A stretch of DNA of 45,548 bases. Origin: Actinomycetota bacterium. Its GTDB lineage: Bacteria > Actinomycetota > Actinomycetes > Nanopelagicales > Nanopelagicaceae. The position numbers and the translations under genes were made by a program. The notes under the pieces are model-generated. The model was given only the letters and a program-made list of their open reading frames with translations. It was not told the origin of the DNA and made no database searches. Positions 1 to 45,548 of this stretch are shown here, one piece after another. The stretch spans positions 1 to 45,548 of the forward strand of contig RGHD01000006.1 of the NCBI GenBank assembly GCA_010024385.1. The letters run 5' to 3'. Position 1 is the stretch's first letter, and every line of letters begins with the position of its first letter.

Positions 1-28
1 AAGAAGACTCCTCTTTTATAATTCGATA

Positions 29-250
29 ATGCAAAGTGGAAAAAATTTAGAAATCCAATTTCTAGCTTATGGATGGGGCCTAGGCCTTACTCTGAAGTTA
101 AATGGCTTCCAAGTCTTTGGGATCAGTGTCCTGCTTTATGCCGCGCAAGTTATTTTGAGCGGACTGTGGCTAAGTAAGTTCAATTATGGACCATTTGAGT
201 GGGTCTGGCGATGCGTCACGTATTGGAAAATTCTTTCAATTGAGGCTTAA
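29..250 (+). CDS. Short DUF418-like (YeiB C-terminal) membrane fragment gene
   Basis: A 73-residue protein that resembles only the C-terminal end of DUF418/YeiB membrane proteins. It has two hydrophobic segments, a YGWGLGL stretch, and the family-typical tail LSKFNYGPFEWVWRCVTY. DUF418 proteins usually have several more helices upstream, so this is a truncated domain. The frame is open to the left edge, so a longer protein cannot be excluded. However, a perfect TATAAT at 17-22 lies exactly 6 nt before the ATG, which suggests a leaderless gene that really starts here. It is the first of the small genes separated by 20-bp repeats. The function is unknown; it may be a captured or decayed fragment. 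Confidence 0.55.
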   Translation: MQSGKNLEIQFLAYGWGLGLTLKLNGFQVFGISVLLYAAQVILSGLWLSKFNYGPFEWVWRCVTYWKILSIEA

Positions 251-263
251 CTTAATCTTTCCG

Positions 264-283
264 GCTTATAGGGCGACTCTTCT
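264..283 (+). repeat. 20-bp cassette-junction repeat, copy A
   Basis: The core GCTTATAGGGCGACTCTTCT is identical to the copies at 727 and 1269. It starts 13 nt after the stop codon of the upstream small gene and ends just before the TAGAAT promoter box (286-291) of the next gene. Confidence 0.85.
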
Positions 284-297
284 CTTAGAATTACGAA

Positions 298-711
298 ATG
301 GAATCGTTTTCAAGTAAAGGCATAAAAAATGGCCTTGGCATAAGAGGAATAATTGGCGCAATAGGCCTAGGTTTTATCTGCCTCTATCAGCCACTCTTTG
401 TAACTAGTTCGAGCTTACTGTGGGCAAAAATATTGCTTGTTCTTGCTGCAGCCGTATATGTCGCCTTCTCCATAATTTGGGATAGAAAATTCCTACTGCT
501 TACTAATGTTCAATTAATAGCTGCTGTAATGCTTCTCGGCATTTCTGTTGCAACCGGAGAATTCCTATTTATTGCTTTGGGGTTATTTCTTCACGCAATT
601 TGGGATTTATGGCATCTAGCAACTCAAAAAAGATATGTGCCATGGTGGTACGCAGGGGCATGTGTTTATGTTGATCTGGCAGCTGTGGCATTAATTTTGG
701 TGAATCAATGA
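298..711 (+). CDS. Small four-helix membrane protein, unknown function
   Basis: A 137-residue protein with four to five predicted hydrophobic helices. Its most distinctive part is near residues 98-127: an HAIWDLWH motif, then WWYAGACVYVD. Small membrane proteins with an H-x-x-W-D-x-x-H motif followed by WY..C...D exist (DUF6010-like), but the assignment is tentative. The start is supported by TAGAAT at 286-291, 6 nt before the ATG, so the mRNA is probably leaderless. Base use is AT-rich compared with genes right of 2 kb, which suggests transfer. It lies between repeat copies A and B as a one-gene unit. Confidence 0.7.
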   Translation: MESFSSKGIKNGLGIRGIIGAIGLGFICLYQPLFVTSSSLLWAKILLVLAAAVYVAFSIIWDRKFLLLTNVQLIAAVMLLGISVATGEFLFIALGLFLHAIWDLWHLATQKRYVPWWYAGACVYVDLAAVALILVNQ

Positions 712-726
712 CCACCAAAGTATCGG

Positions 727-750
727 GCTTATAGGGCGACTCTTCTTTAT
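727..750 (+). repeat. 20-bp cassette-junction repeat, copy B
   Basis: Identical 20-nt core at 727-746, plus a TTAT extension shared with copy C. It begins 15 nt after the stop codon of the membrane-protein gene. Confidence 0.85.
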
Positions 751-785
751 TTGAACTATTTAAACGCAGAGAATATAATTTTGGA

Positions 786-1253
786 ATGAATTTTCCCCAC
801 CTTTATTCTGTTGAACGTCAATTTAATGTTTCTGTCGACAAACTTTGGCACGCGTGGACAGATGCTTCTGCTCTTGAAGTGTGGCACCACCCGGTTGGAA
901 TGAGCTGTGTACCTGGATCGACTCATTCTGAATTGGAAATTGACGGATTGTGGGCTTACGCAGTACAAGTTCCCGGTCGAGAATCTATTTCATATTTCTT
1001 CGGTAAATATACTTTAATTCAAGAGAATCTTCGGTTCGAGCACTCAATGCACTACACGGAATCTAAGAATGAATTTGAAGATAAAGATTTCAATACCCCG
1101 GCACATCAAATATCAGTTGAATTTGAATCTCGGGGAGATAAATCGTGGTCGAAATTTAGCCAATATGGTGAAGCGCCAGAAGGGCAAGTAGCTCTGATGG
1201 CTCAAGGAATTGAAAGTTACTTTGATTCTTTAGACGCGTTCCTAAAATCTTAG
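786..1253 (+). CDS. SRPBCC / AHSA1-like domain protein
   Basis: A 155-residue single-domain protein of the START-like SRPBCC fold, close to the AHSA1 (activator of Hsp90 ATPase-like) group. It opens with a strand and the helix typical of the family (VERQFNVSVDKLWHAWTD, residues 9-26) and ends in a long C-terminal helix. Such proteins bind hydrophobic ligands in a central cavity; the ligand here is unknown. TATAAT at 774-779 is exactly 6 nt before the ATG, so the gene is probably leaderless. It is flanked by repeat copies B and C and has no functional link to its neighbours. Confidence 0.8.
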   Translation: MNFPHLYSVERQFNVSVDKLWHAWTDASALEVWHHPVGMSCVPGSTHSELEIDGLWAYAVQVPGRESISYFFGKYTLIQENLRFEHSMHYTESKNEFEDKDFNTPAHQISVEFESRGDKSWSKFSQYGEAPEGQVALMAQGIESYFDSLDAFLKS

Positions 1254-1268
1254 ACAAATTTTCTTCCA

Positions 1269-1292
1269 GCTTATAGGGCGACTCTTCTTTAT
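1269..1292 (+). repeat. 20-bp cassette-junction repeat, copy C
   Basis: Identical core at 1269-1288, plus TTAT. It begins 15 nt after the stop codon of the SRPBCC gene. The gene to its right is on the opposite strand, so the repeat is not simply the promoter of a downstream gene. Confidence 0.85.
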
Positions 1293-1303
1293 CGTGCCTT
1301 GAT

Positions 1304-1711
1304 TCAGAACCCTTGTTCTATCGCTAGCCAGGAATCTGGATGAGCTAACTCAGAAAAACCTAAATCTTTGTAGACACCATGAGCATCACGTGTTTTTAAA
1401 AGTAGCCTAAAAGCAGGAAGATGGTTGAAATAATCAATCGCTGCCTTTGTGATTGCATGGCCAACACCTTTTCCTCTTGAATTAGGTTCAACATAAACAT
1501 CACACAACCAACCAAATGTGCATGTGTCAGTAACTAATCGTCCAACGCCAATGAAACTATTGTCATTATCAATTATTGAAATAGGAATGGAATTTGCAAA
1601 TGATTGCTTTACTACCTCCGGATCACGGCCAAAAGCCCAATATGAGTCCTTTGTCAGCCATTCAATCACCTTGGGTAGGTTCAAATCGGTTGGGTCATAG
1701 CTAATTTTCAT
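1304..1711 (-). CDS. GNAT family N-acetyltransferase
   Basis: A 135-residue single-domain GNAT enzyme that would transfer an acetyl group from acetyl-CoA to an unknown amine. The acetyl-CoA pyrophosphate-binding motif RGKGVG is near residues 80-85, after the V.P..RG pattern of motif A. The C-terminal half has the usual Y..LGF signature (YKDLGF). The start is supported by TATTAT on the minus strand (plus-strand 1719-1724), 7 nt before the ATG. It is the last unit of the repeat-punctuated stretch and the only one in reverse orientation. Its 3' end lies 15 nt from repeat copy C. Confidence 0.85.
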   Translation of the reverse strand: MKISYDPTDLNLPKVIEWLTKDSYWAFGRDPEVVKQSFANSIPISIIDNDNSFIGVGRLVTDTCTFGWLCDVYVEPNSRGKGVGHAITKAAIDYFNHLPAFRLLLKTRDAHGVYKDLGFSELAHPDSWLAIEQGF

Positions 1712-1728
1712 GCATCAGATAATACCTC

Positions 1729-1971
1729 TTAAATTTTGAGTAAATGTTGACAACTCACTTCAACCACAAATCTGGCATTAAAGGATGTTTTACTTTTGGA
1801 CTTTAAATTAGGGATACTAAAATTGTAGTGCGATGGACTTATTACAGAAGATATAGCTCTACCTAAATCTAAGTGATCAGATTGAACCCAGTTAGGTATT
1901 TCTTGGCTACCAGCACCTTTTTCTAGTACACATTTGCAGCATTCAAGTCCAACTTTATCACCTATTTCACC
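1729..1971 (-). pseudogene. Possible gene remnant with no start codon
   Basis: The only structured content I see in the roughly 345-nt gap 1712-2056 is an 81-codon open frame on the minus strand. It reads protein-like, with a cysteine cluster (LECCKCV) and a DHLDLGRAI stretch. It begins right after an in-frame TAG and contains no early ATG, GTG or TTG, so it cannot be translated normally. It is AT-rich like the accessory genes to its left. It may be a decayed gene or a chance open frame. I do not recognise a family. Confidence 0.25.
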
Positions 1972-2056
1972 CTAGGCACGCTACAGAAATTTAATTCATG
2001 GCTGACTAACTGGCTGTGCCCGCAACTTGGCGTCATTTTCAATTTATAATGCATTT

Positions 2057-2566
2057 ATGACTATTGGACTTAATCGCCTCCTAGCTCACATGGCATGGGC
2101 AAATCAGAAAACTATTGCCCATCTGCAAACACTTCCCGAAGCCTGCCTTAGCGCATATGCAACTAATCCCGAGTGGCATGCTGCAGAGATTATTTATCAC
2201 ATTGTTGATTCAGCTGATCACTACGCTTTTCGCATCAGTGGCATCCCAGCACTTACTAAACCAGGGGAGCCCTGCATTGATGATGTGAAAGTGATTGCAG
2301 ACCTAACACGCCTTAAAGAGCAAGCAGCGATTGTGGACAAAGCCTTACTTGAGTGCGTGAAGTTAGAAGATGTTCAGATTGAGTTTAAGAACTATGAAGA
2401 CAAAATGGTTAAAAGGTGGCGCTCAACCATCCTCTCACAAGCCATCCATCACGCCACCGAGCATCGAGCTCAGTTGGCATCTGCCCTAGAGGCAAAAGGC
2501 TTTAAGCCAATGGATCTAGATGAGTTGGATCTGTGGGCCTTTGAGATTGAAACAGAGTCTAAGTAA
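2057..2566 (+). CDS. DinB-like four-helix-bundle protein
   Basis: A 169-residue protein of the DinB/YfiT superfamily, metal-binding four-helix bundles that often act as thiol-dependent S-transferases. Candidate metal-binding histidines appear in the usual places: EWHAAEIIYHIVDSADHY near residues 39-56, and HHATEHRAQL near the C-terminus. A TTG at 2027 in the same frame is less likely as the start, because TATAAT at 2045-2050 sits exactly 6 nt before the ATG at 2057, the leaderless spacing seen throughout the window. The substrate is unknown. A second, divergent DinB-like protein lies at 29246. Confidence 0.85.
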   Translation: MTIGLNRLLAHMAWANQKTIAHLQTLPEACLSAYATNPEWHAAEIIYHIVDSADHYAFRISGIPALTKPGEPCIDDVKVIADLTRLKEQAAIVDKALLECVKLEDVQIEFKNYEDKMVKRWRSTILSQAIHHATEHRAQLASALEAKGFKPMDLDELDLWAFEIETESK

Positions 2567-2614
2567 GTTCTTAACTCTAAGTTTTATTTCATTACGTGAG
2601 GTATTCTCATTCCC

Positions 2615-2938
2615 ATGGCCTGGTTTCTGCTTTCAATTGCAATTGTTGCTGAAATTGCAGGGACTCTATTTTTAAAGGCCAGCGATGGGCTTAGCAAACT
2701 TTGGCCATCTCTTGGAGTTGCACTCGGATATGTGATCGCCTTCTCACTTATGGCTATTTCCCTTAAGAAATTAGAAGTCGGGATTACCTATGCCATCTGG
2801 TCTGGGGTGGGAATTATGGGAGCAGCTATTGGTGGGGCAATTTTCTTTGATCAGCAACTTTCCAGATTAAATATTATTGGTATGGCAATCATTATTGTTG
2901 GCGTAGTAGTAATGAACCTAGGCGGGGTAGGTCACTGA
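2615..2938 (+). CDS. Small multidrug resistance (SMR) family transporter
   Basis: A 107-residue inner-membrane protein with four helices, the standard SMR/EmrE length. The essential membrane-embedded glutamate is present in the first helix (AEIAGTLFLK, near residue 13). The family signature YAIWSGVG is in the third helix. SMR dimers export cationic drugs or guanidinium in exchange for protons. TATTCT at 2602-2607, 7 nt before the ATG, indicates a leaderless mRNA. The 3' end overlaps the converging TipAS gene by 7 nt. Specificity (drug versus guanidinium) cannot be told from what I can see. Confidence 0.92.
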   Translation: MAWFLLSIAIVAEIAGTLFLKASDGLSKLWPSLGVALGYVIAFSLMAISLKKLEVGITYAIWSGVGIMGAAIGGAIFFDQQLSRLNIIGMAIIIVGVVVMNLGGVGH

Positions 2939-3294
2939 GCCCATATCGCATCATGGACATATTGAGCTAATCCTTTTACTCGTCCGTCGTAGTACTCCTT
3001 AAAGCGTGGGTCTTCTACATACATCACTGCCAAGTTCTTTTGCATCTCAATGGAGCAGTCATAAAACCATTTTGTAATTGCGGCCCGATGAGCAATGACC
3101 GCCTCTTTAGTTTTGGGGGAGTCAATGGGAAGGCTATTGCCAAAAGCATAAACAAATAGCTCAGTTGCAGCTTCTTGATCTACTTTTGCTGCTTCAAAAT
3201 CTGCCTTGGAGTATTTAGAAGTTTTAGACTTTGATTGACGATAGGCATCAGTATTGCCCCATCGTGCTTGGACTTCTTCCTCATACAGACTCAT
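2932..3294 (-). CDS. Stand-alone TipAS antibiotic-binding domain protein
   Basis: A 120-residue all-helical protein matching the C-terminal drug-recognition domain of TipA-type regulators, seen in the EEEVQARWGNTDAYRQS opening and the FYDCS...M..MYV.DPRF..YYD core. TipAS domains bind thiopeptide and other antibiotics. The usual MerR DNA-binding half is absent, as in the short TipAS form, which suggests drug sequestration. It starts 2 nt after the DUF1761 gene and is probably co-transcribed with it. It converges on the SMR pump gene with overlapping 3' ends. Confidence 0.88.
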   Translation of the reverse strand: MSLYEEEVQARWGNTDAYRQSKSKTSKYSKADFEAAKVDQEAATELFVYAFGNSLPIDSPKTKEAVIAHRAAITKWFYDCSIEMQKNLAVMYVEDPRFKEYYDGRVKGLAQYVHDAIWAQ

Positions 3295-3296
3295 GA

Positions 3297-3725
3297 TTAG
3301 TTAAGAACGGCGATGATAGCTCCAGCAATTGTTAAGTTCATTGCATCATTGGCGGTTTCAATGATCCAAACTTTTAGGTTCTCTCCACCAAAGAGGCGGT
3401 GGGAGAGGGATGAAAACATAGAAATACCAACACCGAGAGCAAAACCAACACCTGCGCCATTGAGAGCACCAAAGTTTGCATCATGGAGTTGTAAGGAGTT
3501 AATGATGACTCCCAAAGTCAAAGTCTGGATTAATACGCCAAGAATGGTTCCGCCAAAGAGAAGAGCTGGCTTGTTTTGTTCACCAGTGAGTTGACCACTG
3601 AGGTTGCCTTTAGCTTTCATCCAGACTGGATAGAAAGTCTTTGGTCCAAACCAAATTGCACCGCTGATGAATGAGACGACAAAAGCTGCAAGTACTGCGA
3701 GAAGGTTCAAGCCTGTAAATGTCAT
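3297..3725 (-). CDS. DUF1761 membrane protein
   Basis: A 142-residue protein with four hydrophobic segments and the DUF1761 N-terminal pattern, helix then ISGAIWFGPKTFYPVWMK. Family function is unknown. A TTG 21 nt further upstream (3746) would add seven residues, but the ATG ending at 3725 is favoured: TACGAT on the minus strand (plus-strand 3732-3737) lies exactly 6 nt before it, and family members start close to this helix. It leads a two-gene unit with the TipAS gene and is divergent from the YCII gene. Confidence 0.82.
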   Translation of the reverse strand: MTFTGLNLLAVLAAFVVSFISGAIWFGPKTFYPVWMKAKGNLSGQLTGEQNKPALLFGGTILGVLIQTLTLGVIINSLQLHDANFGALNGAGVGFALGVGISMFSSLSHRLFGGENLKVWIIETANDAMNLTIAGAIIAVLN

Positions 3726-3731
3726 GCCTAA

Positions 3732-3783
3732 ATCGTACAGAATCAACTGTAATTTCTTGAATTAATACTAGGTGTTTTATAAT
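3732..3783. promoter_or_regulatory. Divergent leaderless promoter pair
   Basis: The minus-strand -10 box TACGAT (plus-strand 3732-3737) drives the DUF1761 gene. The plus-strand -10 box TATAAT (3778-3783) drives the YCII gene. Each lies exactly 6 nt from its start codon. No clear -35 boxes are visible. Confidence 0.6.
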
Positions 3784-3789
3784 TTCGGT

Positions 3790-4119
3790 ATGAAATTTCT
3801 TGTCTCAGTCATTGATAGCCAAACACGATCACCTCACACACCGCAAGAGATACAGGCTATTGATGATTTCAATGACAAGCTCTCTGCCAATGGCCAGCGC
3901 ATCTTTGCTGGTGGTCTAGAATCACCAGATTCTGCAATAGTTTTTGATAACCGTAATGGTGCTAATAAAAGTAGCGAAGGACCATTTATTTCATCCGATG
4001 AGTTCTTTAGTGGTTTTTGGATCATTGAGGCAGAGTCTTTGGAGATTGCCAAGGAACTTGCCGCCGAAGGCTCTAGAAGTTGTAACAGAAAAGTAGAGCT
4101 ACGCCCATTACTGGGGTAA
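3790..4119 (+). CDS. YCII-related domain protein
   Basis: A 109-residue cytoplasmic protein of the YCII-like ferredoxin-like fold. Recognisable elements are the EGPF...DEFFSGFWIIEAESLEIAKELA core and the ..VELRPL ending common in actinobacterial YCII proteins. The reaction is unknown; distant relatives include dehydrochlorinase-like enzymes and domains attached to sigma factors. The ATG at 3790 is chosen over a GTG at 3772 because TATAAT at 3778-3783 is 6 nt before it. Confidence 0.82.
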   Translation: MKFLVSVIDSQTRSPHTPQEIQAIDDFNDKLSANGQRIFAGGLESPDSAIVFDNRNGANKSSEGPFISSDEFFSGFWIIEAESLEIAKELAAEGSRSCNRKVELRPLLG

Positions 4120-4181
4120 TAAGTAGCTTTTTGCTGACAAGTTTTACTTTATACAAAAGCTTTCCAAGATAGGCTTAAGTA

Positions 4182-5369
4182 ATGTCGATGCCAGCTATGA
4201 CCAATCGTGAAGCGATTCGAGTCGGGCTACCTATCTTCATTACAGCAATCAATATGCGGGCTGGATTAACGATTATGAGCCCGCTTTATCCGATTCTAAA
4301 AGAGCAGTACAACTTGAGCTCTTTCCAACTCTCCTTTTTAACTTCTCTTTCGGTTCTTTGCTTTGCAGGCAGTGCCTTCTTAATGCCACTTGTGGGCAAG
4401 ATTGGCGGAACCAACAAGGTTATTGCATGGACACTGACGGTTTTATCTGCTGCAATTTTCCTTCGCACAGTTGGTAACGTGCCAATGCTCTTTATCTCAT
4501 CTGTAACTGTTGGCATTGCAATTGCAGTTCTTAACTTCTCTTTGCCTGTCTGGGTGAAGGAGAACGCTCCTGATCATTCAGGACTCTTAACCGGAATTTA
4601 CATAACAATCATGGGCACATTTGCCGCACTCTCTGTGGCAGTGGCCGTACCACTTGCGCAGGCAAGTGCATGGGGCTGGCGCTTATCGATGATTCCTTGG
4701 TTAGTAATTGGTGTGATTTCATCTGGCTGGTGGTTACTGCGGATTTCAAAATCTAAGGAATCAGGGCACATGGAAGTGAGCTCTAAGTTTCATAGGGCTC
4801 TTTTTAAAAAACCTGGCGCGTGGAGCATTTCAATCTTCTTTGGTCTGCAATCCATGCTTTTCTATGGCACAGCAACATGGCTACCAACAATCTTGGTTTC
4901 TAAGGGTTACACCCTTAGCCATGCCGGATTAGCTGTCTCGATTACTGGCTTTCTTGGTTCTGCTATTGGTATTGCAGCACCGCACTATGCATCCAAGTTA
5001 AAGAACATGCGAATGTTCTTATTCTGGATGGGCATCATGGTTGCAGCCAGTTTTGCTGCAGTGATTTTTGATAGCGGTTGGCGATTAATCATCTGGCTAC
5101 TCATCTCTAATGTCGGACTCTCAGTCACTTTTCCTCTTTCTCTCCTACTCACAGTTACGCGCAGTATTGATGCGGGGGAGACTCGATCACTTTCCATCAT
5201 GGCTCAATCCATTGGTTATCTCATGGCCGCCTTTGCCCCTGGAATCGTTGGAGCGATCTTTGATATCACCTTGAGTTGGAGCGCAGCATTGCTCGTGCCA
5301 GTTGCACTTGGAATATCCCTTGCTTTTGTTGGCTACTTTGCAGGAAAAGCCGAAAAGATAGAGATATAG
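4182..5369 (+). CDS. MFS transporter, CynX/NimT-like
   Basis: A 395-residue major facilitator with about twelve hydrophobic helices and a central cytoplasmic loop near residues 190-205. The N-terminal INMRAGLTIMSPLYPILKE stretch resembles the CynX/NimT (cyanate / 2-nitroimidazole) branch, where an R-x-x conserved pattern follows the first helix. The substrate cannot be told. TAGGCT at 4170-4175, 6 nt before the ATG, indicates a leaderless start. It stands alone between the YCII gene and uppP. Confidence 0.85.
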   Translation: MSMPAMTNREAIRVGLPIFITAINMRAGLTIMSPLYPILKEQYNLSSFQLSFLTSLSVLCFAGSAFLMPLVGKIGGTNKVIAWTLTVLSAAIFLRTVGNVPMLFISSVTVGIAIAVLNFSLPVWVKENAPDHSGLLTGIYITIMGTFAALSVAVAVPLAQASAWGWRLSMIPWLVIGVISSGWWLLRISKSKESGHMEVSSKFHRALFKKPGAWSISIFFGLQSMLFYGTATWLPTILVSKGYTLSHAGLAVSITGFLGSAIGIAAPHYASKLKNMRMFLFWMGIMVAASFAAVIFDSGWRLIIWLLISNVGLSVTFPLSLLLTVTRSIDAGETRSLSIMAQSIGYLMAAFAPGIVGAIFDITLSWSAALLVPVALGISLAFVGYFAGKAEKIEI

Positions 5370-5423
5370 GGGCTATAGAAAGCTTGGCCAGTTACCATTG
5401 TGCATTAACTGCGGAATGAAAAG

Positions 5424-6266
5424 GTGTTCACTTTGTTTGAATCAATAGTTCTGGGGATCGTTCAAGGTCTTACAGAGTTTCTACCTATTTCATCTAGTGC
5501 CCACCAGCGCATTGTTGGAGAGTTCTTTAGCAATGCCCAAGATCCAGGAGCTCGCTTCACCGCAATTACTCAAATTGGCACAGAGTTAGCCGTTCTCATC
5601 TTTTTTAGAAATGACATCAAAAACATTGGTTTAGCTTGGTTTAATCAAGCTGTATTACGCAAAGAATTAAATGCAGATCATAAACCGCTAGCTCGCATGG
5701 GCTGGCTCATTATTGTAGGTAGCCTTCCAATCGTTTTCTTGGGTTATCTTGGTAAAGACATTATTACCAATGATTTCCGCTCACTTTGGCTCATTTCTTC
5801 TTCTTTGATTGTCTTCGGTGTGATTCTTGGATTAGCAGATCACTACGGAAAGAAAGAGAAGGGCTTGAGTGAACTCAACGTGAAACACGGCATCCTTTAC
5901 GGTCTAGCCCAATCACTAGCTCTGATCCCAGGTGTTTCTCGCTCTGGTGCAACGATTGCAATGGGTCGCTATCTCGGTTACACCCGCGAGGCTGCGCTGC
6001 GCTATTCATTCCTCTTAGCTCTGCCAGCAGTCTTTGGCAGTGGCTTCTATCAACTCAAAGATGCTTTTGGTTCAGGCGCTTCTAATGTTTACACCTTGCC
6101 TCAAACTTTTATTGCAACTGCAATTGCCTTTGTTGTTGGCTACGCCGTCATTGCCTGGCTACTAAAGTTTGTAACAACAAAGTCCTTCATGCCCTTCATC
6201 ATCTACAGAATCGCACTTGGAACTACAGTGTTGGTCCTATTGAGCGCCGGTATTATTAATCCATGA
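5424..6266 (+). CDS. uppP: Undecaprenyl-diphosphatase
   Basis: A 280-residue integral membrane enzyme that dephosphorylates undecaprenyl diphosphate to recycle the lipid carrier for peptidoglycan and other wall polymers; it can also confer bacitracin tolerance. Both family signatures are present: GLTEFLPISSSAHQRI near residues 15-30, with the catalytic glutamate, and PGVSRSGATIAMGRYLG near residues 165-185. The length is normal. The start is a GTG preceded directly by AAAAG, with TTG a few codons later as an alternative. It overlaps the next gene by ATGA. Confidence 0.95.
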   Translation: MFTLFESIVLGIVQGLTEFLPISSSAHQRIVGEFFSNAQDPGARFTAITQIGTELAVLIFFRNDIKNIGLAWFNQAVLRKELNADHKPLARMGWLIIVGSLPIVFLGYLGKDIITNDFRSLWLISSSLIVFGVILGLADHYGKKEKGLSELNVKHGILYGLAQSLALIPGVSRSGATIAMGRYLGYTREAALRYSFLLALPAVFGSGFYQLKDAFGSGASNVYTLPQTFIATAIAFVVGYAVIAWLLKFVTTKSFMPFIIYRIALGTTVLVLLSAGIINP

Positions 6267-6835
6267 GCAAGGCACAAATCACTGCGCACCTAAAGAAATT
6301 TGATAAAGCTCAACGAGACATCTTGAGCCAGCTTCGCAAAGAGATCCTAGAAGAGCTACCAACTGCCAAAGAGATCATTAAATACGGTATTCCAACCTTT
6401 GCAATTGAGGCAGTGCCCATTCTTGGCTTTGATGGATATAAAGCCCATAACTCACTTTTTCCTTATAGCGGCTCCACAAATAAGTATCTAGAAAAAGAGT
6501 TAGCTAAATACGTTCAGACCAAAGGCTCTATTCATTTTGCACTAGATAAGCCCTTTCCACGCACACTACTAAAGAAGATTATTAAGGTAAGAATCACTCA
6601 AATCAATGCTTCCTATCCCAACAAGGGCGGGGAGTACTTAGAGTTCTATGGCAATGGCGTGCTCAAAGCTAAAGGAAAAATGAAGCAGGGCAAACTACAT
6701 GGCTATTGGGAGTGGTTTAGAAAAGATGGAACCAAGCTGCGCTCTGGCACATTTGCGGCAGGGGAGCAGTCAGGTTTATGGACTACGTATGATCAAAGCG
6801 GTAAGGCGTATAAGAAAACTAACTTTCCAAGTTAA
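6263..6835 (+). CDS. DUF1801 domain fused to MORN/YwqK-like repeats
   Basis: A 190-residue cytoplasmic protein in two parts. Residues 1-110 match DUF1801 (YdhG-like, frataxin-like fold), with EIIKYGIPTF and a KGSIHFALDKPFP segment. Residues 122-185 hold MORN_2/YwqK-type repeats of the form YGNGVLKAKGKMKQGKLHG, then W.WFRKDGTKLRSG and GLWTTYD. The function of either part is unclear, and the combination is unusual. ATGA overlap with uppP implies translational coupling. Its stop codon shares bases with that of the converging tldE gene. Confidence 0.82.
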   Translation: MSKAQITAHLKKFDKAQRDILSQLRKEILEELPTAKEIIKYGIPTFAIEAVPILGFDGYKAHNSLFPYSGSTNKYLEKELAKYVQTKGSIHFALDKPFPRTLLKKIIKVRITQINASYPNKGGEYLEFYGNGVLKAKGKMKQGKLHGYWEWFRKDGTKLRSGTFAAGEQSGLWTTYDQSGKAYKKTNFPS

Positions 6836-8214
6836 CTTCCTGGGCTCACCGTCGACATATTGAAATCTTTAATCACTAGTGGTGGAACTGACATATTGGA
6901 CATATCACCAGCCCATTCACGTGGTTGAGTCCATTCAGATGCACCAGCATGTGCGATGCGGGATAGGGCTGAAACCGGTGAATCATTCCAACGGAAGTTA
7001 TTGGTTGCACCAACTACTTCGCCACCCTTAACGTGATAAACACCGTCACGAGTTAAGCCAGTTAGAAGCAGTGAGTTGGGATCAACCATACGGATATACC
7101 AGAAGGTTGTAAGGAGAAGTCCGTTATCAACTTTCTTCACTAGATCTTCTAGTGTTCCACTCGCTCCATCAACGCTCATGACTAGGTTTTCACCGATTGG
7201 TGTGAAATCAAGGTTAGTCAGCTTTGCTGAAGCTCGAGTTTGAACGAGAGATTGCAAGACACCATCTTTGAGCCAATCAACGCGCTTAATTGGTTGACCA
7301 TTATCAAAGACAGATGAGAATGGTGAGCTCACAGCGGTTGCTACAAAATTAGATGCAGGTAGTTGCTTGAAATCAGGATCGGTAAAGAACTGCAGAGAAA
7401 CATTTGAAAGTTTCTCACCGATGCGAGTTCCGCCACCTTTTTTAGAAAATACTGATTGACCTTCATGAGCATCGCGAGCAGTTGATACCCACATCATGTA
7501 AGTGAAGAGATCTGCAACAGAGCCTGAAGGCAATATGGTGTCATAGCGACCTGCTGGAAGTTCTACTTTTGTGCCCTGCCAGGTTAAACGTTGGCGAATT
7601 TGGGCATCGATATTTGCAACAGAGACATCTTTAAAGTCGCGAGTTTCAACGCCAGCCCATGTGGAGCGTGAGCGATTATGAGACTTTCCAGTCATCTCAA
7701 CGCGACCAACTGGTGAATCCTTGCGCAAGCGCAACCCACCCTTTGATCCAACCCAGGTTGTTTCATTGGTGTGTTCTGAATATCCGAATAATTCAATCTT
7801 GTCGGCAACTGAGCGAGAGAACATATCGCCTAAGGCTGGAGCAAAAGTTGAAAATACTTCTGGTCCTGTTGGAACGTGAGCGCCTGACCAATCACCGATA
7901 GATACATTTGTAGCAAGTGGTGCGTAATCATCGGCTGGACCTGATGCCTTTGCTGCTGCAATGGCCTCTTCCAGAAGCTTTGGCACATCTGAAAGTGAGA
8001 CATCTGTGCGAGATACGCCACCAGATGCCATGCCGCCATCAACGGCAACGAAGGCGATAACTGTAACGCTGCGCTCTTGGATGACACCATTAGTAGTTAA
8101 TGTGCTGCCGGCCCAACGTAGGTTGGCTTGCGTCTTATCGCGCACAACAACAATGCAGTCATCACATGTTGCAGCCGATGTAATCTTTTCAATTAGATCT
8201 TGAGCAGAAATCAT
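6832..8214 (-). CDS. tldE: TldE/PmbA-type metalloprotease subunit
   Basis: A 460-residue partner of TldD. TldD/TldE heterodimers degrade unfolded peptides and process modified peptides. This subunit lacks the HExxxH zinc motif, as expected for TldE/PmbA. Late in the protein it has a GLTRDGVYHVKGGEVVG..NNFRWN stretch typical of the family C-terminus. The start is the ATG at 8212-8214, which overlaps the tldD stop as ATGA. An in-frame extension further upstream runs inside tldD and is rejected. The 3' end overlaps the DUF1801 gene by 4 nt. Confidence 0.92.
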   Translation of the reverse strand: MISAQDLIEKITSAATCDDCIVVVRDKTQANLRWAGSTLTTNGVIQERSVTVIAFVAVDGGMASGGVSRTDVSLSDVPKLLEEAIAAAKASGPADDYAPLATNVSIGDWSGAHVPTGPEVFSTFAPALGDMFSRSVADKIELFGYSEHTNETTWVGSKGGLRLRKDSPVGRVEMTGKSHNRSRSTWAGVETRDFKDVSVANIDAQIRQRLTWQGTKVELPAGRYDTILPSGSVADLFTYMMWVSTARDAHEGQSVFSKKGGGTRIGEKLSNVSLQFFTDPDFKQLPASNFVATAVSSPFSSVFDNGQPIKRVDWLKDGVLQSLVQTRASAKLTNLDFTPIGENLVMSVDGASGTLEDLVKKVDNGLLLTTFWYIRMVDPNSLLLTGLTRDGVYHVKGGEVVGATNNFRWNDSPVSALSRIAHAGASEWTQPREWAGDMSNMSVPPLVIKDFNMSTVSPGS

Positions 8215-9653
8215 TTTCCAGCCTCCGCAACAGTATTGAGAATGTTTACTTTGTCGAAGATTGCCGCTGGGCAACCATGACTTACCGCTGCAATCTGACC
8301 TGGTTGGGCTTTACCGCAGTTAAAGGCTCCGCCAAGAACATAGGTTGAAGGTCCACCAACAACCTTCATGGAGCCCCAGAAATCAGTTGTCGTTGCTTGA
8401 TAAGCAACATCCTTTAGTTGACCATGCATATCAATAGACCAGGACTTATCACCCTTAATGATGATTCCATCTTCCATTGACGCCACCATTTCCTCATAAG
8501 TTGGACCTTTTGGATTTGGTTGCAAAGAAACGTTAGGCATGCGCTGGATTGGCACGTGGGCGGGAGAATCTGCAAAGGCGCATCCGTTGCTTCGATCGCG
8601 ATTAACACGGGCAGCGATGCGACGATCTAACTGATAACCAACAAGAACACCATCTTTAATAATGTCCCAGCGCTGGGCAGCAACACCTTCATCATCAAAG
8701 CCCACGGTGCTAAGGCCATGAGGTGTAGCGCGATCGCCAGTGACATTCATCAGCTTTGAGCCATATTGGAGCGTATTTAACTTATCAGGTGTGGCAAAAG
8801 ATGTTCCTGCATAGTTGGCCTCATAACCAATTGCTCTATCTAGTTCAGTTGCATGGCCAATCGACTCGTGAATAGTTAACCAAAGATTTGATGGATGAAC
8901 TAACAAGTCATAGCGACCAGGTTCAACAGAAGGTGCTGCAACTTTTTCAGCCAAAAGAGAGGGAAGTTCAGCAATTTCATCATCCCATTTCCAATGGGAG
9001 TTACCCATCCACTCCCAGCCAAAACCGGCAGGTTGTGCCAAGGTGCGCATGGATTCAAAGCCATGATCGCCAATAGAGATTGCTTCAATCTGAGTTTGAA
9101 TGCGCACGCGTTGCTGTGTGGTACTAGTGCCATATGAATCGGCGTAGTGCTTTTGTTCTTTAACAAACATGGTGTGGGCAGATGTGTGATTAACGTTTGC
9201 ACTTTTGAGTAGGCGACTACTTAAATCTGCTAGGCGATCTTTCTTTTCTGAGTCAGAGACTGAGAATGGATCGATTTCATACTCAGATACCCAAGTTTGG
9301 TTTGCATACACAGGCTCTGTTACAAGTGAAACTAACTCTGTCGAGAGTGGCTTTGATGTCTTAGCCATAGCAACTGCAGTTAATGCAAGTTTCTTGGCAA
9401 CATCTACAGAGATTTCAGGAGATGAAGCAAAGCCCCAAGCTCCATTGACGATAACGCGAACGCCTAAACCGGCATTAGTCTCATCACTTTGCGTCTCAGG
9501 ACGAGCATCTCGCAGTGAAAGCAAACCATTGCGCGTGCGCTCTATTCGCACGTCAACATGGGATGCACCGGCATCTTTTGCGGTGCTAATGGCGGCATCA
9601 CTAACTGCTGCTAGTGGAAGGGCAATGAAATCTGCATCAACGTTTTTATTCAC
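8211..9653 (-). CDS. tldD: TldD-type zinc metalloprotease catalytic subunit
   Basis: A 480-residue catalytic subunit of the TldD/TldE protease. The zinc-binding motif HESIGHATELD (HExxxH) is near residue 262. Downstream are the typical FDDEGVAAQRWDII and GGAFNCGKAQPGQ stretches. The start is a GTG preceded by AAGG at a normal spacing. Upstream, CCTTAT-GATGA-ATAAGG forms a perfect inverted repeat (9661-9677). tldD and tldE overlap by ATGA and form a two-gene operon divergent from the TerC riboswitch leader. Confidence 0.94.
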   Translation of the reverse strand: MNKNVDADFIALPLAAVSDAAISTAKDAGASHVDVRIERTRNGLLSLRDARPETQSDETNAGLGVRVIVNGAWGFASSPEISVDVAKKLALTAVAMAKTSKPLSTELVSLVTEPVYANQTWVSEYEIDPFSVSDSEKKDRLADLSSRLLKSANVNHTSAHTMFVKEQKHYADSYGTSTTQQRVRIQTQIEAISIGDHGFESMRTLAQPAGFGWEWMGNSHWKWDDEIAELPSLLAEKVAAPSVEPGRYDLLVHPSNLWLTIHESIGHATELDRAIGYEANYAGTSFATPDKLNTLQYGSKLMNVTGDRATPHGLSTVGFDDEGVAAQRWDIIKDGVLVGYQLDRRIAARVNRDRSNGCAFADSPAHVPIQRMPNVSLQPNPKGPTYEEMVASMEDGIIIKGDKSWSIDMHGQLKDVAYQATTTDFWGSMKVVGGPSTYVLGGAFNCGKAQPGQIAAVSHGCPAAIFDKVNILNTVAEAGK

Positions 9654-9660
9654 CCCCGAA

Positions 9661-9677
9661 CCTTATGATGAATAAGG
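9661..9677. promoter_or_regulatory. Inverted repeat upstream of tldD
   Basis: CCTTAT and ATAAGG are perfect inverted arms around a GATGA loop, 8 nt upstream of the tldD GTG start. It could be an operator or an mRNA hairpin next to the ribosome-binding site. Only six base pairs, so chance is possible. Confidence 0.3.
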
Positions 9678-9735
9678 TAGTTGTGCATAGGTGGGCTTCA
9701 TAAGAGACTGATTTGCTGTCGGGTAGAATTGCCTT

Positions 9736-9839
9736 TACGATTTAGGTGTTTAAGGGGAGTACCTCACTACAGCTACCTCGTCATTACGGTGTAAAAACCC
9801 GGGGCGCTGGCCGATTATTCGGTTAGGGAGACCTTGACC
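9736..9839 (+). promoter_or_regulatory. yybP-ykoY family (manganese) riboswitch leader
   Basis: The roughly 100-nt leader before the TerC gene matches the yybP-ykoY architecture. It has the AAGGGGAGTA internal-loop motif at 9752-9761, a CAGCTACC segment, then CCCGGGGCGCTGGCCG at 9798-9813 with a pairing arm (CCGATTATTCGG), and a terminal GGGAGACCTTGACC running into the ATG. These riboswitches sense Mn2+ and commonly control TerC/Alx/YkoY-type manganese exporters, exactly the gene found here. A TAGAAT box at 9724-9729 places the transcript start near 9736. The ribosome-binding GGGAGA at 9826-9831 lies in the 3' side, which suggests translational control. Confidence 0.78.
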
Positions 9840-10865
9840 ATGCTTTATCCATGGCTATCAAGGGAGAATTTTGTGCAGGTTTCAACACTCATCTGGTCAA
9901 TAACGATAGGGCTAATTCTTGCCCTAATTTTAGTAGATCTACTCACCGCAACCCGTAAAGCCCATGATGTTAAATTCAAAGAGGCAGTTGCGACAACATT
10001 GTTCTATGTGAGTATCTCAATTGGTTTTGGCCTCTGGGTCTGGTCCTACTTTGGGTCCACTTACGGCACAGAGTTCTTCGCCGCCTACTTAGTTGAATAC
10101 TCTCTCTCGATTGATAACTTATTTATCTTCGTCATCATTTTGGCCCAATTTGCTGTACCTAGCATTCATCACCAAAAAGTCTTACTCGTCGGTGTGATGT
10201 TGGCCCTTGTATTGAGAGCAATCTTTATTTCCATCGGAGCTGTTGCAATTTCAGCATTCTCCTTCACCTTTGCAATATTTGGCGCAATCCTAATTTGGAC
10301 TGGAATTGGACTCTTTAAGCACTGGGATGAAGATCCAGAACCGAATGATAATTTCATGGTTCGCACAATCAGAAAGCGCGTGCCTATGGTCAATGAATAT
10401 CATGGCTCTAAATTGTTCATAAAGATAAGTGGTAAGCGCTTTGCCACCCCCATGTTCTTGGTAATTGTCGCTATTGGGTCAACAGATCTCCTTTTTGCCC
10501 TGGATTCAATACCAGCAACATTTGGCGTTACCTCTCAAACTTTCCTGGTATTTACAGCTAACGCTTTTGCCCTTTTGGGTCTAAGAGCTTTGTATTTCCT
10601 CATAAAGGGCTTGCTCGATAAGTTAATTTACCTATCCCTAGGCCTTTCCTTCATCTTGATCTTTATTGGAATCAAGCTCATGCTGACTTACGCCCATGAA
10701 GTCTTCGATAGCGTTCCAAAGATTCCTACACCTGTTAGTCTTACAGTCATAGCTACTATATTGTTGATTTCAACAATTGCTAGCTTGCTTAAGAGTAAGC
10801 AGAATCCAGAAATGAAAGCCCACCCTGGGCGCATTACCGATCACAAGGATGAGGACGATAGGTGA
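9840..10865 (+). CDS. TerC family manganese exporter (Alx/YkoY-like)
   Basis: A 341-residue integral membrane protein with about nine helices. The family's membrane-embedded acidic residues are visible in LVDLLTATR (near 32), YSLSIDNLFIFV (near 85) and GSTDLLFALDSIPATFG (near 215). TerC proteins of this group export Mn2+ or deliver it to secreted enzymes. Length and order match actinobacterial TerC. The ATG at 9840 is preferred over the TTG two codons before it. Control by the upstream manganese-type riboswitch supports the metal assignment. The stop overlaps the next start (GTGA). Confidence 0.92.
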   Translation: MLYPWLSRENFVQVSTLIWSITIGLILALILVDLLTATRKAHDVKFKEAVATTLFYVSISIGFGLWVWSYFGSTYGTEFFAAYLVEYSLSIDNLFIFVIILAQFAVPSIHHQKVLLVGVMLALVLRAIFISIGAVAISAFSFTFAIFGAILIWTGIGLFKHWDEDPEPNDNFMVRTIRKRVPMVNEYHGSKLFIKISGKRFATPMFLVIVAIGSTDLLFALDSIPATFGVTSQTFLVFTANAFALLGLRALYFLIKGLLDKLIYLSLGLSFILIFIGIKLMLTYAHEVFDSVPKIPTPVSLTVIATILLISTIASLLKSKQNPEMKAHPGRITDHKDEDDR

Positions 10866-11098
10866 AGAAAAAATGGTTGCTCTTGCCTAAGAGGTTGAGG
10901 CAGATCATTGCTTTTTCTGTTGGTTCATTTCTAGTTCTTGCTGGCTTGGTTTTAATTGTCCTTCCAGGTCCATTCACTATGCCCCTAGTGATTGCGGGAT
11001 TATTTGTTCTAGCTGTTGAGTTTGCATGGGCAGAAAGACTGTTAGCTAAGGCCAAAGCTCATGCGAGCAAGATTGTGCCTAAGAAATATAAGAAGTAA
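10862..11098 (+). CDS. PGPGW family small transmembrane protein
   Basis: A 78-residue protein with two hydrophobic helices joined by LPGPFTMPLVIAGL, followed by LAVEFAWAERLL and a basic C-terminal tail. This matches the actinobacterial PGPGW family of unknown function, although the namesake PGPGW reads PGPFT here. It is translationally coupled to the TerC gene by a GTGA overlap, so it would come under the same riboswitch. A role accessory to metal transport or envelope stress is possible but not shown. Confidence 0.85.
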   Translation: MKKKWLLLPKRLRQIIAFSVGSFLVLAGLVLIVLPGPFTMPLVIAGLFVLAVEFAWAERLLAKAKAHASKIVPKKYKK

Positions 11099-11116
11099 GT
11101 AGGGCATAATTGCCAA

Positions 11117-11617
11117 ATGCCAAAAACAATCACTTGCGTTGAATTGCATGGTGATGATTGGGTGCGGCTGCGAGATATTCGCTTAAGAGCTCTTCTTGAT
11201 AGCCCACATGCATTTGGTGGCACCTTTGAGAAAGAAAACCTTTTTGATGAACAACAATGGCGATTAGATTTTCTTAAGCAGGCTCACATAGTTGCTTCAG
11301 TGGATGGTTTTGATGCTGCGATGATGTATGTGGAAAATCTTGAAGGTGATTTTGGTGCCACTTGCTGGATTGGTGGATGTTGGAGTGATCCTAATTTTCG
11401 TGGAACGGGCTTGATGCGAGCCATGTTTGAATTCCTAGATAATCAAGGCAAAGAACGAGATTGGTTAGTCCAAGGCCTTGGTGTGTGGACAGATAACACT
11501 GCAGCAATTGCAGCTTATGAAAAGCTGGGCTTTGTTGAGATGGGTGGACCACAAGCAAGCAGTCGTCAGCCCGGTAAGTTCTATCAGCGAATGATTAGAA
11601 AAACCGTTTTAGCTTAA
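11117..11617 (+). CDS. GNAT family N-acetyltransferase
   Basis: A 166-residue GNAT enzyme. Motif A is degenerate but recognisable as WSDPNFRGTGLMRAMFEFL near residues 92-110. Motif B, with NTAAIAAYEKLGFVEMG, is near 133-149. It acetylates an unknown amine, possibly a small molecule or a protein N-terminus. CATAAT at 11105-11110 lies 6 nt before the ATG, which suggests a leaderless start separate from the TerC operon. Its stop shares TTAA with the converging enolase-superfamily gene. Confidence 0.88.
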   Translation: MPKTITCVELHGDDWVRLRDIRLRALLDSPHAFGGTFEKENLFDEQQWRLDFLKQAHIVASVDGFDAAMMYVENLEGDFGATCWIGGCWSDPNFRGTGLMRAMFEFLDNQGKERDWLVQGLGVWTDNTAAIAAYEKLGFVEMGGPQASSRQPGKFYQRMIRKTVLA

Positions 11618-12723
11618 ATCTCTGAGATTTGATATTTAGCTTTTGCTAACCATGCTGGGTTGATCTCAACACCCCAACCTGGCCCCTGAGGAATCTGCAC
11701 TTTCCCGCCTTCAATTGCAAAGGGATTTCCTAGAAAGAGATCTCTTTGCCATGGGTAGTACTCAAAGCCCTCAATTGAAAACTCTAGATATTTACCAGCG
11801 TTCGGGATTGCCCCAAGAAGGTGCATGGTGGCGATAGTAACCAGAGAGAGGTTGGCGCTATGGGGAGTGATTGGCATTCCTGCCTTTTTAGCCATTTCCA
11901 CAACTTTTAATGTTCTCCAGATTCCACCCATATACATAATGTCAGGCTGTAATACATCGACAGCATGCATTTCAATCATTCTCTTCCAGGTGACTAGATC
12001 CCAATCTTGTTCTCCGCCAGTCACATCAATACTCAATGCATCAGTTACTTGTTTGGTTTCTTCGAGTTCCCAGTACTTACATGGCTCTTCAAAGTGACTA
12101 ATTCCCTCTGCCTCTAAAAGCACACCCACTTCAATTGCGCGCTTAGGAGAAAAACCACTATTGCCATCTACTAATTTTGAAATTCCATCACCAAGTGCGC
12201 GAGAGACAACAGGAACAACTTCCTCTGTGCGCCCTGGCCATTCATCAATATCATTTCCGCACTCTGCACCGACGCGCCACTTGAATGCATCAAAGCCAAA
12301 CTCATCACGTAGCTTTACTAACCGCTCTGCTTCATCCTTTGGTGAGATATCACGGCGCATGGATGAGGCGTATGTTCGAAGTTTTTTAGCTTTGCCGCCC
12401 AGTAGTTCTACAACAGGTTTGCCTTCAACTCGCCCGCGCAAATCCCACAGCGCTGTGTCTAAACCAGCGTTAGCACGACATCGATAACTTCCTGGAAATT
12501 TATGCTCACGGGCTTCAACTAAGGTAACAAGTGCTCCAATATCTGATGCATCTTTACCTAAAACCCAAGGTGCTACTTGGCGATGAAAAATCTGCGCAGT
12601 GATATCTGAGTGATAGTTAGAGGTCTGTCCCCAACCGATGTGACCATCAGATGTTGTTACCTTTACAAAGCAGACAAACTCATCAGTGAACGTTTCAAGC
12701 TTTGTAATGGAACCAAAGATCAT
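11614..12723 (-). CDS. Enolase-superfamily enzyme, mandelate racemase/muconate lactonizing type
   Basis: A 369-residue cytoplasmic enzyme with the capping domain (residues 1-115) and a TIM barrel. Metal-ligand positions are recognisable: the Asp in VDGNSGF, the Glu in HFEEPC and the Glu in GGEQDW. A candidate His general base lies in ITPHSAN, with an Asp partner in QPDIMYMGG. It would abstract the alpha-proton of a carboxylate, giving a racemase, epimerase or dehydratase; the substrate is unknown. It overlaps the ABC ATPase gene by ATGA and is the last gene of the polyamine-type transporter operon, so the importer may supply its substrate. Confidence 0.88.
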   Translation of the reverse strand: MIFGSITKLETFTDEFVCFVKVTTSDGHIGWGQTSNYHSDITAQIFHRQVAPWVLGKDASDIGALVTLVEAREHKFPGSYRCRANAGLDTALWDLRGRVEGKPVVELLGGKAKKLRTYASSMRRDISPKDEAERLVKLRDEFGFDAFKWRVGAECGNDIDEWPGRTEEVVPVVSRALGDGISKLVDGNSGFSPKRAIEVGVLLEAEGISHFEEPCKYWELEETKQVTDALSIDVTGGEQDWDLVTWKRMIEMHAVDVLQPDIMYMGGIWRTLKVVEMAKKAGMPITPHSANLSLVTIATMHLLGAIPNAGKYLEFSIEGFEYYPWQRDLFLGNPFAIEGGKVQIPQGPGWGVEINPAWLAKAKYQISEI

Positions 12724-13769
12724 CCAGCTGCCTTCACGAAGACTGGCATGTCAAGAAGTGATACCGAGACAGTTGCACCTGCACCAATGCCTGAGGCATC
12801 AGAGCTTGGTAGCTGGGCTGTAATTTTTGTTCCATCATTCATAGTGATGTTTAATCGACAAGAAGCCCCGAGGAAGCTCGCCGCTGCAACAGTTGCATTT
12901 CCTGACTTGCTGGCAACTACATCAACGCTCTCTGGTCGCACGAGTGCAATACCAGTTCCTGATGCCACTGATCCTGGAAGAGTTTTAACTACGCTACCTA
13001 AAATCTCAATTGAGCTGCCAGAAACTTTTCCGGGGATTGGGTTAGTTAATCCAACGAATTCAGCAACAAAAGAAGTCTTAGGGCGGTCATAGAGCTCTGA
13101 TGGGGTAGCGATTTGTTCTAGCTGACCATTGCGCATAACTCCCACACGATCAGCAATGCTGAGGGCTTCTTCTTGATCATGGGTAACAAAAAGGGTGGTG
13201 GTTCCAAGCTCCATTTGAATGCGTCGGATTTCTTCGCGTAACTGTGTGCGAACTTTTGCATCAAGGGCTGAGAGTGGCTCATCTAAGAGCAAAACCTTTG
13301 GAGAAATTGCAAGTGCACGAGCCAATGCAACGCGTTGCTGCTGCCCACCAGAGAGTTGATGTGGGTAGTGGTTGGCGTGAGTTGATAGACCAACAAGTTC
13401 TAATAGTTCAGCAGAGCGTGCTTTTCGCTTATCGCCAGCAGCCTTATGTGCTTTTAGCTTTAAGCCGTATTCAACATTCTCACGAGCAGTCATGTGTGGA
13501 AAGAGTGAGTAAGCCTGGAAAACCATTCCCATTCCGCGCTTGTTTGCGTTTTGGAAAGTCACATCCTTGCCATCAACAATGAGTTGGCCACGATCTAACT
13601 CTTGCAGGCCAGCAAGGGCGCGAAGGGCCGTTGTCTTACCGCAACCTGATGGACCGAGCAGTGCGACGAGTTCACCTTGAGCAATATCAAGGCTTAAGCC
13701 ATCGAGTGCTCTGACCTTTCCAAAATGCTTGGCGAGATCAACTAGTTGTACATATGTCGAGGAGCTCAA
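12720..13769 (-). CDS. PotA/FbpC-like ABC transporter ATPase
   Basis: A 349-residue ATP-binding subunit. Visible motifs are Walker A GPSGCGKTT (near residue 39), signature [15 protein letters not shown] (near 140), Walker B VLLLDEPLSALD, the switch His in TLFVTHDQ, and a C-terminal TOBE-like domain (residues 240-349). This arrangement is typical of the spermidine/putrescine, Fe3+ and 2-aminoethylphosphonate importer group. It follows two permease genes and the binding-protein gene, and precedes the enolase-superfamily gene. The PuuC, decarboxylase and GabT genes nearby favour a polyamine substrate, but this is inference. Confidence 0.92.
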   Translation of the reverse strand: MSSSTYVQLVDLAKHFGKVRALDGLSLDIAQGELVALLGPSGCGKTTALRALAGLQELDRGQLIVDGKDVTFQNANKRGMGMVFQAYSLFPHMTARENVEYGLKLKAHKAAGDKRKARSAELLELVGLSTHANHYPHQLSGGQQQRVALARALAISPKVLLLDEPLSALDAKVRTQLREEIRRIQMELGTTTLFVTHDQEEALSIADRVGVMRNGQLEQIATPSELYDRPKTSFVAEFVGLTNPIPGKVSGSSIEILGSVVKTLPGSVASGTGIALVRPESVDVVASKSGNATVAAASFLGASCRLNITMNDGTKITAQLPSSDASGIGAGATVSVSLLDMPVFVKAAG

Positions 13770-13786
13770 CTTATGGTCCTTTCGAT

Positions 13787-14581
13787 TCAGACGAGGTCAA
13801 CGTCGAGTACTGCACTTCGACGTTTCTTAGTAGGGATGGCTAGAAGTAGAACAAGTACAAAGAGAATTGAAGCTAGAGACACTGCAACTGCCACGTTTCC
13901 ATTAGTGCGACCAATTTGGGCGATAACTACCTGGAAAGTCTTGTAGTTCAGGATGTTAGAAATCGTGTATTCACCAAGGACAAGAGCGATTGCAATAAAT
14001 GAGCCATTCACGATGCCGGTCTTGATCGTTGGCATGATGATTCCAAAAATCACTCGAGAAGTATTAGCACCAAGTGTGCGAGCTGCCTCTGCCAAAGTGT
14101 GAATGTCTACAGCATCTAATGCCGCCGATAAAGAGCGGTATGTGTAGGGCAAAATTAACATCGAATACACGCCTGCAAGAGAAATTGGGGACTCAGTTAA
14201 GTGAATTGAAATCCAACGATAAAGAGGTGCGATACCCACCACGATAACAATGGCTGGAATTGCAAGGGGGAGAAGACAGAGAAGTTCAAATGGACGGCGA
14301 AGTGCAGGAAGTTTAAGGTGTACCCAAATTGCCGTTGGAACAATAAGGAAAAGGATTAATGCCATAACTATTCCCGCTGTGAGCAAAGAGCGAACAATTG
14401 CTGACATCAGATCTGGTTGACTTGGAATAATCTGCCACGCTCTAAAAGTTCTTCCCTTATCCGCAAAACCAAAGGGCTTAGTTGAGAAATCAAACATCGC
14501 ATAAAGTGGTACCAATAAATACGCGCCAACAAAAGAGATAATCGTCCAGCGCCATAAGCGAACTTTCCACGGTTGCTTCAT
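13787..14581 (-). CDS. ABC transporter permease (PotC-like)
   Basis: A 264-residue membrane subunit with six helices and the EAA-type ATPase-contact loop (LAEAARTLGANTSRVIFGIIMPTI, about residues 160-184). The start is the ATG at 14579-14581, which overlaps the previous permease stop as ATGA and has GGGAGGA six nt upstream. An earlier in-frame ATG at 14594-14596 lies inside the upstream gene and is less likely. It forms the second half of a heterodimeric permease. Confidence 0.9.
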   Translation of the reverse strand: MKQPWKVRLWRWTIISFVGAYLLVPLYAMFDFSTKPFGFADKGRTFRAWQIIPSQPDLMSAIVRSLLTAGIVMALILFLIVPTAIWVHLKLPALRRPFELLCLLPLAIPAIVIVVGIAPLYRWISIHLTESPISLAGVYSMLILPYTYRSLSAALDAVDIHTLAEAARTLGANTSRVIFGIIMPTIKTGIVNGSFIAIALVLGEYTISNILNYKTFQVVIAQIGRTNGNVAVAVSLASILFVLVLLLAIPTKKRRSAVLDVDLV

Positions 14582-15495
14582 CGTCGGTCCTCCCATTTGC
14601 TCACACGTCGGCGAAGGAGTGAATATAGAGTCATGGCAATAACTACGACGATTACCATATAGAAGGACAGCACTTTAGCTTCAGCTGGGTTTGCACCGCC
14701 GGTCTCGCTCGTTAGCGCAGTTGCGATCTGCAAAGGAGTTAGGAAATCCGATAGGTTGATAAGAGTTGCTGCTGTTGCATATGCAGAGAAAGAGTTAACA
14801 AATAGCAATAGTGCAGCTCCAGCAAATGATGGAGTCAAAATTGGAATACCAATTCGCAACCAGTATTCATAAGCTTTGCCGCCCAGAGCATCGGATGCTT
14901 CGCGCCATTGTGGTTTGAGGTTTTCGAGTGTTGGCAAGAAAACTAGCACCATGAGTGGAATCTGGAAGAAAGTATAGAGAACACTAATTCCAAACTTGCC
15001 ATAGAGCCAAGAGGCATCGGCTAAGAATGTATCAGGTGCATACTTAACTGCGATATTTGCAATAAGTCCATTGAAACCAAAAGTTGCTAAGAATGCGAAG
15101 GTCAACATAACGCCACCGAATTGGGCGAGCACAGAGCTTAAAGCCACTGAAACGCGGTAGAAGTAGCCACCAGTTTTGCCATTTACTAGAGCCCAAGCAA
15201 AGAGGGCTCCCAGAATTGCTCCAGCAAGTGCTGTCTTTGCAGAGATCTCAAGTGAGTTAGTAAATGCTTTTCGAGCAATATCAGAGTTAAAAACTTCCTT
15301 TAAAACTTGAGTACTAAATTTTCCATAGTTATCTTGGAAAGCACCCGAAGCGACATTCCACGTTGGATAAAGAAGAAATAATCCGCTTACTAATAGAAAT
15401 GGTAATACACCTAAGTAAGCCGTTTTACCGCGCCAATACCGAGAACCGGTCCTGCCATTGGCAGAACCGGTTCCCTTGTATTGAAGCTGAGTCAA
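14578..15495 (-). CDS. ABC transporter permease (PotB-like)
   Basis: A 305-residue membrane subunit with six core helices. An EAA-type loop is seen as WREASDALGGKAYEYWLRIGIP near residues 197-218. The only in-frame start before the first helix is a TTG (15493-15495) with no clear ribosome-binding site. The start codon lies inside a 17-nt palindrome, and the first twenty codons contain a long hairpin (15443-15473), so expression may be held below that of the binding protein. It pairs with the downstream permease through an ATGA overlap. Confidence 0.88.
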   Translation of the reverse strand: MTQLQYKGTGSANGRTGSRYWRGKTAYLGVLPFLLVSGLFLLYPTWNVASGAFQDNYGKFSTQVLKEVFNSDIARKAFTNSLEISAKTALAGAILGALFAWALVNGKTGGYFYRVSVALSSVLAQFGGVMLTFAFLATFGFNGLIANIAVKYAPDTFLADASWLYGKFGISVLYTFFQIPLMVLVFLPTLENLKPQWREASDALGGKAYEYWLRIGIPILTPSFAGAALLLFVNSFSAYATAATLINLSDFLTPLQIATALTSETGGANPAEAKVLSFYMVIVVVIAMTLYSLLRRRVSKWEDRR

Positions 15496-15506
15496 TTTAA
15501 TTGACT
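15443..15506 (-). other. Tandem hairpins between binding-protein and permease genes
   Basis: Two inverted repeats follow the binding-protein stop in the mRNA direction. The first is a perfect palindrome of AGTCAATT and AATTGACT arms around one base (15490-15506), containing the permease TTG start. The second is a 15-bp stem with one mismatch (15443-15457 against 15459-15473), rich in ACCGGT. There is no T-run, so this looks more like an mRNA stabiliser or translation brake than a terminator. Confidence 0.6.
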
Positions 15507-15508
15507 AC

Positions 15509-16645
15509 TTAGTTTGTTCCTACTGCTGCAGGCCATGCTGTCTTGAGGTAAGCGCGAGCCTTTGCTGTTTGATCAGCAGAAGCCTTTTCAGCAACTACCT
15601 TGCTAACACCAATTGATGCCTTACCAGCAGCTGATGCGCGGCCAGTCTTTAGTAGCCATACCCAAAGAGTTGGAGTAGCTCCACCAGTTGCCCAGATTGT
15701 TGCACCTGTTTCACCGAGTGTGTATTCCATCCATAGACGAGCACAAGCTGGGTGTGGTGCCCATGCAGACACTGCACTGTTGTATGTAGAACCAACTGCT
15801 GCAGGTGTAAACATCTTCCATACCTTGCCTGCTGCTGCCATTTTCTTCACAACGCCAGCTTGGATGTAACCATTATCGATTACAACTGGTGTCTGTCCTG
15901 AAGCTATTGTTGCCTCAGTTGGGTTTACGTTGATGAAGTTTCCAGCTTTCTTTAGCTTGGCAAAGAATTCAACACCCTTTGTAACATCATCAAAAGTACC
16001 GCCGAGAGCTTTGTTGATCATAAAGATACCGTTCATGGCAGCTGAAGAACCTAGTGGATCTCCATTGAGTGCAATCTTGCCCTTGAACTTTGGATCTAGT
16101 AGATCATCGAGCTTTGTGATGGTTCCAAGCTCGCCGCTATAACCAATTGTCATTGTTCCTGTGTAGTTAGGTGATACCTGTCCACTTGGATCAATTGACT
16201 GAGCAAACTGCAGGTACTGCCAAGTCTTGGTTTTGTATGGAGCAAATGTACCTGTGTTGAGGTATTTCACTGCTACTGCAAGACCAATATCGAACACGTC
16301 AGGTGAACGGTTAGTTCCCTTGTTTGTTACTGCGGCATCAATTTCTTCCTGAGAAGAACCTTCTGGGTTAGCTTCATCAACCTTGACACCGTATGTCTTC
16401 TTAAATCCCTCAATCATGTCGCCGTAGTTTGCCCAGTAATGAGGCAAAGCGATTACGTTGAGCTGTCCTTCTTTCTTACATGCAGCTACAAGACCGGCCA
16501 TACCGCCACCTTGTGAGGCGTTGGTAATCTTTGAGTAGTCTGTCTTTGAAGCAGCTGATGCAGAAGAAGTACTTAAAGCTGGGACTGCAAGTGCAACAGC
16601 AAGTGCTGCAGCTATTGATCCTGTTGTGAGTTTTCTTAACTTCAC
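15509..16645 (-). CDS. Secreted solute-binding protein (PotD-like)
   Basis: A 378-residue extracellular solute-binding protein of the type I/PotD-IdiA class. A signal peptide (KLRK, hydrophobic AAALAVALAVPALS, then SASA) ends in an A-x-A signal-peptidase-I site near residue 31, with no lipobox cysteine. The body has typical motifs such as ALPHYWANYGDMIEGFKKTYG and DPKFKGKIALNGDP. The GTG at 16643-16645 is chosen because AGGAGG lies six nt upstream; an in-frame extension to 16684 has no such support. It is the first gene of the importer operon and is probably polyamine-specific from context. Confidence 0.9.
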   Translation of the reverse strand: MKLRKLTTGSIAAALAVALAVPALSTSSASAASKTDYSKITNASQGGGMAGLVAACKKEGQLNVIALPHYWANYGDMIEGFKKTYGVKVDEANPEGSSQEEIDAAVTNKGTNRSPDVFDIGLAVAVKYLNTGTFAPYKTKTWQYLQFAQSIDPSGQVSPNYTGTMTIGYSGELGTITKLDDLLDPKFKGKIALNGDPLGSSAAMNGIFMINKALGGTFDDVTKGVEFFAKLKKAGNFINVNPTEATIASGQTPVVIDNGYIQAGVVKKMAAAGKVWKMFTPAAVGSTYNSAVSAWAPHPACARLWMEYTLGETGATIWATGGATPTLWVWLLKTGRASAAGKASIGVSKVVAEKASADQTAKARAYLKTAWPAAVGTN

Positions 16646-16698
16646 TACGTTCCTCCTAGTTGTAAGTGGTATGTGTTTTGTCATACATCCTTACCTCT

Positions 16699-16721
16699 TG
16701 CACTACACGTGTTGAGCGCAA
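16699..16721. promoter_or_regulatory. Imperfect palindrome centred on CACGTG
   Basis: TTGCACTACACGTGTTGAGC is part of an imperfect dyad centred on CACGTG (16706-16711), with TTGC and GCAA flanking arms and a one-base offset. It lies between the alcohol dehydrogenase stop and the binding-protein start, a plausible operator position. No matching regulator gene is adjacent. Confidence 0.3.
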
Positions 16722-16754
16722 GCGATCTGGAATTTTGTACTTACGTAAAACGAA

Positions 16755-17849
16755 TCAGTCAAAGACCAATACATTTCGCGCCCCCTCCCCAGCCCTTAAA
16801 CGATCAAAGGCGGAGTTAAGACCCTCCAAACCTATCCGTTCAGAGATGAGCTCGTCTAGAAATAGTTCGCCATTTAGATAACTTTTTACTAACGCTGGCA
16901 CATCTTTTCTCAGGTTGGCTGAGCCAAAGTAGCAGCCCTTAATCGACTGTTCGTTAACAAATGGGCCTGCATCGAGCGTAATGGTGGCACCATTTTTCAT
17001 CAGGCCCACCAAGATGAGCGTTCCGTCCACTCCGACGGTGCCCCAAGCCTGCTGGATGGTGCTCTCACGCCCCAAAGCCTCAAAGGCGAAGTCAACGCCG
17101 CCACAGATTTCCTTCACCATGGCCACAGGATTACTAATTGCTCCATTGATGACATGAGTTGCGCCCACCTTTTTAGCTAAATCTAGTTTTTCCTGTGTCA
17201 CATCAACAGCAATAATCGTTGTTGCACCGGCCATGCGAGCACCCTGAACAATATTTAATCCCACTCCTCCGCAACCAAAGATTGCAACAGTTGAACCCGG
17301 CCTAACTTTGGCAGTATTTATCACTGCGCCGTACCCAGTTAATACTGCGCAACTAATAAGGGCTGCGCGATCAAGTGGCATCTCTTTAGGAATCACAACT
17401 GCGCCAGATGCTGGGACGACTACATATTCAGCAAAGGAGGCAACAGTTAAAAAGTGATTGAGCTTTTCACCGTTTTGTGAAAGGCGTGATGTGCCATCAA
17501 ATAATCCACCTACTGACATCGCATTTCCTGCAGTTGAGCAGTAGTTAGGACGCCCACTTGCGCAATATTCGCAGCTTCCGCAGCTGGGAACGATGGACAT
17601 AATGACGTGATCGCCAGCAACAACACCTGTCACATCAGGACCCACCTCAACAACAACACCAGAAGCTTCATGGCCAATAACTGCAGGAAATGGAACAAGC
17701 TTGCGCTTTCCATCGACAGCGTTTAAATCACTTGCGCACAATCCACTTGCCGCAACTTTTACAAGGAGTTCTCCTGATTTTGGATTATCTAGTTCAACTT
17801 CACGTACTTCAAATTTTGAACCAATGCCATCTAGAACTGCTGCCTTCAT
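16755..17849 (-). CDS. Zinc-dependent alcohol dehydrogenase
   Basis: A 364-residue MDR-family dehydrogenase. Catalytic-zinc residues are seen as the Cys in SGLCASD (near 37) and the GHE motif (near 59). The structural-zinc lobe carries four cysteines in CGSCEYCASGRPNYC (near 90-104). The nucleotide-binding Rossmann motif is GCGGVGLN (near 192). The start at ATG 17849 rather than the GTG two codons earlier gives the usual MKAAV opening, with a TAGATA/TTAGAT box at leaderless distance. It sits between the aldehyde dehydrogenase and the importer genes, so it probably works on an alcohol or aldehyde of the amine pathway. The exact substrate is unknown. Confidence 0.9.
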   Translation of the reverse strand: MKAAVLDGIGSKFEVREVELDNPKSGELLVKVAASGLCASDLNAVDGKRKLVPFPAVIGHEASGVVVEVGPDVTGVVAGDHVIMSIVPSCGSCEYCASGRPNYCSTAGNAMSVGGLFDGTSRLSQNGEKLNHFLTVASFAEYVVVPASGAVVIPKEMPLDRAALISCAVLTGYGAVINTAKVRPGSTVAIFGCGGVGLNIVQGARMAGATTIIAVDVTQEKLDLAKKVGATHVINGAISNPVAMVKEICGGVDFAFEALGRESTIQQAWGTVGVDGTLILVGLMKNGATITLDAGPFVNEQSIKGCYFGSANLRKDVPALVKSYLNGELFLDELISERIGLEGLNSAFDRLRAGEGARNVLVFD

Positions 17850-18004
17850 CTTCACTATCTAACCCCTTAGAAACTAAAGCCTCACTCCGGTGAGAGAAAG
17901 ACTAACCCTAGATATCTAGCCTGGCCAATAAATACCTAAGGCAAAACCTGAGTGTTCACCCATAGTAAGGATTTGTTCATATTGTGAAACTTTTTGAGTA
18001 GAAG

Positions 18005-19489
18005 CTAATTAAGATCTACCCACGTTGTTTTAAGCGCGCTGTAGGCATCGAGTGCATGCAGTGACTTATCGCGTCCGTTGCCTGATGCCCCAAAGCCTCC
18101 AAATGGAGTAATCACATCGAGCATGTCGAATGTGTTAACCCAAACAGTTCCAGCTCGAAGTTTGCGTGCAAACTTATGCGCGCGAGCAACATTATTGGTC
18201 CATACCGATGCAGCTAATCCGTATTCAGTTCCATTTGCAAATTGCAAAGCCTCAGCTTCATCTTTTGCATCAATAGCAACTAAGACTGGTCCAAAAATTT
18301 CCTCTTGGGCAAGACGTGAGTCTGGTTTGACGTTATCAATTAATGTTGGCTTGATAAGCAGATCTTTACCTGTTGTTTTCTCTCCACCATAAATAATCTT
18401 TTCACCATCTTGACCAACAAGGTCAAGGTATGCGTTAACACGATCGCGTTGTAATTCAGAGACTAGTCCAGCCATCTGCGTAGATGGATCATATTGATTT
18501 CCAACGACAAAGCTTTCCAAGAACTTATGCAGATGAGAAAAGAGCTCTTCTTTCACACCTTTCTCAACGATGATTCGTGAACCGGCATTACAGGTCTGGC
18601 CTGCGTTGTAGTAGATAGCCCAAGCAATAGTTGATGCAGCAGCTTCTAAGTCGGTGCAATCATTGAGAACAACTTGAGGACTCTTTCCACCAAGCTCAAG
18701 TGAAACCTGTTTCATATTTGATTCAGCGGCGTATTGCATCATCTTTCGACCAGTAGGTCCGCTACCTGTGAATGCAATCTTTGCAACATCCATGTGACGG
18801 GCAAGTGCCTGACCGGCCTCTGATCCAAGACCTGGAACCACGTTAAAGACACCTGCAGGCAATCCTGCAGCCACAGCTAACTCTGCCATCTTGAGCGCAC
18901 TGAGCGATGAGTTTTCTGCAGGTTTAACAACAATGCTGTTACCCATAGCCAATGCCGGACCTAATTTCCAACTTGTAATCATCATTGGATAGTTCCAAGG
19001 AACAACTGCGCCAATAACACCTAGGGGTTCGCGCGTAACCATGGCAAGTGCGTTGCGTGGTGCTGGTGCAATTTCGTCATAAGTCTTATCAATAGTTTCG
19101 CCATACCACTGAATAACGCGCGCAGAGTTGGGGGCATCAACACTGAGTGCATCTGAAATGGGACGGCCTGTGTCGATAGCCTCAAGTAGCGCTAATTCTT
19201 CTCTGTTCTCATTTAATAATTGCGCCCAGCGCAACATAATTGCTTTTTTATCGCGCGGATTCATTTCACGCCAGATGCCAGAATCAAAAGCTTTCTTAGC
19301 TGATGCAACTGCGCGATTGATATCTTCAACATCACCTGAGGCAACATTACAAATTAAGTGGCCATCACTAGGTGAGTAATTCTCAAAAGTCTTTCCACTT
19401 GCTGCACTAACGAATTTTCCATCAATGAAAATCTGTGATTGAGGCTTGAGATCTAGTGCACGGGACTGCCAAGTTTTTGTATCGGACAT
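18005..19489 (-). CDS. puuC: PuuC-like NAD(P)+ aldehyde dehydrogenase
   Basis: A 494-residue aldehyde dehydrogenase. The catalytic cysteine is in GQTCNAGSR (near residue 302) and the glutamate in SLELGGKSP (near 268). The C-terminal GNGRDKSLHALDAYSALKTT strongly resembles PuuC, which oxidises gamma-glutamyl-aminobutyraldehyde and other omega-amino aldehydes from putrescine. This fits the neighbouring decarboxylase, GabT and importer genes. TAGCAT on the minus strand (plus-strand 19497-19502) is 7 nt before the ATG, so it is probably leaderless. The gene symbol is by similarity only. Confidence 0.88.
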   Translation of the reverse strand: MSDTKTWQSRALDLKPQSQIFIDGKFVSAASGKTFENYSPSDGHLICNVASGDVEDINRAVASAKKAFDSGIWREMNPRDKKAIMLRWAQLLNENREELALLEAIDTGRPISDALSVDAPNSARVIQWYGETIDKTYDEIAPAPRNALAMVTREPLGVIGAVVPWNYPMMITSWKLGPALAMGNSIVVKPAENSSLSALKMAELAVAAGLPAGVFNVVPGLGSEAGQALARHMDVAKIAFTGSGPTGRKMMQYAAESNMKQVSLELGGKSPQVVLNDCTDLEAAASTIAWAIYYNAGQTCNAGSRIIVEKGVKEELFSHLHKFLESFVVGNQYDPSTQMAGLVSELQRDRVNAYLDLVGQDGEKIIYGGEKTTGKDLLIKPTLIDNVKPDSRLAQEEIFGPVLVAIDAKDEAEALQFANGTEYGLAASVWTNNVARAHKFARKLRAGTVWVNTFDMLDVITPFGGFGASGNGRDKSLHALDAYSALKTTWVDLN

Positions 19490-19513
19490 GCCACAGATGC
19501 TATCGGTTCAAAG

Positions 19514-20947
19514 TTAATTCTTAGTAACGCGATAAGTAGTAAGAGAAGGGTCTGTGGCATAGGCGATGCGCACACCGGCTGCCTTGGTTGTTGCTAGGCC
19601 CTCAAGAATCTGTGAAGTTAAAACTTCACCAGGTGCAACTACTGCAACACCTGGGGGATAGGGGGCGATTAAGTCAGCCGAGATGCGCCCAACACAATCT
19701 TTGGCTGCAACCATTTGGGTATCTGCAAAATAGGCATCACGCATAGAGATTGCAACCGTTGGAACAACTGACCAGCTCAAAGATGTTGCCGTTGGACGGG
19801 GTGAGGATTGGAGAGATTTGAGAATTGAGTCTAGAACATCGGCTAAGTAATCAAACTCTTGGTTTGAGTCAGCCAGAGTTGCAATGAAAACAACAGTGTC
19901 GTTATCTGCCATCTCAACGCGGATGCCTTGGGCTTGTAGTTTCTTTTCAATCTCAACTCCCGAGGCACCTAATTGGTTTGCTCGCAGAACAATCTTGGCT
20001 GGATCAAAGCGGCCTGGGGCAAAATCACTCGTGTTTAAAAAGATGGGCGCATCGAAATTTGTCTGGACCTTTGCTTTAAAGCTCTCAACGTTTTTAACTA
20101 GTTGAGAAATCAACTCTGACCCACGAGTTTGAAGTAGGGCACGACAACCATCTATAGATGCAAGTGGTGCACCGGCAGGTGAAGTGGTATGAGTAGTTTC
20201 AAAACTTTGCTCGATACGATCAAGGTTAAGCAACTTACCTTGGGCAAGAAGTAACGAAGATGCACTATATCCAGGTAGTGCTTTGTGAACACTAGTGATT
20301 AATGCATCGGCACCCACCTGCAAACAATGCTGTGGTGTGACAGGTGAAAAACCAAAGTGGCCACCCCATGCCGCATCCACAATTACAGGAATTGAATGAG
20401 AATGTGCACTTTTCACGAGTGCACCTAAGTCTGACAAAGTCCCTAAGTAGCCTGGCTCAGTTAGAAGTAGCGCAATAGGTTTTTGATTTACTACCTTTTC
20501 AAACTCAGCTGCTGTAATGCCTGTTGGCACACCAGTTGCTGCATCTATCTGCGGTGATAACCAAATGGGCTCTAGGCCTGCTAAAACAAGTGCGCTAAGA
20601 ATTGAACGGTGTGCTGTGCGCGAGAGTGCAACTTTGTCTCCAGGTTTTCCTAGAGCCAAAATCATTGCTTGATTAGCATGTGTTGATCCACCCGTTGAAA
20701 AGCGAGCAAAGTCGGCCTTCCATAATGTGGCAGCCAACGCTTCAGCTTTCTTTAATGTTTGGTTGGTTAATTTGATCTCATCGAGACCGCCATATAAAGG
20801 CGTGTCACCATCTACGACCACCCCTAAGCCGGCATCTAGGCGTGAGGCCCTTTGTTTGTGACCTGGGACTGTGAAAGGTGTGCGCTTGGTTTCAAAGTAC
20901 GAGAGGTATGCATCTAGAAGTGGTGCCGAATCTCTCAGTGAACTCAT
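19514..20947 (-). CDS. Orn/Lys/Arg decarboxylase, fold-type I, short form
   Basis: A 477-residue PLP enzyme that decarboxylates a basic amino acid to putrescine, cadaverine or agmatine. The PLP lysine motif SVHKALPG is near residue 223, VDAAWGGHFGF carries the cofactor-binding Asp, and STGGSTHAN is near residue 80. The length matches the short Bacillus SpeA/YaaO type. The ATG at 20947 is preferred over longer in-frame extensions: family members start at this SSLRDSAPLLDAY-type sequence, and TACCCT on the minus strand lies 7 nt before it. It is divergent from gabT by 57 bp. Which amino acid it uses cannot be told. Confidence 0.9.
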   Translation of the reverse strand: MSSLRDSAPLLDAYLSYFETKRTPFTVPGHKQRASRLDAGLGVVVDGDTPLYGGLDEIKLTNQTLKKAEALAATLWKADFARFSTGGSTHANQAMILALGKPGDKVALSRTAHRSILSALVLAGLEPIWLSPQIDAATGVPTGITAAEFEKVVNQKPIALLLTEPGYLGTLSDLGALVKSAHSHSIPVIVDAAWGGHFGFSPVTPQHCLQVGADALITSVHKALPGYSASSLLLAQGKLLNLDRIEQSFETTHTTSPAGAPLASIDGCRALLQTRGSELISQLVKNVESFKAKVQTNFDAPIFLNTSDFAPGRFDPAKIVLRANQLGASGVEIEKKLQAQGIRVEMADNDTVVFIATLADSNQEFDYLADVLDSILKSLQSSPRPTATSLSWSVVPTVAISMRDAYFADTQMVAAKDCVGRISADLIAPYPPGVAVVAPGEVLTSQILEGLATTKAAGVRIAYATDPSLTTYRVTKN

Positions 20948-20954
20948 GGCGCCA

Positions 20955-20998
20955 AGGGTAACTACTAGGTCCTCCAATGCGAAATAAGGCCTTAGACT
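20955..20998. promoter_or_regulatory. Divergent leaderless promoters for decarboxylase and gabT
   Basis: A minus-strand -10 box TACCCT (plus-strand 20955-20960) lies 7 nt from the decarboxylase ATG. A plus-strand TAGACT (20993-20998) lies 6 nt from the gabT ATG. The two boxes are 32 bp apart, so any -35 regions must overlap and the genes may be co-regulated. Confidence 0.6.
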
Positions 20999-21004
20999 TT
21001 TGCC

Positions 21005-22345
21005 ATGAGCACACTTACTAATCTGACTCAAGAACGTCGTTTGGTTACCGCTATTCCGGGACCAAAATCTACGCAAGCGCTAAAGCGCCGCACAGAAGCG
21101 ACTTCTGGCGGGTTAGGTATGGCAATTCCAGTTGTGATTGAACGTGCAAGTGATGCCATCTTGCTCGATATCGATGGCAATCAGATTATTGATTTAGGTT
21201 CAGGAATTGGCGTTACAAACGTAGGAAATGCCGCCCAACGTGTTGTTGATCGCGTAATCGATCAAGTGCAAGCATTTACACATACCTGTTTCACAGTTGC
21301 TCCTTATATGAACTACATCGAAGTATGCGAAAAGCTCAATGCACTGACTCCTGGTTCTCATAAGAAGAAGTCAATGCTTGTTAACTCAGGTGCTGAAGCA
21401 GTTGAGAACGCAGTCAAGATTGCACGTCACTACACCAAGCGCCCAGCAATTGTTGTTTTCGAACATAGTTACCATGGACGTACTAATTTAACTATGGCGT
21501 TAACTGCAAAAAACATGCCATATAAAGAGGGCTTTGGTCCGTTCGCTCCTGAGATTTATCGCGTACCAATGCCTTATTCATTCCATTGGGTAGGCAATCA
21601 AGCAACAATTACCGAAGATGCCATTGACATGGTCACACATAAAATAGATAAAGAAATCGGAGCACATAACGTTGCTGCGATTTTGATTGAGCCAATTCAA
21701 GGCGAAGGTGGGTTCATCGTTCCACCTAAAGGCTTCCTTCCAGCGCTTGCAAAATATTCAAAGGACAACGGAATCGTCTTTATTGCTGATGAAGTTCAGA
21801 CTGGCTTTGCCCGCACAGGACATATGTTTGCAGTTGAAGAAGAAGGCGTTGTGCCAGACATGGTGGTAACAGCTAAGGGAATTGCTGGCGGGCTTCCACT
21901 TGCAGCAGTGACTGGCCGTGCTGAAGTGATGGATTCAGTGCATGCTTCAGGTCTAGGTGGCACTTATGGCGGAAACCCAATTGCATGCGCCGCTGCCCTT
22001 GGCGCAATGGAGACAATGGAAGAAGAAAACCTTGTTGCCCGTGCCAAGCACATTGGTGAAATTCTAGGAACATCACTTCGCGATCTTGCCAAGAAGTATC
22101 CAGTTATTGGTGAAGTGCGTGGACGCGGTGCTATGCAGGCAATTGAATTAGTAGAGCCAGGAACTAAGAATCCCAACACTGCTGCAATGGGCGCAGTTGT
22201 TAAGTATTGCCAGAGTCAGGGTGTTTTGGTTCTTACTGCTGGTACTTATTCAAACGTTGTGCGCTTCTTACCACCACTAGTTATTACAGATGCACTTCTC
22301 AAGGATGCCCTAAGCGTTCTTGATGATGCTTTTGCCTCGCTCTAA
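21005..22345 (+). CDS. gabT: 4-aminobutyrate transaminase
   Basis: A 446-residue class III PLP aminotransferase converting GABA and 2-oxoglutarate to succinate semialdehyde and glutamate; it may also act on related omega-amines. Visible motifs are the PLP-Asp in IVFIADEVQTGFARTG (near residue 257), the PLP-lysine in TAKGIAGGLPL (near 288), and VNSGAEAVENAVKIAR (near 126). Length and sequence are typical of actinobacterial GabT. The leaderless start is supported by TAGACT 6 nt upstream. With the divergent decarboxylase and PuuC it would complete amine breakdown to succinate. Its stop overlaps the converging regX3 stop. Confidence 0.93.
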   Translation: MSTLTNLTQERRLVTAIPGPKSTQALKRRTEATSGGLGMAIPVVIERASDAILLDIDGNQIIDLGSGIGVTNVGNAAQRVVDRVIDQVQAFTHTCFTVAPYMNYIEVCEKLNALTPGSHKKKSMLVNSGAEAVENAVKIARHYTKRPAIVVFEHSYHGRTNLTMALTAKNMPYKEGFGPFAPEIYRVPMPYSFHWVGNQATITEDAIDMVTHKIDKEIGAHNVAAILIEPIQGEGGFIVPPKGFLPALAKYSKDNGIVFIADEVQTGFARTGHMFAVEEEGVVPDMVVTAKGIAGGLPLAAVTGRAEVMDSVHASGLGGTYGGNPIACAAALGAMETMEEENLVARAKHIGEILGTSLRDLAKKYPVIGEVRGRGAMQAIELVEPGTKNPNTAAMGAVVKYCQSQGVLVLTAGTYSNVVRFLPPLVITDALLKDALSVLDDAFASL

Positions 22346-23028
22346 TTCTCTAACTTGTAACCAAGACCGCGGATAGTCTGAATCAAGACAGGATTAGCTG
22401 GATCTGATTCAATCTTTGATCGCAAACGCTTGATGTGAACATCGAGTGTCTTGGTATCCCCGAAGTAATCCCCGCCCCACACGCGATCAATGAGCTGAGA
22501 ACGAGTTAAAACACGGCCAGCGTTTCGCATCAAAAACTCTAATAATTCAAACTCTTTGAGAGGCAAACCAACGAGAGCTCCATTGATAGATGCTTGATGT
22601 CTTGCGGTATCGAGTCTTATTGGGCCAACTGAAACAACATCTAGGTCGCCATGGTCTTCGGAGTCTGAAATCCCACGGCGCAGCACTGCCTTAATGCGAG
22701 CAATGAGCTCACGTGATGAATAAGGCTTGGTGACGTAGTCATCTGCGCCAAGTTCAAGGCCAACAACCTTGTCAATCTCTGCATCTTTTGCAGTCAGCAT
22801 AATAATTGGGACTTGAGACGTTGTGCGAATCGCTCTGCAAACATCCACACCCGAGACTTCTGGAATCATTAAGTCGAGAAGAATTAAGTCCGCACCTTCT
22901 TTTGCAAAGAGATTGAGTGCGGCACGCCCATCTTCGGCGACACTGACTTCAAAACCTTCTTTTCCAAGCAAGAAAGCCAGAGCTTCAGAAAATGAGGATT
23001 CATCTTCAACGATAAGTATCTTTGTCAT
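22342..23028 (-). CDS. regX3: OmpR/PhoB-family response regulator, RegX3-like
   Basis: A 228-residue DNA-binding response regulator. The receiver domain (1-120) has the acidic pair at residues 8-9, phospho-acceptor Asp 52 in LLDLMIP, Thr/Ser in MLTA, and Lys 101 in VTKPYSSREL. The winged-helix effector domain (about 130-228) ends in TIRGLGYKLEN. It overlaps the kinase stop by ATGA, and with the divergent phoU-pst genes the pair is the phosphate-sensing SenX3/RegX3 (PhoR/PhoB) system. It would bind the PHO-box-like repeats at 24119 and 27754. Confidence 0.94.
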   Translation of the reverse strand: MTKILIVEDESSFSEALAFLLGKEGFEVSVAEDGRAALNLFAKEGADLILLDLMIPEVSGVDVCRAIRTTSQVPIIMLTAKDAEIDKVVGLELGADDYVTKPYSSRELIARIKAVLRRGISDSEDHGDLDVVSVGPIRLDTARHQASINGALVGLPLKEFELLEFLMRNAGRVLTRSQLIDRVWGGDYFGDTKTLDVHIKRLRSKIESDPANPVLIQTIRGLGYKLEN

Positions 23029-24089
23029 TCAACGCTCTCCAAAGGTGATTCATAGATGGGTAGTCGGATTGAAAAAGTACTACCGACGTTTTCGACGCTC
23101 CATACCTTTACTTCACCGCCATGTTTTGCTGCAACGTGCTTAACGATTGAAAGGCCTAAACCAGTTCCACCAGTCTGGCGAGAACGCGCTGGGTCAACGC
23201 GATAGAACCGTTCGAAAATTCGGTCTTGCTCTGACTCTGATATTCCAATGCCTTGATCGGTCACTGAAATATCTATGATTCCAGATTCACTCGTTGTGGT
23301 GACCGAAACTTTGGTGTTTTCAGGTGAATAGTTGATGGCATTTTCTATCAAATTGTGAACTGCCATGATTAACTGGTCACGATCACCTAGAACGACAGCA
23401 TCCTTATTTTCAAGATAACTCACAGTGATATTGCGGCTATCTGCCGTGATTTGGCATTGATCAATTGCTTCTCTAATGAGATATTCCACGCTTACTTCTT
23501 GTGCCAGTTGTAATGGGTCAGAGTCTTGTACGCGAGATAAATTGATGATCTCCTGAACTAAATCGGTTAAGCGTTTTGCCTCAGATTGCATGCGGGTGGC
23601 AAATTTAACAACTGAAGCTGGATCATCTTTTGAGCCAAGAACCGCCTCACTCAATAGAGAGAGCGCACCGATGGGAGTCTTTAACTCGTGGGAGATATTT
23701 GCTACAAAGTCTCGGCGCACATCATGCACGCGCTGTGCTTCACTTTCATCACTAATGAGGACTAAAACCAAATCATCTTTAGTGAGTGGAAGAACTTTTA
23801 CAGTCAGCTCGTGTTTGCCTTCCCCAATCGGGCCTCGGGGGATTTCAATCATTCCGACTTGCTGGTTGTGTGTTCGGCGAACTACACGAACTGTTGCAAG
23901 TAACTCAGAGCTTTGAATACGCCCATCTTTTAAGATCCCTAAAGTTTCAACACCGGAGGTGATAAATAAAGGAATCTCACCCGGGGCTAGAATTATGGAA
24001 TCCCCATCTAGGAGATCAAGGGTTTCTAGCAGCATTTCAGGCAAGGCTCTAGGTTCTGGGGCCTCCAATTCTCGGCGCAAGAACTTCAC
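23025..24089 (-). CDS. senX3: SenX3/PhoR-like sensor histidine kinase without membrane helices
   Basis: A 354-residue kinase. Residues 10-115 look PAS-like, then come a HisKA domain with the phospho-acceptor His in FVANISHELKTP (near 134) and a HATPase domain with N-box (NLIENAINYSP), DQGIGI and GGTGLGLSIVK. Classical SenX3 has N-terminal membrane helices; none are visible here. An in-frame stop upstream (24108-24110) rules out a longer protein. The GTG at 24087-24089 is chosen because TAGAGT on the minus strand is 7 nt before it; a GTG at 24098 is the alternative. Signalling presumably comes via PhoU and the Pst transporter. Confidence 0.9.
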   Translation of the reverse strand: MKFLRRELEAPEPRALPEMLLETLDLLDGDSIILAPGEIPLFITSGVETLGILKDGRIQSSELLATVRVVRRTHNQQVGMIEIPRGPIGEGKHELTVKVLPLTKDDLVLVLISDESEAQRVHDVRRDFVANISHELKTPIGALSLLSEAVLGSKDDPASVVKFATRMQSEAKRLTDLVQEIINLSRVQDSDPLQLAQEVSVEYLIREAIDQCQITADSRNITVSYLENKDAVVLGDRDQLIMAVHNLIENAINYSPENTKVSVTTTSESGIIDISVTDQGIGISESEQDRIFERFYRVDPARSRQTGGTGLGLSIVKHVAAKHGGEVKVWSVENVGSTFSIRLPIYESPLESVE

Positions 24090-24118
24090 AGGCCTCACTC
24101 TATAGGCTCAAATCGCCA

Positions 24119-24140
24119 GTTTACCTTCCGTTCACCTAAC
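24119..24140 (+). promoter_or_regulatory. PHO box (RegX3/PhoP-type direct repeats)
   Basis: Two 11-nt direct repeats, GTTTACCTTCC and GTTCACCTAAC, match the actinobacterial PHO-box half-site GTTCACC. They lie between the divergent senX3 and phoU genes, upstream of the phoU TAGGTT box at 24168-24173. Confidence 0.75.
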
Positions 24141-24180
24141 TAATGGACTCTATTCATCACCTCCACATAGGTTTAGCGCC

Positions 24181-24834
24181 ATGGCCCTCATTAGATCTGT
24201 ATTCCAAGATGAACTAGATAACGTATCGCAGTCTCTGGTCGACCTTACTGCGATGGTTTCTGCTTCGATGACAAAAGCAACTACTGCAATTCTTTCATGC
24301 GACTTAAAACTTGCTGAAGAAGTGATCGCAACCGATGTCAAAATTGATGACTATCAGCATGAAACTGATTCACGCATCATCGACATTATTGCAAGACAGC
24401 AACCGGTTGCATCAGATTTACGTGCCCTGGTAACGGCGTTACGCATGGGTTCAGATTTAGAACGAATGGGCGACTTAGCTCACCACGTTGCCAAGGTTGC
24501 CCGACTGCGTCATCCAAATGCAGCAGTGCCACCAGAGCTGGTTTCAATTATTCAAGCTATGGGAGTTACAGCAGTTGCAATCACCGAAAAGACAGGAGTC
24601 GTTATTGCTACGCGCAATACGCAAATGGCACTGGAAGTTGAACGAGATGACGATGTGATGGATGACCTGCACCGCAAACTCATTGCGGTCTTGATTGAGC
24701 CAACATGGAAGCATGGAATTGAAACAGCAATTGATTTGACTTTACTCGGACGTTACTACGAGCGATATGCCGATCACGCAGTTTCTATTTCGCGAAGAGT
24801 TTATTTCCTAGTAACAGGAAAGTACGCTTCATAA
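24181..24834 (+). CDS. phoU: Phosphate signalling protein PhoU
   Basis: A 217-residue helical cytoplasmic protein with two PhoU three-helix repeats. Metal-binding-type motifs include EVIATDVKIDDYQHETD (near 42-58), SDLERMGDLAHHVAK (near 91-105), and in the second half RYYERYADHAVSISRR. PhoU links Pst transport state to the kinase and restrains phosphate uptake. TAGGTT at 24168-24173 is 7 nt before the ATG, so it is likely leaderless. It is the first gene of phoU-pstC-pstA-pstB, in PHO-box context. Confidence 0.94.
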   Translation: MALIRSVFQDELDNVSQSLVDLTAMVSASMTKATTAILSCDLKLAEEVIATDVKIDDYQHETDSRIIDIIARQQPVASDLRALVTALRMGSDLERMGDLAHHVAKVARLRHPNAAVPPELVSIIQAMGVTAVAITEKTGVVIATRNTQMALEVERDDDVMDDLHRKLIAVLIEPTWKHGIETAIDLTLLGRYYERYADHAVSISRRVYFLVTGKYAS

Positions 24835-24836
24835 TA

Positions 24837-25820
24837 ATGTCAACACAAGAGTTAGTAATTCCAGCACCACGAGAAATTGTTACTGAACCACGACGTTCAG
24901 ACAAGATATTCCGTGGCGTGGTGACAGGCGGGGGATTGTCGTCATTGGCAATTCTTGGCTTGATTGCAATTTTCCTTGGCTACCGAGGCTTTGAAGTCTT
25001 ACGCCAAGAAGGCATTGGATTTATTACTCACTCTGATTGGTCAATCTCAACAGATGATGCAGGAAATGTTTTAGATAGCCACTTTGGTTTAGCTGCAATG
25101 CTGGTTGGAACGATTTTATGTTCTCTCATAGCCGTAGTCATAGCCGTCCCTATATCAGTGTTTTCAGCGCTTTTCTTGAACTTTTACGCACCTGGCTGGC
25201 TCAAGAAAATCCTTATAACTATCATCGACATGATGGCAGCGTTCCCTTCAATTCTTTTTGGAATTTGGGGCTTCTTAGTTCTCATGCCAAGTGTTGAATA
25301 TTGGGCAAAGCTTCTACATCGCTACCTAGGTTTTATTCCATTTTTTGATATGCAAGTACCTGTCTATACGCGCTCACCTTTTGTTGCAGGTGTAGTGCTC
25401 TCCATCATGATTATTCCAATAATTACATCGGTTTCTCGTGAAATTTTCTCCCAAGCACCACTTGATCGCATTCAGGCTGCATATGCACTTGGGGCCACAC
25501 GTTGGGCAATGATCAAAGCCGTAGTTATTCCACATGGTCGCAGCGGCGTTATCGGTGGAGCAATGCTTGGCCTTGGACGTGCAATGGGTGAAACTGTTGC
25601 TGTTTTCACAGTGCTCAATATTGTTTTCCAAGTTAACTGGCAGATGTTGCTAGGTGCTGGTGGAAACGTTGCCTCATTAATTATTCTTAAATTTGGCGAT
25701 GCAAGCCCTTATGAAATTAAGGCACTTATGGCTGCAGGTCTTATTCTTTTCCTTCTTACATTGATTGTGAATGCAATTGCTAACGTAATCGTAAAGACCA
25801 CTGGAAAGTCAGGGCGATAG
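24837..25820 (+). CDS. pstC: Phosphate ABC transporter permease PstC
   Basis: A 327-residue membrane subunit of the high-affinity phosphate importer. It has six core helices and an extracellular loop after the first helix. Typical sequences are AAFPSILFGIWGFLVLMP (near 134-151) and the ATPase-contact loop AYALGATRWAMIKAVVIPHG (near 216-235), then GRAMGETVAV. It starts 2 nt after phoU and is followed 2 nt later by pstA. Confidence 0.94.
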   Translation: MSTQELVIPAPREIVTEPRRSDKIFRGVVTGGGLSSLAILGLIAIFLGYRGFEVLRQEGIGFITHSDWSISTDDAGNVLDSHFGLAAMLVGTILCSLIAVVIAVPISVFSALFLNFYAPGWLKKILITIIDMMAAFPSILFGIWGFLVLMPSVEYWAKLLHRYLGFIPFFDMQVPVYTRSPFVAGVVLSIMIIPIITSVSREIFSQAPLDRIQAAYALGATRWAMIKAVVIPHGRSGVIGGAMLGLGRAMGETVAVFTVLNIVFQVNWQMLLGAGGNVASLIILKFGDASPYEIKALMAAGLILFLLTLIVNAIANVIVKTTGKSGR

Positions 25821-25822
25821 TA

Positions 25823-26866
25823 ATGACTATGACTGCTACTCCCTCAAAACCCTGGGCAGCTTCAGCTAAAGATCGGGCAATCGACGGAGCTATTTTTGTA
25901 GGTTCGCTGCTGAGCTCATACCTACTAGTGTTTTTAACTGCGCTTAAGGGCAAGCTGGCTTATTTTGTTTGCTTCTTTATCGCTTATGCGATCTTCACAA
26001 CAGTATTTAAGGGAATCCAACGCGGAAACGCTGCAGCAAAGGATGCTCTAGTTAATTCGCTAGTTGCCATTGGTGCAATCGTCACGGTTATTCCCGCGGC
26101 GAGCATCTTGCTAACGGTCTTGCAAAAAGGCCTACCTGGCATCAGTTTTAGCCTTTTTACCAATGACATGTCTTTAGCAACACCAACTGATCCGCTTTCA
26201 AACGGTGGATTACTCCACGCAATAACTGGAACTCTTACATTGATGGTGCTGGCATTAATCATGAGTGTTCCAATTGGAATTTTGACGGCGCTCTATTTGA
26301 CTGAAATTAAGGGACGTTTCACTGGGCCAATTCGCTTCCTTGTTCAGGCTATGAGCGGTGTGCCATCGATTGTTGCCGGTTTATTTATTCTCTCAGCAAT
26401 TCTTTATCCCATCACAAAGGGTTATTCAGGATTTATGGGAGCACTTGCTCTAACTATCTTGATGATTCCAACAATTGCGCGAACATCAGAAGAAGTTCTT
26501 AATTTGATCCCAAATGATTTGCGTGAGGCCGGAACTGCACTTGGAGGAACTCAATGGCGCACTGTTGCGATGATTGTTCTTCCAGCAGCTAGAAGCGGGT
26601 TAGTCACTGCAGTCATTTTGGGAGTGGCGCGCATCGCTGGTGAAACTGCACCAATTCTTCTTCTCACTGGTGGTGGCGACAAAGTTAATCCAAACGCTTT
26701 CACAGGTCCGATGGGTTCAATGCCTTATTACATCTGGAAATCTTTTAACGCTGGCTCACCTGAAGCAATCACTCGTGCGTGGGCTGGCCTGCTTGTTCTA
26801 GTCGGTCTAGTTCTCATTCTCTTCACAACGGCACGCTTCCTCGGATCCCGAAAGGTTTCAAAATGA
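25823..26866 (+). CDS. pstA: Phosphate ABC transporter permease PstA
   Basis: A 347-residue membrane partner of PstC. It has an N-terminal extension with two extra hydrophobic segments (residues 20-70) before the core, a feature of many actinobacterial PstA proteins. Family motifs are [14 protein letters not shown] (near 176), the contact loop [20 protein letters not shown] (near 235) and [12 protein letters not shown] (near 272). The stop overlaps the pstB ATG (ATGA). Confidence 0.94.
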
Positions 26867-27741
26867 CCACCTCACATGAAAGCGAGAACCAAGAAATGCA
26901 GACATCAGTGAAGCCATCATCATTGGCAGATGTTGCTAACGCCAAAGCGCCTAAGGTGCCAGGGACTGCAGCACTTGGAACTGGCCTTGAGACCCGTGGC
27001 GTGCACGCATGGTTTGGTAAGCACCACGCACTTTCAAATATCTCACTAGATTTTGCAGCAGGCACAGTTACAGCGCTTATCGGTCCATCAGGATGCGGTA
27101 AATCAACCTTTATTCGCACAATTAACCGTATGCATGAGTTCATTCCTGGTGCCGCAATGGCTGGTGAAGTTCTACTTGATGGCAAAGATGTTTATGCCCC
27201 AGGCACAGATGTAACCAAGATTCGCCTGCAAATCGGAATGGTTTTCCAAAAGCCAAACCCGTTCCCATCGATGACAATTGGTGAGAATGTGCTTTCAGGT
27301 CTCAAGCTGGCTCAACTTAAAGTTGAAAACAAAGATGATTTGTTGGAAGAGTGCTTAGAGCGTGCAGGATTGTGGAATGAAGTTAAAGATCGATTGGGTG
27401 CTCATGGTGGATCTCTCTCAGGCGGTCAGCAGCAGCGTTTGTGTATTGCACGTGCTCTAGCTGTTCGCCCTCAAGTTCTACTCATGGATGAACCATGTTC
27501 AGCACTTGACCCAGGTTCAACTCTTCGCATTGAAGACACCATTCGCCATCTCTCAGACACGATGACAATCATTATTGTTACTCACAATATGCAACAAGCT
27601 GCTCGCGTCTCTGACTACACCGCCTTCTTCCTATCAGATGGCGGACCTGGCCAGATGATCGAAGTTGCGCCAACTTCTGAAATTTTCTCCCGCCCACAGG
27701 ACTCTCGAACAGAGAGTTATGTGACCGGACGCTTTGGCTAA
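26863..27741 (+). CDS. pstB: Phosphate ABC transporter ATPase PstB
   Basis: A 292-residue ATPase. Walker [10 protein letters not shown], signature [15 protein letters not shown], Walker [14 protein letters not shown] and the switch His in [16 protein letters not shown] are all present, as is the PstB-typical [10 protein letters not shown]. The ABC domain starts only near residue 45; the N-terminal tail is polar and non-conserved. The ATG at 26863-26865, overlapping the pstA stop, is favoured over in-frame extensions inside pstA. Confidence 0.94.
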
Positions 27742-27753
27742 AAGACACCATTT

Positions 27754-27804
27754 GTTCACCTAAAGGTTTACTTGCGTTAAACCAGCACACCTTATTCGTT
27801 AACC
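27754..27804 (+). promoter_or_regulatory. PHO-box-like repeat cluster upstream of pstS
   Basis: GTTCACC (27754), GGTTTAC (27765), GTTAAAC (27776) and GTTAACC (27798) lie on an 11-nt grid with one slot (27787) degenerate. This is a multi-site RegX3/PhoP-type operator. TAGGTT at 27814-27819 is a candidate -10 box. pstS would therefore have its own promoter inside the pst cluster. Confidence 0.7.
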
Positions 27805-27859
27805 CTGGCTCCATAGGTTTGGCCTCGTAGTTCAAATTAAAACCTATGAGGGGAAATAA

Positions 27860-29011
27860 ATGAGAATTTCTAAGCTCGCGAAAGTTGCATCACTTGCACT
27901 CGCGTTCGGTCTAGTAGCAGGTACACCAGCATATGCAGTTGATCTTCAAGGTTCAGGAGCATCATTTCCTGCTCTACTAATCGAAGGTTGCAAAGCTGGA
28001 TTCGCTGCAAGCGGTTCAGGACATACATACGTTTACGCTTCATCATCATCAGGTACAGGACAAGCTAACTCAGACAAGTCAATCGGTGACTTCTGGATGT
28101 CAGATGGTGCTTACACAGCAGCAACAAAGCGCGCTTCACTTATTCACGTGCCACTAGTTGCAGCACCAATCGCAATTTTGCACAACCTTCCAGCAAAGAC
28201 AACTCTTTCTCTTTCAGCTGCAACTGTTGCTGGAATCTTCGGTGGAACAATCACACGTTGGAACGATCCAGCAATTGTTGCTGATAACAACCGTTCAACA
28301 ACAAAGGTAATTTACAAGCTAGATAAGAATGGAAACCCTGCAAAAGATGCAAAGGGAAATCCAATAGTTCTTCGTACTCAGGTTGTACAACAGCACTACA
28401 CATTGCCAGATAAGCCAATCAAGGTTGTTTACCGTTCAGATTCTTCTGGAACTTCAGAGAACTTCACTAACTACTTGAACAAGTCAGCATCTGCTGTTTG
28501 GCCAAAGGCTAAGAACAAGGTATTCAAGGATGCATTCCCAGGAAACATCAATGACACAGCTAACTTAGGCCGTGTAGTTGGAGCTGCTTCATCAACAGGT
28601 GTGGCTCAGCTTGCTGGAAAGACTGCTTACTCAATTACATACGCTGAAGTTAACTATGCAACAGCAAACAACCTAAAAATTGCGAACTTAATTAACCCTG
28701 CTGGCTCATCAGTAGTTCCAGACTCAACTGGTGTGGGTGCATTCCTTGCATCTGCTACTCAGGATGCAAACGGCTTCCTCACATATGACTATGCAACTAA
28801 GGAAAAGGGCGCTTACCCACTAGGAATCGTTTCTTACCTTCTAGCTGATACTAAGTACCCAGATGCAACTAAGGCTGCAGCAGTAAAGGCATTCGCTAAC
28901 TACATCTTGAGCACAAAGTGCTCTAAGGATGTTGGCGCTGGTCTTGGCTTCAGCGTTATCGACGGTGAACTTCTTAAGAAGTCACTTGCTCAGGTAGCAA
29001 AGATCGGTTAA
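27860..29011 (+). CDS. pstS: Phosphate-binding protein PstS
   Basis: A 383-residue periplasm-equivalent or secreted phosphate-binding protein. The signal peptide (RISKLAK, hydrophobic core, AYA) is followed by VDLQGSGASFPALL, the PstS phosphate-site opening. The YRSDSSGTSENFTNYL motif (near 193-208) is the second ligand segment. A signal-peptidase-I site is seen instead of a lipobox. GAGGGG lies upstream of the ATG, overlapping a 9-bp hairpin (27812-27820 with 27840-27848). Codon use is strongly biased, consistent with high expression. It is unusual in lying last in the pst cluster. Confidence 0.95.
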   Translation: MRISKLAKVASLALAFGLVAGTPAYAVDLQGSGASFPALLIEGCKAGFAASGSGHTYVYASSSSGTGQANSDKSIGDFWMSDGAYTAATKRASLIHVPLVAAPIAILHNLPAKTTLSLSAATVAGIFGGTITRWNDPAIVADNNRSTTKVIYKLDKNGNPAKDAKGNPIVLRTQVVQQHYTLPDKPIKVVYRSDSSGTSENFTNYLNKSASAVWPKAKNKVFKDAFPGNINDTANLGRVVGAASSTGVAQLAGKTAYSITYAEVNYATANNLKIANLINPAGSSVVPDSTGVGAFLASATQDANGFLTYDYATKEKGAYPLGIVSYLLADTKYPDATKAAAVKAFANYILSTKCSKDVGAGLGFSVIDGELLKKSLAQVAKIG

Positions 29012-29032
29012 TCCGCTTTAAAAATCGAGGGT

Positions 29033-29078
29033 AGAACGGCCTGGCTCGCAGCGATGCGAACTGGGCCGTTCTTTTCTT
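29033..29078 (+). terminator. Rho-independent terminator after pstS
   Basis: AGAACGGCC (29033-29041) pairs with GGCCGTTCT (29064-29072) and is followed by TTTTCTTT. It lies 21 nt after the pstS stop. Confidence 0.8.
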
Positions 29079-29096
29079 TGGGGCTATATTTACGCC

Positions 29097-29246
29097 ATGC
29101 AAATTAATCTGGATAAGAAATCAGGGCTGCTGCTAGGAATCATTGCCGGCCTACTAGTAGTAATCATTGTTCTACTGGTCGATAAAATTGGCGATGATGA
29201 TCACTTTGTTGAGAGTCACTCTTCACAATTAGAGATCGGAAACTAA
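29097..29246 (+). CDS. 49-residue single-pass membrane microprotein
   Basis: A short gene encoding 49 residues: a basic start (MQINLDKK), one hydrophobic helix (about residues 10-28, rich in L, I and V), then an acidic tail with DKIGDDDH. TATATT at 29085-29090 lies exactly 6 nt before the ATG, matching the leaderless pattern. Its TAA stop shares bases with the ATG of the next gene (TAATG), which points to translational coupling. No family is recognised. Confidence 0.65.
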   Translation: MQINLDKKSGLLLGIIAGLLVVIIVLLVDKIGDDDHFVESHSSQLEIGN

Positions 29247-29710
29247 TGTCATCGATTGCCGAGATTGCTGCCGCCTACGAAAAGGCAACAAATGAGTTTT
29301 TAACTATTGCCACAAGCGTGCCAGAATCAAAGCTCGATGTATGTGTGGGAGAGGATTGGAGCTCTCGCCAAGTCATTCACCACTGCGCCGATAGTGAGGC
29401 TCAATCATTTGCGCGCTTAAAGCGCTTAGTTGCAGAACCTGGAACTGCTATTCAAGGTTATGACGAAGGTGCCTGGGGTAAGAATCCAACTCTTGGATAC
29501 ACCGTTTTGCCAGTGCAGACATCCATAGAAGTCTTTAAAGCAGTGCGTGCAGGATCCCTTGAAATCATCAAGCGACTTGAACTAGGGCAGCTAAAAAACT
29601 TTTGCATTCACTCCGAAAAGGGTGAGTTTTCACTGGAGCGTTGGCTTCAGGTTTACACCCGCCATGCAATTGAGCACGCGGATCAGATAACAAAGAATCT
29701 AGCTCTGTAG
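29246..29710 (+). CDS. DinB/YfiT-like four-helix-bundle protein
   Basis: A 154-residue protein of the DinB superfamily. Candidate metal-binding histidines lie in RQVIHHCADSE (near residues 46-56) and RHAIEHADQI (near 139-148). Proteins of this group are thiol-dependent hydrolases or transferases; the substrate is unknown. It is coupled to the preceding microprotein gene through TAATG, so the two may act together. It is only distantly similar to the other DinB-like gene at 2057. Confidence 0.82.
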   Translation: MSSIAEIAAAYEKATNEFLTIATSVPESKLDVCVGEDWSSRQVIHHCADSEAQSFARLKRLVAEPGTAIQGYDEGAWGKNPTLGYTVLPVQTSIEVFKAVRAGSLEIIKRLELGQLKNFCIHSEKGEFSLERWLQVYTRHAIEHADQITKNLAL

Positions 29711-29754
29711 GGTTCGTGGCCTGAAAGTCGCCGCCAGAAAATCCCCCGCTTATC

Positions 29755-29785
29755 TCACCCCTCATAGGGTGATTTTGTCTTGTTT
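29755..29785 (+). terminator. Probable terminator after DinB-like gene
   Basis: TCACCC (29755-29760) pairs with GGGTGA (29767-29772) around CTCATA, followed by TTTTGTCTTGTTTTT. It lies between the DinB-like gene and the LuxR-type regulator. Confidence 0.6.
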
Positions 29786-29814
29786 TTGCAAGGCTCAGGT
29801 ATCACCCTTGGCTC

Positions 29815-32400
29815 ATGAGTGCTCAAAAAGTCACCTCTGCTGGGGTGAGCCTTCCGCGCTCGCAGCCACCTGCACTTTCAGCAAATTTTTTATCGCGTAA
29901 GCATCTTTTCAATCTTTTTGAACGCAATCTACCTGGTGCAACTTTAGTTATCGCCCCAGCTGGGTTTGGAAAAACAACCTTAGTCGCTGAATGGGTGAGA
30001 GAAAATAATCGCCCAACTTTTTGGTACACCGTAGATGTCACCGACACAATTCAAGATTTTCAAGCGCATGTCATCGCTGCTATTACAGCTCATTTTCCAA
30101 ATTTCTTTGCAAATATTAGCCGAGTAGAACATTTTGAACCTGTCGAATCTATTCAATTGTTGGCAGCCGCGGTTGGTCAATTAAATGGAGAATATAACTT
30201 TGTCATCGATGCTGGACGTGCAGAGAATGCTGAGATCGCACCCTATGCACAGGTCATCATAGATTGCGTTCCCGATAACTGCCACTTGGTAATTATTCGT
30301 AGAAATACACCGATGACATCTTTTGCAAGATATGCAACATTAGGAAATCTAAGTGTCATTACAAGTGAGGAGCTAAAGTTTTCAAAGGAAGAAGTTGAAT
30401 TAATAGCAGCAATTAATGGTGTAAATTTAAAAGAAAATGGAAATGCCAAAGAATTAGCAATGTGTGGGGGTTGGCCATCAGCAGTACAGTTGATGTGCCA
30501 TAACATCTCAAAAGGCAATTCTCAAGTAACCTTTTCAAAAGCAATTGAAGCAAATGTCAACCCTCTGGGGGTACTTGCTCTTGAAAGCTATAACACTTTT
30601 TCACAGAGCACCCGTGAAAAACTGCGCAAACTAGCGATCATCGAAGAGTTCGATCTTGAGATTGCCTCAGTGATTTTAGATAAAGATTATTCAGAAGAGC
30701 TCCTCAACCGAATAGCTATTGATGGGCTATTTGTGACAGCGTCTAGCACTACCAATCGTACTTATCGTTTTAATCCAATTATCTACGAGGCCTTAACTCA
30801 AATTCCTCTTGATCCTTGGGATGAGAAGAAAGATGTGCAGCAGAAATTGGCTGCTCTCTTTGCTCAGAGAAAAGACTTTACAAAAGCTCTTCATTTTGCG
30901 CATGAATCCGGAATTGAAAAGCAGTTTGGGGATATTTTTAGATCAAGTATCCGTCAAATGGCTGCAATTGGTCGTGGAGATTTGTTGATCAAGTGGGCAC
31001 ATTTTGCCGGTGATGAATCTGCACATGGTGAGGTAATGAAGAAGGCAATTCGAGTTGTTGGCCACCTTGTGCGTTCTGAATTCCGAAGTGCTGAAGCATT
31101 GGCATCTGAGCTTGAATACATAGCTGGGCTTTCACCTGATGGGAAATTTTTGCATCGCCTTAGTGCCATGGTGAAAGCAAATATCTATTTTGCACGTGGT
31201 GATTTTGAGCGAACAACTCAATCTCTAGATATTGCCCTATCAAATCTAGAGTTAGATAGCGCTCTTGATTCCTCCGACTTGCTTGCCCTTTTGCGATTAC
31301 GAGCTCGACAAGCATTTCTCTACGATAATTTTGGGGAATTAGCGGATTTATATGCCCAAGCAAAATTATTGCCCGGAGATGGCGATCACCAATTGAGCTC
31401 TTATCAACTCGCTTGTATTCAATCGATGGTTTTATACTCCGAAGGTCGATATTTCCAAGCTACTGAAATTTCCCAAATCGCAATAGCCCAGGCAAAAGAT
31501 GCTGGTTATGTTGGAATCAATGGTCCTCTTGATGCCATGTTGGTTTTAGCTCGCGCTCAGTTAGAAGCATCTGAATTGGATAGATGCATTCAAACACTCA
31601 ATGAGTTAATGGATGAAGCCTCGAGCTGGGAAATATGGCCCTGGTACTTTATGGCCGAGGGGACTCTCATTCGTATCCAAATAAGCCAAGGTGCACTCTC
31701 CACAGGTTCTGAAGCAATAGCTAAACAGCGGAGCTTTTTACTCACTCTTCAAATGCCCAATCAATTAAGTTGGATGATTGACATGAGCGAAGCTTTCTTG
31801 CGCCTTGTAACCACGGATTGGCAACGAGCAGATGAGCTTATTAAGCGCATGCCGAAAATTGAATTAGCACGTCAGATTGAGGCAAATGTTCAATTTTCGA
31901 AGGATCCTAAAAAAGTTTCTTTGATAATTGATGCTTTGCCTGAGAATACAGTTAGGGAAAAGATTAATAAGTGGTTAGCTGAGACGAGCATCAACTTAGA
32001 TAATGAAAAGCTGGCACTTCAATCACTTAATAAGGCACTTGCCCTTGGTGCTGAAAATGGTTATCACGAGTATTTCATCCGACAAAGCGGTATGTATCCT
32101 CTCATCGTTAAAGCAGCAGCTGCAAAGCCAACTGTCTACATGGAAAGATTAGTTCAAGCAATGACTGAACGACTTCACACCATTAATACAGATTCTGGCG
32201 AATTGGAAGAAAAGCTAACTCAGCGCGAATTGGAAATTCTTAAGCACCTAACAACAGGAAATCCAATATCTGCAATTGCTAAAACTCTGCATATTTCACA
32301 AAACACCATGAAGACACATCTGCGCAACACATATCGAAAGTTAGAGGCAGATGGGCGCAATAGCGCCGTTGAAAAAGCTAAAAAGCTACTACTTATCTAG
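29815..32400 (+). CDS. Large MalT/LAL-type LuxR transcriptional regulator
   Basis: An 861-residue regulator. An N-terminal NTPase region has Walker A APAGFGKTT at residues 47-55. A long helical TPR-like sensor region (about 330-780) follows. A C-terminal LuxR helix-turn-helix (about 798-861) contains LTQRELEILKHLTTG, AIAKTLHISQNTMKTHLRNTYRKL. MalT-like proteins are ATP-dependent activators triggered by small molecules. Base use is more AT-rich than in pstS. Two tandem MFS exporters follow 24 nt later and are plausible targets. Confidence 0.92.
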   Translation: MSAQKVTSAGVSLPRSQPPALSANFLSRKHLFNLFERNLPGATLVIAPAGFGKTTLVAEWVRENNRPTFWYTVDVTDTIQDFQAHVIAAITAHFPNFFANISRVEHFEPVESIQLLAAAVGQLNGEYNFVIDAGRAENAEIAPYAQVIIDCVPDNCHLVIIRRNTPMTSFARYATLGNLSVITSEELKFSKEEVELIAAINGVNLKENGNAKELAMCGGWPSAVQLMCHNISKGNSQVTFSKAIEANVNPLGVLALESYNTFSQSTREKLRKLAIIEEFDLEIASVILDKDYSEELLNRIAIDGLFVTASSTTNRTYRFNPIIYEALTQIPLDPWDEKKDVQQKLAALFAQRKDFTKALHFAHESGIEKQFGDIFRSSIRQMAAIGRGDLLIKWAHFAGDESAHGEVMKKAIRVVGHLVRSEFRSAEALASELEYIAGLSPDGKFLHRLSAMVKANIYFARGDFERTTQSLDIALSNLELDSALDSSDLLALLRLRARQAFLYDNFGELADLYAQAKLLPGDGDHQLSSYQLACIQSMVLYSEGRYFQATEISQIAIAQAKDAGYVGINGPLDAMLVLARAQLEASELDRCIQTLNELMDEASSWEIWPWYFMAEGTLIRIQISQGALSTGSEAIAKQRSFLLTLQMPNQLSWMIDMSEAFLRLVTTDWQRADELIKRMPKIELARQIEANVQFSKDPKKVSLIIDALPENTVREKINKWLAETSINLDNEKLALQSLNKALALGAENGYHEYFIRQSGMYPLIVKAAAAKPTVYMERLVQAMTERLHTINTDSGELEEKLTQRELEILKHLTTGNPISAIAKTLHISQNTMKTHLRNTYRKLEADGRNSAVEKAKKLLLI

Positions 32401-32423
32401 TTTTCAGCGTTAGGCTGGCGCGC

Positions 32424-33656
32424 ATGAAATCCCTGGGGCCGGCCTTTAATCGTATGTGGGGCGCCAGTTTGCTGACCAATCTGGCCGATGGGGTTCTAAT
32501 CGCAGCGGCTCCACTTCTTGCAGTCACGCTCACTAAAAACCCGGTTTTGATCTCATTGCTGAGCGCATTGGTGATGTTGCCTTGGCTTTTATTTGCTATT
32601 CCCATTGGGGCAATTGTGGATCGAGTTGATCGAAGATTTCTACTAGCCGGAGCAAATGCAACAAGATTTGTCATTGCTGCCCTGATTGCTTTATTAATTG
32701 CAACAAATTCCATCACAATCTACTGGCTTTTCCTTGCGACATTTCTTATAGGAATTTGTGAAGTTACTGCAGATACAACAGCACAATCTCTTATTCCACA
32801 GATTTTAGATAAGAGCCAGTTTGAGAAAGGCAATTCAAAGCTTCAAATATCAGAGACAGTAGTTCAAGGATTTGTCGGTACACCTTTGAGTGGTTTTCTC
32901 TATGCCATCGCGATCTATATTCCATTTATTGCAAACAGTTTAGGCTTTCTAGTTGCTGCCGTTTTAGCAGCTTCTATTCCTGCAAAATTCTTACGAGATT
33001 TACGAATGGAAAGTAGCGAGAAGGAGAAGCCAGATTTTCTAGCAGAGATGAAGTTTGGGATTACATATCTCTATAACGAAAAGGCATTGTTGAGGTTGGT
33101 TCTAACTACAGCAAGTATTGGGTTCTGCTACTCAATGTCCACATCCACAATAGTTTTATTCATATTACACGAGCTAAATCTGACACCATCCTTATTTGGC
33201 ATAGCTTTGGCAATTCAGGCATCAGGGGCAATCCTTGGTGGTTTTATAGCACCACGGCTCTCTACAACTTTTGGGCGTAGTAAAGTCATGGCTACCTGTA
33301 TTTTTATCAGTTCTCTGATCACTTTACTCCAAGGTCTAGCCCCAAATATCTATGTTTTTGTTGCTTTAGCAACGATTGCTTCATTCACCATCAGCAATTG
33401 GAATATCTTGTTAATGTCCACTTATCAAAGCGTTATTCCGGGCCATCTCTTTGGACGCATACATGGGACTAGGCGCACATTAGTGTGGGGATTAATGCCC
33501 TTTGGATCTTTACTAGGTGGCTTCATAGCTAAAGGGGGTTTACGCCTTCCCCTATTAATAGGTGGCACAATTGCAACCGTGATTGCACTTTTTTCATTGA
33601 GATTTCTGCTCCACGTAGGTCAAAGCCCAGCAAAAGAGGCGCTAGTCAATGAGTAA
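32424..33656 (+). CDS. MFS exporter, first of tandem pair
   Basis: A 410-residue major facilitator of the EntS-like MFS_3 group, about twelve helices. The inter-helix motif IGAIVDRVDRR (near residues 60-70) is the MFS motif-A variant. Other markers are ITADTTAQSLIPQ-like sequence and PGHLFGRIHGTRR. It probably exports a small molecule or drug. TAGGCT at 32411-32416, 7 nt before the ATG, suggests a leaderless transcript separate from the LuxR gene. It overlaps the next, paralogous gene by 8 nt. Confidence 0.88.
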   Translation: MKSLGPAFNRMWGASLLTNLADGVLIAAAPLLAVTLTKNPVLISLLSALVMLPWLLFAIPIGAIVDRVDRRFLLAGANATRFVIAALIALLIATNSITIYWLFLATFLIGICEVTADTTAQSLIPQILDKSQFEKGNSKLQISETVVQGFVGTPLSGFLYAIAIYIPFIANSLGFLVAAVLAASIPAKFLRDLRMESSEKEKPDFLAEMKFGITYLYNEKALLRLVLTTASIGFCYSMSTSTIVLFILHELNLTPSLFGIALAIQASGAILGGFIAPRLSTTFGRSKVMATCIFISSLITLLQGLAPNIYVFVALATIASFTISNWNILLMSTYQSVIPGHLFGRIHGTRRTLVWGLMPFGSLLGGFIAKGGLRLPLLIGGTIATVIALFSLRFLLHVGQSPAKEALVNE

Positions 33657-34953
33657 AAAGCTTGGCTCCTCTTACTGGAAACTATGGACTGCAACGGCTA
33701 TTTCTAATCTGGGTGATGGTGTTTCCATGGTGGCCTATCCATGGCTGGCATCGGCTGTCACACGCTCACCTATTTTGATTGCCGCGGCCGGCTTTGCATC
33801 ACGTTTGCCATGGTTGATTTTCACATTACACGCAGGCGTTTTAACTGATCGCTTTGATCGCAGAAAACTCATTGTGGCAATGGATTTTATGAGAGGTTTA
33901 TTAACTGTTTTTGTGGGAGTTGTTGTTTTCTTCAATAAAGATTCATTTCCAGCCCTTGATGAACTGACAACTATTACAAGATTAGAGACTAATTGGCCGA
34001 TTTACTTGACATTACTCATCACAGCTTTCCTTTTTGGTTTAGCTGAAGTTTTGCGCGATAACAGTGCCCAGACATTGATGCCATCGGTCGTTGATAAAGA
34101 AAACCTGGAAAAAGCAAACGGGCGCATGTGGTCGGCGGAGTCATTGACTAATAGCTTTATTGGGCCGCCTCTAGGCTCACTACTAATAAGTATTGCAATC
34201 TTTATCCCATTTTTCTTTGATGCAGCATCATTCTTTTTTGCAGTTGCATTAATTGCCTCACTTAAAGGTACCTTCAAGCCAGTTGCTGATGACAAGCCAC
34301 GAGAGAAGCTAAATTTTAAAGCAGAGATTAAAGAAGGATATACGTGGCTATGGGCCCATCCATTACTTCGCCCCATGGCAATAATTTTGGGATCCATGAA
34401 TGGTCTGGGCACCATGATTGGCGCAACCTTTATCTTATTTGCTCAAGAGGTATTACAGACCTCTGTTTTCACTTTTGCAGTCTTAGGAACAGCGGGTGCG
34501 GTAGGTGGCACAATTGGAGGAATACTTGCCCCTAAAGTTTCAAAAAAAATTGGTAGCGGCCCCTCACTCTCATTAGCTCTTGCTGCTGCTCCAATGGGTG
34601 CGCTGGTGATGTGTCTGACTTCTTCGTGGCAAGTTGTCTGGGTTGTTACGGTTGTGGAATCTTTCGTTGCAATTTTGTGGAACACAATTACTGTCTCACT
34701 TCGTCAAAGCATCATCCCTACGCACTTATTAGGTCGCGTCAACAGTGTCTATCGATTCTTCGCCTGGGGATCGATTCCTATTGGGATGTTTGCAGGGGGA
34801 GGGCTTGTGAGCGCGTTGACTCTTGTGCTCTCCAGAGAAAATGCGCTGCGTGCCCCTTACTTACTGGGAGCGGTTTTGGGTCTGATTCTCTGGGCTATGG
34901 CAGCCCCTCGGCTGACCACTGCCAAAATCGAGGCGGCTCGCGAGGTCGGCTAA
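33649..34953 (+). CDS. MFS exporter, second of tandem pair
   Basis: A 434-residue paralogue of the preceding MFS gene. It shares the N-terminal pattern (ISNLGDGVSMVAYPWL), the LTDRFDRR motif, AEVLRDNSAQTLMP and IPTHLLGRVNSVYR. The 8-nt overlap means the two are co-translated, perhaps as a functional pair. The substrate is unknown. A third member of this group is partly visible at 45057. It is followed by about 190 nt of non-coding DNA before the peptide importer. Confidence 0.88.
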   Translation: MSKKLGSSYWKLWTATAISNLGDGVSMVAYPWLASAVTRSPILIAAAGFASRLPWLIFTLHAGVLTDRFDRRKLIVAMDFMRGLLTVFVGVVVFFNKDSFPALDELTTITRLETNWPIYLTLLITAFLFGLAEVLRDNSAQTLMPSVVDKENLEKANGRMWSAESLTNSFIGPPLGSLLISIAIFIPFFFDAASFFFAVALIASLKGTFKPVADDKPREKLNFKAEIKEGYTWLWAHPLLRPMAIILGSMNGLGTMIGATFILFAQEVLQTSVFTFAVLGTAGAVGGTIGGILAPKVSKKIGSGPSLSLALAAAPMGALVMCLTSSWQVVWVVTVVESFVAILWNTITVSLRQSIIPTHLLGRVNSVYRFFAWGSIPIGMFAGGGLVSALTLVLSRENALRAPYLLGAVLGLILWAMAAPRLTTAKIEAAREVG

Positions 34954-35140
34954 AAATCACCCCTCCTCTAGAGCCTCATACCTTGCTTTATTACGAACAT
35001 TGTTACAAAGCCTACGCTCATGCAATCCATTCTCCTGTTGCGCTAATACGCTCAATTCCGGCAGACTCACTCCACCAAAAGCGCCTATGGGGCAGGTCGA
35101 CTCTCCACAGACGCTTTTACTTATCCCTCGAGGAGGATCT

Positions 35141-36985
35141 ATGAAGTTCACACGTAGCGCAAAGTTTGCGCTTGCAGCTGCAGCTGCAGCGGCGTTGGCA
35201 GTTTCACTGCTTACACCGGCACAAGCTGCAACTCGTTCAACAGTTATCTTGCATGAGACCAACCCAATCACAGGTTTGAATTGCAGCCTCTCAGCTACAA
35301 ACTCAACAACATGTGCTGCAGTTGGATACCTACAAGGTGCTGGTTTTAACTATTACAACAATAAGAAGGAACTTGTTAAGAACACTGTTTTCGGTTCTTA
35401 CAAGATTGTAAAGAACTCAGCGACAGATTTCCGCACATCATGGACTGTTAACCCAGGCCGTGTGTGGTCAGATGGAACTCCAATTACTGGAGAAGATCTG
35501 CTTCTGTCACACGTCTTGAGCAGCGATGCTTATTCAAAGGCAGCTGGTTTGGGAGATCCAAAAGATAAGAAAAATCCTCCAGCATTTAATGGTCTTGGAT
35601 ACTCAGGTGTTTATGATGCAAACATCGTTGGCGAGCCAGTTCTCTCAGCAGACAAGATGACTGTAACTCTTCAATTTAAGAAGAAAATTGCTAACTGGGA
35701 TCTTTATGGTCCAGGACCAGCTCCAGTACATACTCTTGTATTAATGGCTGAAGGCAAGACCGCGCTTGGAACTGTTGCTGAAAATGAAGCAGCTCGTGCT
35801 CGCTTCGTTAAGGCTTTCAGAGACAAGGACACAACTCTTCTAAAGAAGATGGGTGATATCTGGTCTAAGGACTACACAATCACTACAGTTAACGACAAGA
35901 CAAACCCATTGCTCCTTGTAGGTAATGGCGGATTCTTAATTGATAACGCTGTTGCAAAGACATCTGTAACACTTAAGAAGAACCCTAAGTACAACTCAGG
36001 ACCAGCTCTAAGCGGTTCAATAGATACAGTTGTATTTAAGTTCATCGGTGATGGAACAGCTGCGGCACAGGCACTTGCAAACGGTGAGCTTGATGTTTAT
36101 GCCGGTCAGGCAACTGCTGACGGTGTAGCAAAGCTCAAGGCAATCAAGAACGTTAACGTTGTTGGAACTGACCAGGTTGCTTACGAGCACTGGGATCTTC
36201 ACTATGACACAGTCCCAGATGAGGCCCCATACACAGGTTTGTTCTCTGTAAAAGATGGCCCTAAGTCAAAGGCACTTCGCCAGGCATTCTTGCTTGCACT
36301 TCCACGCAACGAAATCATGGAGAAGTTGATTGCACCAATTAATGGAAAGACCGAGCCTATTCGTTCAACTTGGCTTGCTCCAGGTTCTGCTGCATATGAC
36401 AAGCTCATTGCTGCAAACGGTTCTGCTTTCTACACACGTGGAACACAAGAATCACGTAACGCAAGTGCACTTGCTTTGGTACAGAAGTACTATCCAGATG
36501 TATTGAAGAACCCACTTAAGGTTCGCGTTCTTGTTCCAGGAAACAACCCACGTCGTGCATCTGAATTTGCTCTTGCAAAGGCAAACATGGCAAAGGTTGG
36601 TTTTGATCTAGTTGGTGACGTACGTACCGACTGGCCATCAAAGCTTGGTAACTCAGATTACGATGCTTACTTCTTCGCATGGGTTGCATCATCTGTAACT
36701 CAGCGTCAGTCAGCTGAGGTTTTTGATACCAATGGTGGTAACAACATCCTTGGTTACAGTAACCCAGCAGTTGATGCAATCATTGCAACCTTGGATGCAC
36801 CAATGTCTGAGTCACTATTGATTGCTAAATACATTCAGATCGAGCGTCTAACTAACGCTGATGCAATCACAATTGGTGTGTTCATTCACCCAGGTGTTGT
36901 TGCAGTTAACAAGGATCTAAAGAATGTTAAGCCAGGTCCACTTTCACCACAGATGGTCTGGAACTACTGGGAGTGGTCATACTAA
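35141..36985 (+). CDS. Oligopeptide-type solute-binding protein (SBP family 5)
   Basis: A 614-residue OppA/DppA-class binding protein. The signal peptide (KFTRSAK, poly-Ala core, TPAQA) ends in an A-x-A cleavage site near residue 29, not a lipobox. The mature part carries family-5 sequence such as WTVNPGRVWSDGTPITGEDLLLSHV (near residue 100) and KALRQAFLLALPRNEI. The start is the ATG at 35141, four nt after AGGAGG; an in-frame extension to 35000 is rejected. Strong codon bias suggests high expression. Permease and ATPase genes follow. Confidence 0.93.
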   Translation: MKFTRSAKFALAAAAAAALAVSLLTPAQAATRSTVILHETNPITGLNCSLSATNSTTCAAVGYLQGAGFNYYNNKKELVKNTVFGSYKIVKNSATDFRTSWTVNPGRVWSDGTPITGEDLLLSHVLSSDAYSKAAGLGDPKDKKNPPAFNGLGYSGVYDANIVGEPVLSADKMTVTLQFKKKIANWDLYGPGPAPVHTLVLMAEGKTALGTVAENEAARARFVKAFRDKDTTLLKKMGDIWSKDYTITTVNDKTNPLLLVGNGGFLIDNAVAKTSVTLKKNPKYNSGPALSGSIDTVVFKFIGDGTAAAQALANGELDVYAGQATADGVAKLKAIKNVNVVGTDQVAYEHWDLHYDTVPDEAPYTGLFSVKDGPKSKALRQAFLLALPRNEIMEKLIAPINGKTEPIRSTWLAPGSAAYDKLIAANGSAFYTRGTQESRNASALALVQKYYPDVLKNPLKVRVLVPGNNPRRASEFALAKANMAKVGFDLVGDVRTDWPSKLGNSDYDAYFFAWVASSVTQRQSAEVFDTNGGNNILGYSNPAVDAIIATLDAPMSESLLIAKYIQIERLTNADAITIGVFIHPGVVAVNKDLKNVKPGPLSPQMVWNYWEWSY

Positions 36986-37000
36986 GGATTAGTATCCTTA
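36983..37000 (+). other. Palindrome on the binding-protein stop codon
   Basis: TAAGGAT and ATCCTTA are perfect inverted arms around TAGT, beginning on the TAA stop codon itself. It may help protect the mRNA 3' end together with the terminator 27 nt downstream. Confidence 0.4.
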
Positions 37001-37026
37001 GTTAGCCTTACCTATTTACCTCCATT

Positions 37027-37059
37027 GGACGCCCGGAGATCACTCTCCGGGCGTCCTTT
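37027..37059 (+). terminator. Strong terminator between binding-protein and permease genes
   Basis: A 13-bp perfect GC-rich stem (37027-37039 with 37044-37056), a TCAC loop, then only TTT. The short T-run suggests partial termination or mRNA stabilisation. TATAGT at 37064-37069 may restart transcription for the permease genes. Confidence 0.75.
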
Positions 37060-37118
37060 GGCTGTATAGTCAGTCAATACATTGAAAGTCAGTTCATTTT
37101 GAGGGGAATACTCGAACT

Positions 37119-38663
37119 ATGGTGGCCTTTGTTCTAAGACGGCTCGGCGTACTTAGTGTGATTCTCTTTGGTTCAAGTTTTATCCTCTATAACGTTGCCG
37201 CTATTTCAGGTGACCCAACGGCAGATTTGCGCCTGAGTACAGATCCCAACCGTGATTTTCTTATCGCATCTTTGACTCGCGAACTCCAATTAGATGTCCC
37301 ACCTCCATTGAGATATTTTCTCTGGCTAAAGGGTGTTTTAGGTGTTTTTGTTGGAAATCCAAATTTTGGTATGGGCAGAGATGGATCAGCTGTAGTTGAT
37401 TCACTAGCCCTAGCGCTGCCAGTTACATTGCGCTTGGTTTTAGCAGCAACAATTTTTGCAGCAATTCTTGGCATCATGATTGGAATCGTTACCGCACTTC
37501 GCCAGTACAGCCGCTTTGACTACTCAATGACTTTTATAGCTTTTCTTCTCTTCTCACTTCCTGTCTTCTGGGTAGCAGTACTTTTGAAAGAGTACCTAGC
37601 AATTTCATTTAATAACTTTTTGCGAGAACCCCAGATTCCAATTAGCTGGATTATTGGTATCGGATTAGTGAGCGGATTATTTTGGGCCTCGGTTATTGGT
37701 AGATCGCGTAAATCGTTTTGGCTTACATACGCTGCTGCTTTTGCTATCTCAAGTGGTTTGGTCGCCATATTCGGAGTAACAGGTTGGTTGCTCAATCCCT
37801 CTCTTGGTCCAGTTGTTGTATTGCTGCTCTCAATTGGAATTGCATTTGGGGTTACCCAACTTTCAGTGGGTCTAATTAACAAGGCTGCACTGCGAGCATC
37901 CCTGACCATGGCTGGACTCTCTATTGTTGCTTATTACCCTGTTCATTGGGTCTTTGATAACTATCCAGGTTCCTTAAGCATCTTCTTGCTGGCTTGCGCG
38001 TTAATCACTACGGCCGTCTTTGTGGGACTAGCTTTTTCTAAGATTGATCGCGCTCCAATCGTTAGAACCACCATCATTACCGCAGTGCTCTCAGCTGGTC
38101 TAGTTCTAGTCGATCAGTTTATGCAGACCTGGAAGCCATATATGGAGACTGATGCAATCAACTATCGCCCTGTGCCCACAGTTGGCCAGCGAAGTGACCT
38201 TTTAGATAGTACTGATTTTTGGATTACAAGCTTAGATGTGATCACTCACTTATTCTTGCCAACCCTTGCTCTGACTCTGATTGGATTTGCTGGATACATC
38301 AGGTTTGCTCGTGGCACACTTTTAGAAGTTCTCAATCAAGATTACATTCGAACTGCGCGTGCTAAAGGTTTAACTGAGCGCACAGTAATTATGCGCCACG
38401 CTTTCAGAAACACAATGATTCCTATGGCAACAATTTTGGTGGCAGATTTTGCTGGAGTAGTCGGCGGAGCTTTTATTACCGAGAGCGTATTTGCCTGGTC
38501 AGGTATGGGAACTTTGGCTCTTCAAGGTATTCGAGGCCAAGATCTCAATCTCTTAATGGGCGTTTTCTTTATTACAGCCACAATGGCGGTCTTAGCTAAC
38601 TTTGTCGCAGATTTGTTGTATTCAGCCTTAGACCCACGTATTCGCGTAGGAAGTGGTGCATAG
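37119..38663 (+). CDS. DppB-type peptide ABC permease, long actinobacterial form
   Basis: A 514-residue permease against about 310-340 for typical DppB. It opens with FVLRRLGVLSVILFGSSFIL and carries the ATPase-contact loop QDYIRTARAKGLTERTVIMRHAFRN near residues 408-432. The extra length lies roughly at residues 170-365 as four to five additional hydrophobic helices between core helices. Long forms like this are known in actinobacteria. GAGGGG at 37101-37106 lies 12 nt upstream of the ATG, and a GTG directly follows. Confidence 0.9.
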   Translation: MVAFVLRRLGVLSVILFGSSFILYNVAAISGDPTADLRLSTDPNRDFLIASLTRELQLDVPPPLRYFLWLKGVLGVFVGNPNFGMGRDGSAVVDSLALALPVTLRLVLAATIFAAILGIMIGIVTALRQYSRFDYSMTFIAFLLFSLPVFWVAVLLKEYLAISFNNFLREPQIPISWIIGIGLVSGLFWASVIGRSRKSFWLTYAAAFAISSGLVAIFGVTGWLLNPSLGPVVVLLLSIGIAFGVTQLSVGLINKAALRASLTMAGLSIVAYYPVHWVFDNYPGSLSIFLLACALITTAVFVGLAFSKIDRAPIVRTTIITAVLSAGLVLVDQFMQTWKPYMETDAINYRPVPTVGQRSDLLDSTDFWITSLDVITHLFLPTLALTLIGFAGYIRFARGTLLEVLNQDYIRTARAKGLTERTVIMRHAFRNTMIPMATILVADFAGVVGGAFITESVFAWSGMGTLALQGIRGQDLNLLMGVFFITATMAVLANFVADLLYSALDPRIRVGSGA

Positions 38664-38665
38664 AG

Positions 38666-39754
38666 ATGGCACGTAAATCAAAGGTAAGCGTTGAATCCAC
38701 TGAAGTTCTATCTGGTGAAAATGCTATTCAAAATAAGGAGATTGAAGGCTTAAGCCAAGGTCAAATTGTTCGCAAGCGATTTTTCCGTCACCGTGCAGCA
38801 GTTATCTCACTCGTAACAATTATTGTAATTGTTGTGATGGCATTTACCGCCTTGGACTTTAGATTATTTGGAATCTGGCGAGTTCCTGGTTGGTGGAAGT
38901 GGACACCTGAGGATTTACCTGAACTTCGCTTTGGCGACTGCCCGAATGACACAGTTGGTTGTCCAACCATCTCACTTCTTCCTAAGTTTTTAGGGGGACA
39001 GGGAATCGGACTCGGAACACACCCATTTGGTCAAGATGATATTGGACGCGATTTCTTTGCACTGGTCATGAAGGGCACACAGCGCTCAATTTCAGTTATG
39101 GTCATTATCGGTGGAATTGGTGCAACTCTTGGTGTAATTGTTGGGTCGATTTCCGGGTTCTATCGTGGCCGCATTGACGCAATATTGATGCGCTTTGTGG
39201 ACTTCATGATCACTATCCCGGTAATCATTATTGGTTCTGTTATCGGTTACCGTTATGGAAACCTTGGTGCTGTATTCCTAGCTTTCCTCCTTGGTTTATT
39301 TGCTTGGACTGGCCTTTCTCGTCTGGTGCGCGGAGAGTTCCTATCGCTGCGTGAGCGAGAGTTTGTTGATGCAGCCCGAGTTGCAGGAGCTACGAATAAG
39401 AGAATTATCTTTAAGCACATTTTGCCTAACGCAATTGGTGTCATTATCGTGTCGGTGACTCTCTTGCTCTCTGGTGCAATTTTGCTGGAAACTGCGTTGA
39501 GTTATATTGGCTTTGGTGTTGTTCCACCAGATGTGTCTCTAGGACTACTCATTAGCCAGTATCAGGATTCTTTTACAACCCGTCCATGGTTGTTCTGGTA
39601 TCCAGGTTTATTTATTATCTCCATCGCATTGAGCATTAACTTTATTGGTGATGGCCTTCGCGATGCCTTTGATCCACGTCAGCGCCGTCGTATCTCTAAA
39701 AAAGAGCGCCAGGATTCAGCGACAGCTAGAAAGTTGGCACAGGCCAATGATTAA
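38666..39754 (+). CDS. DppC-type peptide ABC permease
   Basis: A 362-residue permease partner. A cytoplasmic N-terminal tail of about 45 residues precedes the first helix. It is followed by a long outside loop (about residues 70-125) rich in Trp and Pro, with two cysteines in CPNDTVGCPT, then the family motif HPFGQDDIGRDFF. The contact loop REREFVDAARVAGATNKRIIFKHILPN is near residues 230-256. It starts 2 nt after the DppB-type gene. The transported peptide is unknown. Confidence 0.92.
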   Translation: MARKSKVSVESTEVLSGENAIQNKEIEGLSQGQIVRKRFFRHRAAVISLVTIIVIVVMAFTALDFRLFGIWRVPGWWKWTPEDLPELRFGDCPNDTVGCPTISLLPKFLGGQGIGLGTHPFGQDDIGRDFFALVMKGTQRSISVMVIIGGIGATLGVIVGSISGFYRGRIDAILMRFVDFMITIPVIIIGSVIGYRYGNLGAVFLAFLLGLFAWTGLSRLVRGEFLSLREREFVDAARVAGATNKRIIFKHILPNAIGVIIVSVTLLLSGAILLETALSYIGFGVVPPDVSLGLLISQYQDSFTTRPWLFWYPGLFIISIALSINFIGDGLRDAFDPRQRRRISKKERQDSATARKLAQAND

Positions 39755-39758
39755 TTCT

Positions 39759-40322
39759 CTAGATAAAAGTAGCTGCTGCCCCGAACAGGATCAGTGCTGC
39801 GAAGATATACAAACTAGTGTTATCAGTAATGATCTCGAACTTACTAGCTTGGCTGGAAACGAAGTTCTTTCTTCGAAGCTTGGCCATGTAAGAACAGATC
39901 CCCGAGTCACTCTTAAGAGAGTCACCCACACGTCTGGGAGAATCAGCACCGGGAAGAAGATCACTTTTGTGCATTCTTCTACTGTGTCGACCACTCGGAG
40001 CTGGAGCAGCCCAGGCGTAGTAACTCTGCCCTCTGATTTGAATCGACATGCTGTATCTGGTTTCAATCTCCTCAACAAGATCCCAAGTAGCAGTGATCTC
40101 TTTGGTTGGATTAATGATCTTAATTCCCTCATCAAAGAGAAGAACATAGGGTTTGAGAAAGAGCAAGTAAGCACCGTAAGCACCAGCGCCACAGATTCCA
40201 ATTGTCATCAGGATATCTCCACCGTAGAAGAGGCTTTGAAGAATAAATCCAACAAAGAAAGTGATCAAAACCCAACCGCTAGCGATGGCACTACCGGGTC
40301 TGAACTTTTCGATATTGGTCAT
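39759..40322 (-). CDS. Membrane protein with bacterial PH-like domain
   Basis: A 187-residue protein with two N-terminal helices (about residues 15-55), then a soluble PH-like domain (FDEGIKIINPTKEITATWDLVEEIETR), and a final C-terminal hydrophobic segment. Such proteins are common and uncharacterised in actinobacteria. It lies antisense between the permease and ATPase genes of the peptide importer, 4 nt from the permease stop and 32 bp from the ATPase start. Plus-strand frames over this region are shadows. Confidence 0.8.
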   Translation of the reverse strand: MTNIEKFRPGSAIASGWVLITFFVGFILQSLFYGGDILMTIGICGAGAYGAYLLFLKPYVLLFDEGIKIINPTKEITATWDLVEEIETRYSMSIQIRGQSYYAWAAPAPSGRHSRRMHKSDLLPGADSPRRVGDSLKSDSGICSYMAKLRRKNFVSSQASKFEIITDNTSLYIFAALILFGAAATFI

Positions 40323-40354
40323 TTAGTAAGTTTCTCACAGATAGGGTCAACCAA

Positions 40355-42004
40355 ATGAGTAAGCCAGTCTTAGAGATCAAGGATTTTAATGTTGATTTCT
40401 GGGTAGATGGTGTGTGGTACCCAGCAGTTATCGGGATGAACCTTTCACTTGAGCCTGGAAAAGTTACAGCCATTGTGGGTGAATCTGGTTCCGGAAAATC
40501 AACAACCGCCCTTGGATTGATGTCACTGCTTGCCTCAAATGCTCGTATGTCTGGATCAGTTAAGGTTAAAGATCAAGAGATGCTCAACGCTAAAGCAATC
40601 ACACTTCGCAAATTCCGTGGAAAAGAAGTTGCTTATATTTTCCAAGAGCCAATGACCGCTTTAAACCCTATCTACACAATCGGTTTCCAGATTATGGAAA
40701 CTCTTCGTAATCACTTTGATATGGGTCCAAAAGAGGCACATGCTCGCGCCGTTGAGTTAATCACCATGGTTGATATTCCAGATCCTGAGAAATCAATTGA
40801 TAAATACCCTCACCAGCTCTCTGGTGGCCAGCGCCAGCGCGCCATGATTGCTCAAGCACTTGCTTGTGATCCAGGACTTCTAGTTGCAGATGAGCCAACT
40901 ACAGCGCTGGATGTAACAGTTCAAGCTGAAATTCTTGATTTAATGCGTGGCCTAAAGGACAAGTTGAACTCGGCAATTCTGCTCATCACTCACGATATGG
41001 GTGTTGTTGCAGATATGGCCGATCACATTCTTGTTATGAAAGATGGAATTACTGTTGAATCTGGAACAGCTGATCAGATTTTTAACAAACCAACACACCC
41101 TTACACCCAGCAACTACTTGCTGCCGTGCCAAAGTTGGGATTCTCAAAAAAGCGTGAGCTTCCATATAAGGAGAGTGCAAAGCCAGCACCAGTTTTGAAG
41201 TTAGAAAATGTGACTATTGAATATCCAAAGCGTGGTCGCATCCCAGCTTTTGTGGCTGTTAAGAACTTCAACCTTGAAATCTACCCAGGTGAAATCGTGG
41301 GTCTTGTGGGCGAATCCGGTTCAGGAAAAACTACCGTGGGCCGCGCATCTATCGGTCTGCTTCCTATCAAGGAAGGCTCACTTGAAATTGTTGGCAAAGA
41401 TATTAGCCATGCAAATCAAAAGGAGCTATTTGCAATTCGCCGCCACACTGGAATTGTCTTCCAGGATCCTGCCTCATCCCTTAATCCACGTCTGCCAATC
41501 GGTGAATCAATCGGTGAGCCTTTATTTTTAGCAGGTGTTGCCAAAGGTGCTGAATTGGCGCACAAAATTGAAGATCTACTTGATCAAGTTGAGCTTCCAC
41601 GTAGCTATCGCAACCGCTACCCACATGAGCTCTCTGGTGGACAGCGCCAACGCGTAGGTATTGCTCGCGCCTTAGCCCTTACTCCTGATCTTTTGATTGC
41701 CGATGAGCCAACTTCAGCGCTGGATGTGTCTGTTCAGGCCCGCTTCCTGGAGCTATTACAAGAACTTCAGGGCAAGTTGAATTTTGCTTGTTTGTTCATC
41801 AGTCATGACTTAGCTGTCGTTGACATCTTGTCTCACCGAATTGCAGTAATGCAAGATGGTGTGCTGGTTGAAGTGGGCGATCGTGATCAGATTTTAAAGA
41901 AGCCTGCCCATGACTACACCCGCCGCTTGATTTCAGCTGTTCCAGTTCCAGATCCAAAGGAACAGCGCATCCGTCGTGAGGCCCGACTAGCTGCCAAGAA
42001 GTAG
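40355..42004 (+). CDS. Fused DppD-DppF-type double ABC ATPase
   Basis: A 549-residue protein with two complete ABC domains. The first has [24 protein letters not shown] and [12 protein letters not shown]. The second (from about residue 285) has [24 protein letters not shown] and [12 protein letters not shown]. Each is followed by the peptide-importer C-terminal extension ([14 protein letters not shown] and [15 protein letters not shown]). It powers the DppBC-type permeases upstream. TAGGGT at 40342-40347, 7 nt before the ATG, gives it its own leaderless promoter beyond the antisense gene. Confidence 0.94.
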
Positions 42005-42010
42005 ATCCCT

Positions 42011-42622
42011 ATGGATCTAGAACTGCTGGTTTATTCACTGGACCTAGTTTCCACCTTTGCTTTTGCTTTAGTAGGCGCTCGCGTTGCTGCCAATAAAGGT
42101 CTTGATTACGGCGGCATTTTGCTAATCGCTGCCATTGCAGCCATCTCTGGTGGAACTTTGCGCAATATTTTTATAGGACAACGCCCACCCTGGATTCAAT
42201 ACCCGTGGTTGTTCCTACCCATCATTGCAGCGGTTGTAATAACGATTGCAATTGGAAAGAAACAAGAAGTGGGCCGCTTCGCTCTCTCCCTGGACACATT
42301 GGGCTTGGCCGTGGCCACGGTCTCAAGCGCCCAGTTTGCACTCACCAATGAGGCGCCAGTTTTAGCAGCCCTAGTTTTGGCAATCGTTGGCGCTGTTTCT
42401 GGGGGATTGTTTCGAGATATTTTGTGCCAAGTCCAGCCAGTATTGCTTCACCGTGAAACCGTTGGAACAAGTGCGGTTGCAGGGGCTATTTTCTATATTG
42501 CTATGAGCTCTATTGGCTTCAATGAGGCGATTACGGCATTGGTATCAGGCCTTGCTGTTGTGGCAGTGCGTGAGATTTCCATTAAATTTAATTGGAACCT
42601 GCCTAAAGTAATCTCTCGCTAG
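42011..42622 (+). CDS. TRIC-type (UPF0126/YicG) membrane channel protein
   Basis: A 203-residue protein with seven hydrophobic helices in two repeats. The repeats carry the family glycine motifs GILLIAAIAAISGGTLRN (near residue 35) and ALVLAIVGAVSGGLFRDIL (near 120). Bacterial TRIC homologues form trimeric monovalent-cation channels; some relatives transport glycine. It begins 6 nt after the double ATPase and is probably co-transcribed. It converges on tgt with a 2-nt gap. Confidence 0.88.
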   Translation: MDLELLVYSLDLVSTFAFALVGARVAANKGLDYGGILLIAAIAAISGGTLRNIFIGQRPPWIQYPWLFLPIIAAVVITIAIGKKQEVGRFALSLDTLGLAVATVSSAQFALTNEAPVLAALVLAIVGAVSGGLFRDILCQVQPVLLHRETVGTSAVAGAIFYIAMSSIGFNEAITALVSGLAVVAVREISIKFNWNLPKVISR

Positions 42623-42624
42623 CT

Positions 42625-43866
42625 CTAGTCATTGGCCTGGCCGCTGCGGTGCATATAGCGGCCCAAGAAATCAGCCTTCATATCGGTGAAATTGCCATCC
42701 AGGAGTGCTTGTCGCATCTGATCGACTAAACGCACGATAAAGCGCTCGTTATGGATTGTGGCAAGGGTTGAAGCGATGATTTCTTTGCCGCGGAATACAT
42801 GGTGCATATAAGCCCGTGTGTAGTGCGTGCACGTGTAACAGTCACACTCATCATCAATGGCCGTGAAATCGCGCTTGTAGGCGCTGTTAGAGAGGTTAAA
42901 ACGCCCTTCCATCGTATACACAGCACTTGTACGTGCAATTCTGGAGGCTAAGACGCAGTCAAATGTATCGATGCCGTTTTCAACCCCCACAAAGAGATCT
43001 TCGGGTGCGCCAATACCCAACAAGTGTTTTGGTTTGTTTTCTGGCAGTACCTGATTGACCCAAGAAATGATTGTTCCCAGTGAATCTTTATCTAACGCCC
43101 CGCCAATTCCAAAACCGTCAAAGGACTGTCCGGAAGATTCAAGGCCTGCCAAATCTGCAGCAGCTTTCTTGCGCAGGTCTTCATATTGAGCCCCTTGGAT
43201 AACACCGAAAAGGGCTTGGTAAGCCTTGGTGGATCGCTCATCGGTTAGGCGCTTGTGTTCATCTAAACAACGAACGGCCCACGCCAGCGTCCTATCCATC
43301 GCTAACTCTTGATAACGCCGGGTGTTATGCAAGGTGGTGCACTCATCAAAGGCGAAGATGATGTCGGCGCCAATTTCATGTTGGACCTTCATAGAAATCT
43401 CAGGGGTGAAGCGGTGCATCGAGCCATCTAGATGGGATTTAAAAGTCACTCCCTCATCATCAACATGGGCCAGGCGTTCTTTATTATCTGCGATGACATC
43501 ATCTCGGCGAAATGTTTGGGCATCCATCGCTAATACTTTTTTAAATCCCACACCTAGGGATAAAACTTGAAATCCACCAGAGTCAGTCATTGTTGGTCCA
43601 GGCCAGTTCATAAATTGGGCAAGACCGCCGGCCTCATCTAAGACATCAGAGCCGGGTTGTAAATAAAGGTGATAGGCATTAGCGAGAAGTGCTTGAGCCC
43701 CAAGATCTGCCATGGCCTCTGGAAGAACTGATTTAACTGTGGCCTTAGTTCCCACCGGAATAAAAGCTGGCGTTTGAATCGCACCATGGGGAGTGGTGAT
43801 AGTTCCAACGCGGGCCATGGAAGCTTCTTGGCTAGATTTAATCTCAAAGGAGAAACCCGTACTCAA
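42625..43866 (-). CDS. tgt: tRNA-guanine transglycosylase
   Basis: A 413-residue enzyme that inserts a queuosine precursor or queuine at wobble position 34 of GU(N) tRNAs. Key parts are DSGGFQVLSLG with the substrate-binding Asp, GIGAPEDLFVGVENGIDTFDCV with the nucleophile Asp, and the zinc site CDCYTC with a downstream HH. The TTG at 43864-43866 is chosen because GFSFEI matches the usual start region and AAGG lies seven nt upstream; an in-frame extension to 43941 runs past marR's promoter. No other queuosine genes are in view. Confidence 0.92.
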   Translation of the reverse strand: MSTGFSFEIKSSQEASMARVGTITTPHGAIQTPAFIPVGTKATVKSVLPEAMADLGAQALLANAYHLYLQPGSDVLDEAGGLAQFMNWPGPTMTDSGGFQVLSLGVGFKKVLAMDAQTFRRDDVIADNKERLAHVDDEGVTFKSHLDGSMHRFTPEISMKVQHEIGADIIFAFDECTTLHNTRRYQELAMDRTLAWAVRCLDEHKRLTDERSTKAYQALFGVIQGAQYEDLRKKAAADLAGLESSGQSFDGFGIGGALDKDSLGTIISWVNQVLPENKPKHLLGIGAPEDLFVGVENGIDTFDCVLASRIARTSAVYTMEGRFNLSNSAYKRDFTAIDDECDCYTCTHYTRAYMHHVFRGKEIIASTLATIHNERFIVRLVDQMRQALLDGNFTDMKADFLGRYMHRSGQAND

Positions 43867-43929
43867 TGGCTCACCTTTCTTAAATTTAAAAGTAGTTGAA
43901 GCTTCAACTGTTAGCGTAGACTGATAACT

Positions 43930-44412
43930 ATGGCAGGCCAAAACGCTACCGCACCCCGGTGGCTCAATACTGCCGAAATGAAGGCCTGGCGCCGATACAT
44001 CATCGCCAGCCGTCGCTTATTAGAGGCCCTGGATAGTGATTTAGATAGCCATGATTTATCAATGCCTGATTATGAAATCTTGGCCCTTCTAAGTGATGCC
44101 CCTGATCGCAAAATGCGAATGAGTGAACTAGCAGACATCGCCTTGCTATCGCGCTCGCGTTTATCGCATCGGATGAAAGTGATGGAAAAGGCTGGCTGGG
44201 TAAAGCGCGAGGCTTGCCCATCAGATAAACGTGGCTACTTTGCCGTGATGACCGCCAAAGGCTGGAAAGTAATTGTGGCCGCGGCCCCAGATCATGTGGA
44301 GAGTGTGCGCTCCCGCTTTGTTGATCATTTATCAAAGGCTGATCAAGAAGTAATAGCAACGATATTTGCTCGGGTGGAAGAGTCACTTCGCAAAGATGGA
44401 AGTCATGATTAA
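43930..44412 (+). CDS. MarR-family transcriptional regulator
   Basis: A 160-residue winged-helix regulator of the MarR type. The DNA-binding region (about 48-105) has YEILALLSDAPDRKMRMSEL, then LSRSRLSHRMKVMEKAGWVKRE and the wing DKRGYFAVMT. Flanking helices give dimerisation. TAGACT at 43917-43922, 7 nt before the ATG, gives a leaderless start divergent from tgt. The target is unknown; the nearest MFS gene is at 45057, with the H1-like gene between. Confidence 0.9.
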   Translation: MAGQNATAPRWLNTAEMKAWRRYIIASRRLLEALDSDLDSHDLSMPDYEILALLSDAPDRKMRMSELADIALLSRSRLSHRMKVMEKAGWVKREACPSDKRGYFAVMTAKGWKVIVAAAPDHVESVRSRFVDHLSKADQEVIATIFARVEESLRKDGSHD

Positions 44413-44430
44413 AGAATAAAAGTGCATAAA

Positions 44431-44460
44431 AAAACCCGCCACATAAAGTGGCGGGTTTTT
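44431..44460. terminator. Bidirectional rho-independent terminator
   Basis: AAAACCCGCCAC (44431-44442) pairs perfectly with GTGGCGGGTTTT (44448-44459) around ATAAA, with T-runs on both strands. It serves both marR and the converging H1-like gene. Confidence 0.92.
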
Positions 44461-44471
44461 TTAATTGCTAA

Positions 44472-44822
44472 TTACTTAGCAGCTGCCTTCTTGCGACGGC
44501 GCTTCTTTGGAGCAGCTGTAGCAGCTGCTGCCTTCTTACGGCGACGCTTTGGCGCAGCCTTCTTAGCTGCTGCCTTCTTGCGGCGCTTCTTTGGAGCAGC
44601 CTTCTTAGCTGCTGCCTTCTTACGACGACGCTTTGGAGCAGCCTTCTTAGCTGCTGCCTTCTTACGGCGACGCTTTGGAGCAGCCTTCTTTGCTGCTGCC
44701 TTCTTGCGGCGCTTCTTTGGTGCTGCTGCTACTGCAGCTGCCTTCTTACGGCGCTTCTTTGGTGCAGCTGGTGCTGCTGCCTTCTTGCGCTTCTTTGGTG
44801 CTGCTTTCTTTGCTGCGGCCAC
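44472..44822 (-). CDS. Histone H1-like Lys/Ala/Arg/Pro repeat protein
   Basis: A 116-residue protein composed almost only of Ala, Lys, Arg and Pro. It repeats a 14-residue unit of the form KKAAAKKAAPKRRR, with about four good copies in the middle. This resembles the tails of actinobacterial HupB or histone H1, but no folded HU domain is present. It probably binds DNA or RNA and compacts the chromosome; this is inference. The start is a GTG with AGGAG six nt upstream. A consensus-like promoter lies about 190 nt upstream, across an AT-rich leader. Long opposite-strand frames are mirror artefacts of the repeat. Confidence 0.85.
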   Translation of the reverse strand: MAAAKKAAPKKRKKAAAPAAPKKRRKKAAAVAAAPKKRRKKAAAKKAAPKRRRKKAAAKKAAPKRRRKKAAAKKAAPKKRRKKAAAKKAAPKRRRKKAAAATAAPKKRRRKKAAAK

Positions 44823-45018
44823 GTACTTCTCCTATCGGAATGGTTCGGATCCGTCACCCAAACCTGTTCGTGGATAAGCGTGACATCATTTTGGTAAAAA
44901 TGCCAACATTTTGTGAGAAAAAATAAAGCGCGTGTCGCAAATTAAATAATTTATTTTTTTATGCATTTGCGCAAAATTCGCAATTTTTTATTTTTGATTA
45001 ATTAATTATTTGTGAAAA

Positions 45019-45047
45019 GTATTAAAAATCCCGCAAATTCCTGTCAA
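45019..45047 (-). promoter_or_regulatory. Consensus-like promoter for H1-like gene
   Basis: Minus-strand TTGACA (plus-strand 45042-45047) is separated by 17 nt from TAATAC (45019-45024). The downstream leader to the GTG start (44823-45018) is very AT-rich. Confidence 0.6.
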
Positions 45048-45056
45048 GTACCCGTT

Positions 45057-45548
45057 TTACTCCTCAGAATCTGGATTTAGGCGTGAATTTTCCGCCGATT
45101 TCTTGTTTTCGAGGGCAAATGTGCTGGTTCGGATGTCGAATTTTCTAAATTCTGGCATCAAAAGGGCAAGTAACCCGACGGTAACTACGCAAATAATCCC
45201 GCCACTTGTTACCGAAATCGACAATGTAGTAGCCGCGGCCATAGAAGCTGCGCGCATCTGTCCGGCTAATGGTCCTAGCGAATATGACAGCAACTCAATA
45301 CCGGCAAGACGTCCGCGGAAATTATCGGGAATAGTTTGGTTCCACATCGCAGATCGAAAGAGAGCGCTGACCATGTCAGAAGCCCCGGCCAAGGTCAGAA
45401 ATAGAAGTACGACCCAGAGATAGTTAGTAACTCCAGATAAAGCAATTGCCGCACCCCAACCGATGGCCGCCCACATGATCGCCTTTCCATAAAAGTGAAC
45501 ATGTGAAATCCAGCCGCTGGTCAAGGTGATGATGATTGGCGGTGGCTC
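45057..45548 (-). CDS. MFS exporter, C-terminal part (cut by window edge)
   Basis: About 163 residues of the C-terminal half of an EntS-like MFS_3 transporter; the frame continues off the right edge. Markers are LTSGWISHVHFYGKA, GASDMVSALFRSAMWNQTIPDNFRGRLAGIELLSYSLGP in pieces, and a polar acidic tail. It belongs to the same group as the tandem pair at 32424 and 33649 but differs in detail. The stop at 45057 is 10 nt from the promoter of the H1-like gene on the same strand. Confidence 0.85.
   Translation of the reverse strand, partial: EPPPIIITLTSGWISHVHFYGKAIMWAAIGWGAAIALSGVTNYLWVVLLFLTLAGASDMVSALFRSAMWNQTIPDNFRGRLAGIELLSYSLGPLAGQMRAASMAAATTLSISVTSGGIICVVTVGLLALLMPEFRKFDIRTSTFALENKKSAENSRLNPDSEE

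Follow-up and report, generated by a model that had tools for sequence, protein, structure and literature searches.

The window, i.e., the whole stretch of 45,548 bp analyzed here, starts with a row of small genes separated by a short direct repeat (Table 1). The initial annotation of this region had reported an exact 20-mer at positions 264, 727, and 1269, with copies spaced 463 and 542 bp apart, each beginning 13–15 nt after a stop codon, and with one small gene per interval. A scan of the window confirmed these claims: the 20-mer is present at the three positions without mismatch and always on the plus strand (0.01 expected in shuffled sequences), and the gaps between stop codon and 20-mer are 13, 15, and 15 nt. 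No further copies were detected in the window at up to three mismatches. The length of the repeat had to be corrected, as the conserved core comprises 24–26 bp and begins at TCCG; copies 2 and 3 carry one mismatch each within the first core bases. The full core sequence is TCCGGCTTATAGGGCGACTCTTCT, followed by a T-rich stretch. The description of the array as AT-rich also held, with a GC content of 40.3% compared to 45.3% for the rest of the window (sd 2.2%, 750-bp windows).

The gene identities proposed earlier (membrane protein, SRPBCC protein, and GNAT protein) were borne out by Pfam, except that the membrane protein gave no match. RNA genes were not detected in the window by Rfam and ARAGORN scans. 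The GNAT gene is located after the last repeat copy. Neither on its far side nor before the DinB gene was a core found in the window at ≤ 9 mismatches of 24, and because no recognizable right core is present there, the right boundary of this unit is only inferred. At the left, the array is cut because the window begins with the first base of contig C46, which belongs to a genome of 1.33 Mb in 99 contigs. The protein piece encoded at this end matches PF04235 (E 2e-18, profile positions 107–163), and the DNA of this partial cassette is 89% identical to a segment in G018 (L196) that is located directly before a core and followed by other cargo. Cassette 1 was also found in L113 with a period of 461 bp (76% DNA and 79% protein identity), and homologs of the cassette 2 protein are present at other rnpB loci (49–55% identity). 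The right flank shows 91% identity over 510 bp to the relative G015, whose genome is complete, and later flank genes are common to G015 and G067. As a side observation, positions 1–15 of the window (AAGAAGACTCCTCT) resemble the last nine bases of the core, apart from one mismatch, and a T-rich left end comes next; it is conceivable that another core sits right at the contig cut.

Table 1. Features of the array at the left end of the window.
Feature	Position	Strand	Description
Partial cassette, cut by contig start	1–259	+	DUF418 membrane protein, C-terminal piece, 29–250
Core copy 1 (rnpB 3′ end)	260–283	+	Perfect, 24/24
Cassette 1	284–722	+	Membrane protein ORF 298–711, no Pfam match
Core copy 2	723–746	+	One mismatch (TCGG)
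Cassette 2	747–1264	+	AHSA1/SRPBCC ORF 786–1253, PF08327
Core copy 3	1265–1288	+	One mismatch (TCCA)
Probable cassette 3	1289–2043	-	GNAT ORF 1304–1711, minus strand; right boundary inferred
Right flank common with G015, starting with DinB gene	2044–2566	+	Outside the array as seen here

The repeat corresponds to the 3′ end of rnpB

The repeat, which we take to be the 3′ strand of the P1 helix of RNase P RNA, was tested for this identity on relatives. In these, complete genomes included, the 20-mer is the exact end of rnpB as placed by the Rfam model, which shows the rnpB identity of the core. In this point the result differs from the initial annotation, as the repeat is the 3′ end of rnpB and not an anonymous recombination site.

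In the genome from which the window originates, rnpB lies at the end of contig C1, where the sequence stops four bases short of the core. Over 323 bp, this gene shows no difference from rnpB of the relative G067, in which the core comes immediately afterwards. Upstream of rnpB, the C1 flank matches G015 at about 91–93%, as does the right flank of the window (DinB, from position 2044 on), and in G015 the two matching segments enclose the rnpB array. The window array is therefore most likely the continuation of C1 at this locus, although the two contigs are not joined in the assembly. The window is likely to hold the distal portion of a tandem row of integrated gene cassettes at the rnpB locus of a Nanopelagicales (acI) actinobacterium, and an rnpB array accounts for the breaking of this assembly at rnpB.

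In two genomes, the true rnpB has a partial or diverged second copy beside it, namely at L016/L032 (G037:C24:49741–49953) and L031 (G053:C6:12166–12338), with RF00010 matches of 67 bits (G037) and 43 bits (G053). These second copies suggest that rnpB pieces larger than the core might sometimes be captured or duplicated.

Cassette arrays and their turnover at the core

Within the order (Nanopelagicales/acI), the core was found in 93 of 112 genomes that are ≥ 90% complete, and 68 of the 112, as counted from the tabulated results, contain two or more copies. In the genus, 73 of 135 genomes contain the core. With the pattern reversed as a control, neither the scan of the order nor 1.8 Mb of retrieved loci gave a match. 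Further core copies in the same orientation were present in 40 of the 73 loci anchored at a complete rnpB; these sets run downstream in direct orientation, and rnpB stays intact upstream. A plain mismatch scan, for which no control matches were obtained at ≤ 5 mismatches, yielded 168 distinct intervals with a median period of 683 bp (range 95–6752 bp), 109 of them of ≤ 1 kb. A single ORF of ≥ 60 aa is present in 89 of these intervals and none in 24, and 87 of 289 ORFs lie on the strand opposite to the core. For 246 copies outside rnpB, base conservation leaps from 0.31 to 0.94 at the first core base, i.e., the left edge is sharp. These results establish the array structure, and the cassette-array reading proposed earlier for the window was supported by the many arrays in relatives, whose intervals hold one variable gene or a few.

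The cargo includes acetyltransferases, SRPBCC and ASCH proteins, DUF305 proteins, epimerases, and transporters, and few PADLOC matches indicative of defence cargo were obtained among 150 proteins. A search of a viral contig collection with the core 20-mer gave no matches. We also observed that the cassette ends, viewed over 100 bp on either side, form a few families common to unrelated cargo (L037, L053, L095, L139, L180, and others); examples are left ends that contain short hairpins and right ends that contain CACGCATAACAATGTCGTC.

The repeats might in principle be static, scattered among core genes of conserved order without any gene turnover. In favor of this explanation, the order of a DUF418 gene followed by the membrane protein gene is common to the window and L113. 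Against it, seventeen interval families recur, several of them beside different neighbors, and in the alignments homology reaches the core and then stops. A cassette with a lone tRNA-Gly gene (anticodon ACC), mostly of about 380 bp (379–476 bp) and with 15 distinct members, was found next to nine left and eight right neighbor families, and a cassette of 4.1 kb recurs in two genomes with differing left and right neighbors. Furthermore, G015 contains between rnpB and the DinB gene the rnpB end, two further cores, and other cargo, so that the content of this segment differs completely from that of the window despite a flank identity of about 91%. The DinB homology in G015 starts 9 bp after a perfect core, and that in the window at 2044. 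Static repeats are thus all but excluded and cassette turnover at the core is shown; the breakpoints at the repeat that had been predicted for related genomes were indeed found.

Two tRNA-Gly cassettes with the unusual anticodon are arranged in tandem in L033 (628–702 and 1013–1087, minus strand), and this cassette is also present in L045, L060, L067, L083, L115, L122, L152, L153, L169, and L180. The 4.1-kb cassette (L180:1483–5587 and L139/L270) contains multiple genes, including DUF305 and heavy-metal-like genes, and possesses both of the arm repeats described below.

Integrase elements and arm repeats

A recombinase near the array, which the initial annotation had named as possible support, was not found for the window. 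Its genome encodes only two tyrosine recombinases, which are XerC/D-like in size and score and located far from the array. Among 18 genomes of the genus, almost all of them array-bearing, most likewise contain just two tyrosine recombinases, XerC and XerD by score and size. The likely enzyme is a tyrosine integrase encoded by a few elements in other genomes. In G050, an element of 4.8 kb located between rnpB and a core encodes a tyrosine integrase of 374 aa together with HTH genes. The clade of this integrase (≥ 42% identity) was found in six of 296 family genomes, and six of its seven copies are followed by a same-strand core 35–355 bp after their end, whereas none of 28 other integrases (23–29% identity) had a core in the available flanks. 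This demonstrates the association of the integrase clade with the core. The seventh copy (G191) has rnpB on its left and no recognizable core on its right.

The integrase contains SAM-like and catalytic domains, and a relative gave a weak arm-binding match. A candidate integrase gene is located at L114:300–1424 on the minus strand. Only three of 150 scanned array proteins matched Phage_integrase. The elements of G094 and G158, which belong to different genera, share a backbone composed of a DUF4379 protein, an HTH protein, conserved proteins, and the integrase; one of the backbone proteins weakly matched a replication-protein family (E 0.007, below its cut-off). A large zinc-finger protein was noticed on integrase elements (L268:5342–7306 and L114:3518–4846, both on the plus strand). 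In G094, DUF4379 stretches occur eight times in this protein; it further shows weak matches to CapR and GIY-YIG as well as matches to PHROG endonuclease families, and might perhaps be a nuclease. A serine recombinase was rejected as the mover, since the only one in the 18 genomes (G067) is located about 0.5 Mb from the array.

The motif GTGGGCA occurs 58 times downstream of cores, almost always at +75 to +150 (3.3 expected, three on the reverse strand), and 17 times upstream, mostly at -50 to -25 (2.3 expected, two on the reverse strand). These counts were derived from a slightly incomplete core list and not recounted as k-mers; the arm classes determined later agree with them. Among 157 cassettes that were long enough, 14 have both arms, 52 one arm, and 91 none, compared to 14 with one arm and none with both in the reverse-strand control. 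Repeats of this kind are also present at the left ends of the integrase elements of G050, G094, G158, and G191. The arm repeats as such are shown, and strand-specific TGGGCA repeats flanking the core match the attP layout recognized by an arm-binding integrase. By inference, some cassettes may be non-autonomous derivatives of integrase elements and the arm-less cassettes mostly fixed remnants; the origin of the arm-less class is unexplained. In the window, no arms were recognized by eye and the genes reach within about 15 bp of the core; its cassettes are probably relics, either fixed or decaying.

Growth of the arrays at the rnpB end was tested and is not supported. In a plain mismatch scan, the last core copy was worse in seven, better in five, and tied in nine arrays (p = 0.77), and the rank correlation was not significant (p = 0.20). 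A left arm was present in 15 of 40 cases after rnpB and in 15 of 73 elsewhere (p = 0.07). An apparent decay of the core with distance from rnpB was discarded as an artefact of a best-match regex that skipped imperfect copies.

According to one alternative, the host recombinases XerC and XerD, which every genome possesses, move the cassettes, with the core being a dif-like site and the integrase elements mere passengers. It is favored by the fact that these two are the sole tyrosine recombinases in most array-bearing complete genomes, that of the window included. On the other hand, the contrast between the integrase clade and the other integrases in proximity to cores argues against it, and arm repeats at fixed distances, which a dif site does not include, suit an arm-binding integrase. 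Without an alignment, the core also bears no obvious resemblance to the two inverted half-sites of dif. We consider this explanation very unlikely. Another alternative is that DNA is exchanged between cores by general homologous recombination or natural transformation, that a site-specific enzyme is no longer required, and that a past integrase only seeded the repeats. This is supported by the lack of an integrase in most cassettes, by the 91 of 157 cassettes without arms, and by the ability of direct repeats to recombine. However, a core of 24–26 bp offers little length for RecA-type exchange, and the junctions between unrelated cargo coincide exactly with the core on either side. We consider this alternative improbable; it may still account for deletions and part of the shuffling.

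Proposed mechanism and comparison with known systems

The explanation we favor as likely is tandem accretion of mostly non-autonomous cassettes at rnpB, mobilized in trans by a phage-type tyrosine integrase, with the mobility itself being inferred. In this model, the integrase would recombine a circular element with the last 24–26 bases of rnpB. The element's own copy of these bases would restore the RNA gene, one core copy would be left per insertion, and repeated insertion would stack elements head to tail. A few elements would carry integrase and excisionase-like HTH genes and most only cargo; the latter would be mobilized in trans when an integrase element is present in the cell, and those with arm repeats on both sides of the core would be the likely mobile ones. 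The circular intermediate, the action in trans, and the route between cells are inferences. Several observations speak against this model. For the 91 testable cassettes without an arm on either side, origin or movement is open, the G191 integrase element lacks a recognizable right core, circular forms, excision events, and fresh insertions were not seen, and the viral collection yielded no core. A bolder reading, for which arguments for and against appear balanced to us, is that of a capture system distinct from integrons, in which sub-kb, single-gene, integrase-less units with phage-type attP arms around an rnpB core would be shuffled in trans by a rare integrase across this order of abundant freshwater bacteria, with rnpB as the shared docking site for new genes.

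Systems of this kind are already known as ssrA islands and as additive islands at tRNA ends; the present arrays are a variant in that they are located at rnpB, are linked to a tyrosine integrase with candidate arm sites that is itself rare, and are built at the scale of single genes. The ssrA islands of Dehalococcoides are arranged in tandem downstream of a single-copy structural RNA gene, with 20-bp direct repeats of its 3′ end, and 16 of them have and 15 lack an integration module (PMC3146451). The rnpB arrays resemble them in having tandem units bounded by repeats of an RNA gene 3′ end, some without integration module. The criterion for RNA-gene islands, a core formed by the last bases of the gene and an intact gene upstream of the inserts, is met by rnpB, whereas that of an ssrA target with a DsiB-type serine recombinase is not. 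Dehalococcoides uses the serine recombinases DsiB/DsiA and has larger islands, compared to a tyrosine integrase and a median of 683 bp here, and integrase elements are a small minority at rnpB, whereas about half of the Dehalococcoides islands have an integration module. "Ca. Methylopumilus" has an additive flexible genomic island at tRNA-Lys with 20-bp tRNA-Lys repeats (PMC10872708). It differs by its tRNA gene target, and the relevant passages tie no integrase or arm sites to the repeats (PMC10872708). In "Ca. Actinomarinales", small tRNA-bounded cassettes end with a direct repeat of part of the RNA gene (PMC7771536). These, too, are streamlined aquatic actinobacteria with small units and RNA-gene repeat ends, but several tRNAs within an envelope island are used there and a single locus, rnpB, in a different order here.

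Tycheposons are elements of 4–200 kb with a recombinase that target tRNA genes (described in PMC10872708). Cargo on tyrosine-recombinase elements at RNA genes of aquatic bacteria is a shared feature; however, with an rnpB target, mostly sub-kb pieces, and most cassettes lacking a recombinase, the arrays do not meet the tycheposon criterion. A tyrosine integrase near the att site is present on the integrase elements and absent from the great majority of cassettes. Like integron cassettes, the units are promiscuous single genes that are arranged in arrays and traded at a common site. The earlier statement that this is not a classical integron held in the tests made: there is no integron integrase or attI at the array head, which is rnpB, the site is the end of an RNA gene, and many cassettes have arm repeats. 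An attC-like fold is also missing, and the shared single-strand structure suggested earlier was not confirmed, as the folding energies around the three window copies were like those of shuffled sequences. In the open-access literature searched, rnpB arrays of this order were not described; as this search omitted a study central to these genomes (doi 10.1038/ismej.2017.156), the novelty is provisional.

The acI actinobacteria, with their streamlined genomes, are among the commonest freshwater bacteria, and little is known of how they acquire genes. Gene gain in acI becomes testable with a fixed docking site for which the core is named and both arm sites and an integrase are available as candidates. 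In the model favored here, phage-type integration would be used at the scale of single genes.
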